Origin: Bacteroidales bacterium
Lineage (GTDB): Bacteria; Bacteroidota; Bacteroidia; Bacteroidales; UBA4181
Assembly (NCBI GenBank): GCA_017523725.1
Contig: JAFWVY010000036.1
Coordinates: 1 to 64,000, forward strand
Reading direction: 5' to 3'
Length of the DNA: 64,000 bases
Below are positions 1 to 64,000 of this stretch, one piece after another; within the stretch, counting starts at the first letter, position 1, and every line of letters starts with the position of its first letter. The translations under genes were made by a program, and so were the position numbers. The notes beneath the pieces were generated by a model. That model worked only from the letters and a program-made list of their open reading frames with translations. It ran no database searches and was not told the DNA's origin.

Positions 1-117
1 AACTTTACAAGGAAGAAGTTCACCGGCTTTAGCAGTAAAGAAACGATGAGAACCAACATCAAACCCATTACGGGAGGGATGATTTCGAACATCAGGAAAA
101 TCAAAAAGGTTTGCCAT
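1..117 (-). CDS. Major capsid protein VP1 of a microvirus, N-terminal fragment
   Basis: The start codon is at 115-117 on the minus strand and the frame stays open for 39 codons to the window edge. The peptide begins MANLFDFPDVRNHPSRNGFD and continues through FTAKAGELLPCKV. The RNGFD...FTAKAGELLP pattern is typical of the F-type capsid protein N-terminus in gokushoviruses and alpaviruses, where a short basic arm precedes a conserved T-K-G-L-P stretch. VP1 would form the T=1 capsid shell. About 160 bases with no gene separate it from the next upstream small gene. Only about 7% of a normal VP1 (roughly 550-600 aa) is visible. Confidence 0.8.
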   Translation of the reverse strand, partial: MANLFDFPDVRNHPSRNGFDVGSHRFFTAKAGELLPCKV

Positions 118-280
118 AATACATAATTTTTATAAGGTTGTTAATTGAAAGGGCACATCTAAGCGTCTGCAGGCAGACAGAAAGGTAAAAACACCGTGTC
201 TCACGACAGAGCGTTTTAAAATGTTAAGAATGTTATGAACAGAAAAACACATACACGTAATACAGATAATCACCAAAAAC

Positions 281-529
281 CTAATCTATCTTAGATATGT
301 GAAGAATCGTATGATAAGGGGAAACCCAACGAGAAAGAATATTGAAATTCTTAGCAGTGAAACCAGCCTTAGCAGCTGACTGAGAAGATTCAAAGAAATA
401 AACACAAAGGGTCTGAGCAATACGCTCAATAAGCACAAAACGCGGAAGGTCAGAATCATTGATGATACGGAGAACCATATCTTCTACCTGGACACGATAA
501 TAATCACCGGAGTTAGTTAAAGGTTTCAT
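281..529 (-). CDS. Small microvirus protein, unknown function (82 aa)
   Basis: An 82-residue AT-rich gene overlapping the 3' end of the upstream 72-aa gene by 4 bases (ATGA), so the two are probably translationally coupled. No domain is recognised. The sequence has a mixed charge pattern with an aromatic central helix (LCVYFF) and no signal peptide or membrane segment. Its place between the Rep end and VP1 matches the site where microviruses encode small DNA-packaging or scaffold proteins (VP5/VP3 or alpavirus-specific ORFs). I cannot say which it is. Confidence 0.6.
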   Translation of the reverse strand: MKPLTNSGDYYRVQVEDMVLRIINDSDLPRFVLIERIAQTLCVYFFESSQSAAKAGFTAKNFNILSRWVSPYHTILHISKID

Positions 530-744
530 AAATCAAACAGTGAAAGTTGAACAGCAGACTGATTAAAATTTTGTTGATTAAAAGCAGAATCTTTAAGAGG
601 AACAAGCGGAAGCTTAGACCAAAGACGGAGACCACAGACATTACCATCAGAGTTAAAAACATGATCTACATCATAATCACCAGTACGGCGGAGAGACCAG
701 AAACGTTCCTTTGTAATACGTTTAGAAGCAAGAAAATACTTCAT
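526..744 (-). CDS. Small microvirus protein with a C-terminal sliding-clamp-type motif (72 aa)
   Basis: A 72-residue gene, 2 bases downstream of the 83-aa gene and overlapping the next gene by ATGA. The N-terminal half is basic (KRITKERFWSLRRTGDYD). The last ten residues read SAVQLSLFDL. QLSLF is the textbook QL(S/D)LF pentapeptide that bacterial proteins use to bind the DNA polymerase III beta clamp, and here it sits in a flexible-looking, Gln/Asn-rich tail (FNQQNFNQSA) where such motifs usually lie. The gene assignment is supported by packing and coupling; clamp binding is an inference from the motif alone. Confidence 0.62.
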   Translation of the reverse strand: MKYFLASKRITKERFWSLRRTGDYDVDHVFNSDGNVCGLRLWSKLPLVPLKDSAFNQQNFNQSAVQLSLFDL

Positions 745-746
745 GA

Positions 747-998
747 CTAAAAAGGTAAATAGTCTAAACCATCCAACAAATTAGAAGAAGCAAGGCGTTG
801 AACACGCTGAATAAAAAATACAGTATAATCGGAAAGATCATTAGCACAACTCTTCATACGAAGATCGTAAAAAACAAGAGAGCCATCATACCATAGAGAA
901 TAACCGCGAGAACAATCAAACTTGACCTCAATTTTAGAGGTACTAAACACCGTACAAAGTACGGTAGTAAGGATTTCAGAATAATTTTTCTTTTTCAT
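747..998 (-). CDS. Small microvirus protein, unknown function (83 aa)
   Basis: An 83-residue gene that starts 6 bases after the stop of the Rep-like fragment. It begins MKKKNYSEIL and is rich in aromatic residues and serine, with a short hydrophobic stretch (LVFYDL) but no clear membrane segment. No family is recognised. Position after Rep and before VP1, and the tight spacing on both sides, support it as a real phage gene. Confidence 0.58.
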   Translation of the reverse strand: MKKKNYSEILTTVLCTVFSTSKIEVKFDCSRGYSLWYDGSLVFYDLRMKSCANDLSDYTVFFIQRVQRLASSNLLDGLDYLPF

Positions 999-1004
999 AA
1001 CACA

Positions 1005-1151
1005 CTATTTAAAAAAATTGAACATAATTTCGTTTTGGACTTTATGTTTGATACGCTTATCGCGCATATCTGTAATTGACTTTTTCCAATCCATAAAAAA
1101 ACGATCATTAACACACTGCAAATTAACAAAATCATTGTCATATAATTTATA
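1005..1151 (-). pseudogene. 3' end of a probable microvirus replication gene (Rep/VP4), cut at the dif junction
   Basis: A 48-codon open frame runs out of the dif-like site and stops at 1005-1007. It reads YDNDFVNLQCVNDRFF followed by a very basic stretch (DWKKS, RDKRIKHK) and ends NFFK. No start codon lies at its upstream end: the frame meets a TAA at 1152-1154, inside the XerD arm. In a circular phage the upstream coding part would be supplied by the other end of the prophage, outside this window. The Rep identity is inferred from gene order, the basic C-terminus and the phage-like codon use, not from a catalytic motif. Confidence 0.42.
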
Positions 1152-1162
1152 TTATGTTAAAT
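1135..1162. other. dif: dif-like XerC/XerD recombination site (prophage junction)
   Basis: A 28-bp site with the 11-6-11 layout of dif: left arm TTGTCATATAA (1135-1145), centre TTTATA (1146-1151) and right arm TTATGTTAAAT (1152-1162). The right arm is identical to the XerD-binding arm of E. coli dif as I remember it. The left arm shares the terminal ATAA but is otherwise divergent, as expected if that half came from the phage. It marks the host-phage boundary and may be the chromosome's own dif site, which would place this end of the window near the replication terminus. Confidence 0.72.
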
Positions 1163-1220
1163 AATAAGTGGATGGATTCACTTTATTATGTAAAAAAGTC
1201 TGGAAATGCGTAACGGATTC

Positions 1221-1264
1221 ATTAAAAAGGTCCGGAAAAACGATGGTGCGCCTCTCCGGACCTT
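1221..1264 (-). terminator. Intrinsic terminator of rnpB
   Basis: Read on the minus strand, a perfect 9-bp stem (AAGGTCCGG with CCGGACCTT, at 1256-1264 and 1227-1235) encloses a 20-nt loop and is followed by a short T-rich run. It lies directly downstream of the RNase P RNA. Confidence 0.75.
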
Positions 1265-1270
1265 AAAATG

Positions 1271-1615
1271 AAAAGCAGGCCTGTAAGCCGGGTTCTGTCG
1301 GGTTCTATCATTTATCTACGGCAAACGTCACCGTTTGTCTCTATCAGCCTACCCTCCGTCTCGGACGAGCAGCCCTCAAACGACGGTATACATGGCCTTT
1401 CAACCCATATGTCTGTACAGCTTCGGACGGTCACCCGCCGAACGGTAGGCTCTTACCCTGCCTTTTCACCCTTACCGGACCGGAGCCCGGCGGTTATTTT
1501 CTGTTACACGACCACACCCTCACGGACGTCTTCTCATTAGGAAGTATGGTGCTCTGCGTTGCCCGGACTTTCCTCTCTTTTCCGAAGAAAACAGCGATAG
1601 AACGGCCTGCTTCTG
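1271..1615 (-). ncRNA. rnpB: RNase P RNA (rnpB)
   Basis: The minus strand carries the universal RNase P core: GAGGAAAGTCCGGGC (revcomp of 1561-1575) near the 5' end, and the 3' part reading ACAGAACCCGGCTTAC. The ends pair as helix P1: AAGCAGGCC at the 5' side (1604-1612) with GGCCTGCTT at the 3' side (about 1272-1280). Length (about 345 nt) fits a bacterial type A RNA. This RNA is the catalytic subunit that removes 5' leaders from pre-tRNAs. A terminator follows and a promoter with good spacing precedes it. The open frames that cross this region are chance. Confidence 0.95.
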
Positions 1616-1631
1616 TATCATGATTTTGCTG

Positions 1632-1661
1632 CAAAAGTAGTATTTTTGCAGAGATTATCAA
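1632..1661 (-). promoter_or_regulatory. Promoter of rnpB
   Basis: On the minus strand TTG (1661-1659), a 19-nt spacer and TACTTTTG (1639-1632) match the Bacteroidota consensus (TTTG, about 19 nt, TAnnTTTG). The expected start of transcription, about 7-10 nt downstream, coincides with the RNA 5' end near 1616-1625. Confidence 0.6.
1641..1648 (+). promoter_or_regulatory. -7 box of the queA promoter
   Basis: TATTTTTG fits TAnnTTTG. It lies 18 bases before the chosen queA ATG and one base from the -7 box of the divergent rnpB promoter, so the two promoters share DNA. No good -33 box is seen. Confidence 0.45.
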
Positions 1662-1666
1662 CAGCC

Positions 1667-2887
1667 ATGGATATATCCAATTATCAATTGTCTATCAATC
1701 AGTTCGATTATAATCTTCCGGAAGAACGGATAGCCCGTTACCCGCTTCCCTGCCGCGATATGTCCAAATTGCTGGTCTATGAAAACGGGCAGATATCGGA
1801 GCGTGTCTTCCGCGAACTGCCGGAGCTGCTCCCCCCGTCCGACCTGATGGTATTCAACAATACGAAGGTGGTGCGGGCCCGGTTGCGTTTCGACAAGGAA
1901 ACCGGCGCGCACATCGAGATTTTCTGCCTGGAACCTGTCGAACCCGCCGAGTACGAAACGGCCTTTGCGCAACGGGGAACCGCCGTATGGAAATGTCTGG
2001 TCGGCAACCGGAAGAAATGGAAAGGCGGACAGTTGGTAAAGAACCTTAAAGATGCTGATTTACAGGCCGAAATAGTATCTGATTATACCTCCCACCAATA
2101 CGTGCGTTTTACATGGGACCCTCGTTTTACCTGGGGCGAAGTGATGGATCTGGCCGGGGTTACCCCTATCCCGCCCTACCTGAACCGCGAGACGGAACAG
2201 GTGGACGATGTGCGCTACCAGACGGTCTATTCCAGATATAAGGGGTCGGTGGCCGCCCCGACGGCCGGCCTGCATTTCACGCCTGAAGTGCTGGAAAACC
2301 TGCGCAGCCGGGGTATCCGGACTGCCGAAGTGACGCTGCATGTCGGGGCCGGTACGTTCAAGCCGGTGACGGCGGAATTCGTGAAAGACCACGAAATGCA
2401 TGAGGAATTCTTTACGGTGGACCGCGAGACTGTCCGTCTGATGCAGGTACAGCCGGGCCGCATCACGGCCGTCGGCACTACTTCGGTACGCACCATCGAA
2501 AGCCTGTACTGGATGGGGGTCAAACTGCTGCGTGAACCGATGCACGGCGGCGATGCACCGCACCTGAGCCTGAAGCAGTTCGAGGCCTACGCCCTGCCCC
2601 AGGACACCCCGCGCCACGAAGCCATGCAGGCGCTGCTGGATGCAATGGACACCTGTGGATGCGACCTGCTGACAGCCCATACCGGCATCATGATCATGCC
2701 GGGATATCATTTCCGGATGACCGACGCGATGGTCACCAATTTCCATCAGCCCAAAAGCACGCTGCTGCTGCTGGTTTCGGCCTTTATCGGCGACGACTGG
2801 AAGCAAGTGTACGACTATGCCCTGGCGCACGGCTTCCGTTTCCTGAGCTACGGCGACAGTTCGCTGCTGGTCCGCAGCACCCTCTGA
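1667..2887 (+). CDS. queA: S-adenosylmethionine:tRNA ribosyltransferase-isomerase
   Basis: 406 aa. QueA transfers and isomerises the ribosyl part of SAM onto 7-aminomethyl-7-deazaguanine at tRNA position 34 to give epoxyqueuosine in the cytoplasm. Family signatures are visible: FDYNLPEERIARYPL at the start, SDLMVFNNTKVVRARL, SVAAPTAGLHFTPE, VTLHVGAGTFKPV, AVGTTSVRTIES and the C-terminal MVTNFHQPKSTLLLLVSAF. It is longer than the usual 340-350 aa because of insertions near residues 85-145 and 275-320, which I associate with the Bacteroidota form. The ATG at 1667 was preferred over an upstream TTG because it begins MDISNYQ and is 18 nt after the -7 box. recQ starts 3 nt after its stop. Confidence 0.93.
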   Translation: MDISNYQLSINQFDYNLPEERIARYPLPCRDMSKLLVYENGQISERVFRELPELLPPSDLMVFNNTKVVRARLRFDKETGAHIEIFCLEPVEPAEYETAFAQRGTAVWKCLVGNRKKWKGGQLVKNLKDADLQAEIVSDYTSHQYVRFTWDPRFTWGEVMDLAGVTPIPPYLNRETEQVDDVRYQTVYSRYKGSVAAPTAGLHFTPEVLENLRSRGIRTAEVTLHVGAGTFKPVTAEFVKDHEMHEEFFTVDRETVRLMQVQPGRITAVGTTSVRTIESLYWMGVKLLREPMHGGDAPHLSLKQFEAYALPQDTPRHEAMQALLDAMDTCGCDLLTAHTGIMIMPGYHFRMTDAMVTNFHQPKSTLLLLVSAFIGDDWKQVYDYALAHGFRFLSYGDSSLLVRSTL

Positions 2888-2890
2888 ACC

Positions 2891-4822
2891 ATGTCAGTCT
2901 ATACCGACATACTTAAGAAATACTGGGGATACGATGCCTTCCGGGGAATACAGGAGGACATCATCGCATCGGTCATGTCCGGCCGCGACACGCTGGCGCT
3001 GATGCCGACCGGCGGTGGCAAGTCGGTTGCTTTCCAGGTGCCGGCCATGGCTTCAGAGGGCATCTGCATCGTGATTACGCCGCTGATTGCACTGATGAAA
3101 GACCAGGTGGAACATTTGATGCGCCGGGGTATCCGTGCGGCGGCGGTTTATTCGGGCATGACGCACGAACAGATCGACACGGCCCTCTCCAATTGCATCT
3201 ACGACGAGAACTACAAATTCCTGTATTGCTCGCCCGAACGGCTCGAAACCGAGATGTTCCGGACGCGCGTTGTCAAGATGAAGGTCTGTCTCATCGCGGT
3301 GGACGAGGCACACTGTATCTCGCAGTGGGGCTACGACTTCCGCCCTTCCTACCTGAAAATTTCGACGCTGCGTGAACTGCTGCCGGATGTGCCCGTGCTG
3401 GCGCTGACGGCGACTGCGACACCGGAGGTCGTCGAAGACATCCAGAAACAACTCGCATTCAAGGCCCCGAATGCGCTTTCGATGAGCTTCGAAAGGCGCA
3501 ACCTCGCCTATCTCGTACGCTATGTGGAGAACAAGCAGGACTACCTTCTCCGTGCCCTGCAGAGCGATCCGGGCTGCGGTATCATCTATGTCCGGAGCCG
3601 CAAGAAGACAGTGGACATTGCGCGGATGCTGCAGCAGAATGGTCTGTCGGCCGATGCCTACCATGCCGGACTGGGCAGCGGACTCCGGGCGGCACGGCAG
3701 GAGGCGTGGACTCGTGGAGAAACGCGTATCATGGTGGCAACCAATGCGTTCGGAATGGGCATCGACAAGGCGGACGTGCGTTTTGTCATCCATGTCGATC
3801 TGCCGGAATCGCTGGAAGCCTATTTCCAGGAAGCCGGCCGCGGCGGCCGCGACGGCCGGCCGGCCTATGCCGTGCTGCTTTACAGCCCGGCCGACCGCAG
3901 CCGTCTGGAATCGCATCTCAAGAACAGTTTCCCGCCCATGGAAACCATCCGGAGCGTTTACGAAGACCTGTGCTATTTCCTCGAAATTCCCTATAACACC
4001 GGCAGCGGCATGAGTTTCGCCTTCTCGCTCGAGACATTTGTCCATCGTTTCAAGTACGAACTGATGACCGCCTATTACGCCATCCGGCTGCTTGAGAGCG
4101 AAGGATATCTGCGGTATGAGGAGGAACCCGACGAATCATCGCGCGTCTGTTTCAAGGTGGAACGCGACGAACTCTACAACTTCCGGCTGGCGAACGAACA
4201 GCTCGACAACTGCATCACGCTGATGCTGCGCTCCTACACCGGCATCTTCACGGACTACGTACCTGTCGACGAGAAGATGCTGGCATTCAGGCTTCAGGTA
4301 ACACCGCAGGAGGTATATGAATATCTCAAACGCCTGCGTCAGGCGCACATTATCGACTACATCCCGCGCCGTGAGGAACCGGTGCTCACGTTCCTGACAG
4401 ACCGTGTCGAAAAACGTTATGTGACGCTGAGCAAGGCAGTGTACGACGACCGGAAGAAAGTGCAGAGCGACAAAGCGCATGCCGTGCTGCACTATGCCGA
4501 GGAACGCCATCTCTGCCGGAGCCGGATGCTGCTGCATTATTTCGGACAACGAGACCTGCGCGACTGCGGCCGGTGCGACACCTGTCTCCGCCGCAAGGCG
4601 GTCCCGATGAACGACCAGACTTACCGGCAGATGGTCAGCCAGGCTCTCGCCTGCCTGGACGGGCATCCCGACGGCATGCCGCACGCCGACCTGGTCGCCG
4701 CCCTCACTCCTGCCGGTGCGGAAAGCAGCGAAACGGCCGTTCCGGCGCGGCGCCGGATGCTGGACGAAGAAATTGTCGGCATGGACGACCGATTTAGAAT
4801 CATTCGTTTGGCTGTTTCATAA
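2891..4822 (+). CDS. recQ: ATP-dependent DNA helicase RecQ
   Basis: 643 aa. A superfamily 2, 3'-5' DNA helicase of recombination and fork repair. Visible parts: Walker A TGGGKS (residues 40-45), DEAH box (138-141), SQWGYDFRPSY aromatic-rich loop just after it, LALTATATPEV motif III, and a helicase C half with GIIYVRSRK, YHAGL, NAFGMGIDK and QEAGRGGRDG. Near residues 540-566 the zinc-binding module shows CRSRMLLHYFG, CGRC and CDTC. The C-terminus (to 643) is short and I do not see an obvious HRDC domain. It probably shares a transcript with queA. Its 3' end contains the promoter of the his operon. Confidence 0.95.
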   Translation: MSVYTDILKKYWGYDAFRGIQEDIIASVMSGRDTLALMPTGGGKSVAFQVPAMASEGICIVITPLIALMKDQVEHLMRRGIRAAAVYSGMTHEQIDTALSNCIYDENYKFLYCSPERLETEMFRTRVVKMKVCLIAVDEAHCISQWGYDFRPSYLKISTLRELLPDVPVLALTATATPEVVEDIQKQLAFKAPNALSMSFERRNLAYLVRYVENKQDYLLRALQSDPGCGIIYVRSRKKTVDIARMLQQNGLSADAYHAGLGSGLRAARQEAWTRGETRIMVATNAFGMGIDKADVRFVIHVDLPESLEAYFQEAGRGGRDGRPAYAVLLYSPADRSRLESHLKNSFPPMETIRSVYEDLCYFLEIPYNTGSGMSFAFSLETFVHRFKYELMTAYYAIRLLESEGYLRYEEEPDESSRVCFKVERDELYNFRLANEQLDNCITLMLRSYTGIFTDYVPVDEKMLAFRLQVTPQEVYEYLKRLRQAHIIDYIPRREEPVLTFLTDRVEKRYVTLSKAVYDDRKKVQSDKAHAVLHYAEERHLCRSRMLLHYFGQRDLRDCGRCDTCLRRKAVPMNDQTYRQMVSQALACLDGHPDGMPHADLVAALTPAGAESSETAVPARRRMLDEEIVGMDDRFRIIRLAVS

Positions 4823-4838
4823 AAATAACGTAAAATTG
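4807..4838 (+). promoter_or_regulatory. Promoter of the his operon
   Basis: TTTG (4807-4810), a 20-nt spacer and TAAAATTG (4831-4838) match the Bacteroidota consensus with one mismatch in the -7 box. It overlaps the last codons and stop of recQ. Transcription would start near 4845, about 15 nt before the leader peptide. Confidence 0.6.
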
Positions 4839-4859
4839 CCGTCGATTTTTACAGCCGAA

Positions 4860-4916
4860 ATGCGACAGTTCAATGCATATCTCCATTCGTGCCTGCACCA
4901 TCACCACATGATGTAG
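4860..4916 (+). CDS. hisL: Histidine operon leader peptide
   Basis: An 18-codon frame, ATG at 4860 to TAG at 4914-4916, encoding a peptide with five histidines of which four are consecutive (CAC CAT CAC CAC), followed by MM and stop. It lies 92 nt before hisG, downstream of a good promoter and upstream of a terminator hairpin whose left arm can pair with an alternative upstream segment. This is the classic design in which ribosome stalling at His codons senses charged tRNA-His. The same DNA is too short and too His-rich to be a chance match in this context. Confidence 0.8.
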   Translation: MRQFNAYLHSCLHHHHMM

Positions 4917-4925
4917 CAGAACGGG

Positions 4926-4989
4926 TATGCAAATAAACGACAAAGGATAAGGAAGGTTTGCATATCTTTGTGCAAGCCTTTTGTTTTTT
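4926..4989 (+). terminator. his attenuator: antiterminator and terminator hairpins
   Basis: Terminator: AAGGTTTGCA (4953-4962) pairs with TGCAAGCCTT (4971-4980), 10 bp with one G-U, 8-nt loop, followed by TTGTTTTTT (4981-4989). Competing antiterminator: TATGCAAA (4926-4933) pairs perfectly with TTTGCATA (4957-4964), and can be extended by three pairs including two G-U; it uses the left arm and loop of the terminator. Stalling on the His codons would leave the antiterminator free to form and let transcription reach hisG. Confidence 0.8.
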
Positions 4990-5008
4990 AACCAAATATC
5001 TTAGCATT

Positions 5009-5860
5009 ATGCTCAGAATTGCCATACAATCGAAAGGACGTCTGTACGACGAAACCATGTCGCTGCTGACGGAAACCGGTTTGAAACTGCCTGTGGAAAA
5101 AAGAGGTCTGCTGGTACAGGCCAGGAATTTCCCCGTGGAGGTGCTTTTCCTCCGCGATGACGACATCCCGGCATCGGTGGCCAGCGGCATCGCCGACATC
5201 GGCATCGTGGGAGAAAACGAATACGTGGAGCGCGGCAGCCAGGCCGATCTGATCAAGCGTCTGGGATTCAGCCGTTGCCGGTTGTCCCTTGCTATTCCCA
5301 AAGATCTGGAATATACCGGTCTCCAGTGGTTCGACGGCAAGAAGATCGCCACCTCCTACCCTGCCATTCTTCAGAATTTTCTGAAAGAAAATGGCATCCG
5401 TGCCGACATCCACATCATCACGGGCTCGGTGGAAATCGCACCGGGCATCGGGCTGGCCGATGCCATCTTCGACATCGTCAGTTCCGGCAGTACACTGGTC
5501 AGCAACCGGCTGAAAGAAGTCGAGACGGTGATGCAGTCCGAAGCGCTCCTCATTGGTACGCCAGGACTTCCAGCAGACAAGCAGGAAATTCTTAAAGAAC
5601 TGATCTTCAGAATGGAAGCTGTGCAGGCCGCCGAAGGCAAGAAATATATTCTGCTCAATGCGCCGAACAGCCGCATTCCGGAAATCTGCCGGCTGCTGCC
5701 CGGCATGAAGAGCCCGACCGTGATGCCGCTGGCCGAAAGCGACTGGAGTTCCGTCCACTCGGTCATCGAAGAGAAGAAATTCTGGGAGATTATCGGCAAG
5801 CTGAAGAATCTCGGCGCCGAAGGCATCCTGGTGGTTCCGATTGAGAAAATGATTCTATGA
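5009..5860 (+). CDS. hisG: ATP phosphoribosyltransferase, long form
   Basis: 283 aa. First step of histidine synthesis: condensation of ATP with PRPP. The start MLRIAIQSKGRLYDE is the normal HisG N-terminus, so an upstream ATG at 4958 (inside the attenuator) is not used. Visible motifs: GIADIGIVGENEY and the PRPP-binding stretch DAIFDIVSSGSTLVSN. The extra C-terminal part, about residues 205-283, including MPLAESDWSSVHSVIEE, is the ACT-like regulatory domain of the long, hexameric form, normally inhibited by histidine, so no HisZ is needed. hisD overlaps its stop by 4 bases (ATGA). Confidence 0.96.
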   Translation: MLRIAIQSKGRLYDETMSLLTETGLKLPVEKRGLLVQARNFPVEVLFLRDDDIPASVASGIADIGIVGENEYVERGSQADLIKRLGFSRCRLSLAIPKDLEYTGLQWFDGKKIATSYPAILQNFLKENGIRADIHIITGSVEIAPGIGLADAIFDIVSSGSTLVSNRLKEVETVMQSEALLIGTPGLPADKQEILKELIFRMEAVQAAEGKKYILLNAPNSRIPEICRLLPGMKSPTVMPLAESDWSSVHSVIEEKKFWEIIGKLKNLGAEGILVVPIEKMIL

Positions 5861-7143
5861 TAAAGATTTACAAATATCCGGCGCGGGACACATGGGAATC
5901 GCTGCTGCGGCGGCCGGCCCTGCAGGCTGACACCCTGCAGCAGACGGTGCGCCAAGTGTTCGAAGACGTGCGGGCGCAGGGCGACGAAGCGCTCAGGCGT
6001 TACGAAGCAGCCTTCGACAAGGTGCAGCTCACCAGTCTCCGTGTGACGGAAGCAGACTTCGAAGAGGCCGGACGGCTGACCGACGACACCCTGAAGCAGG
6101 CCATCGCTACGGCGACGGATAACATCCGGCGTTTTCACGCAGCCCAGATTGCCGGGGAGCAGGCCGTCGAGACCATGCCGGGCGTAAAGTGCTGGCGGCG
6201 CAGCCTCCCCATCGAGAAGGTCGGATTGTACGTGCCTGGCGGCTCAGCTCCCCTGTTCTCGACCGTGCTGATGCTGGGCATCCCCGCCCAGATTGCAGGC
6301 TGCCGCGAAATCGTGCTGTGCACACCGCCGGGTAAAAACGGCAAGGTGGCACCGGCGGTCCTCTACGCTGCGCGTTACATCGGACTGACCTCCGTCTTTA
6401 CGCTGGGCGGCATCCAGGCAGTGGCAGCCATGACCTGCGGCACGGAGAGCGTTCCGGCCGTGTACAAGATTCTGGGCCCCGGCAACCAGTATGTGCAGGC
6501 GGCCAAGCAGTATGCGGCCATGTACGGCGGTGTGTCCATCGACATGCCGGCCGGTCCGTCCGAGGTGATGGTGCTGGCCGATGACAGCTGCAAGCCGGCT
6601 TTCGTGGCATCCGACCTGTTGTCGCAGGCGGAGCACGGTCCCGACAGCCAAGTCGTGCTGGTGACCGACAGCGAGCAGATTGCCGCAGATGTCAACCGCG
6701 AGATCGAGGTGCAGACCGCACGTCTGCCCCGTCGCGAGATTGCGGCCAAAGCACTGGAAAACAGTCGTATCGTAATTCTTTCCTCATTGGAGGAGATGCT
6801 GGAAATGAGCAATTTCTACGCACCGGAGCACCTCATTCTGTCGGTCGCTGACCCGCAGAAAGCCGCTTCGATGGTTACCGCGGCCGGCAGTGTATTCCTT
6901 GGCAACTACGCCCCGGAAAGTGCCGGCGACTACGCCAGCGGCACCAATCACTCGCTGCCGACATCGGGATATGCCCGCAGCTGCAGCGGTGTCAGTACAG
7001 ACAGTTTCATCAAGAAGATAACGTTTCAGCACATCACCCGGGAAGGTTTCGCCGCTCTGGGACCGGTCATCGAAACCATGGCCGGCGCCGAACAGCTGGC
7101 CGCCCACCGGAACGCTGCGACGATTCGTTTACAAACGCCTTGA
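5857..7143 (+). CDS. hisD: Histidinol dehydrogenase
   Basis: 428 aa, the usual length. NAD- and zinc-dependent oxidation of histidinol to histidine, the last two steps of the pathway. Signatures: [75 protein letters not shown] (zinc ligands Gln and His), and the C-terminal [20 protein letters not shown] with the catalytic/zinc region. The start ATGATAAAG overlaps the hisG stop, and hisC overlaps its own stop, so translation is likely coupled. Confidence 0.97.
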
Positions 7144-8201
7144 CGATGTTCAATCTCGACCGGCTCACACGGGCCAATATCCGTGTCTTGAAACCCTATT
7201 CATCGGCGCGCGACGAGTTCTCCGGCCAGGCGGCCGTTTTTCTGGACGCCAACGAGAATCCGTTCAACACGCCCTGCAACCGCTATCCCGACCCGTTGCA
7301 GCGGGCCATCAAACAGCAGATTGCCGGGATCCGGCATGTGCGGCCCGATCAGATTTTCCTCGGCAACGGCAGCGACGAGCCCATCGATTTGATTTTCCGC
7401 GCTTTCTGTGAGCCCGGCATCGACAATGTCGTGGCAATGGAACCGACCTACGGCATGTACAGCGTCGCGGCCGGCATCAACGATATCGTGTATCGCAAGG
7501 TCCTGCTCAACGATGATTTCTCGCTCGACGCCGACCGGCTGCTGCGGACGGTCGACCGGAACACCAAGGCCGTGTTTCTCTGTTCGCCCAACAATCCCAC
7601 CGGCAATCCGATTCAAGAGCAGGCTATCGAAAAGATCGTCAATCGTTTTGAAGGGCTGGTCGTGCTGGACGAAGCCTACAACGACTTCTCGGACCAGCCG
7701 TCGTGGCTCAGCCGGCTGGACAAGACCCCCAATCTCATAGTCCTGCAGACTTTCTCAAAGGCCTGGGGACTGGCCGGCATCCGGCTCGGCATGGCATTCG
7801 CCTCGCCGGAGATTATCGCCCTGCTGACGAAAATCAAGTATCCTTACAATGTCAATGTGCTCACCCAGCGGGCCGTGCTGGAGGCTTTGCAACACCGGGA
7901 CCGGGTAGAAGAATGGATCCGGACGCTGCGGTCGGAACGCGAACGCATGGCCTCGATATGGCCGAAGATACCTTGCATCGAGAAGATTTTCCCGTCCGAA
8001 GCCAACTTCATCCTGATCCGGACGGCCGATCCGCAGGCACTGTACGACTATCTTACTGCCCGCGGCATCATCGTGCGCAATCGGAACTCGGTGGCCATGT
8101 GCCAGGGTTGCCTCCGGCTCACCATCGGCACACCGGCCGAAAACGACACCCTGACCGAAGCCCTGCGCACCTATTCATCCGACACTTCATCCCTCAAATA
8201 G
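7140..8201 (+). CDS. hisC: Histidinol-phosphate aminotransferase
   Basis: 353 aa. A PLP-dependent fold type I aminotransferase that converts imidazole acetol-phosphate to histidinol-phosphate. Recognised by [50 protein letters not shown] and the PLP-lysine segment [16 protein letters not shown] (Lys in TFSKAW). The start at 7140 overlaps hisD by ATGA; an in-frame ATG at 7146 is an alternative. hisB follows after 7 bases. Confidence 0.96.
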
Positions 8202-8208
8202 CCCGACC

Positions 8209-9333
8209 ATGCAAAAACTTCTGTTTATAGACCGCGACGGCACCATCCTGACAGAACCGGCCGACGAACAAATCGACAATTGGTCGAAGTTTGCCTTCGT
8301 CCCCGGCGTGATCCGCAATCTGTATATGATTTGTAAAAATCTTGATTTCAAGATGGTAATGGTTACGAATCAGGACGGACTAGGTACGCCCTCGTTTCCG
8401 GAAGACAGTTTCTGGCCCCTGCAGAATCTGATGCTGCAGACCCTGAAAAGCGAAGGCATCGAGTTCCACGACATTTTGATTGACAGGAGTTTCCCGGCCG
8501 ACAACCTGCCGACGCGCAAACCGGGCACCGCCATGCTGACCGGGTACCTTACCTCCGGGGAGTACGACCTGGCCGGATCGTTCGTCATCGGCGACCGTGA
8601 AACGGATGTGAAACTGGCGCAGAACCTGGGCTGCAAAGCCATCCTGCTGAACCAGAAAGATCCCTTCGAGGCGCAGATGAAGGAACGTTTTCCGGATACA
8701 TGCGCCTTGGTTACGCCCGACTGGGACGATGTGTTCGCATTCCTGCGCCGCGGTCAGCGGTACGCCGAGATCAACCGCAACACCAAGGAAACCCAGATTC
8801 ATATCGCGCTCGACCTGGACGGCACCGGCAAGGGAGACATCCATACGGGCATCGGCTTTTTCGACCATATGCTCGACCAGATCGCCCGTCATTCCGGATG
8901 CAACCTGACGGTCCAGGTGCATGGCGACCTCGAAGTGGACGAGCACCACACCATCGAAGACACGGGCCTGGCCCTCGGCGAAGCCTTCAAGAAAGCCCTC
9001 GGCGACAAGCGTGGCATAGAACGCTATGGTTTCGTCGCGCCCATGGACGACTGTCTGGCACAGGTGGCGCTCGATTTCGGCGGCCGGCCGTGGCTGGTAT
9101 GGCACGTGGAGTTCCACCGCGAATTCATCGGCCAGATGCCCACCGAAATGTTCTTCCACTTTTTCAAGTCGTTCAGTGACGCCGCCGGCATGAACCTGAA
9201 CATCTCGGCCGATGGGGAAAACGAACACCACAAAATCGAGGGCGTCTTCAAGGCCTTCGCGCGCAGCATCCGGGCAGCCATCCGTCAGGACGTGCTCAAA
9301 TACGAACTGCCCTCCACCAAGGAGACGCTTTAA
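8209..9333 (+). CDS. hisB: Bifunctional histidinol-phosphatase / imidazoleglycerol-phosphate dehydratase
   Basis: 374 aa. The N-terminal HAD phosphatase (about 1-170) shows [17 protein letters not shown] and [12 protein letters not shown]. The C-terminal dehydratase (about 178-374) shows [34 protein letters not shown], and [16 protein letters not shown], whose His and Glu residues bind the two Mn ions. The phosphatase half lacks the Cys-X-His and Cys-X-Cys zinc loop of E. coli HisB: the segment reads [15 protein letters not shown]. This is a fusion as in enterobacteria, and I believe it is common in Bacteroidota. Confidence 0.96.
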
Positions 9334-9373
9334 AAACAGCTGATTAAGAATACTATAAACACATAATGGAGCC

Positions 9374-10381
9374 ATGAACAACATGCAGAAAACCTACGTG
9401 CCGGCCGAAAACCGGTACGACGAAATGACATACAACCGCTGCGGGCGCAGTGGCGTACTCCTGCCGAAAATCTCCCTGGGCATATGGCACAACTTCGGCG
9501 GCGTGGACGTGTACGAGAACTACCGGTCCATCCTGTGGTACGCCTTCGACCACGGCATCACCCATATCGACGCGGCCAACAACTACGGCCCGCCGTACGG
9601 TTCGGCTGAAGCCAATCTGGGACGGATTCTCTCCACCGATTTCAAGGCTTACCGCGACGAACTGTTCATCTCGTCCAAGGCCGGCTACGACATGTGGCCC
9701 GGGCCTTACGGCAACTGGGGCTCCCGCAAATATCTGCTGAGCTCGCTCGACCAGAGCCTCAAGCGTATGAACCTGGAATACGTCGACGTATTCTATTCGC
9801 ACCGTCCCGACCCGAACACACCGCTCGAAGAGACGATGGGTGCGCTGGATGCGGCGGTACGCCAGGGCAAGGCCTTGTACGCCGGCATCTCGAACTATCC
9901 GCACGAACTCACCCGCAAGGCCTCGCAGATTCTCCGCCAGATGGGCACGCCCTGCCTCATTCATCAGGCGCGCTACTCCATGTTCGACCGCTGGGTCGAA
10001 GGCGGCTTGCTCGACGTGCTCGAAGAGGAAGGCATCGGATGCATCGTCTTTTCGCCGCTGGCGCAAGGCCTGCTGACCAACAAATATCTCAACGGCATTC
10101 CGGAAGGATCGCGGGCGGCCAAAGCCAACACGCACCTCGACAGCTCGGCGGTGACGCCGGAGAAAGTGGCCAAGGCACGCAAGCTCAACGAACTCGCGCT
10201 GCAGCGCGGCCAGTCGCTGGCCCAGATGGCGCTGGCATGGCTTCTGAAAGACCGGCGCGTGACCTCGGTGCTCGTCGGCGCCAGCTCGGTCAACCAGCTG
10301 CAGGACAACCTCAAGACCCTCAACCGGACGGACTTCACGGAGGAAGAACTGAAGGCCATCGAACAAATTCTCGCCGAATAA
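9374..10381 (+). CDS. Aldo/keto reductase, YghZ-like
   Basis: 335 aa. An NADPH-dependent aldo/keto reductase of the Kv-beta/YghZ type, whose E. coli member reduces L-glyceraldehyde 3-phosphate and methylglyoxal. The barrel tetrad is visible: Asp in HIDAANNYG, Tyr in [11 protein letters not shown], Lys in FISSKAGYD and His in VFYSHRPDP. The C-terminal cofactor region reads [17 protein letters not shown]. It lies between hisB and miaB in the his operon (40 nt after hisB, 19 nt before miaB) and has no known role in histidine synthesis, so it may simply be co-transcribed. Confidence 0.9.
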
Positions 10382-10400
10382 CGCCTCACGCATCTGCCAG

Positions 10401-11780
10401 ATGTTTGTACAGAAACCGGATACGACAGATTTTCAAGCAGGTATGCTTTCTCCTTGCCGGAAAGTGTATATCGAGACCTATGGCTGCCAGATGAACGTCA
10501 GCGACTCCGAAGTGGTGCTGTCGGTCCTGGCCGGCCACGGCTTCGTGCGCACCGACCGGCGTGAGGAGGCCGACCTGATTCTCGTCAACACCTGCTCCAT
10601 CCGGGAGAACGCCGAACAGCGCGTCCGCGGCCGGCTGCAGATATTCCAGCAGGAAAAACGCCGGCGCAAGGTCATCGTCGGCATCATCGGCTGCATGGCC
10701 GAACGCCTGAAGGAGCAGCTGCTCGAAGAGGAACAAGTGGTGGATCTCGTCGTGGGACCCGATGCGTACCGGCGGCTTCCAGAGCTCATCGCACAGGTGG
10801 ACGAAGGCTTGAAGGCTGTTGATGTAAAGCTTTCTGGTACAGAAACCTATGCAGACATACTCCCCTCGCGCTACGATGCGAACGGCGTCTCGGCTTTCGT
10901 GAGCATCATGCGTGGATGCAACAACATGTGCGCCTACTGCATCGTCCCCTACACCCGCGGCAAAGAACGGTCGCGGTCGCGGGACAGCATCCTGGACGAA
11001 GTATGGCAGCTGATTACCGACGGATACAAGGAAGTGACACTGCTCGGCCAGAACGTCGATTCGTACGGCTGGAAAGCGCCCGACGGCACTGTGGTGAACT
11101 TCGCGCAGCTGCTCGAAGAAGTGGCGGCGCTCTCTCCCACCCTGCGCGTGCGTTTTTCGACCTCGCATCCCAAAGACATGAGCGACGAGGTGCTGTATGC
11201 CATGGCCCGTCACCGGAACATCTGCCGGAGCATCCATCTGCCGGCCCAGTCGGGCAGCACGCGCATGCTGGAGCTGATGAACCGGCACTACACGCGCGAG
11301 TGGTATCTCGACCGCATGGCAGCCATCCGGCGGATTCTGCCCGACGCAGCCGTGTCCACCGACCTGATTGCCGGCTTCTGCACCGAGACCGAGGAAGACC
11401 ACCGGGCGACGCTGTCGCTGATGCAGCAGTGCCGTTTCGACTTTGCGTTCATGTTCAAGTATTCGTCCCGTCCGCGGACACTGGCAGCCCGTAAATACAC
11501 TGACGATGTGCCTGATGAAGTAAAAACAGCCCGGCTGGAGGAAATGATTGCGCTGCAGAACGTGCTTTCCGAAGAGAGCAAACGCTCCGACGTCGGCAAG
11601 ACCTTTGAGGTGCTGATTGAAGGCGACTCCAAACGCTCCGCCGAAGAATGGTGCGGGCGTACATCACAGAACAAAATGGTCGTGTTTCCCAAGCGCGGCG
11701 GCGCCGTCGGCGAATATGTGCAAGTGCACGTCACCGGATGCACTTCGGCCACGTTGCTTGGGGAAATGTCACAGATATGA
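10401..11780 (+). CDS. miaB: tRNA-2-methylthio-N6-dimethylallyladenosine synthase
   Basis: 459 aa. A radical SAM methylthiotransferase acting on i6A37 of tRNAs. Order of domains: UPF0004 N-terminal domain with [25 protein letters not shown] and [10 protein letters not shown] (three Cys of the auxiliary Fe-S cluster); radical SAM core with [20 protein letters not shown] (CxxxCxxC); and a C-terminal TRAM domain ending [12 protein letters not shown]. The ATG at 10401 gives an N-terminal extension of about 14 residues; the ATG at 10443 ([14 protein letters not shown]) is possible. The gene sits inside the his operon and overlaps hisH by ATGA. Confidence 0.95.
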
Positions 11781-12385
11781 AGATAGTCATCATCAAATAC
11801 AACGCGGGCAACATCTTTTCGGTGCGCTATGCCGTCAAACGGGTCGGATTCGAGGCCGAAATAACCGACGATCCCGCCGTCATCCGCGCCGCCGACCGGG
11901 TTATTTTCCCCGGCGTAGGCGAAGCGGGCACCACCATGCAGTACCTGCGCGAACGAGGCATGGACGAACTCATCCGGTCGCTGACACAGCCGGTGCTCGG
12001 CATCTGCATCGGCATGCAGCTCATGTGCCGTCATTCCGAAGAAAGCGACACCGACTGCCTGGGCATCTTCGACACCCCCGTGGAACTCTTCGTACCGCCG
12101 GAGCCGAACCCGATGCATTACAAAGTGCCGCACATGGGATGGAATACATTGGAATACAGCAATATTCCCCTGTTCCAAGACCTGGGGCCCAACCCTTACG
12201 TCTATTTTGTGCACAGTTATCATCCGACGATATGTGCCCATACGGTGGCCGTGACCGACCACATCGTCCCCTTCAGCTCGGCCCTGCAGAAAGACAATTT
12301 CTATGCACTGCAGTTCCATCCCGAAAAAAGCGGCGAAGTAGGCGCCCGCATCCTGCACCGATTCATCACCATGCGCCATGATTGA
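11777..12385 (+). CDS. hisH: Imidazole glycerol phosphate synthase, glutaminase subunit
   Basis: 202 aa. A class I glutamine amidotransferase that supplies ammonia to HisF. The start [16 protein letters not shown] is the standard HisH N-terminus and overlaps the miaB stop; an upstream in-frame ATG inside miaB is not needed. Visible: [10 protein letters not shown], the nucleophile region [11 protein letters not shown] (Cys), [10 protein letters not shown] and the His/Glu pair of the triad in [12 protein letters not shown]. hisA overlaps its stop by 8 bases. Confidence 0.96.
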
Positions 12386-13112
12386 GATCATCCCCGCCAT
12401 CGACCTGATCGACGGCAAATGCGTCCGCCTCTCGCAGGGCGACTACAACCAGAAGAAAATCTATAACGAAGATCCGCTCGAAGTGGCCAAGGCCTACGAG
12501 GATGCCGGCATCAAACGGCTGCATCTGGTCGACCTGGACGGCGCGAAGGCTGCACATATCGTCAATCACCGGACGCTTCGCCGCATCGCTACGCGCACCA
12601 ACCTGGTCATCGACTTCGGCGGCGGCCTTAAAACCGACCGCGACCTCGACATCGCATTCCGCAACGGCGCCGCCATGGTGACTGGCGGAAGCATCGCCGT
12701 CCGGCAGCCGGATGTGTTCTGCGGCTGGCTGGAACACTACGGTGCCGACCGCATCATCCTGGGAGCCGACGCCCGCGACCGCAAGATTGCCGTGACCGGC
12801 TGGACCGAGATTTCCGATACCGACATCCTGCCCTTCATCGGTCATTATATGCAGCACGGCGTCACCCAGACCATCTGCACCGACATCGCGCAGGACGGCA
12901 TGATGCAGGGACCGTCCCTGTCACTGTACAGCGACATTCTGCAACAGTATCCCACGCTGCATCTGATTGCCAGCGGCGGCGTCAGCCATATGAATGACAT
13001 CCGCGCGCTTGACGCACTCGGTGTGCCGGCCGTCATCGTCGGCAAAGCCATTTACGAAGGAGCCGTCACCATGCAGGATATTTCCGGCTGGATGGCCGGC
13101 GGCCCGGCATAA
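12378..13112 (+). CDS. hisA: ProFAR isomerase
   Basis: 244 aa. 1-(5-phosphoribosyl)-5-[(5-phosphoribosylamino)methylideneamino]imidazole-4-carboxamide isomerase, a (beta/alpha)8 barrel made of two half-barrels. Signatures: [20 protein letters not shown] (catalytic Asp in AIDL), [39 protein letters not shown] (catalytic Asp) and [13 protein letters not shown]. It overlaps hisH by 8 bases and is followed by a 90-nt gap before hisF. Confidence 0.96.
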
Positions 13113-13150
13113 ATTCGGACCGCCATGGCGTACAATTGCAGCGAAACATC

Positions 13151-13158
13151 TATCTTTG
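13151..13158 (+). promoter_or_regulatory. Possible internal promoter before hisF (-7 box)
   Basis: TATCTTTG lies in the only sizeable gap of the his operon (90 nt, hisA to hisF), 44 nt before hisF. No convincing -33 box is found at the right distance, so this may be chance. Confidence 0.3.
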
Positions 13159-13202
13159 TCCATTCCATCATTTCAGGTCTCTGAAAGCAACTTATCAAAA
13201 CC

Positions 13203-13961
13203 ATGTTAGCAAAACGTATCATACCTTGTCTGGATGTCAAAGACGGCAAGACCGTCAAGGGTGTCCATTTCGTCAATTTCAAAGATGCCGGCGACCCCGT
13301 GGCCATGGGTGCCGAATACAGCCGCCAGGGCGCGGATGAACTGGTCTTCCTGGACATTACCGCTTCGTACGAAGGCCGCAAGACCTTTGTCGACCTGGTG
13401 CGCCGGGTGGCCGAAAACATCAGCATCCCGTTCACCGTCGGCGGCGGCATCAACGAACTGGCGGACGTGGAAAAACTTCTGACCGCGGGTGCAGACAAAG
13501 TGTCGGTCAATTCGGCCGCGCTGCGCCGTCCGGAATTCATCGAAGAAATCGCCAAGCATTTCGGCAGCCAGGTTATCGTGGCGGCCATTGACGCAGAGCT
13601 CAACGGCAACGGCGAGTGGATCTGCTATCTCAACGGCGGCCACATCCCCACCGACAAGGAACTGTTCGCGTGGGCCCGCGAAGTCGAAAGCCGCGGCGCC
13701 GGCGAAGTGTTGTTCACCAGCATGAGCCACGACGGTGTCAAGCACGGCTATCCCAACGACGCGCTGGCCAAGCTGGCCGACACGCTGCACATCCCGGTCA
13801 TCGCATCGGGCGGTGCCGGCACCAAGGAAGATTTCAAGGATGCGTTCCTGCTGGGCAAGGCCGATGCGGCACTCGCGGCTTCCGTCTTCCATTTCAAGGA
13901 AATCACCATACCCGAACTTAAACAATATCTGGCTGCGGAAGGCATACCTGTCCGCCTCTAA
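13203..13961 (+). CDS. hisF: Imidazole glycerol phosphate synthase, cyclase subunit
   Basis: 252 aa. Cyclase partner of HisH; forms imidazole glycerol phosphate and AICAR. Typical motifs: [20 protein letters not shown] (catalytic Asp in CLDV), [60 protein letters not shown] (second catalytic Asp) and [13 protein letters not shown]. hisIE follows after 4 bases. Confidence 0.97.
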
Positions 13962-13965
13962 AACA

Positions 13966-14568
13966 ATGGAAATGAATCTGGATTTTGAGAAAATGAACGG
14001 CCTCATCCCGGCCATCATCCAGGATGCGGTGACACAGAAAGTGCTGATGCTGGGCTTCATGAACCAGGAAGCCTACCAGAAGACGCTGGACACCAAGCTG
14101 GTGACATTCTATAGCCGCACGCGCAACAAGCTGTGGACCAAGGGCGAAGAAAGCGGCAACTTCCTCGACGTGGTGGAGATTCTCCCCGACTGCGACAACG
14201 ACACCCTGCTTATCAAGGCCCGTCCAAGAGGACCGGTCTGCCACACCGGGCACGACACCTGCTTCGACGAGAAGAATACCAAAGGCATGGCTTTCATCGA
14301 CTACCTGCAGCACTTCATCCAGAAGCGCAAACAGGAAATGCCCGAGAATTCCTACACGACCAAACTCTTCAGCCGCGGCATCAACCGCATGGCCCAGAAG
14401 GTCGGCGAAGAGGCCGTGGAGGTGGTCATCGAGTCGAAGGACAACAACGGCGACCTGTTCCTGGGTGAGGCGGCCGACCTGATTTACCACCTCATCGTGC
14501 TGCTTACGGCCAAGGGTTTCAGCCTGGACGACGTGGCCAACGTGCTGGAATCGCGGCACAAGGGATAG
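13966..14568 (+). CDS. hisIE: Bifunctional phosphoribosyl-AMP cyclohydrolase / phosphoribosyl-ATP pyrophosphatase
   Basis: 200 aa. The N-terminal HisI domain (about 1-115) has LMLGFMNQEAYQKTLDTK, FYSRTRNKLWTKGEESGN and the metal/catalytic Cys segment GPVCHTGHDTCF. The C-terminal HisE domain (about 125-200) has SRGINRMAQKVGEEAVEVVIE and DLIYHLIVLL. Steps 2 and 3 of the pathway. The start MEMNLDFEKM at 13966 is taken because it begins just after hisF; a Met two codons later (13972) is equally possible. It is the last gene of the his operon. Confidence 0.95.
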   Translation: MEMNLDFEKMNGLIPAIIQDAVTQKVLMLGFMNQEAYQKTLDTKLVTFYSRTRNKLWTKGEESGNFLDVVEILPDCDNDTLLIKARPRGPVCHTGHDTCFDEKNTKGMAFIDYLQHFIQKRKQEMPENSYTTKLFSRGINRMAQKVGEEAVEVVIESKDNNGDLFLGEAADLIYHLIVLLTAKGFSLDDVANVLESRHKG

Positions 14569-14572
14569 AGGC

Positions 14573-14601
14573 ATATGCGACGTTTTCTCAACGTTGCATA
14601 T
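14573..14601 (+). terminator. Hairpin after hisIE, possible operon terminator
   Basis: A 12-bp stem with one G-U (ATATGCGACGTT at 14573-14584 with AACGTTGCATAT at 14590-14601) and a 5-nt loop begins 4 bases after hisIE. No T-run follows immediately, the first one being about 17 nt later, so it may act as an RNA-stabilising 3' end rather than a true intrinsic terminator. Confidence 0.45.
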
Positions 14602-14666
14602 CATATCCTTCCGGTCACTTTTTTTAGTGAGATCCGGCTACAAAAGGCTCCAAGAGATTTTGCATT

Positions 14667-14697
14667 GATTCGAGCGACACTTTGTGCCGCTCGAATC
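14667..14697. repeat. Inverted repeat in the his/AlbA_2 intergenic region
   Basis: GATTCGAGCG (14667-14676) pairs perfectly with CGCTCGAATC (14688-14697); an inner CAC/GTG adds three more pairs around a TTT loop. It lies between the his operon and the AlbA_2 gene in a gap without genes (14602-14876) and could be a bidirectional terminator, though T-runs are weak. Confidence 0.4.
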
Positions 14698-14848
14698 ATT
14701 ATATTCCGACTGTATCATATCTCTCTTATAACCTCGGCATGGACTATCATCATTTAATGGACAAACAATAACAGATCTTATACTCAAGGCTTTGATCTTG
14801 TATTGAAAGATTCACACTTGATTTTCGAAAAATCTACTTATAAAGGAT

Positions 14849-14856
14849 TATCTTTG
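14849..14856 (+). promoter_or_regulatory. -7 box before the AlbA_2 gene
   Basis: TATCTTTG fits the Bacteroidota -7 consensus and lies 20 nt before the GTG start of the next gene. No clear -33 box. Confidence 0.4.
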
Positions 14857-14876
14857 CAGGACCAATACACACCTGC

Positions 14877-16250
14877 GTGGACGAGAGCCAAAATATAGAA
14901 TTCAAGGAGAGTTGGCGAGACGAGTATCTCAAGTGGATATGCGGTTTCGCCAATGCAAATGGTGGTAAAATATACATTGGGTTAGAAAATGATGCGCCGC
15001 ATAATGTAGTAGAGCTTCCTGATACAGACAAGTTGATGGAAGTTATCCCGAACAAAGTGCGTGATGTTCTCGGCATTATGGTTGATGTGAACCTGCTAAA
15101 CAATGGTGATAAGAATTACATCGAAATATCGGTTGAACCCTATCCTTATCCTGTTACATATAAGGGACAGTATCATTACCGTTCCGGCAGTACTAAGCAA
15201 GAACTTAAGGGGGCGGCTCTCAACAAATTCTTACTTGATAAAATTGGAGTCCGATGGTGCAATGTACCTGTCCCTACCGTAAAACCAGACGATCTAAGCG
15301 CCGAATCAATCAAGGATTTCAAGGAAAGCGGTATCAGGACAAAGAGGATGGATGTCGATGTCCTAGCCGACAGCACGATGGATTTCCTCTCTTCCCTTGA
15401 TATGATGGTGGACGGTCAGATTACCCGTGCCGGCGTACTGATGTTCCATCCGAAGCCGGAGAAACTTTTCCCTGGTGCTTTCATCAAGATAGGTTTCTTC
15501 AAAACCGATTCAGATCTTCTATTCCAGGATGAGATCCACGGCAGTCTTGTTCAGCAGATAGGTCGCACCTTTGACCTACTCAGCACAAAGTACATGAACT
15601 ACATGATTTCGTACGAAGGCCTTCAGCGGGTTGAAAATCCATCCTTCCCGGAAGGCCCTCTGAGGGAATGTATCCTGAATAGCGTTTCACATAAAGATTA
15701 TGCGGAGCAAATCCCCATTCAAATCAGCGTTTATCCAGATCGCATCGTTTTCTGGAACCCCGGTTCACTTCCGGAGTCCTGGACGGTTGACAACCTTCTG
15801 AAGAAGCATCCATCCCGCGCCTTCAATCCAGCTATTGCCAATGCATTCTTCCGTTGCGGAGAGATTGAGGCTTGGGGACGTGGCATCGGGAAGATTGTCA
15901 ATGGTGCCATCGCTGACAAACTTCTTCCGCCGATTTTTGACACCGCTTTCGGTGGGCTGATGGTCACGTTTTTCAACAGTCCTGCAGCCCAGCTTGAAAA
16001 AGCAGGAGTGGATGATAGGGGCATTACCATTGTCAACTATGTGCTAACCGAAAAGAAAGTTACGAATTCAGATGTCCAGAAGCTTCTCAAGGTGAGCAAG
16101 CCAACTGCCACTCGCATTTTGACTTCTCTATCAGATTATCTGGTTGTGACCGGCACCCGGGGCAAAGGGACATTCTACTCCCTCAAAGGGCTCACAATTG
16201 GCTCACATACGAGCGACGAAGAGCCATCATCTCTTACAGAATATAGATAA
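14877..16250 (+). CDS. AlbA_2 (Schlafen-type) ATP-binding transcriptional regulator
   Basis: 457 aa from a GTG. The N-terminal AlbA_2 domain (about 1-120, formerly divergent AAA_4) shows IEFKESWRDEYLKWICGFANANGGKIYIGLENDA. A central ATPase-like segment has LRECILNSVSHKDY and IVFWNPGSLPESW, the HATPase_c_4 region of RecG-like regulators. A C-terminal winged helix reads NYVLTEKKVTNSDVQKLLKVSKPTATRILTSL. Such proteins are common accessory regulators; their ligands are mostly unknown. The lower GC and lone position after the his operon suggest acquisition. The start is not certain: the GTG gives MDESQNIEFKESW, which is right for the domain. Confidence 0.85.
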   Translation: MDESQNIEFKESWRDEYLKWICGFANANGGKIYIGLENDAPHNVVELPDTDKLMEVIPNKVRDVLGIMVDVNLLNNGDKNYIEISVEPYPYPVTYKGQYHYRSGSTKQELKGAALNKFLLDKIGVRWCNVPVPTVKPDDLSAESIKDFKESGIRTKRMDVDVLADSTMDFLSSLDMMVDGQITRAGVLMFHPKPEKLFPGAFIKIGFFKTDSDLLFQDEIHGSLVQQIGRTFDLLSTKYMNYMISYEGLQRVENPSFPEGPLRECILNSVSHKDYAEQIPIQISVYPDRIVFWNPGSLPESWTVDNLLKKHPSRAFNPAIANAFFRCGEIEAWGRGIGKIVNGAIADKLLPPIFDTAFGGLMVTFFNSPAAQLEKAGVDDRGITIVNYVLTEKKVTNSDVQKLLKVSKPTATRILTSLSDYLVVTGTRGKGTFYSLKGLTIGSHTSDEEPSSLTEYR

Positions 16251-16358
16251 ACAACTTAAAAATCAACTGCTTAATCGCTCTAAATAATTGACTCATAATT
16301 GGCTCATGGAAAAACTCGACTTGCTCCTTGCGTTGATTTTTTTGTATTATTTTTGAGA

Positions 16359-17156
16359 ATGTTTTTTCCTTCGAACCACATAAAACACGTTGTCTTGTGC
16401 GTCCTCATCGCCGTTCTCCCGCTGGCTGCATACTCTCAAGGCCATCGGGGCGCACAAGAACCGCTATTGGACAAATCCCTGCTGGAACTCCCGGCCATAC
16501 AGGAAAAGGATATCATTCTCTCCTATTCGGGTTTCGTGGTCAACTATAATCCCGACTACCTGATCCCCAACTGGGTGGCGTATGAACTGACGGCCGGTGA
16601 GATGAACGGCAAAGTCCCGAGGGCCAACGGGTTCAGCATGGATTTAAGCTACAGGGACCGACAGGCCATGCGGGAAGACTACAGCAACACCGGATGGGAC
16701 AAGGGGCACATGGCGCCGTCGGCCGATATGAAATGGTCGCAAGATGCGATGTCTGAGAGTTTCTATCTGACCAACATCTGCCCTCAGAATCACGATCTGA
16801 ACGGACGTGACTGGCACACTTTGGAAAACCGTGTGCGGAGCTGGGCGCAGAAGTATGGCCGTGTATGGGTTGTCTGCGGACCGATCATCGATGAGATGCG
16901 GTATGGCACTATCGGGGAAAGAGAAGTAGCGGTGCCTGACCGGTTCTTCAAGGCCGTTCTCCGGCAGGATGAGGACGGTGCATATCAAGCCATCGCCTTT
17001 GTCTTCGACAATGACTCCTCCCGACAGCCGTTGAAGCAGGCGGTAATGACGGTGGACGGCCTGGAACTGCTGACCGGCTACAACATGTTTGCCAATCTCG
17101 AAGATGATGCAGAGGCGGCCGCAGAAGCGCAGGCTGCCTGGGAGGATTGGAGATAG
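16359..17156 (+). CDS. Secreted DNA/RNA non-specific endonuclease
   Basis: 265 aa. A beta-beta-alpha metal (NUC1/EndA) nuclease. The signal peptide is FPSNHIKHVVLCVLIAVLPLAAYSQ, cut near residue 27. The catalytic motif DKGHMAPSADM contains the general-base His, in the place of the family's DRGH motif. Downstream, SFYLTNICPQNHDLN carries the Mg-binding Asn, and WVVCGPI is the usual core strand. The start at 16359 was chosen because it places the hydrophobic stretch correctly; an upstream ATG (16299) adds 20 residues. A poor -7-like box (TATTTTTG, 16348-16355) lies almost on top of this start, so the true start or promoter is uncertain. Probably a periplasmic or secreted nutrient-scavenging nuclease. 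Confidence 0.88.
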   Translation: MFFPSNHIKHVVLCVLIAVLPLAAYSQGHRGAQEPLLDKSLLELPAIQEKDIILSYSGFVVNYNPDYLIPNWVAYELTAGEMNGKVPRANGFSMDLSYRDRQAMREDYSNTGWDKGHMAPSADMKWSQDAMSESFYLTNICPQNHDLNGRDWHTLENRVRSWAQKYGRVWVVCGPIIDEMRYGTIGEREVAVPDRFFKAVLRQDEDGAYQAIAFVFDNDSSRQPLKQAVMTVDGLELLTGYNMFANLEDDAEAAAEAQAAWEDWR

Positions 17157-17293
17157 ATGAACAAGGTGCTGAGGAGTAATCCAAGAATGGAATAATCCCT
17201 ATCAAGATTCAATACAACGCGTTTCCTCCAATTTTTATGTATTACAGAAACAACTAATATCAAAGAAAAGAATCTATCGGAGTGTAAAATAAT

Positions 17294-17301
17294 TACATTT
17301 G
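17294..17301 (+). promoter_or_regulatory. -7 box before the 383-aa lipoprotein gene
   Basis: TACATTTG matches TAnnTTTG and lies 15 nt before the ATG of the lipoprotein gene; no clear -33 box is seen. Confidence 0.4.
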
Positions 17302-17316
17302 CAAAAAAGTTGAATT

Positions 17317-18468
17317 ATGAAACATCTTGGTAAAACTGTCTTTCTCTTTGTTTTGACATTAAATTTAGTTAGCTGTGGCTCAGTTAAATATACATTTTCC
17401 AGTGGTGGCACTGGATATCAGACATGGGTTAATTCATTCGGCAATTATAAATTGGATGGACAAACATATTATATCGCACCGGGGGCTGCCGAAGTGAATG
17501 CAACGGACCCAGAATTTAAAGAGTACGCAGATTTACTTGAGAAAACGCTATGCTTATCGGGTGCTCAAATAACAACTGATAAATCATCAGCTGATATGTG
17601 TATTCTGATGAATTATGGTATTTTAGATAAGTCTTACAACGAAGACGATCCAGTCCCTATCTGGGGGCGGACTGGAATCTCTTCAATAACAACGAATTCT
17701 ACAACTACGGCATCGGCGTATGGATCTGCCAGTGCTAACGCTAACGCCAGTGCTTTTGGCTCTACTGTCTACGGTTCTGCTTCTAGTTATGGATCTGCAT
17801 CGGGATATAGCAACACAACAACAACAACTCACGTCACTCCGACATATGGAATAACAGGAATCGCGACTATTAATAGACATGTAAATTTATATAATCGTGT
17901 CATTAATATTTATGCTTATGACAATAAATCTGCATCGCACGATATGCTGTGGAAAACAAATCTTGTAAGTGATGGAAGTTCCTCCGACTTTCGCACAGTT
18001 GCTCCATATATGTTTTATTCCGCTTGGGGAGATCTTGGAAAAAATACCAACGAAGAGTATGGAGTCAGAGAAGGAGATTATATGTTCCAGTGTTGGAAAA
18101 AAGGGATTCTTAGTGATAGCAATATTACACCCTACCCGAGACTGTCCTCAACTAATTGTAGCGACTTCTGTGACGTATCACTTGTTGAAAGATTACCAAA
18201 TGAAACAGTTGTTATTTTGCAATTCTCTCAGAATAACATATATGTCATTCCTCCATATACTTTTATTGAGGCAAACGGGACTAAATATCAGATAACCAGC
18301 ATCGACGGTTATAGAATGGGGGCAAGAGCCCAAAGCTTGGGCACAGCATACATGCGGCTTCATTTTCCTGCAATACCGTCTTCCACCTCCACATTCGATA
18401 TCGTAATGTACAACAACAAAAAACTGACAAGAATAGGAGCGTATTGGAGGGGCTTAATACTTCGATAG
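17317..18468 (+). CDS. Lipoprotein with a Ser/Ala/Gly/Thr-rich linker, unknown function
   Basis: 383 aa. The lipobox LNLVSCGS puts the lipidated Cys near residue 21. Residues about 30-115 look like a DUF4136-type lipoprotein domain (tyrosine-rich, then STDKSSADMCILMNYGI). Residues about 120-175 are a low-complexity linker of Ser, Ala, Gly, Thr and Asn with repeats of YGSAS and NTTTTT, followed by GITGIATINRHVNLYNRVINIYAYD, a strand-rich region. The C-terminus looks like an independent beta domain. The GC content is much lower than in neighbours, suggesting transfer. I do not recognise the exact family. Confidence 0.72.
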   Translation: MKHLGKTVFLFVLTLNLVSCGSVKYTFSSGGTGYQTWVNSFGNYKLDGQTYYIAPGAAEVNATDPEFKEYADLLEKTLCLSGAQITTDKSSADMCILMNYGILDKSYNEDDPVPIWGRTGISSITTNSTTTASAYGSASANANASAFGSTVYGSASSYGSASGYSNTTTTTHVTPTYGITGIATINRHVNLYNRVINIYAYDNKSASHDMLWKTNLVSDGSSSDFRTVAPYMFYSAWGDLGKNTNEEYGVREGDYMFQCWKKGILSDSNITPYPRLSSTNCSDFCDVSLVERLPNETVVILQFSQNNIYVIPPYTFIEANGTKYQITSIDGYRMGARAQSLGTAYMRLHFPAIPSSTSTFDIVMYNNKKLTRIGAYWRGLILR

Positions 18469-18529
18469 TGCAAGTATAACTTACCCAAAATAACGGTGGC
18501 GTCCCAATTATAGATTTAGCCATTAAACA

Positions 18530-18563
18530 GAAAGCCCCGGACGGTTGACCATCCGGGGCTTTC
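18530..18563. terminator. Bidirectional terminator between the lipoprotein and GH2 genes
   Basis: A perfect 12-bp stem (GAAAGCCCCGGA, 18530-18541, with TCCGGGGCTTTC, 18552-18563) with a 10-nt loop. It lies between convergent genes; it is followed by TTTA on the plus strand and by TGTTTAATG on the minus strand. Confidence 0.8.
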
Positions 18564-18615
18564 TTTATGCTCTGGGGCATGCCTGCCGGCGCACACTGCG
18601 CCGGCATCGGTTCGC

Positions 18616-21075
18616 CTACTGTACGTTAAGGGTCACGGTTTTCTTCTTCAGCATCGGCGAGCTGAAGGTCAGTGTCACCGGGCCGTCGGCGGATGCAGCG
18701 GCTCCGCCCCGGCGTCCGGTCTGACGCGGTGCGGTAAGTTGCACCACAGCCAGCAGCCGGCCGCTCTTCACGCGGAGCGCATTGCCCGTATAATCGACGG
18801 CGGCGTTCGAGTCGCCGTTCTCGAGTCCCAGCAACCGGGCGGGACCGCTGATGGTACAAGTGATCTCATTGTCCGCGAGCGGCACCGTCACGCCGGCTTC
18901 GTCCACGACAGAGACGATGAACTGCACCACGCCGTCCTTCTTTACGGCATCGGCATCGGTCAGTTCCGCTTCGACGGCATAGGGCCGGTCGGACGAAACG
19001 AGTACATCGCGCACCACTTCCTTGCCGTCCTTGTCATAGCCGACTACTTCCAGACGGCCGGGCGCATAATCCACGTCCCAGGACATGGCATAGGTGGCGT
19101 CGTCGAAGGGCTTCTTCTCTCCTATCTGCGTGCCGTTCAGCAGCAGCGCGGCCGAAGCCGTGTTGGTGTAGGCATAAACCCGGACGCGGTCGCCGGCCTC
19201 ATAGTTCCAGAGGTGCGGCGCGCTGGTCGAGACTCCGCCACGGCCGCCACCGCGGGCGATCTCGGTACCGGCATAGATGTAAGGCTTATCGTTCCAGAGG
19301 GCCGCCATATAGGCGCCGGTGGGTTTCAGGAAGCCTGCAAAGTCAAGCAGACCGGACGAGAAACCGCGGGCCGGCCAGCCGCGCGATTCACCCAGATAGT
19401 CGATACCGGTCCAGACGAACTGGCCGAACACATACTCATTGTCGCGGACCGCCTTCCAGGCACTCAGCGAATAGTTGGTCTCGCTGCCGAAAAACACGCG
19501 GTCGGGATATTTGGCATGGTCCTGGGCGTAGCGGCTCTCGGTATAGTTGTAGCCCACCACGTCGAGCTGGCCGGGCAATGTGGTCTCGTTCGACATGACC
19601 GGACCGGCCAGACCGGCCGTCACAGGCCGCGTCGTATCGTACTTCTTGAGGGCGGCAATCAGTTCGCGGCCGATTTCACCCAGACGTTCGGCACGGGGCT
19701 GCGTCTTCTGCCAGCCAGGCACCGAAGGCTGCGAAATACGCGCGCTGTCGAGCGACGGATGCGAATACGGGTCGTTCGGATAGTCCACCTCGTTGCCGAT
19801 GCTCCACATCACCACCGACGGATGGTTGCGGTCGCGGCGGACCATGTCGGCCAGGTCGGTCTTGCCCCATTCCCTGAAGAACAGCGCAGAACCCTGGAAT
19901 CCGGGTTCGCCGGCGTTCCAGCCCTTTATCCATTTCTTCTTGGGATATTCCCATTCATCGAATGCCTCGTCGAAGATCAGCATACCCAGTTCGTCGCACA
20001 GGTCGTAGAGATCGGGTGCCTGCGGATTGTGCGAAGTACGGATGGCGTTGCACCCCATCGACTTGAGTGTCAGGATGCGGCGGCGCCACACTTCCTTCGG
20101 TACGGCCGATCCGAGCGAGCCGGCATCGTGATGGATGCAGACCCCTTTCATCTTGGTCCACACCCCGTTCAGCGCAAAACCTTTGTTCGGATCGAACGTC
20201 AGCATGCGGAGGCCCACTTTGGTCTCGACGACTTCTTTGGCCTTGCCAGTGCCCGACAGCGTGGTACGCAGGGTGTAGAGATACGGATTCTCGAGCGACC
20301 ACCAGACCGGCCGGGCAATGCTGAGTTGCGCCGCCACATTGGTGATGTCCTCGCCGTCGGCCACCTTCACCGTCTGACGGGCCGAGGCCTGCAGCTTGCC
20401 CGAGGCATCGAAGAGCTCCTGCAGTACCTGGCACGAAGCATCCTTGCCGGAATTGTTGACCAGTTCCGTGGCCACCTTGACCGTCGCCTTGGCGCCGGAA
20501 GCCTTCACATCGTACGATACACCCCATAGATTAATATGTACAGGCGCGGCGTAAACCAGGAAGACATTGCGGTAGATACCCGAACCGGTGTACCAGCGCG
20601 AGTCGGCGTCATCTGTATGGTCCACCTTCACGGCCAGCACGTTGCGTCCGCCAAAATTAATGTACGGCGTCAGGTCGTAGCAGAACGAAATATAGCCGTT
20701 CGGCCGTTTGCCGACCCATTTGCCATTGATGAACACCTCGCTGTTGTTGTACACGCCCTCGAAATAGACATAGACCTTCTGCCCTTTCCTTTCGGCGGGG
20801 ATGTCGAGCGATTTGCGGTACCAGCCGATGCCACCGGGCAGGAAGCCGGTGCAGGCCGCCAGCATCGGATTGGCCGACTGCTTGACAGACCAGTCATGGG
20901 GCAGATCGAGGGTCTGCCACGAGGCATCGTCGAAATATTCGGCGCCGGCATACGTCGGATTGCCGAGATAGAACGACCAGTTGTCGTTAATGTTCACGCG
21001 CTCGCCGAAGCCCTGGGCCGAGACGGTCGCAAAGAGGCAGCACAGCCATGCGGTAATAAGAAACAGTTTTTTCAT
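18616..21075 (-). CDS. Secreted glycoside hydrolase family 2 enzyme (beta-galactosidase type)
   Basis: 819 aa. Signal peptide to about residue 20 (LFLITAWLCCLFATVSAQ). Domains in order: sugar-binding jelly roll (about 30-180, with WYTGSGIYRNVFL), Ig-like domain (180-290), TIM barrel (about 295-600) and C-terminal Ig-like/DUF4982-type domains. The catalytic acid/base is Glu429 in MWSIGNEVD and the nucleophile is Glu532 in FFGSETNYS. MGCNAIRTSHNPQAPDLYD is the GH2 signature region. In Bacteroidales such enzymes are usually periplasmic glycan-degrading exo-enzymes (beta-galactosidase, beta-glucuronidase and others); the substrate cannot be read from the sequence. No SusC/SusD pair is near, so it is not in a visible polysaccharide utilisation locus. 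Confidence 0.92.
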   Translation of the reverse strand: MKKLFLITAWLCCLFATVSAQGFGERVNINDNWSFYLGNPTYAGAEYFDDASWQTLDLPHDWSVKQSANPMLAACTGFLPGGIGWYRKSLDIPAERKGQKVYVYFEGVYNNSEVFINGKWVGKRPNGYISFCYDLTPYINFGGRNVLAVKVDHTDDADSRWYTGSGIYRNVFLVYAAPVHINLWGVSYDVKASGAKATVKVATELVNNSGKDASCQVLQELFDASGKLQASARQTVKVADGEDITNVAAQLSIARPVWWSLENPYLYTLRTTLSGTGKAKEVVETKVGLRMLTFDPNKGFALNGVWTKMKGVCIHHDAGSLGSAVPKEVWRRRILTLKSMGCNAIRTSHNPQAPDLYDLCDELGMLIFDEAFDEWEYPKKKWIKGWNAGEPGFQGSALFFREWGKTDLADMVRRDRNHPSVVMWSIGNEVDYPNDPYSHPSLDSARISQPSVPGWQKTQPRAERLGEIGRELIAALKKYDTTRPVTAGLAGPVMSNETTLPGQLDVVGYNYTESRYAQDHAKYPDRVFFGSETNYSLSAWKAVRDNEYVFGQFVWTGIDYLGESRGWPARGFSSGLLDFAGFLKPTGAYMAALWNDKPYIYAGTEIARGGGRGGVSTSAPHLWNYEAGDRVRVYAYTNTASAALLLNGTQIGEKKPFDDATYAMSWDVDYAPGRLEVVGYDKDGKEVVRDVLVSSDRPYAVEAELTDADAVKKDGVVQFIVSVVDEAGVTVPLADNEITCTISGPARLLGLENGDSNAAVDYTGNALRVKSGRLLAVVQLTAPRQTGRRGGAAASADGPVTLTFSSPMLKKKTVTLNVQ

Positions 21076-21111
21076 ATATTTCTCATTTATAATTAATTGA
21101 TTATATTATTC

Positions 21112-22413
21112 CTAATTATTACTTCCATTTTCATCATACTGGCCACCCACAACCACTTCGTACAAATCTTCCTGCCGCAGGTGTCTTTGCGCAACAGCCA
21201 TCACCTCACTGGCCGGACAGTCCGTCAACCGGTCGTAGTACGTCGCGAAATAATCGTCCGGCAAACCGTACAAGGCCAGCATCATGCGCAGGGCATCCTG
21301 CATGAACGGCCCGTCGAAGTTGCGCAGCAGGTCGCCCGCGGCAAAGCGCTTGGCCTGCAGAAGTTCTTCTTCCGGAACCGGCTCCTGCTGCAGCCGGTCT
21401 ATTTCCCGCCGGATTTCAGCCACCGCCTCGTCCGCCGCGTCGCCCCGCACATCGGAGACAATGAGCAAGTGACAGCTCTGCTGCATCGGCACGACGAGCG
21501 AATGGATGCCGTAAGTCAGTCCCTTCTCGACCCGGAGATTCTGCATCAGCCGGGCACCGAAATAACCGCCGAGCACGACGTTCATCAACTGAAGCGCCGT
21601 ATGGTCGGCCGTACCCGGCGCACACACCGCGCCACCGATACGCAGCGAGGCCTGCACCTCCTGCGGGCCTTTGCACCGGATGGCGTGCCCGGCGGCGGGA
21701 CGGAACACCGCCTTGCTGTCCGTCATGCCCGATATCTGTCGGGATATGCCCCCCAGACAACGGTCTATCAGTGTCAGATCCTCCGGCTGCACACGACCGC
21801 TGACGAACATCTGCATCCGTCCCGGCACATAGGCCGAACGGTGGAAATCAGCCACATGCTGTCGCTGCAAAGCCTCAAAGTCGTCGGCCTCTACGCCCCG
21901 GCCATACATGTGCTCCCGACCGTATAAGGCTTCGAGAAATAGCCGGCGGGCCACCGTCTGGTTGCGCTGCAATCCTATCAGATAATGTTGCCGGTAACGT
22001 TCCAGCACCAGGTCGAACTGCTGCTGCGGAAAAACCGGTTCAAAGAGCATCTCCGCATAGAGCGGCAAAAGCGCAGGCAAATGGCGCCGGAGCGCCATCA
22101 GCGTCACAGAGGCTGTATCGTCCGTAATCTCAACGGAGAAATTCGCCCCGTAGAAGTCGAGCGTTTCGGCTATCTGCGCCGCCGAATGGGCCGTGGTGCC
22201 CTCCGAGAGCATCGATGCCGCAAGACCGGCCGATAGCGGCTGCGTCTGAAAGCGGTTGCCCGCCTGGACCATACAGGTGACCTGGACGAGGTCCTGCATG
22301 CCGCCGGACGTCACGCACACAGGCATGCCGTTCGACAAGGTGCAACGCTGTGTCTGCAGGGCCGGCGGACGATCCGGCACAGGCGGCGGGGAAAAGGTGT
22401 TCTGCGGGGTCAT
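21112..22413 (-). CDS. M16 (insulinase-like) protein lacking the zinc motif
   Basis: 433 aa. The fold is M16: N-terminal LSNGMPVCV, GLAASMLSEGTTAHSAAQIAE and C-terminal half with MNVVLGGYFGARLMQNLRVEKGLTYGI. The HxxEH motif that binds zinc is missing: where GLAHFLEHM is expected, the protein has GLAASMLSEG. It is therefore probably the non-catalytic partner of an M16 peptidase, not an active peptidase alone. No signal peptide is seen; the N-terminus is Pro-rich. The GH2 gene follows on the same strand after 36 nt, and it is divergent from sufB. Confidence 0.85.
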   Translation of the reverse strand: MTPQNTFSPPPVPDRPPALQTQRCTLSNGMPVCVTSGGMQDLVQVTCMVQAGNRFQTQPLSAGLAASMLSEGTTAHSAAQIAETLDFYGANFSVEITDDTASVTLMALRRHLPALLPLYAEMLFEPVFPQQQFDLVLERYRQHYLIGLQRNQTVARRLFLEALYGREHMYGRGVEADDFEALQRQHVADFHRSAYVPGRMQMFVSGRVQPEDLTLIDRCLGGISRQISGMTDSKAVFRPAAGHAIRCKGPQEVQASLRIGGAVCAPGTADHTALQLMNVVLGGYFGARLMQNLRVEKGLTYGIHSLVVPMQQSCHLLIVSDVRGDAADEAVAEIRREIDRLQQEPVPEEELLQAKRFAAGDLLRNFDGPFMQDALRMMLALYGLPDDYFATYYDRLTDCPASEVMAVAQRHLRQEDLYEVVVGGQYDENGSNN

Positions 22414-22476
22414 ACTTCAGAAAGTAAAAGTACGCTAAATCTTCTTTTAACCCGATGAATTTCGGCAAAAATCATG

Positions 22477-22484
22477 TAGGTTTG
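22477..22484 (+). promoter_or_regulatory. -7 box of the suf operon
   Basis: TAGGTTTG (TAnnTTTG) 16 nt before the sufB ATG. A -33 box is not clear. Confidence 0.45.
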
Positions 22485-22500
22485 CGACAAAATTTACGGA

Positions 22501-23949
22501 ATGAGCGAATCCCGCAACGAGATCATACAAGAAAGTACTTCGCAGCCATACAAGTACGGTTTCGTGTCCGCACTCGAAAGCGACACACTGCCGAAGGGGC
22601 TGAACGAGGATATCGTGCGGGCCATCTCGGCCAAGAAACAAGAGCCCGACTTCATGCTCGAGTTCCGGCTGAAGGCCTTCCGGCACTGGCAGACCCTGGC
22701 CATGCCCCGTTGGGCGCACCTCACGCTGCCGGATATCGATTTCCAGGACATCATCTACTACGCGGCACCCAAACCGAGGAAAACCGCCAAGTCGATGGAC
22801 GAGATCGATCCGGAGCTGCGCCGCACTTTTTCGCGGCTCGGCATCCCGCTCGAGGAACAGAAAAGGCTGGCTGGCGTGGCGGTTGACGCCGTCATGGACA
22901 GTGTATCGGTCAAGACGACGTTCCGGGCCGAACTGGCCAAATCGGGCATCATTTTCTGCTCGTTCCGCGAAGCCGTCCGGGAACATCCGGATCTGGTCAG
23001 GAAATATATGGGCTCTGTCGTCCCCTATTCCGACAACTATTTCGCCGCCCTGAACTCCGCCGTGTTCTCCGACGGGTCGTTCTGCTATATCCCCAAAGGT
23101 GTGCGCTGCCCGATGGAACTGTCCACCTATTTCCGCATCAACGCGGCCGGCACAGGCCAGTTCGAACGCACACTGCTCGTGGCCGACGAAGGAAGCTATG
23201 TCTCCTACCTCGAAGGCTGCACGGCACCCCAGCGCGACGAGAACCAGCTGCATGCCGCCGTGGTGGAGCTGGTGGCCCTCTCCGGCGCCGAAATCAAGTA
23301 TTCGACGGTGCAGAACTGGTATCCGGGCGACAAGGACGGCAAAGGCGGCATCTTTAATTTCGTAACCAAGCGCGGCGACTGCCGGGGCGACCATTCCAGG
23401 ATTTCGTGGACCCAGGTCGAGACCGGTTCCGCCATCACCTGGAAATACCCGAGCACCATCCTGCGCGGCGACTACGCTTCGAGCGAATTCTATTCGGTCG
23501 CCCTGACGAATAACTTCCAGCAGGCCGATACCGGCACGAAGATGATCCATCTGGGCAGACACACGTCCAGTCGCATTGTCTCGAAAGGCATCTCGGCCGG
23601 CCGGAGCCAGAACAGCTACCGCGGTCTGGTGTATGTCGCACCGGGCGCCGAGAACGCGCGCAACCACTCGCAGTGCGACTCGCTGCTCATCGGTGACAAA
23701 TGCGGCGCGCACACCTTCCCGGTGATGCGGGTGAAAAACCGCACGGCTGTCGTCGAACACGAAGCCACGACCTCCAAGATCAACGAAGACCAGCTGTTCT
23801 ACTGCAAGCAGCGCGGCATCGGCGAGGAGGATGCCATTGGCCTCATTGTCAATGGATATGCCCGCGAGGTACTCAACAACCTGCCCATGGAATTCGCCAT
23901 CGAGGCCCAGAAACTTTTGCAGATCTCCCTGGAGGGAACGGTCGGATAA
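22501..23949 (+). CDS. sufB: Fe-S cluster assembly scaffold SufB
   Basis: 482 aa. Scaffold of the SUF iron-sulfur assembly complex (SufBC2D), made of a right-handed beta helix. Visible: [53 protein letters not shown] (persulfide relay region), [20 protein letters not shown] and the C-terminal [21 protein letters not shown] shared with SufD. First gene of sufBCDS; sufC starts 12 nt after its stop. Confidence 0.97.
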
Positions 23950-23961
23950 AACATAAAGAAG

Positions 23962-24711
23962 ATGTTAGAGATCAATAATTTACACGCAAATATAGACGGC
24001 ACGCCCATCCTGAAGGGCATCTCGCTCCGGGTCTCGCCGGGCGAAGTGCATGCCATCATGGGACCCAACGGTTCGGGCAAGAGTACGCTGGCTTCGGTGC
24101 TGGCCGGACGCAGTGAGTACACCGTGACCTCGGGCAGCGTGACGTTCATGGGACGCGACCTGCTGGCCCTGCCGGCCGAAGAACGTGCGCGTCTCGGCAT
24201 CTTCCTCGGGTTCCAGTATCCGGTCGAGATCCCGGGTGTCAGCATCGCCAACTTCATGAAAGCGGCTGTGGCGGCCCGGCGTGCAGCCATGGGCCTGCCG
24301 GAACTCACGCCCGCCGAATTTCTCAAACAGATGCGGGCGGCGGCGGCGCTTGTGGAACTGGACCCCAAACTCATCAAACGTGCCGTCAACGAGGGTTTCT
24401 CCGGCGGCGAGAAGAAACGCAACGAGATTTTCCAGATGGCCATGCTGAAACCGGCCCTTTCAATTCTGGACGAAACCGACAGCGGACTGGACATTGATGC
24501 ACTGCGTATTGTGTCGCAAGGTGTCAACCAACTGCGGACGCCGGAGAACGCCTCCATCGTCATCACCCACTACCAGCGGCTGCTCGACTACATCGTGCCC
24601 GACGTGGTGCATGTCCTCTACGCCGGCCGGATTGTGATGTCGGGTGGAAAGGAGCTTGCAAAAGATTTGGAGACAAAAGGTTACGACTGGATTATTAAAT
24701 CATTGAATTAA
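23962..24711 (+). CDS. sufC: SUF ABC ATPase SufC
   Basis: 249 aa. ATPase of the SufBC2D complex. Walker [13 protein letters not shown], a Q-loop in [11 protein letters not shown], the SufC-type signature [14 protein letters not shown], and Walker [21 protein letters not shown]. The switch His is in [12 protein letters not shown]. sufD starts 6 nt after its stop. Confidence 0.97.
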
Positions 24712-24717
24712 ATATAA

Positions 24718-25533
24718 ATGACAGCGGCGAAGCAAATGGAGATAAAAATTCCGGCACATCGGACCGAAAAGGCCCCGATGGTGCTCGTTTTGCCCGCCGG
24801 CAGTACCTCCTGCAAGGTGACTGCCGGCGCCGGAAGCCGCGCCATTGTCTGTATCCGGAACGTCAACCGCGACTTTTCCTTCCGCTTCGACCTGAAGAAA
24901 AACGCCAGCCTCACCTGCATTCTCGAGCAGACACGCCCAGGCAGCGCCATCTACCGGCATACCTGCCGTCTGGCGACCGGAAGTGAGATGCGAAGTATAG
25001 CCATCTTTACGCAGTGTACCGATATTCGCAATTCGTATCATATTGATATACAAGAAGAAGGCAGTTCGCTATCCTTAAGCAGCCTCGCCGTGCTCACCGG
25101 CCGCGAAAAACTCGCCCAGAACATCCTTTGCAGGCACAATGCGGGCGGTGCCAGCAGCATGCAGACCTTTAAACACTTGCTGGGCGGCGCCGCACAGGCC
25201 GACATGGTCGGCCGCATCCTGGTACCGGCCGGATCGCAAAAGACCGAAGCCTACCAGCAGAGCCGCAGCATCCTGCTTTCGGAGCAGGCCTCCGTCCATG
25301 TCGAGCCGCAGCTGGAGATTTATGCCGACGATGTCAAGTGCTCCCACGGCTCCACCGTCGGACAGCTCGACAAAGACGCGCTGTTCTATATGCAACAACG
25401 GGGTATCAGCCCTGAAGAAGCAACCCGGATGCTGCTCGAAGCCGAACTCCGGCACGAACTGGACAGCCTCCCACCGGCCCTCCGCCGCGTCCTGGGCGCG
25501 AAAGTGTCACGCAAACTCAAACACCTGGTATAA
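24718..25533 (+). CDS. sufD: Fe-S cluster assembly protein SufD, short form
   Basis: 271 aa. The C-terminal signature KCSHGSTVGQLDKDALFYMQQRGIS is diagnostic of SufD, and the beta-helix core LLGGAAQADMVGRILVPAGSQKTEAYQQSR precedes it. Typical SufD proteins are about 430-450 aa with an N-terminal helical region; here it is missing, and the protein begins almost directly with the beta-helix part. There is no sign of an earlier in-frame start because sufC ends 6 nt before. It overlaps sufS by 1 base (TAATG). Likely functional within SufBC2D. Confidence 0.93.
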   Translation: MTAAKQMEIKIPAHRTEKAPMVLVLPAGSTSCKVTAGAGSRAIVCIRNVNRDFSFRFDLKKNASLTCILEQTRPGSAIYRHTCRLATGSEMRSIAIFTQCTDIRNSYHIDIQEEGSSLSLSSLAVLTGREKLAQNILCRHNAGGASSMQTFKHLLGGAAQADMVGRILVPAGSQKTEAYQQSRSILLSEQASVHVEPQLEIYADDVKCSHGSTVGQLDKDALFYMQQRGISPEEATRMLLEAELRHELDSLPPALRRVLGAKVSRKLKHLV

Positions 25534-26756
25534 TGGCATTCGACGCAGAAATTGTCCGGAAAGATTTCCCCATACTGCAGCAGCAGGTCTATGGAAAGCC
25601 GCTGGTGTACATGGACAACGGGGCCACCACCCAGAAACCGCAGGCCGTCATCGACTGCCTTGTCAGGATGTACCGCACGATGAATGCCAACATCCACCGG
25701 GGAGTCCATTTCCTGAGCGAACAGACCACGGAATGCTATGAGCAGTCGCGCAGGACGGTTCAATCGTTTCTTCACGCGCCCTTCGCCGAGGAAATCATCT
25801 TCACCAGGGGCGCCACCGACAGCATCAACGCCGTGGCGTTCTCGTTCGGAGAAGCCTATGTGCATCCCGGCGACGAGATTCTCGTGTCCGAAATGGAACA
25901 CCATTCCAACATTGTTCCCTGGCAGATGATGTGCGACCGCAAGAAAGCACGGCTGCGCGTCATTCCGATGCACGACGACGGCACCCTCGACCTGGAGGCC
26001 TTCCGGGCATCGCTCTCCGGCAAGACCCGGCTGGTGGCCGTGACGCAGGTGTCGAACACCCTCGGCACGGTCAATCCGGTGGCGGACATCATCCGTGAGG
26101 CGCATCAGGCCGGGACACGCGTACTTATAGACGCCGCCCAGTCGGTCCAGCACCTCTCCATCGACGTCAAGCAACTCGACTGCGATTTCCTGGCGTTCTC
26201 CGGGCACAAACTCTACGGCCCGACAGGCGTCGGCGTGCTGTATGGCAAGCGCGACCTGCTGAACGAGATGCCCCCCTACCAGGGCGGCGGCGACATGATC
26301 TCGTGCGTGACTTTCGAAAAAACCACCTACAACGAGCTTCCACTGAAATTCGAAGCCGGCACCAACAACTACATCGACGCCGCAGGACTGGCCTGCGCCA
26401 TCGATTACCTCACGGCGTTAGGTCTGCCCGAAGTGCAGGCCTATGAGAAACGCCTGACACAATATGCCCTGTCGCAACTGAAGAATATCCCGGGGCTGCG
26501 CATATACGGCGAAGCGCCGGAACGGGCCGCCATCTTCTCATTCCTTGTCGAAGGCATCCATCCGTACGACATGGGCATGGTGCTCGACAAACTCGGCATC
26601 GCCGTCCGCACCGGCACCCACTGTACACAGCCTGTGATGGACCACTACAACATCGATGGCACTGTCCGCGCCTCGCTGGCATTCTACAACACCGAAAAAG
26701 AAATCGACATACTCTGCGAGGGTATCTGCCGCGCAAAAAAAATCCTGCTCGCGTAA
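25533..26756 (+). CDS. sufS: Cysteine desulfurase SufS
   Basis: 407 aa. A PLP-dependent group II cysteine desulfurase that supplies sulfur to SufB. Visible: KPLVYMDNGATTQKPQAVID, NANIHRGVHFLSEQTT, VSEMEHHSNIVPWQMM, VLIDAAQSVQHL, the PLP-lysine site CDFLAFSGHKLYGPTGVGVLYG (Lys in GHK) and the active-site Cys region VRTGTHCTQPVMDHY. Last gene of sufBCDS; a terminator follows. No sufE or sufU is in the window. Confidence 0.96.
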   Translation: MAFDAEIVRKDFPILQQQVYGKPLVYMDNGATTQKPQAVIDCLVRMYRTMNANIHRGVHFLSEQTTECYEQSRRTVQSFLHAPFAEEIIFTRGATDSINAVAFSFGEAYVHPGDEILVSEMEHHSNIVPWQMMCDRKKARLRVIPMHDDGTLDLEAFRASLSGKTRLVAVTQVSNTLGTVNPVADIIREAHQAGTRVLIDAAQSVQHLSIDVKQLDCDFLAFSGHKLYGPTGVGVLYGKRDLLNEMPPYQGGGDMISCVTFEKTTYNELPLKFEAGTNNYIDAAGLACAIDYLTALGLPEVQAYEKRLTQYALSQLKNIPGLRIYGEAPERAAIFSFLVEGIHPYDMGMVLDKLGIAVRTGTHCTQPVMDHYNIDGTVRASLAFYNTEKEIDILCEGICRAKKILLA

Positions 26757-26791
26757 CGCGACAGCCCCTTTACATTTGTTGACAAAATATA

Positions 26792-26819
26792 GCGCCAACC
26801 CGTTGGCGCAGGTCTTTTT
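26792..26819 (+). terminator. Intrinsic terminator of the suf operon
   Basis: GCGCCAAC (26792-26799) with GTTGGCGC (26802-26809), 8 bp with a very tight loop, followed by AGGTCTTTTTA. Confidence 0.8.
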
Positions 26820-26925
26820 AATGGGCCAGATTTCAACAAGACATTCACAACAAACCAACAAATAGCCTCGCGGTTTTCACATGACACGTGAACAAAAAAT
26901 CGACCTCATATTTCGCGTTTAAATA

Positions 26926-27079
26926 CAACTCAAACCCAGTATTTTACGCATAGATAACTAAAGTTAAACTTTATCTATTGAAGATACATTCTCCATTTTG
27001 GGCCGACAAACGTGCCCTTTGGGCCGTTTTTATGACATTTCAGAATAATTATCAACTAAAACCCAGTGTTTTATTGCAT
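26926..27079. repeat. Imperfect 27-bp direct repeat pair upstream of the XRE gene
   Basis: Copy A at 26926-26951 and copy B at 27053-27079 share CAACT, AAACCCAGT, TTTTA and GCAT at conserved places with a few substitutions. Spacing is 127 bp. They may be operators for the XRE-type protein encoded next to them; this is an inference. Confidence 0.5.
27009..27031 (+). terminator. Orphan intrinsic terminator
   Basis: AACG-T-GCCC (27009-27017) pairs with GGGCCGTT (27021-27028), 8 bp with one bulged T and a TTT loop, followed by TTTTA. No gene lies directly upstream; it may end a small RNA or a long suf read-through transcript. Confidence 0.5.
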
Positions 27080-27268
27080 GTAAATAGAATCTTTGGTTAA
27101 AGAAATTCACCTCCAAAAGCCATCTTTTTGGCCTTGAAAGGATTTAATTCCTCAACCCACCCCGTCTGCACGAGGAGCCCCGCGGCGGGTGAAAATTTTG
27201 TAAACTTCACCGATGTAAATCGAAATTTTGAAATGTAATTTTGTTACAATTGTGAAAAATAATCTATT

Positions 27269-27276
27269 TACATTTG
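27269..27276 (+). promoter_or_regulatory. -7 box of the XRE regulator gene
   Basis: TACATTTG, a TAnnTTTG box 36 nt before the ATG. The TTTG at 27240-27243 is 25 nt upstream, longer than the usual spacer. Confidence 0.4.
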
Positions 27277-27312
27277 TGGAAATGATTTGACAACATATAA
27301 TCCACCCTTGCG

Positions 27313-27873
27313 ATGATTAAAGACAGGCTGCTTCGGTTCATTGCCATGGAGAACATCTCCTCTACCCAGTTCGCAGATGCCATCGGCGTACAGCGTTCCA
27401 CCGTTTCCCATCTCCTCTCCGGTCGGAACAATCCAAGCTACGATTTCATTGTCAAGATTCTCAATCACTATAAATACCTGTCTGCCGACTGGCTGATCTG
27501 CGGCATCGGACCGATGTACCGCCAGAAAGACGGCAGCACAAACGACATCTTTTCCCAGGCCGTAGCCTCAGCCGACCCTGTTGAAACAAAAGAAAAGACT
27601 GTCAATCAATTAGTTCAACCATCCACGGAACCGTTGTCCCAGCAGGAACCTGCACAGAATCCCGCCGTTGATACATTGAATAATAACTACTCATTGGATA
27701 ATTCAAACGATTCTGAATCAACATCTAATAATCAGCAAAACATTGCGGAAGCACTTCCGAAAACAGCGCAGCAGCTGCCAAACGTACAGCCGTCCGCAAA
27801 TAACGCCGGCAAAACCATCCAGCGCATCGTCATATTCTATACCGACCGGAGCATGGATATCTACGAACAATAG
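27313..27873 (+). CDS. XRE-family transcriptional regulator
   Basis: 186 aa. The N-terminal HTH_XRE domain (about 1-65) reads KDRLLRFIAMENISSTQFADAIGVQRSTVSHLLSGRNNPSYDFI. Residues about 75-165 are a low-complexity Gln/Asn/Ser/Pro-rich linker, followed by a short C-terminal peptide, KTIQRIVIFYTDRSMDIYE. A similar tail is common in Bacteroidetes XRE proteins. No ligand-binding domain is visible. Gln/Asn richness of the linker may be a flexible tether. A direct-repeat pair and a -7 box precede it. Confidence 0.85.
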   Translation: MIKDRLLRFIAMENISSTQFADAIGVQRSTVSHLLSGRNNPSYDFIVKILNHYKYLSADWLICGIGPMYRQKDGSTNDIFSQAVASADPVETKEKTVNQLVQPSTEPLSQQEPAQNPAVDTLNNNYSLDNSNDSESTSNNQQNIAEALPKTAQQLPNVQPSANNAGKTIQRIVIFYTDRSMDIYEQ

Positions 27874-27885
27874 CATAGCCGAGGG

Positions 27886-27985
27886 CGGCCAGGGTTTGCC
27901 CGGCCTTTTCGGCAAGCTGATTTGGCCTGCTCCAGCAGGCTTTGGTCAGTGTAGGCAGGCTTGCCCCGGCAAACCTTCGCTTCGT
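27886..27985 (+). other. Strongly self-complementary segment between the XRE and NamZ genes
   Basis: GGTTTGCC near 27892 pairs with GGCAAACC near 27970, enclosing an inner hairpin in which GCCTGCT pairs with AGCAGGC (about 27928-27944), followed by TTTGG. It starts 12-15 nt after the XRE stop and could be a terminator or a structured 3' end. The 27874-28165 gap holds no gene. Confidence 0.4.
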
Positions 27986-28109
27986 GCGACGGTCTGAAAA
28001 GCATATTCCTTCGAAACAATGCGAGGGCATCAGAGACAAATGCCAATGGCGCGGCAGTCTGAAACGCTTTTTTCCGGGCAATGTTCTCGGAAAAACCGCG
28101 GCGGTTGTT

Positions 28110-28117
28110 TATTTTTG
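28110..28117 (+). promoter_or_regulatory. -7 box of the namZ gene
   Basis: TATTTTTG matches TAnnTTTG; it lies 48 nt before the chosen namZ ATG. This argues against the longer upstream start at 28019, which would be inside or before the promoter. Confidence 0.45.
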
Positions 28118-28165
28118 GAGAATAATCCCGTGCGCCTGCGCGGCGTACCGCCAAACCGGATACAT

Positions 28166-29503
28166 ATGTTCCATGCCTTCTTCAAATCCGTCTGCTGTTT
28201 CACCGTGTGCCTGATGCTCGCCATCGCCTGCAGCCCGGCGGCCCCTGCCACACCGACTATTACGACATCCGATATCCTTCCGGCATCGCAGGCTGGTAAT
28301 CCTGTAACGACAGCGGGTACCTTGTCCGCACAGACACAGACACAGACGCAAAGACAGACGCAAACGCCCGTATCGGGCTTTGCCATTGCCAATACACTCA
28401 CTACCAAGATACTGCCCGGCGCCAGCCAGACCGCCCAGTACCTTCCCCTGCTGCAAGGCAAGCGCATCGGCTTCGTGGCCAACCACACCTCCCTCATCGA
28501 CGGACGCCATGCGGTAGACTCGCTGCTGCAGTGCGGCATCAACATCCGCCGGATCTTCTCGCCCGAACATGGCTTCCGGGGCACCGCCGATGCCGGCGAA
28601 ACCGTTTCCGGCGGCACCGATGCGGCGACCGGCCTTCAGATTGTTTCGCTCTATGGCAACCACAAAAAGCCCACATCCGACGACATGTTCGATATCGACC
28701 TCATGGTCTTCGACTTACAGGATGTTGGCGCCCGTTTTTACACCTACATCTCCACCCTGCACTACGTTATGGAAGCCTGTGCCGAGAACCAGGTGCCACT
28801 CGTGGTTCTTGACCGGCCCAACCCCAACGGCCAATACATCGACGGCCCCGTGCTGGAACCGGACCTGACTTCGTTCGTCGGCATGCACCCGGTGCCTGTT
28901 ATATATGGTATGACCATCGGCGAATACGCCCGCATGATTAACGGCGAAGGATGGCTGGCCGGTGGCCGGCAGTGCCAGCTGCAGGTCATTCCCTGCCGGA
29001 ACTACACCCACGCCAGCCGTTACGACCTGCCAGTACCGCCGTCGCCCAACCTGCAGACACCGCTGGCCATCGCGCTCTATCCGTCACTCTGCTTCTTCGA
29101 AGGCACGCCGCTCAGCGTCGGCCGGGGCACCGACTTCCCGTTCATGGCCTTCGGACACCCCGACCTGCAAGCCGGCGACTTCCGTTTCACACCACAAAGT
29201 ACGGCCGGTGCCAAGAACCCGCCCCTGCTGGGACGCGAATGCCGCGGCACCGACCTGCGCACAATGTCAATCGACGACCTGTATGCACAACCCGGTCTGC
29301 GTCTGGAATGGATCCTCTTTGCATACCGGAATTACCCCCAGAAATCCGCCTTTTTCACCTCGTATTTCGACACTTTGGCCGGCACACACACCCTGCGCGA
29401 GCAGATTTCGGCCGGTTTGAGCGAAGAAGACATCAAAGCGAGCTGGGAACCCGGTCTTGAGAAGTTTAAATCGATAAGAATCAAGTATTTGATATACGAT
29501 TAG
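28166..29503 (+). CDS. namZ: Exo-beta-N-acetylmuramidase NamZ (DUF1343), lipoprotein
   Basis: 445 aa. Family DUF1343, known to contain NamZ, which removes N-acetylmuramic acid from the non-reducing ends of peptidoglycan fragments. The signal peptide ends LMLAIACSPAAP (lipobox IAC, Cys near residue 22). A Thr/Gln-rich linker (about 25-75, with QTQTQTQRQTQTP) precedes the catalytic domain: KRIGFVANHTSLIDG, IFSPEHGFRGTADAGE, LMVFDLQDVGARFYTYISTLHY, DRPNPNGQYIDGP and FEGTPLSVGRGTDFPFMAFGHP. The start at 28166 gives the right signal peptide; an upstream ATG does not. Likely a cell-wall recycling enzyme at the periplasm or outer membrane. Confidence 0.92.
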   Translation: MFHAFFKSVCCFTVCLMLAIACSPAAPATPTITTSDILPASQAGNPVTTAGTLSAQTQTQTQRQTQTPVSGFAIANTLTTKILPGASQTAQYLPLLQGKRIGFVANHTSLIDGRHAVDSLLQCGINIRRIFSPEHGFRGTADAGETVSGGTDAATGLQIVSLYGNHKKPTSDDMFDIDLMVFDLQDVGARFYTYISTLHYVMEACAENQVPLVVLDRPNPNGQYIDGPVLEPDLTSFVGMHPVPVIYGMTIGEYARMINGEGWLAGGRQCQLQVIPCRNYTHASRYDLPVPPSPNLQTPLAIALYPSLCFFEGTPLSVGRGTDFPFMAFGHPDLQAGDFRFTPQSTAGAKNPPLLGRECRGTDLRTMSIDDLYAQPGLRLEWILFAYRNYPQKSAFFTSYFDTLAGTHTLREQISAGLSEEDIKASWEPGLEKFKSIRIKYLIYD

Positions 29504-29539
29504 CTACAGATTGCGAAGGCGGGGGGCTCCAAAGTTTCC

Positions 29540-29690
29540 AGTATACCTTCGCACCCCTGACGGCCGAAATCTGGCCACGCCGAAGTAACCCTCTGAGGCC
29601 TGCACGGTCTCAATATACCTTTGCATCCTGGACGATGCCATCAAGCCACGTCAATGCACGCCTCCTGCCAGGCCTCAACCCATCTCCGCA
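29540..29690. repeat. Degenerate 73-bp tandem repeat in the NamZ-ABC intergenic region
   Basis: Two adjacent segments about 73 bp apart share TATACCTT(C/T)GCA and GACG followed by GCCACG(C/T)C (starts near 29541 and 29614). A third, partial copy overlaps the end of the next gene: GCCACGTCGAAGTAA at 29711-29725 resembles GCCACGCCGAAGTAA at 29574-29588. Each unit carries a -7-like TACCTT(T/C)G. It looks like a slipped duplication. Confidence 0.5.
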
Positions 29691-29706
29691 CGCAAACCCG
29701 CCGCCA

Positions 29707-30408
29707 TTATGCCACGTCGAAGTAATCTTTCAACGCCTGCTCGGCTTCCCCTTGCCGGTTGTCCATGTCGCGGAGAACATGCCCCGATTCGAGCAGCACA
29801 ATGCGCTCACAAATGTCCACCGTATGGCCCAGATTGTGGCTGGAGAGCAACACCGTGGCCCCCGTCTCCGCCTGGTATGACTTGAGCAGCCGCTTGACCA
29901 CCATCTGCGCATGCGGATCGAGAAAGTTGAACGGCTCGTCGAGTACCAGCAGCCTGGGCCGCACGAACAGCGCCGAGAGAATCCCCACCTTCTGCTGGTT
30001 GCCCTGCGACAGATTCCGGATATAAATGTTCTGACCCAGAATATCTTCGGTCAGCTGGCCGAAAGCCTCCAGACGGGCGTCGGTCTCGGCATGGCTGAGG
30101 CCGAACGACGTCCCCACGAAATGAAAAAACTCCTCCGGTGTAAGATATTCAATCAGGAAACCCTCGCCCAGATAAACCCCGACCTCATGTTTCCAGGCCT
30201 CGGTCGAAGTGACATCCGTACCATCCAGAAGAATCCGCCCGCTGTCCGCCTTGAGCAAGTCGAGCAGCAGCCTGAAAAACGTGGTCTTGCCGGCGCCATT
30301 GTTGCCAACCAGCCCCAGAAACTCCCCCGCATGGATTGTCAATCCGGGGATGTCCACCGCCGTCTTCTCACCAAAGCACTTCTTTAAATCGGTAACCGTA
30401 ATTTCCAT
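29707..30408 (-). CDS. ABC transporter ATP-binding protein
   Basis: 233 aa. Walker A GNNGAGKTTFF, Q-loop QNIYIRNLSQ-type region, signature LSQGNQQKVGILSALF, Walker B LLVLDEPFNFLDPHAQ, and the switch His in SSHNLGHTVDICERIV. The DUF5687 permease gene lies 4 nt upstream on the same strand. In Bacteroidota this pair forms an exporter of unknown substrate. Confidence 0.92.
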   Translation of the reverse strand: MEITVTDLKKCFGEKTAVDIPGLTIHAGEFLGLVGNNGAGKTTFFRLLLDLLKADSGRILLDGTDVTSTEAWKHEVGVYLGEGFLIEYLTPEEFFHFVGTSFGLSHAETDARLEAFGQLTEDILGQNIYIRNLSQGNQQKVGILSALFVRPRLLVLDEPFNFLDPHAQMVVKRLLKSYQAETGATVLLSSHNLGHTVDICERIVLLESGHVLRDMDNRQGEAEQALKDYFDVA

Positions 30409-30412
30409 TGTA

Positions 30413-31891
30413 TTATCGCGTTATTCTGAGTTTCTCCATCCGTTCATAGCGGGTTTTCATAAACCGTCGGTAAATCTGCCGAAGCCAGATCCGGTGCGTA
30501 ACGGCAAAGACCAGCCCGATGGCCAGCAACGCCACATAACGTCCCTCGCCGAAGCAGAGATTCAGCAGCCATACCACCGGAATCGGGAGCAGCAGGACGA
30601 CCGTCAGCAGCACATAGCGCTGCCAGGACACCCCGCCCCGGTCCTTCATCACCACCTCGTGCAGCGGCATGGTCACCGTATTGTACAGCACCATCCGCAT
30701 GACCACCTGGTTCATGAAACCGGCCGCAAAGACCATGCAGGCCACCATCTGCCAGGCGGAGAACGGTGTGGAGCCGACGGCCATCAGGATGCCCAGCACC
30801 GAAAGCGGCACCAACAGCGCCAGCAGCAGGAAATAATAATCGGCGATCAGCAGCTTATACAGCGAGTCCCGCCAGCAGACCAGGCCGTCCATGTAATGGC
30901 CTTCGAAAGCGAAAAAACCAGACGACACGATGAGACCGAAAAACGAGAAAGACGAAATGATGATGGCATCCTGAATGACGATGCCCTTGTAGGCACCGCT
31001 GGCGGCATTGAACGTCCAAAGTAGAACAATAATAATGGCATTCAGCAGGTTACGCCTTGGGACCCGGTTCCTGAGATGGAGCTTCGTTTCGAGCTGCATA
31101 TACTCGCCCACCGTGCCGAAACGCGAGAAGAAACCAAACTGGGCCACCCTGCCCCGCCGCCGGTTATCCTTCCGGTAAGAGAACATGCCATACAGGAAAC
31201 GGTCTTCCAATATGAGCTGGGCATATACCAGCAGCGCCAGCACCACGATAACCGCCGGGAAACTCCACCAGGGTGAGAACCAGACGAATCCGTCGGCCAG
31301 TTGCAAGGCAGCATCGGTGACCACATGGCCGCACTGGAACTCCAGCGCCACCAGGCCGCCTGCCACCGCCAGCGGCAGCAACACCCACAGCACCCTTTCA
31401 ATACATAGCAGCCGGCACAGCTGGAACCAGAACCCGTTTGCCACGAACAGCAGCCAGATGCCGACCAGATAAGAAACCGCCGGCAGAACGCCCATGGAGG
31501 GCAGCACCGCATGCAGGGCAAAAGCCAGGAAAAACGGCATCCACAGCAGGTTCATCCAGTGCAACGCATGACGCAGCAGAAAAGCCCCGATGACCCGACG
31601 TCGTCCGACAGGCAGCAACAGATAGGGTTTCAGGCGTTTGGATATCGATGGCAGCGAAAAGCGCATCAGGAAATCGGCAGCCAGCAGCAGCGGGAATAGT
31701 CGGTGGATATAGAAAAACGCATCGTCCATCCGCGCCATCGACCAGCCTCCCATCAGCATAAGTCCGGCCCAATACACGCCGGCCAGCCCCAGGATAATCC
31801 GGCTCGCCACATTGGCGGCCAAGGCCGGATGACGGCGCAACTCCAGTCTGTCGTTGCGTCGGATGAGACGGTATAGTCGGAAAAATCGCAT
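30413..31891 (-). CDS. DUF5687-family ABC transporter permease
   Basis: 492 aa. A multi-spanning inner membrane protein with about 10-12 hydrophobic segments (for example WAGLMLMGG, VLWVLLPLAVAGGLVALEF, VIVVLALLVYAQLIL) and basic cytoplasmic loops (RRKDNRRRGR-like). The start MRFFRLYRLIRRNDRLELRRHPALAANVA is typical of DUF5687. It pairs with the downstream ATPase; the substrate is not known. Confidence 0.85.
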   Translation of the reverse strand: MRFFRLYRLIRRNDRLELRRHPALAANVASRIILGLAGVYWAGLMLMGGWSMARMDDAFFYIHRLFPLLLAADFLMRFSLPSISKRLKPYLLLPVGRRRVIGAFLLRHALHWMNLLWMPFFLAFALHAVLPSMGVLPAVSYLVGIWLLFVANGFWFQLCRLLCIERVLWVLLPLAVAGGLVALEFQCGHVVTDAALQLADGFVWFSPWWSFPAVIVVLALLVYAQLILEDRFLYGMFSYRKDNRRRGRVAQFGFFSRFGTVGEYMQLETKLHLRNRVPRRNLLNAIIIVLLWTFNAASGAYKGIVIQDAIIISSFSFFGLIVSSGFFAFEGHYMDGLVCWRDSLYKLLIADYYFLLLALLVPLSVLGILMAVGSTPFSAWQMVACMVFAAGFMNQVVMRMVLYNTVTMPLHEVVMKDRGGVSWQRYVLLTVVLLLPIPVVWLLNLCFGEGRYVALLAIGLVFAVTHRIWLRQIYRRFMKTRYERMEKLRITR

Positions 31892-31979
31892 AGATACGGT
31901 GCAAAAAAAAAATTCCTTGACGGTATCGCATGCCGCAAGGAATCTTCAAACTCTTTTCTCCGGACCGGCCGGAACCTTG

Positions 31980-32063
31980 TACCCAGGACGAGACTTGAAC
32001 TCACACGGGGTTACCCCCACCACCCCCTCAAAGTGGCGTGTCTACCAATTCCACCACCTGGGC
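31980..32063 (-). tRNA. tRNA-Leu (anticodon GAG)
   Basis: The minus strand reads GCCCAGGTGGTGGAATTGG at the 5' end, with a 7-bp acceptor stem closed by CCTGGGT and discriminator A, a long variable arm and the TTCAAGTC T-loop. The anticodon stem-loop is CCACT-TTGAGGG-GGTGG, giving anticodon GAG. Class II length of 84 nt (no CCA encoded). Confidence 0.93.
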
Positions 32064-32074
32064 TTGCTCTTTTG

Positions 32075-32158
32075 TACCCGGAACAGGACTTGAACCTGCA
32101 CGTTCTTGCGAACACTAGTCCCTGAAACTAGCGCGTCTACCACTTCCGCCACCCGGGC
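32075..32158 (-). tRNA. tRNA-Leu (anticodon CAG)
   Basis: The minus strand reads GCCCGGGTGGCGGAAGTGG, with acceptor stem closed by CCGGGT, a long variable arm and TTCAAGTC T-loop. The anticodon arm is CTAGT-TTCAGGG-ACTAG, giving anticodon CAG. Class II, 84 nt, 11 nt upstream of the tRNA-Leu(GAG) gene and probably co-transcribed with it. Confidence 0.93.
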
Positions 32159-32174
32159 ATCGTTTTTGAGCGTG

Positions 32175-32182
32175 CAAATATA
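32175..32182 (-). promoter_or_regulatory. -7 box of the tRNA-Leu pair
   Basis: On the minus strand TATATTTG (TAnnTTTG), about 17 nt before the first tRNA-Leu. Confidence 0.45.
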
Positions 32183-32209
32183 CCAACTTTTTAAATCGCG
32201 ACACCTATT

Positions 32210-33451
32210 TTACCGCTTTTTTTTTCGAAAAGAAACAGCATAGACCATAAACAGCCCCAGCGTCAGCAGGGCAAGCCCGCCATACAGCCAGAAAACACGC
32301 CGCTCCGTCATGTGCCGACGATGCGTGGCCGCCTCCGCCAGCGGCTGGCCGGACCATGCAGACACCTTGGGCAGATCGTTGCCGTGCCACTTGTCCATGA
32401 TGACACCCCGGTGAAGATAAACCAGCCCCGGATTGGCGCGAATGACCGTCTTGAGCATGATTTCATCGGCATTCGCAAAAGCATAGTCCAACCCCAATTC
32501 ACGTTTGAAGCGCTGAATATCAGCAGGTCCCGTAGAAGTTAAGGCATAAAATGCAAAACCATGCTCCGAACACCAGGCAGCCAGCTCATTGGCCCTTTTC
32601 AACTGCCGTTTTTTAGCCTTTTCGAGGTCGTAAGTCACCAGCAGAAACACATCGTCGGCACGGTACAGCAACGAATCGGTCACCTCCTCGCCCGTCTCGG
32701 CATCGGTCAGCACGAAATCGTGGATCTCCGCCTTGTTTTCCTTGATGACCACCGTCTTGGTCTCCTTCCATTTCCAAGTGGAATCCTGCCACGGATAATT
32801 ATCCTCGGTGAACTCCTCGACCACCCCGTCTTTCTCGTAGTACAGCAGCATCTTAGACTCCAGCGGCAACACCCCCTCGGGCAGTTTCATCTTGTCGGGA
32901 ATATACGTCCCGATGCGGTAAGGCCGGAAGTCGAGCAACGGCAGATGGCGGTAGCAATACACCGACGTAAGCAGCATCACCAGCGCAAAACCGCCCAGCC
33001 AAAGCCACTCGCCGGTATAATCCGCCGGCTGATGGTCGCGGAACTCGTACCAGACCAGGAACACAATCAGCAGCAGAAGCACCAGATTCTTATAGAAAGT
33101 CTGCCAGTTGCTCAGGATGACGGCATCGCCGAAACAGCCGCAGTCCGACACTGGATTCGTAAACGCGATGATGAGCGTCAAGACCGTGAAAAACAAGATG
33201 AAAACCAGCGCAGCCGACACCGTCTCTTTAATCCTTACCCGGAAGATCAGCGCCAGGCCGATGGTGAACTCCGCAAGGATGAAAAACATGGCGATGCAGA
33301 AAGCGGCCGGCACCAGAAAAATCATGTGGAAGGCTGTAAGATAATCTGTTATCTTATATGTAAACCCCAGAGGATCGACGCCTTTGACAAAGCCGGAAAA
33401 AACAAAAAGGGCGCCCACGAGCAGGCGGGCGATATGATAAAGCAATTGCAT
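32210..33451 (-). CDS. DoxX/MauE-type membrane protein (BT_3928 family)
   Basis: 413 aa. The N-terminal half has four or more membrane segments of DoxX/MauE type: LLYHIARLLVGALFVFSGFVKGVDPLG, IFLVPAAFCIAMFFILAEF, SAALVFILFFTVLTLIIAF followed by DCGCFGD, and NLVLLLLIVFLVWY. The C-terminal part (about 190-385) is a soluble domain with LLVTYDLEKAKKRQ and thioredoxin-like strands (ELAAWCSEHGFAFYALTSTGP), and it ends with one more membrane segment and a Lys-rich tail. Possibly a redox-linked membrane protein. The Met at 33451 (MQLLYHIARLL) is preferred over an upstream one at 33481. Confidence 0.85.
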   Translation of the reverse strand: MQLLYHIARLLVGALFVFSGFVKGVDPLGFTYKITDYLTAFHMIFLVPAAFCIAMFFILAEFTIGLALIFRVRIKETVSAALVFILFFTVLTLIIAFTNPVSDCGCFGDAVILSNWQTFYKNLVLLLLIVFLVWYEFRDHQPADYTGEWLWLGGFALVMLLTSVYCYRHLPLLDFRPYRIGTYIPDKMKLPEGVLPLESKMLLYYEKDGVVEEFTEDNYPWQDSTWKWKETKTVVIKENKAEIHDFVLTDAETGEEVTDSLLYRADDVFLLVTYDLEKAKKRQLKRANELAAWCSEHGFAFYALTSTGPADIQRFKRELGLDYAFANADEIMLKTVIRANPGLVYLHRGVIMDKWHGNDLPKVSAWSGQPLAEAATHRRHMTERRVFWLYGGLALLTLGLFMVYAVSFRKKKR

Positions 33452-33476
33452 TGAAATCGGAAAAGTGATAAATTTG
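33445..33476 (+). promoter_or_regulatory. Promoter of the mscS-family gene
   Basis: ATTG (33445-33448), a 20-nt spacer and TAAATTTG (33469-33476) match the Bacteroidota consensus. Transcription would start about 30-35 nt before the ATG at 33518. Confidence 0.5.
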
Positions 33477-33517
33477 CACAAAAATACAACATTGTCCGGA
33501 AACCCAAACAGAAAACC

Positions 33518-34423
33518 ATGCCCATCGACACGCTGATATTTTCCGACCTCTCCTCCGCCTCCGACAGCATCGCGTCAGCCGCCCTCGCGCACAGCGAAGG
33601 GCTGGTCAACCGGGGTCTCATACACACCTGGGTAGACAAAATCATCGACATGAGCATCTCGCTCGGGACCAAAATCCTGATCGCGGCCGTCGTCTATTTC
33701 ATCGGCGCATGGCTCATCCGGCGCGTACTGGCCCTCCTGTCGGTCATCCTGGAGCGACACAAAGCGGAACTCTCCATCCGGACCTTCCTCCGGAGCCTGG
33801 TGTCGGTCATCCTGAACATCATCCTCATCCTGACGGTCATCAGCATCCTCGGCATCAACACCGCCTCGTTCCTGGCCTTGTTCGCAGCAGGAGGCGTCGC
33901 CATAGGACTGGCTTTGAGCAACACTTTGCAGAATTTCGCCAACGGCGTCATAATCTTGCTGTTAAAGCCGTATAAAGTAGGCGACTTCATTGCCGCCCAG
34001 GGCGAGTCGGGCTTCGTGACAGCGGTCCAGATCACCACCACCGAACTCACCACCCGCGACAACCGCGTCGTCATCATCCCCAACGGCACCATCCTGTCGG
34101 GCGTCATCCAGAACTACAGCCGCATGGACACCCGCCGTGTGGACTTCTCCTTCAGCATCTCGTACGGCGACGACGTCGACAAAGCCCGCGAAACCGTACT
34201 GGCCATCTGCCGCGAAGACGCCCGCATCCTGCCGGACCCCGCCCCGTTCGTTGCAGTCGGCGACCTTTCCGACAGCTCCGTCGACCTCACCGTCCGCGTC
34301 TATGTCAAATCCGACGACTACTGGGATGTGTTCTTCGCGATGAACGAAAGAATCTACAAGGAGTTCCCGAAACAAGGCCTCACCGTCCCCTTCCCGCAGA
34401 TGGACGTGCACGTGAAGAAGTGA
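33518..34423 (+). CDS. MscS-family mechanosensitive ion channel
   Basis: 301 aa. Three membrane segments (ILIAAVVYFIGAWLIRRVLAL, SLVSVILNIILILTVISILGI and the pore helix ASFLALFAAGGVAIGLALSNTLQNFANGVIILL), followed by the cytoplasmic beta domain with YKVGDFIAAQGESGFV and DNRVVIIPNGTILSGVIQNYS. Length and pattern are those of E. coli MscS. It opens on membrane tension to release solutes in hypo-osmotic shock. The start follows a good promoter. Confidence 0.94.
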   Translation: MPIDTLIFSDLSSASDSIASAALAHSEGLVNRGLIHTWVDKIIDMSISLGTKILIAAVVYFIGAWLIRRVLALLSVILERHKAELSIRTFLRSLVSVILNIILILTVISILGINTASFLALFAAGGVAIGLALSNTLQNFANGVIILLLKPYKVGDFIAAQGESGFVTAVQITTTELTTRDNRVVIIPNGTILSGVIQNYSRMDTRRVDFSFSISYGDDVDKARETVLAICREDARILPDPAPFVAVGDLSDSSVDLTVRVYVKSDDYWDVFFAMNERIYKEFPKQGLTVPFPQMDVHVKK

Positions 34424-34495
34424 GAGGAAGTGTGGCATCGCCCACAGGTGATTCTTTGAATATACCGTCTTCTCTGCCAAAACTGGCAATTATTA

Positions 34496-34528
34496 CACAG
34501 AAAAGGAAGTTTTTCCTCCTTTTCTGTG
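34496..34528. promoter_or_regulatory. 12-bp inverted repeat at the AbiE-1 promoter
   Basis: CACAGAAAAGGA (34496-34507) and TCCTTTTCTGTG (34517-34528) form a perfect 12-bp inverted repeat with a 9-bp centre. It ends 10 bases before the -7 box (TACCTTTG, 34539-34546) and covers the -33 position. AbiEi antitoxins are known to repress their own promoter by binding inverted repeats, so this is a candidate operator; it might instead be a terminator of the mscS-family gene. Confidence 0.5.
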
Positions 34529-34538
34529 AAAATATTGC

Positions 34539-34546
34539 TACCTTTG
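34539..34546 (+). promoter_or_regulatory. -7 box of the AbiE-1 operon
   Basis: TACCTTTG, TAnnTTTG box; the start of transcription would be near 34553, 15 nt before the ATG at 34568. Confidence 0.45.
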
Positions 34547-34567
34547 CGACGTTGTGAATGGATACTT

Positions 34568-35200
34568 ATGTTCAAGAAGAATTCATTATTACAGTTTGCC
34601 GGGATTCCAATATCGGGTGCAGACATAAAATCATGCTTTCCGGACCTGTCTTCGCCAGAGAAGAAAATCCAATCGCTCGAAAAGAGCGGTGAGATTATCC
34701 GCCTTAAGCGCAACCTCTTTATCGTCAACCAGGAACTCAGCGGAAAGGAAACAGATGTGAGACTATGTGCCAACCACATCTACGGACCTTCGTACGTCTC
34801 CTTCCAATGGGCGCTACGCTATTATGGCATGATTCCGGAAAGGGTTTTCCTCATGACATCTGCGACGACCAAGCGTACCCGTTTTTTTGAAACGCCCATA
34901 GGAAATTTCCGTTATGTCCAGGTTCCCGCCTCGTACTTCCCGATCGGTGTCGAAAGCCGGCAGGAACAAGGCGTCGGTTTCCTCATGGCGACCCGGGAAA
35001 AGGCATTGTGTGACACCATCCTTCTGGACGACTTCGTCCCCAACCAGTCCATAAAGGCACTGGCCGTATATCTTGAAGAAGACATCCGACTGGATATGGA
35101 CATCCTGGCCGAACTGAATGTCAACATTATTGAACAATGCGCCCAAAGCGGACGGAAGACACAGATATTCAAGAATCTGATAAAGATTATCAAGCAATGA
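34568..35200 (+). CDS. AbiEi-type antitoxin (type IV toxin-antitoxin)
   Basis: 210 aa. The N-terminal winged helix reads LLQFAGIPISGADIKSCFPDLSSPEKKIQSLEKSGEIIRLKRNLFIV, and the C-terminal part has HIYGPSYVSFQWALRYYGMIPE and the REKALCDTILLDDF segment, all typical of AbiEi proteins, which repress their operon and counter the AbiEii toxin without touching it. The start at 34568 (MFKKNSLLQF) was preferred because it follows the promoter properly; an upstream ATG at 34526 lies before the -7 box. The toxin gene overlaps its stop by ATGA. Confidence 0.88.
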   Translation: MFKKNSLLQFAGIPISGADIKSCFPDLSSPEKKIQSLEKSGEIIRLKRNLFIVNQELSGKETDVRLCANHIYGPSYVSFQWALRYYGMIPERVFLMTSATTKRTRFFETPIGNFRYVQVPASYFPIGVESRQEQGVGFLMATREKALCDTILLDDFVPNQSIKALAVYLEEDIRLDMDILAELNVNIIEQCAQSGRKTQIFKNLIKIIKQ

Positions 35201-36027
35201 CCACCTACGAATCGATGCTGGCCGCATACAGCCAGAAGAGCGGCGGAACAGCCACAAAGAACGCGGAGCAGGAGGTCTGTCAGAAGATAGCGCTGGCAGG
35301 CCTGCACCGTGGCGGCTTTTTTGACCACGCCGCGTTTTATGGCGGCACATGTCTCCGGATTATTCACGGGCTGCCGAGGTTTTCAGAGGATATGGACTTC
35401 TCTCTTACAGAGAAGCGAGACGACATCCACCTCGAAAATTATTTCGATGCCATACGCACGGAGTTCCATATCGCCGGCTTCGATGTAACGATTACCAAGA
35501 AAGAAAAGAAGGCTTTCGGAAAAGTAGAGTCTGCATTCCTGAAGGAAAACACCGAAGCTTACGACATCAAGTTCCAGACCAAGAAGACAATCAAGGTAAA
35601 GATCGAGCTCGACACGGATCCTCCCCTGAAGTTCAAAACAGAACAAAAGCTCCTCATGCAGCCCTATTCGTTCATGGTCCGGTGCTTTACCCTGCCGGAC
35701 CTCTATGCCGGGAAGATGCATGCGCTGGCCTACCGTGCATGGCAGCGCCGCATAAAAGGCCGCGACTGGTTTGACTTCGAATGGTATGTCCGCAACGGCG
35801 TTTCACTGGATTTCGGGCACCTCCAAGAAAGAATCAAGACCTTCAGCGGAAAGGATGTCAGCCTCGATGAGTTTATGACCCAACTACGTAAAAAAATCTC
35901 AGACACAAATATCGACCAAGTCAAGCAAGATGTGATTCCATACATCGATCCAAGCCATCTGGACGCCCTGGACATCTGGTCCAACGATTACTTCCTGCAG
36001 TTGGTTGACATGATGAAGATGGCGTAA
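35197..36027 (+). CDS. AbiEii-type nucleotidyltransferase toxin
   Basis: 276 aa. The nucleotidyltransferase core has AFYGGTCLRIIHGLPRFSEDMDFSL, that is GGT followed by an S-E-D-x-D-F catalytic pair, and a later conserved Lys/Arg-rich region (GKMHALAYRAWQRRIKGRDWFDFEWYVR). AbiEii toxins transfer nucleotides to a tRNA or other target and are bacteriostatic, giving phage resistance by abortive infection. The start MTTYESMLAAYSQ at 35197 overlaps the antitoxin stop by 4 bases, so coupling fixes it. An ion channel gene follows after 16 nt. Confidence 0.88.
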   Translation: MTTYESMLAAYSQKSGGTATKNAEQEVCQKIALAGLHRGGFFDHAAFYGGTCLRIIHGLPRFSEDMDFSLTEKRDDIHLENYFDAIRTEFHIAGFDVTITKKEKKAFGKVESAFLKENTEAYDIKFQTKKTIKVKIELDTDPPLKFKTEQKLLMQPYSFMVRCFTLPDLYAGKMHALAYRAWQRRIKGRDWFDFEWYVRNGVSLDFGHLQERIKTFSGKDVSLDEFMTQLRKKISDTNIDQVKQDVIPYIDPSHLDALDIWSNDYFLQLVDMMKMA

Positions 36028-36043
36028 AAAAATAGTCGCAACA

Positions 36044-36835
36044 ATGAAAAAAAACATCTTCACATCAGAACGTGTCGTTCTTCTGGTTATTCTTTTAAAC
36101 TCCGTCATCCTGTTTCGGCAGGAAATCGGCCCCCAATCTCCCGCCATCAATGTAATAGATGCCGCATGCACCATCTTCTTTGCCCTCGAAATGCTGATGA
36201 AACATATTCAACTTGGCTTCAGAGGGTATTGGGCATCGGGCTGGAACAGGATGGACGGCATCCTGGTGATTCTTTCCATTCCGGCACTGATTTCCTACTT
36301 TGTGCCGGCACATTTGCTGGATCTGTCAATTCTCCTGATTCTGCGTGTGCTGCGCGTGTTCCGGCTCTTCCGGCTGGCCCATATTTTTCCGAACTTCGAC
36401 AACACCATAAAGGGATTCGGAAAAGCGCTACGCGACTCGTTCCCTATCTTCTGCGCCTTCCTGATACTGATTCTGATGGTATCCCTGTTCAACTGTGCGT
36501 TTTTCAAGGATGTCGCGCCCGAATATTTCGGGACACCCTGGGATTCGATTTACTCGACGTTCCGGCTGTGTACGGTGGAAGGATGGTACGAGATTCCAGA
36601 TGCCCTTTCGGTTGGCCTCACGCCAGGAAAGGTGGCCTTCGTACGAATCTATTTTGTACTCATCCTGATTGCCGGCGGCATCATCGGCCTGTCTTTGGTG
36701 AACTCCATCTTCGTGGATGCGATGGTAAGCGACAACAACGACGCCCTGGAGCTGGAAGTGAAGCAACTCAACGAGCGAATCGACCTCCTGACTGAGGAAA
36801 TCCGCAAGTTGCAGAATAACCAGGAAAAAGAATGA
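36044..36835 (+). CDS. Voltage-gated-type ion channel (NaChBac-like)
   Basis: 263 aa. Six-helix ion transporter with S1-S4 (S4: LRVLRVFRLFRLAHIF, Arg every third residue), S5 and S6, a pore loop with selectivity filter CTVEGWYE between them, and a C-terminal coiled coil (ELEVKQLNERIDLLTEEIRKL). BacNaV channels have a filter like TLESW; here TVEGW resembles the same site. The protein is a single-repeat subunit that should form a tetramer. It begins 16 nt after the AbiEii-1 toxin and may share its transcript. Confidence 0.88.
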   Translation: MKKNIFTSERVVLLVILLNSVILFRQEIGPQSPAINVIDAACTIFFALEMLMKHIQLGFRGYWASGWNRMDGILVILSIPALISYFVPAHLLDLSILLILRVLRVFRLFRLAHIFPNFDNTIKGFGKALRDSFPIFCAFLILILMVSLFNCAFFKDVAPEYFGTPWDSIYSTFRLCTVEGWYEIPDALSVGLTPGKVAFVRIYFVLILIAGGIIGLSLVNSIFVDAMVSDNNDALELEVKQLNERIDLLTEEIRKLQNNQEKE

Positions 36836-36923
36836 CGATTCTCAAGATTTCCACAAATCTTGGATATTTGCAAATGTTGCTTTTTGGGAGAAAAAAGTTC
36901 AAGTCTCGTTGTCGGCTATCCGC

Positions 36924-37844
36924 TCAAATCTTTTCCAGCCTGAGCATTTCGTCAATACTGCGTTTAGCTTTAAGGAGCGTGTCGGCATCAAGGGCAATTT
37001 CTTCGCCGCCAAATCCTTTAACACACTCATACACATCGCCTAACGTGGTCGTTTTCATATTGTGACAGACGCAGTTTTTCGTCAGCATGAAGAACCGTTT
37101 TTGGGGACAATCAATCTGCAAATGTTGCACAATGCTGTTTTCCGTACCTATGATAAATTCCGTTGACGGACTTTGTTTTGCATAATCCATTATCTGCGTG
37201 GTACTACCAACAAAATCAGCAAGTTCCACAACTTTTTCGGCACATTCGGGATGAACAAGCACCAATGCGTTCGGGTGCTTCTGACGTGCCTGTTCAACAT
37301 TTTTCGGCGTAATCAGCAAATGGGTGGGACAACCGCCGGGAACAAACTGAAACTGTTTCCCGGTTATTTGTTTTTGCACCCAACCACCTAAGTTACAGTC
37401 CGGTATAAATAGAATCTTGTCGTTCTGTATGTTTTTCACAATCTTCACAGCCGACGACGAAGTTACGCAAACGTCGGTCAACGTTTTTAATTGTGCCGTA
37501 GTGTTGATATACGAAACCACCGTGTAATCGGGATATTTCGCCTTCAACAGCGACAGCAAATCGACCGAAATCAGTTCCGCCATAGGGCAACCCGCCTCCG
37601 CATTCGACAAAATCACACGCTTATGTGGTGACAGAATCTTCACCGTTTCGGCCATAAACCGAACGCCGCACATTAAAACCGTTTCAGCATCGGATTCAGC
37701 CGCCTTTTGGCTCAAACCGAACGAATCGCCTACATAATCGGCCACTTCCCAAATGTCGTGACTCTGATATGCGTGTGCCAAAATGCAAATGCCCTTTTCA
37801 CGCTTGAGTCGCCGTATTTCCGCTTGAATTTCGTGTATCAACAT
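36924..37844 (-). CDS. nadA: Quinolinate synthase
   Basis: 306 aa. Makes quinolinate from iminoaspartate and dihydroxyacetone phosphate using a [4Fe-4S] cluster. The three cluster cysteines are in VLMCGVRFMAETVK, VHPECAEKVVEL and MLTKNCVCHNMK. Other signatures: AHAYQSHDIWEVADYVGDSFGLS, FIPDCNLGGWVQ and PGGCPTHLLI. A Met 21 bases earlier (37865) is possible, but a GAGGA-like site precedes the chosen one and a -7 box lies only 14 nt before the earlier one. nadB and nadC are not in the window; the gene stands alone between the ion channel and the HD gene. Confidence 0.94.
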   Translation of the reverse strand: MLIHEIQAEIRRLKREKGICILAHAYQSHDIWEVADYVGDSFGLSQKAAESDAETVLMCGVRFMAETVKILSPHKRVILSNAEAGCPMAELISVDLLSLLKAKYPDYTVVSYINTTAQLKTLTDVCVTSSSAVKIVKNIQNDKILFIPDCNLGGWVQKQITGKQFQFVPGGCPTHLLITPKNVEQARQKHPNALVLVHPECAEKVVELADFVGSTTQIMDYAKQSPSTEFIIGTENSIVQHLQIDCPQKRFFMLTKNCVCHNMKTTTLGDVYECVKGFGGEEIALDADTLLKAKRSIDEMLRLEKI

Positions 37845-37878
37845 ATTTTCCTCATCCCGAAACATGATTTTCCAACGA

Positions 37879-37886
37879 CAAAGATA
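37879..37886 (-). promoter_or_regulatory. -7 box of nadA
   Basis: On the minus strand TATCTTTG; it supports the start at 37844 over the one at 37865. Confidence 0.45.
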
Positions 37887-38001
37887 GTAAATGTTCTTTA
37901 TCAGGCAGAAGAGAAAGTATATAAGTTTGATCTTACAGGGCTTTAGTCACACTCCCCCAAAACAATTTCTCTTTGCGAACATACACTTCGCCCGCCTTCT
38001 C

Positions 38002-38009
38002 TATATTTG
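38002..38009 (+). promoter_or_regulatory. -7 box of the HD-domain gene
   Basis: TATATTTG, a TAnnTTTG box 18 nt before the chosen ATG at 38028; it excludes the upstream ATG at 38007. Confidence 0.45.
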
Positions 38010-38027
38010 CCTCCAAAAACAGATAAA

Positions 38028-38627
38028 ATGAACAGAACCAGATTCGAAGAAACCCTCCTGAAAACAGAGAGGAAAGGCATTGACAACGTACTCTCGCAGC
38101 TTGACCAATGCGGTTTTTATAACGCACCGGCATCCACCCGGTTCCACCTTGCATGCAAAGGCGGGCTGTTGCAACACTCGCTGAATGTGTACGATGCAGC
38201 CATCATGCTGCGAGAGCCGGTCATTCAACGCGAGCCACATCTCGAACCCCTGCTGCCCCTGGACAGCATTGCCATCACCACCCTGCTCCACGACACATGC
38301 AAGAGCGACATTTACCAGGAAGCCATACTCAGCCGGAAGAATGCGGACGGATTCTGGGAAAAATATCCCGGCTATACGGTCGATTACACCGCCGGGCTGC
38401 CGCTCGGTCACGGAGAGAAATCGGTCGTCATGCTCCTTTCCTGGGGACTGGAACTCAAGCCGGAAGAAATGATGGCGATACGCTGGCACATGACCGCCTG
38501 GAATCTACCCTTCCAGAGCCCCGAACACAAAGAGAGCCTGAACGCCGCGAAAAAACTCTCTCCCCTCGTGTCGCTCGTCCAACTCGCAGACGGCGTGGCT
38601 TCGGGGCTGCTTGAGTGGGAGGCGTAA
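38028..38627 (+). CDS. HD-domain hydrolase
   Basis: 199 aa. Reads like an HD-type metal-dependent phosphohydrolase: FHLACKGGLLQHSLNVYDAA, then ITTLLHDTCKSDIYQE with the HD pair, and ALPLGHGEKSVVMLLSW with a further His. A shorter relative of the YqeK/HDIG proteins that act on nucleotides or phosphate esters; the substrate is not known. It lies between nadA and AbiE-2, with its own -7 box. Confidence 0.8.
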   Translation: MNRTRFEETLLKTERKGIDNVLSQLDQCGFYNAPASTRFHLACKGGLLQHSLNVYDAAIMLREPVIQREPHLEPLLPLDSIAITTLLHDTCKSDIYQEAILSRKNADGFWEKYPGYTVDYTAGLPLGHGEKSVVMLLSWGLELKPEEMMAIRWHMTAWNLPFQSPEHKESLNAAKKLSPLVSLVQLADGVASGLLEWEA

Positions 38628-38632
38628 GAGAT

Positions 38633-38716
38633 TGTAATTTTTGGGCAGGAGAATCCCAAATAATAATTGCATTTTCAAGAGCCTTTTGTATTTTTGTGAA
38701 CCAAAAGTAAATTACA
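38633..38716. promoter_or_regulatory. Inverted repeats around the AbiE-2 promoter
   Basis: TGTAATTTTTGG (38633-38644) is matched on the other side of the promoter by CCAAAA-GTAA-ATTACA (38701-38716), and CTTTTG (38683-38688) with CAAAAG (38702-38707) flanks the -7 box. The promoter is ATTG (38666-38669), N19, TATTTTTG (38689-38696). The arrangement suggests an operator bound by the AbiEi-2 repressor. Confidence 0.5.
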
Positions 38717-38724
38717 GCACCACT

Positions 38725-39294
38725 ATGGGATTACAAAATCAACTTCTCATAGATCTTTACAAGGACAACGCAAGTGTTTTCACGATGCAGGGGATTGCCA
38801 TGGCATACGGCCAGGATCTGAGTCGGGATACGGTGAAAAACAGAATGATCGGCTATGTCAGAAAGGGTGAAATCCTCAATCCCAGGAAGGGAATCTATGC
38901 CAAACCGGGGTATGATGAGAAGGAACTGGCCTGCTTGCTTTATACGCCTTCATACATCTCTCTGGAATATGTGTTACAGAGAGCCGGAATCGTTTTCCAA
39001 TACAGTGATGAAATTACGTCTGTGGGCAATCTGAGCAGGAGCGTTGAAATCGACGGGAGACTGTACCGATATAGGAAAATCAAGGGTGAAATCCTGATTG
39101 ATACAACAGGCATCATCCGCGAAGGCAATGTCAATATTGCTTCTCCCGAAAGGGCCTTCTTGGATATCCTGTACCTGGACAGCAATTATTATTTCGACAA
39201 TCCGTCTTCCTTGGACAAACAGAAGGTGATTTCTCTCCTTCCCATTTACAATAGCAAAACACTCGGGCAGCGGGTTTCAAAGATTCTTGGGTAA
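38725..39294 (+). CDS. AbiEi-type antitoxin, second module
   Basis: 189 aa. N-terminal helix-turn-helix region (MGLQNQLLIDLYKDNASVFTMQGIAMAYGQDLSRDTVKNRMIGYVRKGEILNPRKGIYA is its extent), then the AbiEi core with LACLLYTPSYISLEYVLQRAG and NIASPERAFLDILYLD. It differs strongly from the first module in length and sequence, so the two systems are distinct lineages, not a recent duplication. The start at 38725 follows the promoter; an upstream ATG (38641) lies before the -7 box. The toxin start overlaps its stop by 1 base (TAATG). Confidence 0.86.
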   Translation: MGLQNQLLIDLYKDNASVFTMQGIAMAYGQDLSRDTVKNRMIGYVRKGEILNPRKGIYAKPGYDEKELACLLYTPSYISLEYVLQRAGIVFQYSDEITSVGNLSRSVEIDGRLYRYRKIKGEILIDTTGIIREGNVNIASPERAFLDILYLDSNYYFDNPSSLDKQKVISLLPIYNSKTLGQRVSKILG

Positions 39295-39989
39295 TGGACA
39301 CGAACAAACATAAATTCTTCATGCTGCAGCTGCTGAAGGACATCTTCTCCGATGCGTTGCTTTCCTCCGTGCTGGCCTTCAAAGGAGGTACCGCCACCAT
39401 GTTCTTCCACAATCTGCCGCGGTTCTCGACGGATCTGGACTTCAATCTGCTGGATCCGGCAATGGAGACAGAGGTCTATGAGCACGTCCGTAAGATTGTC
39501 CTGAAATATGGCAAGATTCACGACGAGGCTATCAAGCACTACGGCATCATCATCGTGCTTGATTATGGGATTGGCGAACGGAAACTCAAGATCGAGATCT
39601 CCAACCGACAGTATGACAATCACTATGAGATACGGAACTATCTCGGACTCCAGATGCGTGTCATGATCAAAGAAGACATGTTCGCCCACAAGTTGTGCGC
39701 CCTCCTCGACCGGAGTGAGATCACCGCCCGGGATGTATTCGACTGCTGGTTCTTCCTGAAAGAACGGACATCTCTCAATAAAACTATCGTGGAATCCCGC
39801 ATGGGAATGGCCATTGATGAATATCTGGGTAAATGTATCGCAAGTGTCCAGGATATCTCAGAAAAGAGCTTGATTAGCGGTCTGGGAGAACTTGCCGAAG
39901 GCAAAATGAAGGATTTCGTACGTCACGGTTTGAAAGAAGAACTGGTTTCCCTCCTGTCCATGTTCAAGGCTTTCCCATCCTTTGCGTAG
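39294..39989 (+). CDS. AbiEii-type nucleotidyltransferase toxin, second module
   Basis: 231 aa. FKGGTATMFFHNLPRFSTDLDFNLLD has the GGT...S-T-D-x-D-F nucleotidyltransferase motif, and the downstream KEDMFAHKLCALLDRSEITARDVFDCWFFL region is the usual AbiEii follow-on with a Lys near the active site. Coupled to its antitoxin by TAATG. Shorter than the first module's toxin (276 aa). Confidence 0.86.
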   Translation: MDTNKHKFFMLQLLKDIFSDALLSSVLAFKGGTATMFFHNLPRFSTDLDFNLLDPAMETEVYEHVRKIVLKYGKIHDEAIKHYGIIIVLDYGIGERKLKIEISNRQYDNHYEIRNYLGLQMRVMIKEDMFAHKLCALLDRSEITARDVFDCWFFLKERTSLNKTIVESRMGMAIDEYLGKCIASVQDISEKSLISGLGELAEGKMKDFVRHGLKEELVSLLSMFKAFPSFA

Positions 39990-40113
39990 AGGTAAGGCCG
40001 TGGGCGACGAAGTGAACCTCCTCGACCTTGCTAGAGCACAAATGAAAGCACAGTGTATTCGCTAAAGTGGCACATTTCATTATGCTATAGGTGACTCATT
40101 AATTCTCTCACTA

Positions 40114-40608
40114 TCAACAATGCGAGGGTATCACACACTGAGCTGGAATCACACGTAATCTAGATTGGGTTCCTTCAATATGAGTCTTGTACAAAGTACC
40201 AATAATATCCTCATAATATATGTCAATCGACAAGATTGCAGTGTCGAAAATCTCTGGACGACAGCAAACAAAATTTACCAGTTCAACATTACCCGCCGAC
40301 ATATTAATTGGGAAAGACCTGGGTTGCGTGCAAATATAACTCTCTGTCAACGGAACTATCTTGGTTATACAAGCCTCATTATGCTTAGCAATTAAATTAA
40401 ACGTGATTGAACTTGCAGTAGGCTTGGCCATCCAACCATTTTCCATTTCAATCACAGGTCGATTTTTAAGACGAATACAACTATTGTTATATTCTTCGAC
40501 ACGTTTGTTGCTATTATTTTTAAAGATTACCGACCAAATCGAAACGACAAGGCTCAATGCAGCAATAATAACACCTATCCAAGCCGGATTTCCTATTAAC
40601 CAACACAT
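40114..40608 (-). CDS. Small membrane-anchored protein, unknown function
   Basis: 164 aa. One N-terminal membrane segment (WIGVIIAALSLVVSIWSVIF), then a soluble domain with beta-strand-like pattern and four scattered Cys (SYICTQ, FVCCRPE, AQCVIPSHC). No family is recognised. AT-rich, in the accessory block between AbiE-2 and the IS. The 40-nt segment after the AbiE-2 toxin up to here holds nothing else clear. Confidence 0.55.
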   Translation of the reverse strand: MCWLIGNPAWIGVIIAALSLVVSIWSVIFKNNSNKRVEEYNNSCIRLKNRPVIEMENGWMAKPTASSITFNLIAKHNEACITKIVPLTESYICTQPRSFPINMSAGNVELVNFVCCRPEIFDTAILSIDIYYEDIIGTLYKTHIEGTQSRLRVIPAQCVIPSHC

Positions 40609-40675
40609 TTTTCATTCGTTATAAAAAACATTCGTCCATGAATACTACGAACCCTTACAAATATATTCCCCCATC

Positions 40676-40936
40676 TCAGCCCAATTTTCCTTCAGCCCTC
40701 AGCTCAGCCTTGATGCCTTGGACTGTGGCATCAAGCCATTGTTTCCATTGATCTTTCAGCCTCGACTTCTCCGCAGGCAAAAGAAATGAATGTTCAATCT
40801 CCGCCTCCCTGAACTCTGATATGATCTCTTTTACAAAATCTATCCGTTGCTCAGATATCTTCCCATTTATAAAGGATGACGTTATCGCCGCCCGCAATGC
40901 GCCTTCAAAAAAAGATTTCAAAATTAATCTATTCAT
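40676..40936 (-). CDS. Small helical protein, second gene of a coupled pair
   Basis: 86 aa, helical and charged: MNRLILKSFFEGALRAAITS, then SRLKDQWKQWLDATVQGIKAELRAEGK. No domain recognised. Its ATG overlaps the stop of the 57-aa frame upstream (TCATGA on the minus strand, i.e. ATGA overlap), which is the normal sign of translational coupling. Confidence 0.5.
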   Translation of the reverse strand: MNRLILKSFFEGALRAAITSSFINGKISEQRIDFVKEIISEFREAEIEHSFLLPAEKSRLKDQWKQWLDATVQGIKAELRAEGKLG

Positions 40937-41106
40937 GATGATTTTTTAACATAACCATTGTCCTTTCGCCTCGTCAATACATACACCAGACCCCGCCTCA
41001 TCAGCACTTCCCATGAATTGTCAGAAAACAATGGGATAAGGATCTGACTTGGTTTAATTATGGTTGAATTACCGTCAAAATTAACGGTGACACAAAGATG
41101 CTGCAT
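40933..41106 (-). CDS. Small protein, first gene of a coupled pair
   Basis: 57 aa starting MQHLCVTVNFDGNST. It has a mixed beta-strand and basic pattern (RRGLVYVLTRRKDNGYVKKSS at the end). It ends with TGA that overlaps the ATG of the next gene by 4 bases. Unrecognised. The pair might be a small two-gene module such as a toxin-antitoxin; this is only an inference from size and coupling. Confidence 0.5.
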   Translation of the reverse strand: MQHLCVTVNFDGNSTIIKPSQILIPLFSDNSWEVLMRRGLVYVLTRRKDNGYVKKSS

Positions 41107-41159
41107 TTGATTTAAAAATAAAAGTAAATAAGTATGACTATTTCAATTATATAAGTAAT

Positions 41160-41320
41160 TGACTTAGAAAGATTGTCATCCGTCCCACGCGGATGCCGCT
41201 GCTCCACCTCCTTCAGCCCATAGACTATCCTCCTCGAGATGAACGACTTGCTGCAATGTTCATCGTAGACATCATCGAAGATCTCACCAACTTGAAACTG
41301 TGCTTGCACATCAGCTCGGA
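41160..41320 (-). pseudogene. Degraded fragment of an IS256-type transposase, opposite orientation
   Basis: On the minus strand this reads QAQFQVGEIFDDVYDEHCSKSFISRRIVYGLKEVEQRHPRG, which aligns to residues about 108-150 of the adjacent transposase (QAQVCQVFDEIYGEHYRKSG...RKEVEQ), with roughly half identity. It is inverted relative to the IS and ends exactly where the IS terminal repeat begins. A remnant of a related, older element. Confidence 0.62.
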
Positions 41321-42695
41321 GATACTGTCCCAAAAAGTGTGTCCGTTGAGATAAAAAGAAAAAGGTCAACAACTTTTAAGATATTTGTAAAAAGCAAAAA
41401 CGACAAACAATCTTAAAAAATCATTGACCATGGAATTCACAAAGGAACAACTTTCCGAGGTAATGTGCAAGCATGCCGAGAAAGAAAACGGTCAGCATGA
41501 CCTGCTGGAGGTCATGCTGGAGAGCATGATGGTGGCCGAGCGGGGCGAGTTTCTGCGGGAGCAGGAAGGTCGCAACAAAGGGAACGGCTACCGTCTGGGT
41601 CACACATACGGTCACGGTCGGAGGCTGGAGTTCAGGATACCTCGGGACCGCTTCGGGAACTTCCATCCGAAGATACTGGCCATACTGCGCGACCAGGAAG
41701 AGGAATGCGAGAAGCTGGCCGTGAGCCTGTACACGAAGGGCCTTACGCAGGCGCAGGTGTGTCAGGTCTTTGACGAGATATACGGGGAGCACTACCGCAA
41801 GTCGGGCATCTCGAGGATGATAGCCTATGTCCGGAAGGAGGTGGAGCAGTGGCTTGCGCGCGGGCTGGACGGATACTATCCGGTCGTGTTCGTGGACTGC
41901 GTCCACATCAAGGTATTCCGCAGGAAGAAGGCGGCGACGGAGGCGTTCTATGTCATCCCGGGCGTGACGGAGGAGGGCACGTGTGAGGTTCTCGGCATAT
42001 ACAACAGCCCCGTTGAGAGCGCCGCCGGCTGGGGCTGCATGTTCGGCGACCTTCACGGACGCGGCGTGGAGCGTGTCGGCCTGATGGTTGCAGATGGGCT
42101 TCCGGGCCTGGACAGGGTCGTCGGAGAGATGTTCCCCGGGACGGCCTTCCAGCGCTGTACGACGCACCTCAAGCGGAACATGCTGGCACAGGTGCGTCAC
42201 GGCGACAAGAGGCAGCTGGCGGACGACATGAGGGAGGTCTTCCGGGCGGGAGACAAGAACTACACCCCCGGAACAGGGCGTACAGGCATGGAGGGTGCTG
42301 TGCACGAAGTGGGGAAAGGACTACAGGTCCATCAGGAACCTGTGCGGGCACGAAGACATCGGCTTCTACTTCACCTATCTGAACTATGCGTCGCAGATCC
42401 AGTCGATGATATACACGACGAACTGGATTGAGAGGCTCCAGAAGGACTTCAGGAGGGTCACAAAGATGCGCGGAGCGATGCCTGACGATGAATCGGTGCT
42501 GACCCTGATGGGCAAGACAGCCATGGACAAAAACGGTTACGGAAGGCAGCTTCCCAGGATTGATTATGACAAAACCTTGTTCCCGGACTAAACGAAGTCA
42601 GAGTGGGAGCACCCTCTCTGACTGAAATATTGATATATTTGCAAATCTCACAAAGTTGCCAGGCCGAAGCTAGACACACCTTTTGAAACAGTACC
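41321..42695 (+). mobile_element. IS256-family insertion sequence
   Basis: Terminal inverted repeats: left GATACTGTCCCAAAAAGTGTG (from 41321), right, on the other strand, GGTACTGTTTCAAAAGGTGTG (from 42695). They share ACTGT, CAAAA and GTGTG at matched places. Length of about 1.37 kb and one transposase gene fit the family. I could not find a target site duplication. The transposase is frameshifted, so the copy is probably not autonomous. Confidence 0.75.
41430..42591 (+). pseudogene. IS256-family transposase, frameshifted
   Basis: Mutator-type DDE transposase. The first frame (41430 to about 42268) has VVFVDCVHIKVFRRKKAATE (first catalytic Asp), MVADGLPGLDRVVGEMFPGTAFQRCTTHLKRN (second Asp and zinc-like C/H), and the second frame, to 42591, has YRSIRNLCGHEDIGFYFTYL...YTTNWIERLQKDFRR with the Glu region. 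The frames join at the C5 run 42265-42269: removing one C restores DKNYTPEQGVQAWRVLCTKWGKDY. A one-base insertion in a homopolymer is the simplest explanation; programmed slippage or a read error cannot be excluded. Confidence 0.85.
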
Positions 42696-42696
42696 T

Positions 42697-42795
42697 AATT
42701 CGGCAAATGAACAACATAAAGAAGACCATGTTATCATCATGGGCGACCAGATGGAGTCTAGAATCAAGGATGTTCAACTATATAGTCAGAAGTGA
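42697..42795 (+). pseudogene. Possible 3' remnant of a gene right of the IS
   Basis: A frame without a start codon, entering directly from the IS end and reading NSANEQHKEDHVIIMGDQME ... VQLYSQK before a TGA. It looks like a protein C-terminus rather than random sequence and may be what is left of a gene interrupted by IS insertion. No family recognised; low confidence. Confidence 0.25.
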
Positions 42796-42831
42796 GTTTT
42801 GTTTATATGAATCCGCGAACAGATTTTCTTA

Positions 42832-44151
42832 CTAATAGATATTATTCTCGATGTTATTTTCAATATTTATAGCAGGAGCATCAGACCTAATAAAGTGCGC
42901 TGGAATATTTAATTGATACTCCGTCTTGTTCCCGACCTTATCCGTAATAATTACAGGCAAGTAATTGTCTCCTTCCTCTAAATGTAACTCAAAGCTAAAC
43001 AAATAAGGAGACTCAATTTTTTGCAAGTCTATTACCATACGTTTCTTGCTCAACCACTTTGCAAACATACCCTCACGCACCAATGTTATATCCTTTACAT
43101 CACCACAAAAATCCAAACGAAAATTAACGTTACAACTAAGACCAGTGCCACCAAAATCATTAGTGCTAAGAATAGCATATCCACTTCCGGAAGGAGCATT
43201 TTGAGGAACGGTAATTCGAATGCGATTCTTAGGTAAGGTTATTTGATAACTTTCGAGGTTTCCTAGTCCTATATATGATGTCGATGGTTTAATATTATCA
43301 ACACAAATGAGACCAACCGGAATAATTTCGTATTTCCAATTTTTATCAATACCGATAAGGAATATGCTCATAACTCCAGATGTTGATGGAGTCCTAAAAC
43401 ACGAAATCCTTTGGTCTAAAGAAGATGTAGCTCCTTCGAATTTCATAGAAATCACATCCTCGACGAAAGCCTCTATCTCGGTCTCTGTTTTAGCTGCAAA
43501 TAGGTAATATTTTTCAGCAATCAAATCTGACTCTATTTTGTAATATATACCTTTGAATGATGTAATAACGGGTATGTCATTCTTGACTGCATAATCATTA
43601 TACTCCGAATGACTGAGCGAAAAAAGATAATTAGACATGACTTGTATGGTCGAGTCCCCAATATTTCCTAACTTATTACGATAAGCCCATCTAATAATAT
43701 CGCTCTCCACATTAGCTATTTCGAAAGCGCCAGATAAAGGAGCACATGCACCCTCAATAACCTTTACTTTATTGCACCTTATTTCCGGCGGCTCGACATG
43801 GACTACTATAGTCGTATCATAATGTCCGCTTAGAGAAAATGACATTCCAATATCGCCATTTGCATGAACTAATCTATATGCAATTTCAGCATAGTATTGC
43901 TTTGGAACTTTTAACAGGTCGTAAACATCAACCTTTTCTCTATTTCCAACCTGTATGTCAAAAGTTGAAAGATTATCTATCTTAACGCCAAGTTCATAGA
44001 TGGAGTCTTCATTCCCCATAACTGTCAAGACGTTTCCATCAATCATCAAGCTAGGAGACGTATTTTCTGGAGTCGTTATAGTACAAGCAACAAGGGAGAT
44101 AAAAATGCCACATATATAAAGGTGCAAAATGATCTTCAGATTATTGCACAT
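42832..44151 (-). CDS. Lipoprotein, unknown function
   Basis: 439 aa. Signal peptide and lipobox ICGIFISLVACTIT (Cys near residue 23). The C-terminal part has two or more Ig-like/beta-sandwich stretches (SFELHLEEGDNYLPVIITDKVGNKTEYQLNIPAHF near the end). No domain named. The Met at 44151 (MCNNLKIILHLYICG) gives the correct signal peptide; an upstream Met at 44175 adds eight residues. It overlaps the end of the next gene by 11 bases and sits in the AT-rich accessory block. Confidence 0.62.
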   Translation of the reverse strand: MCNNLKIILHLYICGIFISLVACTITTPENTSPSLMIDGNVLTVMGNEDSIYELGVKIDNLSTFDIQVGNREKVDVYDLLKVPKQYYAEIAYRLVHANGDIGMSFSLSGHYDTTIVVHVEPPEIRCNKVKVIEGACAPLSGAFEIANVESDIIRWAYRNKLGNIGDSTIQVMSNYLFSLSHSEYNDYAVKNDIPVITSFKGIYYKIESDLIAEKYYLFAAKTETEIEAFVEDVISMKFEGATSSLDQRISCFRTPSTSGVMSIFLIGIDKNWKYEIIPVGLICVDNIKPSTSYIGLGNLESYQITLPKNRIRITVPQNAPSGSGYAILSTNDFGGTGLSCNVNFRLDFCGDVKDITLVREGMFAKWLSKKRMVIDLQKIESPYLFSFELHLEEGDNYLPVIITDKVGNKTEYQLNIPAHFIRSDAPAINIENNIENNIY

Positions 44152-44815
44152 AAATACCAATCCTTTTAGCTTCATTATTCTCGTTAGTGGGTGTATTAAC
44201 AGTCGTTCTCTTTTGCTGCTTCGGTTGGCTTTTTGCCGGGTATGCTTTAGGCGCTGGATCCTGTTCCGGTTCCGGATGCAACCAAGGTTCTTTCTCCTTA
44301 TAATCCGCCTGAATATTATATATTTCGTTTAAAACCCTGTTTGCTAAGGCCTCTGAACTCAAAGAAAACCATAATTGATCAATCATTATTTTTTTTGTTC
44401 CTTGATTATAACTTTGACAGCCTGTTATGGCCAAGTCCATTCCATTCGCTTTATCTTGAATAAACAACTTGGATTTATCTCCTCCATGTTGCCATTTGCC
44501 AAACGACTGAGACCACCACCCAGTACAAAATGTCGCAGTACGCAAATTAATCTTCAAGACATCAGTGTCAATATACTCTCGTTTAGAAGCATCCCAAGCA
44601 AAGCCAAAAGAAAATACTAAATAATCGCCTCTCAATTCGGCTTGCAAATAATTGGTGTTATAGATACATGAGTTATCTTTCGTGTTCTGAGGATTACTGA
44701 CCTTTATTGATGATGAGTAATTAGAAAAGATCAAATTTAATGTGCTGACATCTTGGGCAAGCGCATTAATACCTATCATGGCATAAACGCTCATGATTAA
44801 AAATTGCTTTCTCAT
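44141..44815 (-). CDS. Secreted protein, unknown function
   Basis: 224 aa with a signal peptide (LIMSVYAMIGINALAQ). Core of beta strands with aromatic residues (YLQAELRGDYLVFSFGFAWD), then a Pro/Lys-rich C-terminus (PEPEQDPAPKAYPAKSQPKQQKR). No recognised domain. It overlaps the upstream end of the lipoprotein gene, so the two are likely one operon. Confidence 0.55.
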   Translation of the reverse strand: MRKQFLIMSVYAMIGINALAQDVSTLNLIFSNYSSSIKVSNPQNTKDNSCIYNTNYLQAELRGDYLVFSFGFAWDASKREYIDTDVLKINLRTATFCTGWWSQSFGKWQHGGDKSKLFIQDKANGMDLAITGCQSYNQGTKKIMIDQLWFSLSSEALANRVLNEIYNIQADYKEKEPWLHPEPEQDPAPKAYPAKSQPKQQKRTTVNTPTNENNEAKRIGIYVQ

Positions 44816-44851
44816 ATGAAATGATAGAAGTGATGGTTAGTTTATTCTTCA

Positions 44852-45115
44852 TTATTCGACATGGTTTTTCACAAAATCCGAAAGTGCTTGTATAGAACTA
44901 GCCCCCCATATTTCTATTAAACCATCTGAAAAAAGTATAATGAAATTATCAAAAAAAGATTTTGGTTTTTCGCAACAACAGTGACTTAAATCGTATACTT
45001 CTTTGGCCCTATAAGCTAATAATTGAGGGGTCAATTCACATCGGCATTCAGGGTGAGATTTGAGCCACTTGTATTCGTCTTCGGTTAGAGTTTTTCTTAA
45101 ATTCTGCGTTTTCAT
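44852..45115 (-). CDS. Small Cys-rich protein, unknown function
   Basis: 87 aa (start MKTQNLRKTLTEDEYKWLK; another Met 42 bases earlier is possible). It holds a Cys/His cluster SHPECRCEL and SHCCCEKP. No family recognised. Likely part of the same minus-strand operon as the two secreted proteins, 36 nt before the next gene. Confidence 0.45.
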   Translation of the reverse strand: MKTQNLRKTLTEDEYKWLKSHPECRCELTPQLLAYRAKEVYDLSHCCCEKPKSFFDNFIILFSDGLIEIWGASSIQALSDFVKNHVE

Positions 45116-45163
45116 ATTTAACAATTTATTAGAATCGTACAACCATATATTTTTCAATATATT

Positions 45164-45298
45164 ATGTCATTAGAAATTGATCCTATAATCTCTGCGAATG
45201 ATTTTTCAGGAAATTGCCACTTTTTAGAAGTTGATGAATTCTATTTAGATGATTTATTGTACCCAATAATGACAAATTTAAATAATTATTTACAATAA
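45164..45298 (+). CDS. Small orphan open frame
   Basis: 44 codons from ATG, acidic (EVDEFYLDDLLYP) and AT-rich, ending TAA. Position between divergent genes, without a recognised promoter or family. It may be a real small protein or a fragment. The 45299-45587 segment after it contains GC-richer DNA with no gene I can support. Confidence 0.3.
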   Translation: MSLEIDPIISANDFSGNCHFLEVDEFYLDDLLYPIMTNLNNYLQ

Positions 45299-45587
45299 TC
45301 CAAAGACTTCCGCTAACCGAATAATCTGCAGGGTCTGGATACTGTTTCTCCAAATACGTCTGAGATGAGGTAAAAGAAAGTCTGTCCCTCTCCCGAAAAA
45401 CGGCCGGGGCTGATGTTTACAGAACTCTTCATTTTTGTCACATAAAGCAGACACGACACAGCGAGACGAAGATGGTGAATGCCATCCGTCAGATAGACAG
45501 CGGCGCATCTGCCAAGTAGGGGGGCCGGGGGCATGGGGCTCAAGGACAGCACCCTACAAATGGAAGCCGAGGTACCTGTTTCTGATT

Positions 45588-46403
45588 TCATCGCCCAATA
45601 TAATAACCTTGGAACGCATGCAGGCAGGAGTGTTTCCAGTAGGCCGTGCCGGAATCGTACAGCTCGCGCACTTCTTTCTTCAAAAGCGGCACAAGTGCCT
45701 CTCTGGCAGCCATCCAGTTCTTGAATAGTTCCAGATCTTTGTCCAGGACGGCATTCAGTTGGTCTGGGGAGTGGCTGATGATTGGCCACTCGTAGTCCTC
45801 GCGTGTTTCGCGGTTAAGATGATATACATCTCTTATGCCTGAACACATTTGTATTTGGGCCGAATCGATTTGCCCGAGTGTGGCATTAAGATGGCATGGT
45901 GTAGAAAAAGACCGTTTTGACAAAGCGTCATAAAGAATCTGTTGTTCTGTCGCATTGATGTTTGCGATGTCATAATGATGCCTGTATTCATAGAATGCTC
46001 CGGCAGAGACCCCTCCGACATATAATTGCCAAACATCACCTATTACGTCAAATGAGACGGTCCCCTGATAGGATTTCCATGCATCGTAAGCTGCTCTTTC
46101 GGCCTTATAGGCTTGCAATACATTTGCGCGAAGCAAAGAAAGAATCTTTGCTTAATACAGTGCCGCAGTGTCGTCAAGGGCAACGGTGCAATCGACCATG
46201 AAGTTGCTCTTTCCCGCATTACTTTGGAATGACTGGATATCTGCAAGCATCTTGTCTGCTCTCAGTCTGACCTGTTCGTCCAGACTTGGAGAGATGGATG
46301 CCGGGTGATATTTGCAGCCTTGGCATGCCATGACCAGGAGGACGAATATCAGTATGTATTTTAAGGGTCGAGGATGCATTTTCAGACAGATCGGATTCAC
46401 CAT
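45588..46403 (-). pseudogene. Lipoprotein gene split by an in-frame stop
   Basis: The first 83 codons (46403-46155) encode a lipoprotein start (YILIFVLLVMACQGCKY, lipobox MACQGC) and end TALDDTAALY; TAA at 46152-46154 follows. The same frame then continues AKILSLLRANVLQAYKAERAAYD and on to 45588 for 182 more residues with no ATG that would start a second gene sensibly. The simplest reading is a single gene with a premature stop. Product unknown; helical with a YQGTVSFDVIGDVWQ centre. Confidence 0.7.
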
Positions 46404-46530
46404 TAATTACAATCTCCTATGCTATTCACTCATACTGCACATCAGATGGGCTCTTTATTAAGCCGTGGGTTATGGCTTTATTGATGACTCTTTCCTGATC
46501 TTCCATTTGCGGTTATTTAGTGATTATTAA

Positions 46531-46863
46531 TTACCCAACTTTGCTACGCTCTTGTTTTTTGTTCTGGATCTCCCAATAGATTCCAGCGCCGATGAATGAG
46601 GCAGCCGAGATGATGTCAATAATCGTCCAGACTCCCTTATCTCTCAGGTAAACAGGAGCAATTGGATTGAAGATCAGAGCGATGATTCCGAAAAGAACTG
46701 TCCCGAAATTGATCCTCTCATTCCTGCTATAATAGGCAATTGCTATCAATGCACTTGCGATGCAAACTACAACTCTGAGGATAGTGTAGTACCCGATGGG
46801 AAGATCTGCTGTTCCGAGAAGAAGAAGCGCTGCAGGGATTAGAAATGGCAATATCCTGTTCAT
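46531..46863 (-). CDS. Small membrane protein (DUF6804-like)
   Basis: 110 aa with four hydrophobic segments (LPFLIPAALLLLGTADL, VVVCIASALIAIAYY, FGTVLFGIIALIFNPIAPVYL, TIIDIISAASFIGAGIYW). Resembles the small DUF6804 membrane proteins by length and the FNPIAP motif. Second gene after the repeat protein (11 nt gap), downstream of the ECF-type promoter at 47459-47485. Confidence 0.65.
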   Translation of the reverse strand: MNRILPFLIPAALLLLGTADLPIGYYTILRVVVCIASALIAIAYYSRNERINFGTVLFGIIALIFNPIAPVYLRDKGVWTIIDIISAASFIGAGIYWEIQNKKQERSKVG

Positions 46864-46874
46864 TGATCAAAGAA

Positions 46875-47411
46875 TTAGTAAGCCCAAATAGATGTATTCA
46901 AGGAGGAACTTCTGTGAGAGGAAACGGTATTTCCAAAGGGGCTTGACGATGTGGTGCTGCTACCAACACTGTGGCCGCGAGCATCCTTATGTGCCGAATA
47001 TGTTTCCCCGAAATAATTTGTTGATGATGTCGTTGATCCAGTCATATTCCCACGAGAATCTCTTCTGATCTCAGTGGTATTACCGAAAGAATCAATGCTC
47101 ATAGAAGAAGTACCAAGAGTATTGCCGTGGGAGTCTCGATGTATGGTTCGGGAATTACCGAAATAATCAGTCGAGGACGTGGAAATAGCAATCGTATTAC
47201 CATGAGAATCGCGGTGGATAGTTGTTGTGTTTCCAAAGGAATCGGTGGAAGACGTTGATATTCCAGTGGTGCGGCCAGATGCATCACGATGAACCGTTGT
47301 TTGATTGCCAAAAAAGTCAGTACTGGATGTAGAAGAACCGACATTGAACTGAGCGAAAGCGGTGAACGAAACGGATGCCATTACGGCGACAAGTGCGAAA
47401 ATCTTTTTCAT
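46875..47411 (-). CDS. Secreted protein of six 25-residue repeats
   Basis: 178 aa from MKKIFALVAVMASVSFTAFAQ, a signal peptide cut near residue 21. Residues 25-172 are six copies of a 25-residue unit, each with (S/T)SSTDxFGN, a central (I/V)HRD and (S/A)(H/S/R)G near its end. The pattern (DxFGN...RD..GN) resembles the YD-type motif of RHS proteins or a short beta-solenoid. An alternative earlier Met (47453) would put residues before the signal peptide. The gene follows the ECF-type promoter at 47459-47485. Function unknown. Confidence 0.68.
   Translation of the reverse strand: MKKIFALVAVMASVSFTAFAQFNVGSSTSSTDFFGNQTTVHRDASGRTTGISTSSTDSFGNTTTIHRDSHGNTIAISTSSTDYFGNSRTIHRDSHGNTLGTSSMSIDSFGNTTEIRRDSRGNMTGSTTSSTNYFGETYSAHKDARGHSVGSSTTSSSPFGNTVSSHRSSSLNTSIWAY
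46890..47339. repeat. Six tandem 75-bp repeats coding for the 25-residue units
   Basis: The DNA period is 75 bp; the copies differ by substitutions but keep the frame. Unit copies correspond to protein residues 25-49, 50-74, 75-99, 100-124, 125-149 and 150 to about 172. Confidence 0.7.
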
Positions 47412-47458
47412 GATGTTTGTTTTTAATTTGTTGAACTTTGTTTCTTGTTTCACTTATA

Positions 47459-47485
47459 TATGTCGGCTTTCCTTCAAAGGTAACC
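47459..47485 (-). promoter_or_regulatory. ECF-type promoter (a): GGTTACC-N13-CGACATA
   Basis: On the minus strand GGTTACC (47485-47479), 13 bases, CGACATA (47465-47459). It has exactly the same two boxes and spacing as the promoters at 48908-48934 and 55727-55753. It lies 48 bases before the start of the repeat-protein gene. TACCTTTG in the same place also fits a -7 box, but the shared spacing favours the ECF reading. Confidence 0.8.
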
Positions 47486-47545
47486 AGATAAAAAGAAAAA
47501 AAGCCAGAACAAAATGTTCTGGCCTAAACGATGGGCAACTATGGT

Positions 47546-48646
47546 TTAGATCCATTTAAAACTCTTGAATACTTTCTCAAAGTCAAACTGCCAAAGATTC
47601 GCTTCTTTCTCCCGATATGAGAGAATGAGCTTAACCATCTCGTTATTGTTCTGAAATATGGCAATCCGGCAGATTACAGGGATTGAAGCGTCAAAGTTTG
47701 TCCCCATCCTTTTGTAATCAATCTGAATACAATTGACTCCGTTAACCACCTCCCACTTGTATGTGTAACTACCCATGAGTTTTGAGGCTGAGCCGATAGT
47801 TTCTGCGACCAGTTCGTCAAACAATGTCTTCCATTCATGATTGAGATCCTCTTTTTCGTTTGATTTCATGAAATCGCCATCGGATCCTTTTATGTATTGT
47901 ATCATTATACGACAGTACTTTCCATAAGCCTCGTCCTTTTGTTCGGCAAGACCTTTCTGCTGGAAGATTATAATGCCATCGTTTTCAGTCAGACTGAGAC
48001 GGTGCAACGTCTGAGAATAGGCATCGTTCGCGTTTCTCAATTCAACTGTGGCTGGAACAGATAATTGGAAGGCATCTCCTCCCCTATAATTCGTCCATCC
48101 TTCGGTCGACGTTGCTTCTTCTTCTGTCATCTTGGGGATTTGCACTTCTAGCGCCATGGATAGAGAATTACTCCCAAAATCAGACAAAACAACGATCAAG
48201 CCAATGAAGGTCATTATGACTGCAGCTACTAAATAAGGTTTCATTCCATTCCAGGCGCCCTTTGCTGCAGTAACTGTGTCTTTCTTCAATGATGCGTAAA
48301 ACTCCCTCACATAATTTTCTGCAGCCCTTCGCGCATTCTCCACGTCGGCTTTCAGATTCTCATCCTGAATATCATAGCTGTTGTTCGCAGAGCTATTAGG
48401 TTCCTTATGTTGTGTTCCTGGATACGCATAGCGGAAGAATTGATACTCTTTATCGTACCGCATACGGCTTTGAGGATTGGACAGAATAGAGTACGCCTCA
48501 TTGACATCCTTCATCTGCTCCGTAGTGTCACTATCCGGATTCTTATCCGGATGCCACCTCATTGCTTGTTCCCGATATGCAGACGTGATCTCCTCTGCAG
48601 TAGCCGTCTCTGCCACACCGAGAATTCGGTAATAATCTTTCAGCAT
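47546..48646 (-). CDS. J-domain membrane protein
   Basis: 366 aa. N-terminal DnaJ domain (about 1-70) with YYRILGVAETATAEEITSAYREQAMRWHPDKNP and the HPD motif. A single membrane segment follows at about 138-162 (YLVAAVIMTFIGLIVVLSDFG), then a C-terminal domain of about 200 residues with TLFDELVAETIGSASKLMG, of no recognised family and probably outside the cytoplasm. It would recruit DnaK to the membrane. It is preceded by a 69-aa membrane protein (6-nt gap) and both are under the ECF-type promoter at 48908-48934. Confidence 0.78.
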   Translation of the reverse strand: MLKDYYRILGVAETATAEEITSAYREQAMRWHPDKNPDSDTTEQMKDVNEAYSILSNPQSRMRYDKEYQFFRYAYPGTQHKEPNSSANNSYDIQDENLKADVENARRAAENYVREFYASLKKDTVTAAKGAWNGMKPYLVAAVIMTFIGLIVVLSDFGSNSLSMALEVQIPKMTEEEATSTEGWTNYRGGDAFQLSVPATVELRNANDAYSQTLHRLSLTENDGIIIFQQKGLAEQKDEAYGKYCRIMIQYIKGSDGDFMKSNEKEDLNHEWKTLFDELVAETIGSASKLMGSYTYKWEVVNGVNCIQIDYKRMGTNFDASIPVICRIAIFQNNNEMVKLILSYREKEANLWQFDFEKVFKSFKWI

Positions 48647-48651
48647 GGTCG

Positions 48652-48861
48652 CTATTTTTTCTCAATAGCACCGTTGCCATTGTCATCCGACTTCTTCCAT
48701 ATAGCCCTGATCGCACCAAAAAGAGCCGCAAAAAGGATGAGACCCAATATTCCCGGAGTGCTCTGACCCGCATCGCTGCTGACACCGGCAATAACGGAAA
48801 AAAGAAGAATGAAAACTACGATTGCGACAATCGTGACAACAACTTTAGAAGACTTTTTCAT
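48652..48861 (-). CDS. Small two-helix membrane protein
   Basis: 69 aa with two hydrophobic segments (VVVTIVAIVVFILLFSVIAGV and GILGLILFAALFGAI) and a basic/acidic tail (WKKSDDNGNGAIEKK). First gene behind the ECF-type promoter at 48908-48934; the J-domain gene follows after 5 nt. No recognised family. Confidence 0.62.
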   Translation of the reverse strand: MKKSSKVVVTIVAIVVFILLFSVIAGVSSDAGQSTPGILGLILFAALFGAIRAIWKKSDDNGNGAIEKK

Positions 48862-48907
48862 GATTCAATGATTTTTAGGTTAAACATTCATGTTTGGTTC
48901 AACTTAT

Positions 48908-48934
48908 TATGTCGAAGAATCAGGAAAGGTAACC
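48908..48934 (-). promoter_or_regulatory. ECF-type promoter (b): GGTTACC-N13-CGACATA
   Basis: On the minus strand GGTTACC (48934-48928), 13 bases, CGACATA (48914-48908), followed by ATAAG as in (a). It lies 47 bases before the small membrane protein. Confidence 0.8.
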
Positions 48935-48956
48935 CGGGGAAAAGAAGAAAAGTCAT

Positions 48957-49670
48957 TCATGCAATAAAGAATTGGTCAGAACACCTCCTCCATCTGAAAG
49001 GCCTTCTTCTCATCCCCCAATCTTCAATTCCCCTTATAATGAATTTAGCCGTTGATAAAAAAGATACCTGATACTCATTCGCCTTGTTCATGACTGTATA
49101 AATCGCCCTTGCATGGGTACACTCTGGCCCTAACGGCGTTATGATGTATCTATTGACACTCCTATCCCGCCAAGTTGCATCAGCTGATGTGGTAAGTGAA
49201 TACCCCGGCTCAAATAACTCACCAATACTGAAATCATCTCGATCCTCATAAACACAGGCCCTGTACAGAACGGTGTTTTCGTTAAGGGGAAGTTTATCCA
49301 ATGCGCAATCTAATATCTGGCACAATGAGTTCACTATGGGCGGGATGCGGTGGTGGTATGAGTCTTTACGGTAAAGGCAAGATTCGAAGCCTATAAAAGA
49401 ATGAAGAACAAGAGATTCAACCTGTGTACAACCCCAATTGACAAACACGTCTTCAGGTTTGGTTACGACACCTTCTACCATTATTTTGAAATGTCCTCTT
49501 CCCATCAAACATAGACTGCCATCGCCAAAGTCGTGAGGCATAAAGCCCGCTTCTGGCATCCAGTCGTCCGGGGTATTCATCACAAGTTCTTGATACCGTT
49601 TCTCGAATCTAAGTATATCGTCAAGAGAATCGATGGGCCACGGTTCCCAAATGAATGAGTCATCAAGCAT
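48957..49670 (-). CDS. ADP-ribosyltransferase-like protein with an E-x-Q site
   Basis: 237 aa. It fits the R-S-E class of mono-ADP-ribosyltransferases: Arg137 in VLYRACV, the S-x-T-S-like segment GYSLTTSAD (158-162), then NRYIITPLGPECTHARAIYT, which is the usual strand before the catalytic Glu region, and NEYQVSFLSTAKFII. In active enzymes the last region is E-x-E; here it is E199-Y-Q201. The second, catalytic Glu would therefore be Gln, so the protein may be inactive or altered. It is the last gene of the caspase-sigma-anti-sigma-CHAT operon (21 nt after CHAT). Confidence 0.55.
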   Translation of the reverse strand: MLDDSFIWEPWPIDSLDDILRFEKRYQELVMNTPDDWMPEAGFMPHDFGDGSLCLMGRGHFKIMVEGVVTKPEDVFVNWGCTQVESLVLHSFIGFESCLYRKDSYHHRIPPIVNSLCQILDCALDKLPLNENTVLYRACVYEDRDDFSIGELFEPGYSLTTSADATWRDRSVNRYIITPLGPECTHARAIYTVMNKANEYQVSFLSTAKFIIRGIEDWGMRRRPFRWRRCSDQFFIA

Positions 49671-49691
49671 TTACATTATTCTTGATGGAAA

Positions 49692-52600
49692 TTAATCCAG
49701 CATAATAAACGCCGCCCAATAGTAGGGATTTGTGTACTCCTTCCGGACTGAATTCTGGGCCTGCTTGAAAGCATCATGCCGTGGCAAACCAGAGAGAAGA
49801 TTCTGATAAAAGTAATTCATAAAAATGCTCGTCACATTATCATCAATCTCCCACAGGCTCATTATTATCGTCTGAACGCCGGCCAGTTTGAAGGCACGTT
49901 GAAGGCCGAAAACGCCATCATTCTTTACATCTCCCAGGCCGGTATCACAGGCGGAAAGGACAACAACATCGATATGAGATAAATCCAACTCTGACAACTC
50001 TTTAGAGAGGAGGATTCCATCTTCAATGCCATGGGGGGTATCATTACCCAGCCAAGCTGTCTGTCCACCTGACAAAATCAAACCGGACCTCAGCATCGGA
50101 TCAATGATGCTATCGTCCTCTCCTGCAAAACGGCCAAGGAAGTTATTCGTCTTTCCAACATCATTTAGGAAGAATCCGTGTGTGGCAAGGTGAAGAATCG
50201 AGATATCTTTACCAGAAAGGGACTTGAACGATTCCTCTGTGCCGGTTTCTCCTTTGAATAAAGTGGTCGTAACGTTCCCTTTTGTCAACTGGCCATAAAT
50301 TGCCTCGGCCTCAGCAGCGGTATATGGAAGATACTTCCATCCGGCCCTGGTGTCGTTCAAGGTTTGAAGGCCTCTTGACAGCGATGTTGACTCCACTGGA
50401 TATTTAGAATGTAACTGGGCAAGTGTGGCCGAATCAATCTCGTATGTTAGTCCACCATAGATCACGGCGGTTGAAGGTCTCCCAAATTGTATTTTGCTAC
50501 AAATCTCACGTGTCGAGGACAATCTTACCAAGTCACATTTATTCGTGATACTATTCTCGATTCCCAGACCGAACATCTCTATGTTCGTCTGTTGCATAAG
50601 ATCATCAGTGGCAAAATAAATCCTTTCACCTCCAGACACGTATTTCTCGAGAGGCTTCCAGATGCCTTCGTATCCAAGTTCCGTAAATTGTCCTGTGAAC
50701 ATTTGAGGGCCCATGGAATTCAGCCGGTCAATATACTCTTTTAGGCAGATATACTCAATCTTAGGAGCATCCCAATCTTTGCGCAAAACCATAGCGCAAT
50801 ATGTGTTGTATCCATAGTAATCATCCAAGAAGAACTCTACGGCAACTTCTCCGTCTTTAAGATTGTCACGTATATCCTCCCAAGTGCTTTCTATTGATGA
50901 TGTGTACGTGGTGAGTGACGGTGAATAACGAATAAACTGATCTTCAAGGCTAATGGTTCGCTGATAAAGAGACTTTTGTTCATCTCGTGAAAGAGTACGA
51001 TCTGAAGTGAGCCTATTCTTCAAATCCTTGTATTCATTCACTAACGGGAGAATGCTTGGATCTGTTATGGCGTCTATAAGGCGTTCGAACTCCTCAGCAG
51101 AAGTCAAAAGGAGGCCCTTCATCATCAGTACTGAGTTATAGGCGGTCCTTGCCATATCAGGCCTATCAGCGAGTTGAATTGCAAAGTGTGTCGCCCGTTC
51201 AATTCGACTTGTGTTCTTCTCCCAAAAAGATTGTTTGTATTCGGTATTAAGCCCTTTCAGGGACTTGATGACACTCTGGCTTTGCAGATCGAAATAGTGA
51301 GCAATATATGGAATCGCCTTATCATATTGTGCAGACTGGTAATAGTCGTCTGCCAATTGATAATACGCATAAATAATGTCAGGAGATTCCGGCTCATAGA
51401 CGTTTAATGCCAGACAAAGAGCGGTCGAATCTGTAGCTATGGCCTTATCAGAGTCTTTCAGGTAATGATAGTCAACCGCTAAACTATGCAAAGAAGCAAT
51501 ATACAAAGGACTCTTTTCACCATATAGTTCCTTCCTGATCTCCACAGTTTTTTGGTCATACTCAAGAGCTTTATTATAATCGTTAGCCTCTTTATAAAAA
51601 TGTGCAAGATTATTTAGAGAGTAAGCGTACATGGGATCGTTCTCCCCATTCAAACTCTTTCTAATCTCCATGGCTTTAAGAGCGAAATCCAGAGCGGTAG
51701 AATAATCTTTCATCCTACAATACGTGACAGCAATATTGTCCATTGCAGTCGCATATTCAGCCGGATAACTATCAGCAGAGAAATGTTCTAAAGCATTATT
51801 CAAGTAAAGGAGTTCTCTTTCATAGTCTCCCAGTTGTTCAAGCGTGTTTGCAATGTGAGCATAAAGATAACCGGCATCATAATCGGCCATATCCAGTTGC
51901 TCTAACAGGCTGATTGCCTGGTTTCCATATTGGATTGCCTGAGAATAATTGCCCGCATGGCAATGGAAGGAACCCAGATTGGATAATGCTTCTGCATACT
52001 CGATTGACATTTCACCATACATTTCTTTGACACCATCCAGGTATTGCATCCCAAGTTCGATGCTTTTTGAAGATTCTCTTAGTTCATCATAAAGACAGGA
52101 GAGATTACGAACACAATTCAGCCGGTCAGTAGCATCAAGGCCTTCTTTCTCAATAATGGAAAGGGCTTCTTCAGTAGTCCTAACAGCTTCATCTAAACGC
52201 CCAACATTCGAATAAGCTATCGCAAGCCGAGTACATACCTGAGCATAGATATTGGGAAATCCAACAATTTGTTTCGCATATCCCATTGCCTTTTCTGCGG
52301 CAGTGAGTGCATTCTTTACCTCGCCAGCTTTATCATATCCATAGGACAGTATACAGTATGAATTGGCAAGTTGCTGTAGGTGTGTCAAATTATCAGGATT
52401 GTGCTCTTCGTAATAAATCACAAGCTTCCTACTTGCTATGAACTTTTTCGTATCTCCTAAATCATTATATACATCGGAGAAGCGCTCGTATAGTTCAACG
52501 TAATTATACGGATGAACATCATCCCCTTGACTTTTGTAGACGGCCATCGCTTGTCTTGCATATTGAAGCGCTGTCTGCAGACTGTCCATGTGATGATATA

Positions 52601-53336
52601 CAGGGATCATGTTGGACAGGGCTCGCCCATAAGGTATTGATTTGTCTCCGTAAAATGAGGAGTTACGTTTTATAATGTCGTGACCAAGGTCTCGGGCCAA
52701 AGAATACTCTTCAGCATCAACATAACGGTCGAAAAGAAACTCTAACGAGGTAATGTAACCTTCGCCATCTTCCCCCCAGGCCTCTCCAACAAATTCCGCA
52801 ACTTCTTTAGCAGTCTCAATTGCTTTTTCATTCTGGCCGTCATACGAATAATACTCGGCAAGAGAGTTTAGCGTAAAAATATAATCAAGGTGATCATCGT
52901 CAAGGCACTTCTCCTGTATGACAAGCGCTGATTTGGCATAATCGATGGCCTGCCCAAATTCCCCGAGAGAAGCATAACATGCCGCTATGTGTGACAATTG
53001 GGATGCATATTCGTAGGATTCTGGACCAGAGTCTTCTCGCTGGTAATTGGCTACCGTCTTGAAAAGGGATAATGCCTGGGGGAAGTCGTGCAGATTAAAG
53101 TACACATTTGCCAGCTGGCTCTTGCATGCGATAACTGCCATCGAACTGTCTGGATAAACCTGTAAAGCCATTTCCAAAGCAGTGTTGAATTGGACTAAGG
53201 CCTGCACATAATCTTCCGCTTTGACACTTTTTATACCGGCATTCAGGTATTTTGTGACAGTTTTGTCAATCTGGGCATATGATGAAAAAGATGGCCCAAG
53301 AAAAAATATGGCTGCAAGAAAAATCTTTTTCAACAT
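49692..53336 (-). CDS. Secreted TPR-CHAT protease
   Basis: 1214 aa. Signal peptide LKKIFLAAIFFLGPSFSSYAQ puts it outside the cytoplasm. Residues about 30-700 are many TPR repeats (for example SYALNNLAHFYKEANDYNKALEYDQK). The C-terminal CHAT domain (about 870-1214) has the catalytic pair: His1053 in HLATHGFF and Cys1130 in LSACDTGLGDV, with LWEIDD near the end. CHAT proteases are caspase-like and in Craspase the TPR-CHAT cleaves a sigma-inhibiting protein. The Met at 53336 (MLKKIFL) was chosen; an earlier Met adds four residues. Just downstream of the anti-sigma gene (16 nt). Confidence 0.9.
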   Translation of the reverse strand: MLKKIFLAAIFFLGPSFSSYAQIDKTVTKYLNAGIKSVKAEDYVQALVQFNTALEMALQVYPDSSMAVIACKSQLANVYFNLHDFPQALSLFKTVANYQREDSGPESYEYASQLSHIAACYASLGEFGQAIDYAKSALVIQEKCLDDDHLDYIFTLNSLAEYYSYDGQNEKAIETAKEVAEFVGEAWGEDGEGYITSLEFLFDRYVDAEEYSLARDLGHDIIKRNSSFYGDKSIPYGRALSNMIPVYHHMDSLQTALQYARQAMAVYKSQGDDVHPYNYVELYERFSDVYNDLGDTKKFIASRKLVIYYEEHNPDNLTHLQQLANSYCILSYGYDKAGEVKNALTAAEKAMGYAKQIVGFPNIYAQVCTRLAIAYSNVGRLDEAVRTTEEALSIIEKEGLDATDRLNCVRNLSCLYDELRESSKSIELGMQYLDGVKEMYGEMSIEYAEALSNLGSFHCHAGNYSQAIQYGNQAISLLEQLDMADYDAGYLYAHIANTLEQLGDYERELLYLNNALEHFSADSYPAEYATAMDNIAVTYCRMKDYSTALDFALKAMEIRKSLNGENDPMYAYSLNNLAHFYKEANDYNKALEYDQKTVEIRKELYGEKSPLYIASLHSLAVDYHYLKDSDKAIATDSTALCLALNVYEPESPDIIYAYYQLADDYYQSAQYDKAIPYIAHYFDLQSQSVIKSLKGLNTEYKQSFWEKNTSRIERATHFAIQLADRPDMARTAYNSVLMMKGLLLTSAEEFERLIDAITDPSILPLVNEYKDLKNRLTSDRTLSRDEQKSLYQRTISLEDQFIRYSPSLTTYTSSIESTWEDIRDNLKDGEVAVEFFLDDYYGYNTYCAMVLRKDWDAPKIEYICLKEYIDRLNSMGPQMFTGQFTELGYEGIWKPLEKYVSGGERIYFATDDLMQQTNIEMFGLGIENSITNKCDLVRLSSTREICSKIQFGRPSTAVIYGGLTYEIDSATLAQLHSKYPVESTSLSRGLQTLNDTRAGWKYLPYTAAEAEAIYGQLTKGNVTTTLFKGETGTEESFKSLSGKDISILHLATHGFFLNDVGKTNNFLGRFAGEDDSIIDPMLRSGLILSGGQTAWLGNDTPHGIEDGILLSKELSELDLSHIDVVVLSACDTGLGDVKNDGVFGLQRAFKLAGVQTIIMSLWEIDDNVTSIFMNYFYQNLLSGLPRHDAFKQAQNSVRKEYTNPYYWAAFIMLD

Positions 53337-53352
53337 ATGATATGACAACTAG

Positions 53353-54111
53353 TTAGAAAACCTTTTCAAGAATCTTTTTCGCCTCAACCTTATATGGACT
53401 TGGGGAATCAGAAATAGATTCTAAAAGTTTCTTTGCCTTAAGTATATTACCTCGCTTCATCAAGATGATTGCCTCATACCACTCAACCTCGTACAACTTC
53501 TGCTGAAAAACCAAACGTTCATATTCCTCCTCTTCAGAATTTACTTCCGTGGGAATAGCATCCTCAATCATATGGCGTGCATCTGTTATAGAAAATTGAG
53601 CGTTCTCAAAATCTTCGGAACCGATTTGAGAATGGATGCGCTCCATTAACTCATCAATAGTATTACCATCCCTGGCGACAGGTGAAGATAATTCCGCATA
53701 AGCCAACATTCCATTGTCCTTAAGAGAATGAAGAGTTGTGGAATAATTAATCCCCCCAACAACAGCGACCACCATGGCAGCAACTGATGCAAAGGCCCAT
53801 ACAACTCTCTGACCCGAATCGAAATAATCTCTAATCTTATCGAAAAAAACACCTAACATTACACTCAGATCTGGAACATAACTTTTCATTTGTTTCCGTT
53901 CTTCTGCATGCTTAATCAAGAATTCGCGCATGGAGACCTTTTGTACAGCATTTGCGACCTGTTTTTGGCATTCATACTCTTCCTTAAGCAAAGTATCTCT
54001 TTCGAGTTCTGCTTCAAAAAGACGTTTATCCTCGTCGCTCATACGGCCTAACAAGTAATTGTCAATCTTTTCTTCCGTTGAAATATCGTTGTACATTGGT
54101 TTCGTTTTCAT
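53353..54111 (-). CDS. Single-pass membrane anti-sigma-like protein
   Basis: 252 aa. Cytoplasmic N-terminus of about 100 residues with MSDEDKRLFEAELERDTLLKEEY (the anti-sigma-type helices), one membrane segment at about 103-122 (VVWAFASVAAMVVAVVGGINY), and an external C-terminal part (about 125-252) that is helical with LYEVEWYEAIILMKRGNILKAKKLLESI, like a pair of TPR units. It has no zinc-binding Cys/His site and no FecR motif. Directly downstream of the sigma gene (28 nt) and upstream of CHAT, so it is the natural candidate for the sigma inhibitor. Confidence 0.78.
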   Translation of the reverse strand: MKTKPMYNDISTEEKIDNYLLGRMSDEDKRLFEAELERDTLLKEEYECQKQVANAVQKVSMREFLIKHAEERKQMKSYVPDLSVMLGVFFDKIRDYFDSGQRVVWAFASVAAMVVAVVGGINYSTTLHSLKDNGMLAYAELSSPVARDGNTIDELMERIHSQIGSEDFENAQFSITDARHMIEDAIPTEVNSEEEEYERLVFQQKLYEVEWYEAIILMKRGNILKAKKLLESISDSPSPYKVEAKKILEKVF

Positions 54112-54139
54112 TATATGCCGATTATGTCTTGAATGTAAC

Positions 54140-54742
54140 CTACAATCTGTGGAATTGCTCCACTATAGGCTTGATTTTTTTCATACACTTGTTCTTCTGT
54201 GTCTTTACAGAATCTGCGTTACTATAATTCATTACAGAAGCAATCTCGTTCCCAGACATACGGTCCCAATAGAAATATCGCAATATTTCATTGCAGGGCG
54301 AGGGTAATACCGAAACGGCCTGCTCAACAAAATCCTTCAACTCATTCAATTTCTTTTCCGATTCTTCCTCCCTAGCCTCTTCTATCATCCGCTTCTGCAC
54401 CTTTGTGTTTAGTATCATCTCATCCTCTGATCCTGTCTGGTATAATGGAATCTTGTCAAATTCATGTATTTTTCTGTCGCCTGCTTGCATTTTCCGAATG
54501 GCAATGCCTAGAAGATATTGGTATAGGGAACTGGCCAGATTCTCCGGCGTAAGTTTGTGACAAAGGATGTTATCGTACATAGCCATGTACGAATCGTGGA
54601 AAAGGTCCATGGAATAGTCCTCCGTTTTATTGTACTTGTTCCGAAAATATGAAATGAACTTCGGATATGCCCGATCGTAAAAAACGGCCATTGCAGTCTG
54701 GTCGTTTACGATAAACTTTTTTATATACTCTTTGTCCGTCAT
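54140..54742 (-). CDS. ECF-type RNA polymerase sigma factor
   Basis: 200 aa. Sigma region 2 is about 15-65 (YDRAYPKFISYFRNKYNKTEDYSMDLFHDSYMAMYD), and region 4 is about 135-195 (AVSVLPSPCNEILRYFYWDRMSGNEIASVMNYSNADSVKTQKNKCMKKI). The first gene after the caspase, 3 nt from it. Its likely promoter class is the GGTTACC-N13-CGACATA motif found three times nearby; this assignment is inferred from proximity and from the motif being of ECF type. Confidence 0.85.
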   Translation of the reverse strand: MTDKEYIKKFIVNDQTAMAVFYDRAYPKFISYFRNKYNKTEDYSMDLFHDSYMAMYDNILCHKLTPENLASSLYQYLLGIAIRKMQAGDRKIHEFDKIPLYQTGSEDEMILNTKVQKRMIEEAREEESEKKLNELKDFVEQAVSVLPSPCNEILRYFYWDRMSGNEIASVMNYSNADSVKTQKNKCMKKIKPIVEQFHRL

Positions 54743-54745
54743 CTA

Positions 54746-55618
54746 TTAAAACATAAAAGCATTCCTGCGACTTGGCTGACCCTCGTTGTCAAGATTCTGT
54801 GGATATCTAGATAGCCCTGAAACGCTGTCGGTCCATTCCTGGAGCAAATCTATGTATGAGCATGCATCGAACTGTTTGGATTCGCGGGCAATCACATACG
54901 AAAGAACTCCGTAGTATTCACCGGTTGGCGAACGGTATTCGTAATTGGACTGGTATGGCTTACAGGCCGCAACAAAAAGCCATTCAGTAGGTTCCGACTT
55001 CTTCTTAACAATGTTTCCCTGTCGAGGGATAACGAATTTGTCGCCAGTACCACGGACAAACACCTCTTCGTCTGAACGGCCACGTGAACCACTGCCACTG
55101 TGACATGCATCCGCAATAATAATGATTTTACCTTGCGACCCTACGCATTTACGCAATTTTGTAAACAGTGTGTTCAATTCATCGTCTGTTAGATGATTCT
55201 CCCCCTCATATTCGCCCGGAGAGAATGTCTTTCTGGCATCATACGGAATCCAAGCCTCATCAAATCCATCATCTTCATCTCCATTCAAATCTGTTATCTG
55301 CTGACCATGCCCTGAGAAGTGCAAATAGACAACATCTCCTGATTGAATACGTTCGGAAAGTTTCTCGAAGGAAAGCAGAATATTTTCTTTTGTTGCCTCA
55401 GAATCAGTTAACTGCAAAATATTGTCGGAAGTAAAATCTTGGCGGAGAAGAGCTTCCTTGATAATGAAAATATCGTTGTTGCCGTGAATGCTGTTCCATC
55501 CAGAATCTTCAGGATAGTTCCCAATACCAATTAAAAGGGCATGACGAGACTGTCCCCAAACATTACAAACGACAAGCGGTAATATGATGAACAATATGAT
55601 GCGCCATACTTTTATCAT
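54746..55618 (-). CDS. Secreted caspase-like protease (peptidase C14)
   Basis: 290 aa. Signal peptide IILFIILPLVVCNVWGQ. The caspase core has RHALLIGIGNYPED at the start, His104 in YLHFSGHGQQ and Cys171 in IIADACHSGSGS, the His-Cys dyad of metacaspases. Acidic pocket around DLNGDEDDGFDEAW. It is the first gene of the operon that goes on with sigma, anti-sigma, CHAT and the ADP-ribosyltransferase-like gene. Metacaspases cut after Arg or Lys; the target is not known. Confidence 0.9.
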   Translation of the reverse strand: MIKVWRIILFIILPLVVCNVWGQSRHALLIGIGNYPEDSGWNSIHGNNDIFIIKEALLRQDFTSDNILQLTDSEATKENILLSFEKLSERIQSGDVVYLHFSGHGQQITDLNGDEDDGFDEAWIPYDARKTFSPGEYEGENHLTDDELNTLFTKLRKCVGSQGKIIIIADACHSGSGSRGRSDEEVFVRGTGDKFVIPRQGNIVKKKSEPTEWLFVAACKPYQSNYEYRSPTGEYYGVLSYVIARESKQFDACSYIDLLQEWTDSVSGLSRYPQNLDNEGQPSRRNAFMF

Positions 55619-55726
55619 CCTTTTCTGCTAAAAAAGAACAATAATAATAAAAAATGGTAGTCCTGTTTTGAAAATAGATGTTTTTTTTTACACAATCTAA
55701 ACTCACCGATAAAAACCTTCTTTCTA

Positions 55727-55753
55727 GGTTACCTTTTGCCCCCGCCCGACATA
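55727..55753 (+). promoter_or_regulatory. ECF-type promoter (c): GGTTACC-N13-CGACATA
   Basis: GGTTACC (55727-55733), 13 bases, CGACATA (55747-55753), followed by ATA as in (b). It lies 32 bases before the ATG at 55785, in the divergent space between that gene and the caspase gene. Confidence 0.82.
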
Positions 55754-55784
55754 ATACAACAAACATCTAAAAATTACTTGCATC

Positions 55785-56348
55785 ATGTCTAAATGGTTTT
55801 TTCTCTTTCTAATCGTAGCGACCGTTATGGCCGTCATAGTTATTGCCGCGGATTTCAAATTCTTCTTCGCGAGCAAGAAAAAGTCCATGCCATATACCGG
55901 CCTGACTTCAAAAGAAATGCTGTCAATCATAAGCGAGGAGGGCTACCGTCCCAGCCTGGATGAAGATGAGGACATCGTCTTCAAAGACAAAGGGCTGACC
56001 ATTTTTTATGGAACCCGCACAAGCAAAGACCTCGTTTTCGGACGAATCTACTGCAATTTGGAAAAGGATGACAAGTGGCCGGCCCTGTTGGCCGCAAAAG
56101 ACGTAGAGACGGAATATATTGCCGTTAAGGTTCTTGTAGATGACGAAAGCGTGATCTTTTCGGTGGAAGCATTGTATATGCCCAGTGAGGTTTTCCGGCT
56201 TTTCTTCAATCGGACGTTATCCATCCTGCATGATTCTGTGGACATGTTCTCAGACAAGTTCCATGAGTACAAAGCAAGTGAAGAGAGCAAGGGCCGGATG
56301 TTGCAAAGTGCCCTGGTGCTGTCCACTGCAAGTCAGTTGGCAAACTGA
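55785..56348 (+). CDS. Single-pass membrane protein, unknown function
   Basis: 187 aa with an N-terminal membrane segment (FFLFLIVATVMAVIVIAADF), then a soluble domain with acidic patches (EDEDIVFKDKGL) and a mixed alpha/beta look. No recognised family. First gene downstream of the ECF-type promoter (c), divergent from the caspase gene. Confidence 0.68.
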   Translation: MSKWFFLFLIVATVMAVIVIAADFKFFFASKKKSMPYTGLTSKEMLSIISEEGYRPSLDEDEDIVFKDKGLTIFYGTRTSKDLVFGRIYCNLEKDDKWPALLAAKDVETEYIAVKVLVDDESVIFSVEALYMPSEVFRLFFNRTLSILHDSVDMFSDKFHEYKASEESKGRMLQSALVLSTASQLAN

Positions 56349-56437
56349 GAATTCCTGGAATTGAATTGCTCTAAAATAATTATCTTCACTCATTGCAAAT
56401 CTGAATCTCAATCACCTGATTAATAATTAAAACCGTC

Positions 56438-57421
56438 ATGAAGACTCTCTTGACAGTCTATGCCGTTTCATGGCTGATATCGCTTGCCGTGTATCTCTAT
56501 TTTCAGTACAGACATTTGCGTTATAAAAAGAAACATCCGCTGCCGGGCTATGCCATGGATGCAGTAAGTAAATCCAAAAAGCAGCCATGGTATTCCTATG
56601 CCCTCTTCCTCGCCATTGCGCCTTTGGGTGTCCTGTTTCTCCCCTACGTAGTGATTTCTTCGCTCAAAGAAGATAAATTCATTTCTTCGCACATAGTAGA
56701 CAAGAAAAAAGCCAGGGAATATAAAAAATTCGAACAAGAACTCGAACAAAGTAAAAGGGAGGAAAACGAGTACAAACAACGGGCTTTGCAGGATTTAGAT
56801 GAAGCCCTGGCCATGCCGCAGGAAGATCATTCTGAAGCGCATGTCACAACGGCAAGAGCGTTGGAGAAATTAATCAGAACCAGGGACTACGATGCTTTCA
56901 TGTCGTGTCTCGACCATCTTTCACTTCCTGACGGCATGTCGCTTCATGTGGAAGTGTGCTCTCAAAATGGAGTGGGCGATGCAAGCAAACTCTTTGTGCA
57001 AACGCAAGACGGCATACGCGACTATAAAATATGGGATTACATCAAAGTCGAGAATTCCGTCGACGGCGCTTGGGAAGCCTGTTTACTTTCAAAAATCTGG
57101 CATCTCCTTCCATTATGGTGGCACGCAAATTACGACGAACGCACCTATTTATATTCTGTAGAAGATGCAGACAATATTCATCTTTATTCCGATGAGGAAC
57201 AAAACGCGAGTTTAATTCGGGAAATCGTCAGACCACTCATCAGCGCCCCGGAGGTCGTGAAGGCTAAGGACAGATTCTATGTGCGCTGCCGCTATTGGAC
57301 AAACTTCGGCGGCGTCATCCAAGAAACCACCGAAGTCCTCATCTCCCCCGACGGCAAGGCATCCTTCAATGAAATCGAACGGAAGGCCTTGTATGAATAT
57401 GACTGTGGAATAAGGTTTTAA
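56438..57421 (+). CDS. Membrane protein with coiled coil, unknown function
   Basis: 327 aa. Two N-terminal membrane segments (AVSWLISLAVYLYFQY and YALFLAIAPLGVLFLPYVVIS), a charged coiled coil (KKAREYKKFEQELEQSKREENEYKQRAL), and a C-terminal soluble domain with YWTNFGGVIQETTEVLISPDGKASFNEIERKAL. Not recognised. Co-directional with the next genes. Confidence 0.62.
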   Translation: MKTLLTVYAVSWLISLAVYLYFQYRHLRYKKKHPLPGYAMDAVSKSKKQPWYSYALFLAIAPLGVLFLPYVVISSLKEDKFISSHIVDKKKAREYKKFEQELEQSKREENEYKQRALQDLDEALAMPQEDHSEAHVTTARALEKLIRTRDYDAFMSCLDHLSLPDGMSLHVEVCSQNGVGDASKLFVQTQDGIRDYKIWDYIKVENSVDGAWEACLLSKIWHLLPLWWHANYDERTYLYSVEDADNIHLYSDEEQNASLIREIVRPLISAPEVVKAKDRFYVRCRYWTNFGGVIQETTEVLISPDGKASFNEIERKALYEYDCGIRF

Positions 57422-57459
57422 TCAATCATCTAAACGCCCCACGTTATCCCTGTTTTATC

Positions 57460-58191
57460 ATGCTTCAATCCGGATACAGACTGTTAGACCGCCAGACCGG
57501 TGGTTTTCATAAGGGAGAGCTGGTCTCCATTATCGGCAGGCCCTTGATGGGAAGGACCATATTCGCGCTCAACTTGTTCAGAAATATCGTTCTGGATGGC
57601 GAAAACAATGCGGTATTCCTGACTTCGGAATGCCCTGCATGCAAGGCGGCAGAATTCCTTGACAGAATGAATGGGAATGAGCAACCAGGCACAGCCGACA
57701 GGATCGTCGATATTTCTGCTTGCAAGAATGTCGATGCGCTGTTGGAACTTATCCGGCACTTAAGGGCTGAGAAAAAGGTCGATGTCGTAATTCTCGACAG
57801 TTTCCACTATCTGACATTGTTTGACGATCTTTCCACGTCTTTTCTTTATGAGCGTCTGGCCGATACTTCACGTAGAATAAAGCAGCTGGCCAAAGAATTG
57901 GGCATAACCATCATCATGACCTCCCGCACAAACTATATGGTTGACGAGAGAATCGGTGCCCGGGGAAAGATGCCTCAATTATCCGATACGGATAAGATGG
58001 GCGACCTAGCCTGTTTCAGCGATGTGGTGCTGGGGCTTTACAGACCGGAAGTCGATGGCATGCTGGTTGATGCCATGGGTTATGACATGCGACATGTCTT
58101 GTATGTCCTCATCCTGAAAAGCCGTATGGCCGTGGCGGAACATGCGATAAAATTCTCCATGTCGCCCGGGAATTGCCGCATCACAGAATAA
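57460..58191 (+). CDS. DnaB-type RecA-fold ATPase with altered Walker A
   Basis: 243 aa. Equivalent to the C-terminal ATPase domain of replicative helicase DnaB: Walker A position GRPLMGRT (residues 26-33) where DnaB has A-R-P-S-M-G-K-T; the catalytic Lys is Arg. Walker B VDVVILDSFHYL, then IIMTSRTNYMVDERIGARGKMPQLSDT...VVLGLYRPEV, matching DnaB motifs 3-4. The DnaB N-terminal domain is absent. It may bind but not hydrolyse ATP normally. Not a replication gene in this context; position is next to unknown membrane genes. Confidence 0.72.
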   Translation: MLQSGYRLLDRQTGGFHKGELVSIIGRPLMGRTIFALNLFRNIVLDGENNAVFLTSECPACKAAEFLDRMNGNEQPGTADRIVDISACKNVDALLELIRHLRAEKKVDVVILDSFHYLTLFDDLSTSFLYERLADTSRRIKQLAKELGITIIMTSRTNYMVDERIGARGKMPQLSDTDKMGDLACFSDVVLGLYRPEVDGMLVDAMGYDMRHVLYVLILKSRMAVAEHAIKFSMSPGNCRITE

Positions 58192-58238
58192 CAAAGCCTC
58201 CCTCTGAACAACCTTGTTTAGCCCCCCCGACTTCAATC

Positions 58239-59471
58239 ATGGACACCCTGAACTATATATTAGACCACTATCAGCGGATGGATATGCAAAAGAACGCCGG
58301 AGGACGGGCTGTTCTGACGGCGTTGGTGCATACGCTCACGAAAGAAGAACTGCAGACGCTGCGAAAGAAAATCAAGCGTAATGTATTGAATTGGCATGTC
58401 AGCACAGAACTCTGTAAGGAAGTCACCAAAGTGCTGAACAAAAAATACCCGCACAGAAATGGTAACATTTCGACCGTGCTGAAGCAGTTTGCCGACAAGA
58501 AAAGCGGCAAGGTGGCAGAAGCCAGGGTGGAACTGCGCGACAGGTACGGCAAGCAGTCATTCCAGATGCAGCGGAAGATCCTGAAGGCCATGCTCGCAGC
58601 CTCCAAGCAAGACCGGATCTGGGCATACAAACAATTGGAGAAAGCATGGGACGACTACTTCTTCGAAGACGTGAAAAAACTGTGGGAACAGCACCGCGAG
58701 GAGGCGTGCATTGCCGTGGTTTCAAAGCATTTCCCGACGGATTATGTGTACGACAATCTTCCCTGGCTGGATACGAACGACAACTATTTCTATCTATGTG
58801 TCAAGCTTGTACATCACCCCTCATTCAAGATAGACGCAAGGCGGTTCATAAATACATCTCATACATGGTGGTGGCCAGATTTGGCATATCTGCATATCAT
58901 GGCCAAATCAAAAAGTAAAGTGGAACCGGGCGTGGCTACAAAGGTGCTGTACAAATACATGGCATTCTATATCCAAAACACGACCCTGCCGCCACGGGCC
59001 CCATTCCAGTACGACCTTCCCGATCAAATCCAGGATAAGACTTTATCCACCAAGTATTTTGAGTTTGTATCCTTCGTCCTCTGGTGTATGGGCGAACTCG
59101 GTCTGGTCGAAGAACTGTTAGCCTTCGAAGTATGGGACAAAAAAGTCAAATCATTGTTTTTCAAGCATCTAAAGGAAGGGCTGATGATTCATGTTGATAC
59201 CGAAGACAGGACATGGCATTCATGGGATCCTGAGGATTTGAGAGATTCGTGGAACCTGCTCCGCTACACCATCGCAGAGTGTCTGCCCGAGGAATTCCGG
59301 CAGTTGATAAAAATCAAGTTCAACGTATCTGTGGATCCGGAATCCGGACAAATCCGGGAACAGCGAGAAACGTCGGAGGCCCCGACCGGCCAGGAGAATG
59401 TCTCCATTCGCCGGACTGAGGTTTTAAACAATCTCATTGCGGAATTCGATCTGGAAGAACTACCGTTTTAA
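58239..59471 (+). CDS. Large helical protein, unknown function
   Basis: 410 aa (start MDTLNYILDHY; an upstream ATG in the end of the ATPase gene would add 22 residues). Predominantly helical, rich in Lys/Arg in the N-terminal third, with Trp-rich stretches (NTSHTWWWPDLAYLH). No recognised family. It follows the DnaB-type gene after 47 nt and may act with it. Confidence 0.55.
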   Translation: MDTLNYILDHYQRMDMQKNAGGRAVLTALVHTLTKEELQTLRKKIKRNVLNWHVSTELCKEVTKVLNKKYPHRNGNISTVLKQFADKKSGKVAEARVELRDRYGKQSFQMQRKILKAMLAASKQDRIWAYKQLEKAWDDYFFEDVKKLWEQHREEACIAVVSKHFPTDYVYDNLPWLDTNDNYFYLCVKLVHHPSFKIDARRFINTSHTWWWPDLAYLHIMAKSKSKVEPGVATKVLYKYMAFYIQNTTLPPRAPFQYDLPDQIQDKTLSTKYFEFVSFVLWCMGELGLVEELLAFEVWDKKVKSLFFKHLKEGLMIHVDTEDRTWHSWDPEDLRDSWNLLRYTIAECLPEEFRQLIKIKFNVSVDPESGQIREQRETSEAPTGQENVSIRRTEVLNNLIAEFDLEELPF

Positions 59472-59512
59472 ACGCCTCATGACTTCATCCCAAAGAACCC
59501 AAAAGTCTCCCC

Positions 59513-60223
59513 ATGAAAACCAATCTCTTCGCCATCCTTTTCGTCCTGCTGTCGTCCTGCGGCCGTAACACGGACGAGTTTCCCATCAAGACCTATATCG
59601 TCTATGATGAGCCGGTGAACGGGTATCGCGTGACAGGGGTGTTCTATCCGTTTGATGCAAATACAGAAACCGGACAGATAGAATTGCGCTTCAAACCGGT
59701 AAAAGGTGGACGGGCGCTGGTCTACTCGAATGTCGGCAAGCATGAGGAAGGGCATCCGGATTGGCGGGATAAATTCTCGGGCAAGAACATCTTCGACATG
59801 GTCTTCGATGAAAACGGGTATGTCGACAAGGCGTCAGGTTTCAAAGACGGCGAAACGTACCATTGGCATTACCACGGCACACAGGAGGAATACCGGGCCC
59901 ACTCTCCTCTTTTATACGATGCTGAATTCCAGTTTCATGATGTGGATTTCGACGGCGAAGACGAATTATTGATCAATACTTACTACCGAGGTCAGATAGG
60001 CAATTATTACAAAGTTTACGAAATCACACCCCAGGGGCTGGTCCTGAGAAAAGGCAAGCCTTTCGACGACATCAACAACGACACCGAATTCCACCCGGAT
60101 ACCAGGACCATCGTGAACTGGTCGTCTTTTTACTATGGCGAGAAAATCGGATTCACCCTCTCCAAGGACGGGAAAAGAGTCATGAAGGTGTTCAAGATTG
60201 GATACGACTCCTCCCGGGATTAA
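59513..60223 (+). CDS. Lipoprotein, unknown function
   Basis: 236 aa. Signal peptide with lipobox LFVLLSSCGR (Cys near residue 16). The body is beta-rich with YDAEFQFHDVDFDGEDELLINTYY, an EF-hand-like calcium/acidic loop typical of FG-GAP-like units. Function unknown. Last plus-strand gene before the convergent AAA/DUF4143 gene. Confidence 0.6.
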   Translation: MKTNLFAILFVLLSSCGRNTDEFPIKTYIVYDEPVNGYRVTGVFYPFDANTETGQIELRFKPVKGGRALVYSNVGKHEEGHPDWRDKFSGKNIFDMVFDENGYVDKASGFKDGETYHWHYHGTQEEYRAHSPLLYDAEFQFHDVDFDGEDELLINTYYRGQIGNYYKVYEITPQGLVLRKGKPFDDINNDTEFHPDTRTIVNWSSFYYGEKIGFTLSKDGKRVMKVFKIGYDSSRD

Positions 60224-60255
60224 TCACGCCATCAAACGCAAATAAACTCTCCAAC

Positions 60256-61395
60256 TCAGAATATCTCGCCGCCCCATAGCATTCGCAGGAAATCGAGCAC
60301 ATTAATAAGCTCAATACCATCAACTTGCCTTGTTATAGGCTCTAATGACACAAGAATCAGGCGGCAGCCGGGATGCTCTTCTTTAAATGCCTTGAGACCG
60401 GTCTTATGTTTGGCCTTTACTTGCTCGGATGATTTGATTTCGATGGCAATCCTGGCATCCCCGATGACGGCGTCGACTTCCTTCCTGTCGTATGTGCGCC
60501 AGTAGGAAATGACGTCCTTTTTGTCGTTATATCCTTTATAGGCAATAATTTCCTGCATTACAAAATGCTCAAAGGCGTGACCGTATTCGTCGGTGCCGCG
60601 CCGAAGCGAATGGCGGTCCATAAGATAGTTGGCAACCCCCACATCAAAGTAGTAGAAACGGGGGGATTGGACGACCTTACGCTTGACTGCCTTCCTGTAC
60701 GCCGGAATTTCATAACCGATCAAGGTGTCATAGAGTATCTGGAAATATGATTGTACCGTTTTGACAGAAACGCCACAGTCTGAAGCGATGTTGGAATAGT
60801 TCAGAATCTCTCCGTCAGAAATGGCAGCCACCTCCATAAAACGTTCGAAAGCATCAAGTTCCCTGACTTCACCTTCCTCACGAATCTCTTCGTTGAGATA
60901 TACCTCCACATATCCCTTCAGTCGCTTGGTGGCATCCGCCACCATATAATGGCGCGGAAGCATTCCGTTCTGGACTGCCCGGTCAAGTTGGAAATCTGTC
61001 ACTTCCGGCCAGACAAGCGGATAAAATGTTTCCGGGATGGCACGGCCGCCAAGGGTATTTGCTCCGGATTTCTTCAGTTTCCGGGCACTGGAACCGCTGA
61101 GAATGAACCATAATCCCTTCTCAACCATCAAAGTATGGACAATATCCAACAATTCAGGCACTTTCTGAATCTCATCTATGATGACCAACGTGCCTGCCGG
61201 TTTGTCCCAAAGGGCTTCCTTCAGGGAATTTGGATTCCTTTTGAAGCCTTTTCTCACATCTGGATCCAGCAAATCGTAGTAAATACGGCCTTTGTACCTC
61301 TCTTTTAAAAGGGTGGATTTTCCTGTCTGACGTGCACCAAACAGGAACATTCCCTCATCTAACTTGCTCTCAATATTGAAGATACGCTTATACAT
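60256..61395 (-). CDS. AAA-family ATPase with DUF4143
   Basis: 379 aa. N-terminal AAA_14 ATPase: Walker A FGARQTGKSTLLK, Walker B LVIIDEIQKVPEL, and SGSSARKLKKSG sensor-like region. The C-terminal DUF4143 part (about 190-330) has YEIPAYRKAVKRKVVQSPRFYYFDVGVANYLM. The end has a PD-(D/E)xK-like stretch VDAVIGDARIAIEIKSSEQVKAKH. Such genes are common, often in genomic islands; their cellular role is not established. Promoter and inverted repeat at 61418-61448. Confidence 0.88.
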   Translation of the reverse strand: MYKRIFNIESKLDEGMFLFGARQTGKSTLLKERYKGRIYYDLLDPDVRKGFKRNPNSLKEALWDKPAGTLVIIDEIQKVPELLDIVHTLMVEKGLWFILSGSSARKLKKSGANTLGGRAIPETFYPLVWPEVTDFQLDRAVQNGMLPRHYMVADATKRLKGYVEVYLNEEIREEGEVRELDAFERFMEVAAISDGEILNYSNIASDCGVSVKTVQSYFQILYDTLIGYEIPAYRKAVKRKVVQSPRFYYFDVGVANYLMDRHSLRRGTDEYGHAFEHFVMQEIIAYKGYNDKKDVISYWRTYDRKEVDAVIGDARIAIEIKSSEQVKAKHKTGLKAFKEEHPGCRLILVSLEPITRQVDGIELINVLDFLRMLWGGEIF

Positions 61396-61417
61396 AATTC
61401 ACTTGATTTCCTTTATT

Positions 61418-61448
61418 ACTCCACAAATTTATAATAAATCATGGAGTA
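61418..61448. promoter_or_regulatory. Inverted repeat and -7-like boxes before the AAA/DUF4143 gene
   Basis: TACTCCA (61418-61424) and TGGAGTA (61442-61448) form an inverted repeat, and on the minus strand TAAATTTG appears twice (61431-61424 and 61461-61454). One may be the -7 box of the AAA gene; the repeat could be an operator. Speculative. Confidence 0.35.
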
Positions 61449-61523
61449 TAGTCGCAAATTTATAAAAAAAATTTGGAATAAATGTGTATTTCTTAGAAAA
61501 ATCTGCCCGAAGCCCCTGACCGC

Positions 61524-62582
61524 TCAGATTCTGGCGGCAATCCAGTCGCCCACTTCGGAGGTGGTGTGCCCGGCGCCTTCGGGTGCGAGGTCCTGGGTGA
61601 CGAATCCTTCGGCGAAGGACTGTTCGCAGGCGCCCTGGACCGCCTTCGCTTCTTCGGTCCATCCGAATGCGTAGTCGAGCATCATGGCGGCCGACAGGAT
61701 CATGGCCACGGGATTGGCTATGTTGCGGCCTTTGGCCTGCGGATATGAGCCATGCACCGGCTCGAACAGACAGTGTCCGCTGCCGAGCGACGCCGACGGC
61801 AGGATGCCCATCGAGCCCGCCACGGCGGCAGCCAAGTCGGTCAGGATATCCCCGAACATATTCTCCGTCAGGATGACATCGAAAACGGCAGGATTCGTCA
61901 CGAGCTGCATGGCGGCATTGTCCACGAACAGAAAGTCGAGCTGCACGCCCGGGTAGTCGGCCTGCAACTGCTGTACTTCGTCCCGCCACAGGCGTGACGT
62001 CTCGAGGATGTTCGATTTGTCCACCAGTGTCAGGCGGCCTCTGCGCCCCATGGCTGTTTCGAAAGCCAGCCGGGCGATGCGGCGGATCTCCTCGCGCGAA
62101 TAGATGCAGGTGTCGAAGGCACCGTCGTCCCCTTCCCTGCCGCGCCGGCCGAAATACAGGCCGCCGGTCAGCTCGCGGAAGACCACGAAATCCACGCCGT
62201 CGAGCCGTTCGGGCCGGAGTGGCGAGCAACGGCGCAAGGCTGGATAGCAGACTGTGGGACGGATGTTGGCGAAAAGGCCAAGCTGTTTGCGCATGGCCAG
62301 AAGGCCCTGCTCCGGACGTATGCCGGCTTTCGGGTTGAGGTCGTAGGCCGGATCGCCCACGGCGCCGAACAACACCGCATCGGAGGCGAGACAGATGCGG
62401 TGGGTTCCTTCCGGATACGGATTGCCGACCGCCGCAATGGCCGTTGCGCCGACCAATGCCGTTTCATAACAGAACGAGCGGCCGAACCGACGTCCGACGG
62501 CATCCAGCACTTTGACGGCTTCCGCCATGACCTCCGGGCCGATGCCGTCACCCGGCAGCAGCGCGATATGTTTGACCTCCAT
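61524..62582 (-). CDS. leuB: 3-isopropylmalate dehydrogenase
   Basis: 352 aa. Oxidative decarboxylation in leucine synthesis. Visible: ALLPGDGIGPEVMAEAVKVLD, AVGDPAYD near the substrate site, RPTVCYPALRRCSPLR, VREL-type FRELTGGLYFGRRG, TLVDKSNILETSRLWRD and DAVI-type NPAVFDVILTENMFGDILTDLAAAVAGSMGILPSASLG. No leuA, leuC or leuD lies in the window. It follows the mlaD-like gene after 39 nt, so it may be co-transcribed. Confidence 0.95.
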   Translation of the reverse strand: MEVKHIALLPGDGIGPEVMAEAVKVLDAVGRRFGRSFCYETALVGATAIAAVGNPYPEGTHRICLASDAVLFGAVGDPAYDLNPKAGIRPEQGLLAMRKQLGLFANIRPTVCYPALRRCSPLRPERLDGVDFVVFRELTGGLYFGRRGREGDDGAFDTCIYSREEIRRIARLAFETAMGRRGRLTLVDKSNILETSRLWRDEVQQLQADYPGVQLDFLFVDNAAMQLVTNPAVFDVILTENMFGDILTDLAAAVAGSMGILPSASLGSGHCLFEPVHGSYPQAKGRNIANPVAMILSAAMMLDYAFGWTEEAKAVQGACEQSFAEGFVTQDLAPEGAGHTTSEVGDWIAARI

Positions 62583-62621
62583 GGGTGTAACTATGAGAAC
62601 CTGCCGGCAACCGGCCAGGCG

Positions 62622-63542
62622 TTATTTCTGTTTGACTTTGCGTTCGAAGACAGAGAACTGTACGTAATCACGCGGATGCGCCTTGATGTCCTTGATCAGG
62701 GCGTCCAGGTCGTCCACGGAATTCTGCAGCGACCGGTGCAGCTCGTCGCTGTTCAGCAGCTTGCCCGCGGTCCCTTCTTCCGAATTGAGCTGGTCGATGG
62801 CTGTCTGGAGAGACGCCACCGCACCGTTCACCTGTTGAATGAGTTCCTGCCAGCCCGCACCCGCCAGTTCTTCCGAAAGCGAATCGACGTTTTCGAGGAT
62901 GCCGGTGATGTGTTCGTCCTGCCCTTTCAGCGTCGCGGACAGCGATTCGAGGTTCCCGACCAGTGCCGTCATCCGGGGACGCAGGGCGCTGACCATCTCG
63001 TCGAACTCCGACACGATATGTTTTACGTTGTCCTGGGTGTCGGTGTCCAGAATCCGGTTGATCCGCGCCACCATCGTGTCGATCGAAGCCAGCGTCACGG
63101 TTGCCTTCTCGGCGGCCGGCGCCAGACGGGCCGTCAGACCAGAAATCATGTCGTTTTCCAGAATGCCCCGCAGCGTGTCGCCCGGCGACGCAAACTGCTG
63201 GCTGTCACCCCATACGAGGCGCACCGCCTTGGTGCCCAGCAAGTCGGCACTGCAGATTTCCATGACGGAGTTCTGCGGCACCTGCAACGACTTCTTGACG
63301 TTGATTTCCACCACGATGCGCGACATGTCGCCATGCAGCACCGAAATGTCGCCCACATAGCCGACCGTCATGCCGTTGGTCATCACCGGGCTCGATTTCT
63401 GCAGGCCGTTGACATCCGGATAGACGGCATAATACGCTCGCGACGAGGTGAAAACATCCTTGCCTTTCAAAAAATTCAGGCCCATGATGAATGCCACGAA
63501 AATGACAACCGCCACCAGACCTATTCTGATTTCCTTCTGCAT
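62622..63542 (-). CDS. MlaD-type MCE-domain protein
   Basis: 306 aa. N-terminal membrane anchor (GLVAVVIFVAFIMGLNFL), MCE domain (about 35-115: YPDVNGLQKSSPVMTNGMTVGYVGDI) and a long C-terminal helical region of about 150 residues (VSEFDEMVSALRPRMTALVGNLESLSATLKG). Substrate-binding component of a lipid (phospholipid) transporter at the inner membrane, facing the periplasm. It lies directly downstream of the amidase gene, a common Bacteroidota order. Confidence 0.88.
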   Translation of the reverse strand: MQKEIRIGLVAVVIFVAFIMGLNFLKGKDVFTSSRAYYAVYPDVNGLQKSSPVMTNGMTVGYVGDISVLHGDMSRIVVEINVKKSLQVPQNSVMEICSADLLGTKAVRLVWGDSQQFASPGDTLRGILENDMISGLTARLAPAAEKATVTLASIDTMVARINRILDTDTQDNVKHIVSEFDEMVSALRPRMTALVGNLESLSATLKGQDEHITGILENVDSLSEELAGAGWQELIQQVNGAVASLQTAIDQLNSEEGTAGKLLNSDELHRSLQNSVDDLDALIKDIKAHPRDYVQFSVFERKVKQK

Positions 63543-63553
63543 ATCGGTTTCTT

Positions 63554-64000
63554 TTATTGTCCTGCTTCGCGGCGGGCCTCCTGCAGCGGCATGGGCACGC
63601 CGTTCTTAAAGGCCGTGACGAAGGCGTCCGGGAACGTCTTGCGCACGGTGGCGAGCCGGGCTGCCGCCTCGGCATAGACCGGTGAGCGGAACGCTACGTA
63701 TTTGTAGGAATTCGCCGAGACCTTCACCTCGGCAATGCCTTGATAATTTTTCAGTTCACGGGAGTTGAGCGGCACGGCACGGGTGGACGAGAGCACCTGT
63801 ACGGCGAACTCGATGCCGGAGGCCGGCCGGGAGGCTGCAGCCTGCCCGGCCGCCGTTGTTGCCGGCTGAGCGGCGGGTTGTCCCGATGCCGGCTGAGTTG
63901 CCGCAGTTTGCGTGGCAGACTGTCCTGCGGACGCAGAAGCAGAGCTTTGAGCACCGGTCTGTCCGGCTGCGGCCGACGCCGGTTTCTCTTCCACCACAGA
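63554..64000 (-). CDS. N-acetylmuramoyl-L-alanine amidase, C-terminal end (partial)
   Basis: Only the C-terminal 148 residues or so are in the window. A Gln/Ala/Ser/Pro/Thr-rich linker (SASASAGQSATQTAATQPASG) is followed by a SPOR-like domain: EFAVQVLSSTRAVPLNSREL, VKVSANSYKYVAFRSPVYAEA, and FPDAFVTAFKNGVPMPLQEARREAG, which matches the C-terminus of Bacteroidota amidases encoded before MlaD. The catalytic domain and start lie beyond 64000. Confidence 0.72.
   Translation of the reverse strand, partial: SVVEEKPASAAAGQTGAQSSASASAGQSATQTAATQPASGQPAAQPATTAAGQAAASRPASGIEFAVQVLSSTRAVPLNSRELKNYQGIAEVKVSANSYKYVAFRSPVYAEAAARLATVRKTFPDAFVTAFKNGVPMPLQEARREAGQ

Follow-up and report, generated by a model that had tools for sequence, protein, structure and literature searches.

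The left edge of the 64,000-nt stretch analysed here (the window; contig JAFWVY010000036.1 of the Bacteroidales assembly GCA_017523725.1, positions 1 to 64,000) very probably carries one end of a temperate, Alpavirinae-type microvirus of ~6.1 kb that resides in the chromosomal dif of its host, having entered it in the style of VGJφ by means of host XerC and XerD and without a recognisable integrase. Window base 1 is also base 1 of its contig (C11), i.e. a contig edge; the right end of the prophage is in the window and the left end is on another contig of the same genome, C33 (= L008), which came to light when two Dulem virus 232 proteins, Rep and capsid, served as queries against the genome. 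An earlier note on this DNA had proposed a microvirus prophage at a dif-like site and expected more phage genes, and another dif-like junction, to the left. Both are present on C33, the genes being those for the capsid C-terminus, a scaffold-like protein, the pilot protein and Rep. Our analysis goes beyond that note in placing the prophage in the chromosome's own dif and in assigning the phage a 29-bp site of VGJφ type, predicted to lie inside rep. The lifestyle, that of an integrase-less microvirus in dif, is a known one, here in a new, poorly sampled lineage.

The 11-6-11 dif-like site described in the note lies exactly at window 1135–1162 (+), ttgtcatataa TTTATA ttatgttaaat, and is taken as the right attachment site, attR, composed of a XerC arm (1135–1145), a 6-bp spacer (1146–1151) and a XerD arm (1152–1162) in the canonical arrangement of dif in this order. 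It is the only match without mismatch to the core ATAA-N6-TTATGTTAAAT in the 2.35-Mb assembly, and scored with a matrix made from 32 of the order's dif sites it reaches 43.2 bits, the runner-up among independent window sites having 14.2; both results are far above what chance would give. Of 198 genomes examined in the order, 103 have the core, seldom in multiple copies, and the reversed control gave few hits; relatives yield the full-site consensus TTGTCYTATAA-TTWATA-TTATGTTAAAT. Judging by this dif type, which named Bacteroidales loci also have, and by the relatives, the host is probably a member of the Bacteroidales.

A phage-free relative of the same family (G011) has gyrA-TPR-dif-rnpB-queA-recQ-hisG-hisD contiguous on one contig, and so shows dif unoccupied between the neighbours it has here. 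That neighbourhood, intact in the relative, is split by the phage between C33 and C11 here, and the prophage therefore occupies the chromosome's own dif, whose predicted sequence before integration is TTGTTATATAA-TTTATA-TTATGTTAAAT. On the window side the RNase P RNA gene rnpB (1268–1613, −; RF00010, 247 bits), which adjoins dif in G011 too, is followed by queA (1646–2887, +; Pfam; in the same order beside dif in G011), recQ (2891–4822) and hisG (4958–5860). On C33, past Rep and the second dif-like site, come an APH/choline-kinase-like gene, a TPR protein gene and gyrA, the last of which is near dif in several other members of the order too. The G+C content is 35–41% in the phage versus about 54–58% in the adjoining host DNA, in favour of the prophage reading. 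Two observations fit that reading less well: the GC-skew change across the dif site is weak and, relative to the gyrA-queA direction, dif points opposite to four of the five relatives checked (G011, G080, G017 and G104), agreeing with G036; a small local inversion at dif, taking in the APH-like gene as well, is possible. That gene (L008 3647–4528, −) sits between the TPR gene and dif, and its one homologue (59%) in 148 genomes of the order is located elsewhere. Farther into the window are two tandem tRNA genes with near-equal scores (31980–32158, −).

The window opens with the first 39 codons of the major capsid protein (VP1) gene (1–117, −), cut by the contig edge and encoding MANLFDFPDVRNHPSRNGFDVGSHRFFTAKAGELLP..., which is 62% identical over 37 aa to residues 1–37 of the Dulem virus 232 MCP (E 2e-7), bearing out the microvirus-type capsid N-terminus that the note had seen. 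At the DNA level the window from base 3 or 10 to base 86 is 76–78% identical to the capsid genes of Tortoise microvirus 40 and Dulem virus 232. The VP1 C-terminus (L008 3–181) matches microvirus capsid proteins in alignment with relatives; 39 + 59 capsid residues are present, and both VP1 ends are in frame. Both termini are those of the phage F/VP1-type major capsid protein of the Microviridae, the middle lying outside the assembly, and PF02305 gave no match in this genome, as expected with capsid ends only, while the controls were silent too. Relatives' capsid genes measure about 1.67–1.86 kb, from which we estimate that ~1.4 kb of VP1 is absent between C33 and C11 and that the whole element is ~6.1 kb long.

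Beyond the capsid C-terminus C33 encodes a scaffold-like ORF of 141 aa (L008 194–619), a DNA pilot protein of 359 aa (677–1756; phrog_8689, 2.2e-6) and Rep (1984–3594; phrog_942, 2.5e-41; PF23343, 5.3e-15), the latter two being the HUH rolling-circle Rep and DNA pilot protein characteristic of the Microviridae. The invariant HUH and tyrosine residues of Rep are intact (H172, H174, Y223 and Y227), and all phage ORFs seen are open. The small phage genes of the note are likewise present between 281 and 998 (−), as three entries in the ORF list: one of 82 aa (281–529, −), whose start shares bases with the preceding ORF's stop and whose best match in phages has an E of only 0.5; one of 72 aa (526–744, −); and one of 83 aa (747–998, −), which begins just past the displaced rep tail described below and has no match in phages by tblastn. 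The first two have no significant PHROG or Pfam family match, and scans of the window phage ORFs alone with these collections gave no informative match. A 48-aa ORF at 995–1141 was rejected as most likely spurious; an overlapping frame ending at 1005 is the displaced C-terminal tail of Rep.

No integrase is found among the phage ORFs seen in the window and on C33, either in the ORF list or in PHROG and Pfam scans. The genome encodes XerD (C30; 335.8 bits, over the cut-off) and a second Xer-like protein (C46; 248.8 bits). Like other Xer-dependent integrative elements (IMEX), the element is located in the host chromosomal dif and has no recombinase of its own, with host XerC and XerD present.

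The left attachment site, on C33 at 3535–3563 (reverse complement), is an 11-7-11 site of 29 bp, ttgttatataa TTTAGAG ttatgttcagt, scoring 21.7 bits versus 7.0 for the next best in 19.7 kb. When both sites are compared in the gyrA-to-queA direction, they differ on the XerD side, in the spacer (7-bp TTTAGAG versus 6-bp TTTATA) and in the XerD arm. Since the spacer and XerD arm of the right site are as in the host's relatives, the 7-bp spacer and altered XerD arm are assigned to the phage, whose predicted attP is TTGTCATATAA-TTTAGAG-TTATGTTCAGT; in attR the XerC arm (1135–1145) would then derive from the phage, and the spacer (1146–1151) and XerD arm (1152–1162) from the host.

This attP is predicted to fall inside the 3′ end of rep. 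In the circular phage the Rep frame of L008 1984–3552 continues, through attP, into the displaced rep 3′ end at window 1145–1005 (1005–1145, −), giving 569 aa that end in ...DKRIKHKVQNEIMFNFFK before the stop, and relatives' Reps finish in the same motif, e.g. ...NDRIKHKRLNDANKIFIDE. As tblastn with the rep tail found no matches, a C-terminal profile was used in its place: with a model of 11 Rep C-termini the displaced tail scores 16.9 bits, a value reached by none of 20000 shuffles, whereas the alternative frame produced by a 6-bp spacer scores −1.6 bits. The conserved tail is in frame only via the 7-bp spacer, which supports that spacer length, and the frame and tail score together are independent evidence that both contig ends belong to one circular phage. 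Unusually, Rep appears on integration to exchange its final ~46 residues, the conserved RIKHK motif among them, for 13 codons that run into chromosomal DNA, and the lysogen's 536-aa Rep ends in ...KLYNKRISKKAHGI and a stop, lacking the motif.

Like VGJφ, the phage has a 29-bp attP with homology to dif restricted to the XerC side of the spacer (TTTAGAG versus TTTATA). VGJφ integrates as double-stranded DNA with XerC catalysis only, as its XerD side has no homology (PMC4246890; PMC5357621), and the sites here likewise predict that the phage DNA integrates while double-stranded, with XerC as the only catalyst. Host XerC and XerD would most likely join the double-stranded replicative form to dif, with XerC exchanging strands beside its own arm, where the phage and host spacers agree (TTTA), and the mismatched XerD side, one base longer, would block XerD catalysis. 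The product on the queA side would be a regenerated canonical dif (window 1135–1162), still usable for chromosome dimer resolution, and that on the gyrA side the degenerate 29-bp site (C33 3535–3563). Excision would restore the rep frame with its conserved tail. Because attP sits in the 3′ end of rep, one may speculate that integration acts as a lysogeny switch in which Rep, on losing its RIKHK tail, is silenced for rolling-circle replication until excision restores it; we rate this idea as rather unlikely.

Other routes into dif were weighed against the same sites. In a prophage of Ca. Barnesiella excrementavium (L077 4721–11007) both sites have the same XerC arm and an identical 6-bp spacer, and one XerD arm has decayed, as would follow from complete XerD-first, XerC-second recombination of the TLCφ/GGI type; that the present phage integrated so and that its gyrA-side site decayed later is unlikely, given that its two spacers are unequal in length and that 7 bp are needed to carry the rep frame into the conserved tail, so that the phage seems to have had the additional base from the start and not to have gained it by decay. 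The 7-bp spacer is not universal, as three free microvirus contigs found with this dif type in a pattern search each have a 6-bp spacer. In a CTXφ-like route the phage genome would enter single-stranded, by way of a hairpin between two inverted dif-like sites. A potential partner site is window 1017–1045 (−), about 100 nt inward of attR, whose inverted XerD-like arm (ttatgttcaat) forms pairs with that of attP when the DNA is folded; in BMV4-6, too, one end is close to an additional dif-like site (PMC3091885). The XerC arm of the site at 1017–1045 is poor, however (−7.3 bits), the hairpin fold barely beats shuffles (z −1.8), and the 29-bp attP could recombine as it is, unlike attP1/attP2 of CTXφ; this route appears quite improbable, and the XerC-mediated, VGJφ-like exchange is preferred.

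The element might also be something other than a temperate prophage. Its division over two contig ends with the middle missing could suggest that assembly or binning had fused a free phage to host contigs by mistake. Phage and host DNA meet, however, at two independent points, both of them dif-like sites, and at dif in the phage-free relative the C33 and C11 flanks adjoin each other. The identical runs between the predicted phage and host sites are short, about 11 bp, and would seem too short for easy mis-joining; such an artefact is very hard to credit. That the element is an inactive, defective remnant is somewhat less far-fetched, yet still doubtful: VP1 is incomplete in the assembly and the integrated Rep lacks its conserved tail, but every ORF seen is open, Rep retains its HUH and tyrosine motifs, VP1 is in frame at either end, and excision would give back the rep frame.

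In a maximum-likelihood tree Rep groups, in starred nested branches, with prophages of Phocaeicola plebeius and Prevotella and with the Dulem and Tortoise phages, and the comparison with Alpavirinae suggested in the note accordingly came out in favour of an Alpavirinae-type placement. The Rep branch is long (1.83), GenBank Reps are about 30% identical, and a pattern search of IMG/VR by Rep or pilot protein found no close relatives; such a Rep occurs in one of the 393 genomes of the order searched. The phage thus joins the integrase-less microviruses of Bacteroidales reported in 2011 (PMC3091885) as a new and divergent member, which differs from them in where att lies and in how the genes are ordered. 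Like the BMV proviruses, or Alpavirinae, of Bacteroides and Prevotella (Krupovic & Forterre 2011, PMC3091885), it is ~6 kb long, has capsid, pilot and rolling-circle Rep genes, lacks an integrase and has dif-like flanks in a Bacteroidales genome. Unlike BMVs, where rep is immediately upstream of mcp, it has att at the rep 3′ end, and on the circle Rep and VP1 are held apart by about 0.9 kb with three small ORFs, so it is Alpavirinae-type by Rep only and not a typical BMV.

The Prevotella and P. plebeius loci also differ in having the better dif-like site upstream of rep. In two Prevotella prophages (L019 9347/15664 and L021 9289/15358) both dif-like flanks have the same non-canonical 6-bp spacer (TGCGCA and TGGGAG, respectively), which may mean that sites other than the chromosomal dif were used, whereas here synteny identifies the target as the chromosomal dif, and the phage site is 29 bp long. 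The Barnesiella prophage and a microvirus prophage of Bacteroidales RGIG1667 from goat caecum (L058 5130–11254; one 6-bp and one 7-bp spacer, sites 6.1 kb apart) share with the present phage the order MCP-VP3-VP2-Rep with att just past Rep, although their Reps end before att and belong to another clade. Microviruses were also seen between dif-like sites 4.1 kb apart with the common spacer GATATA on an Endomicrobium contig (L026 6689 and 10813), in tandem with same-score copies 5173 bp apart in a Clostridia MAG (L031 7459–16079), and as two adjacent elements in Intestinirhabdus alba (L047 9839–17526).

Among systems outside this group, the E. coli enterogokushovirus prophages also use dif, with one canonical site and one that varies in spacer and XerD arm, and XerC and XerD were shown to be required (Kirchberger & Ochman 2020, PMC7062461); dif motifs are noted at gene ends in gokushoviruses (PMC7062461). 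They belong to another subfamily and host phylum and have a canonical upstream motif with the usual 6-bp spacer, and the excerpt of that paper used here mentions no 29-bp phage site for them. The inovirus VGJφ of Vibrio cholerae (PMC4246890) has an unrelated virion but likewise a single 29-bp attP, a XerD-side spacer unlike its host's and no integrase; its mechanism was shown in vitro, while here we infer it. In the inovirus XacF1 (PMC5666396) attP also lies within a phage coding region, which integration at dif splits, the gene concerned being a putative regulator (ORF12) rather than, as here, the replication initiator. The present phage thus adds a microvirus case in a true chromosomal dif, backed by an empty-site comparison. 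It also connects microviruses with Xer hijacking of the VGJφ kind and points to a simple way in which integration and the condition of Rep may be coupled.
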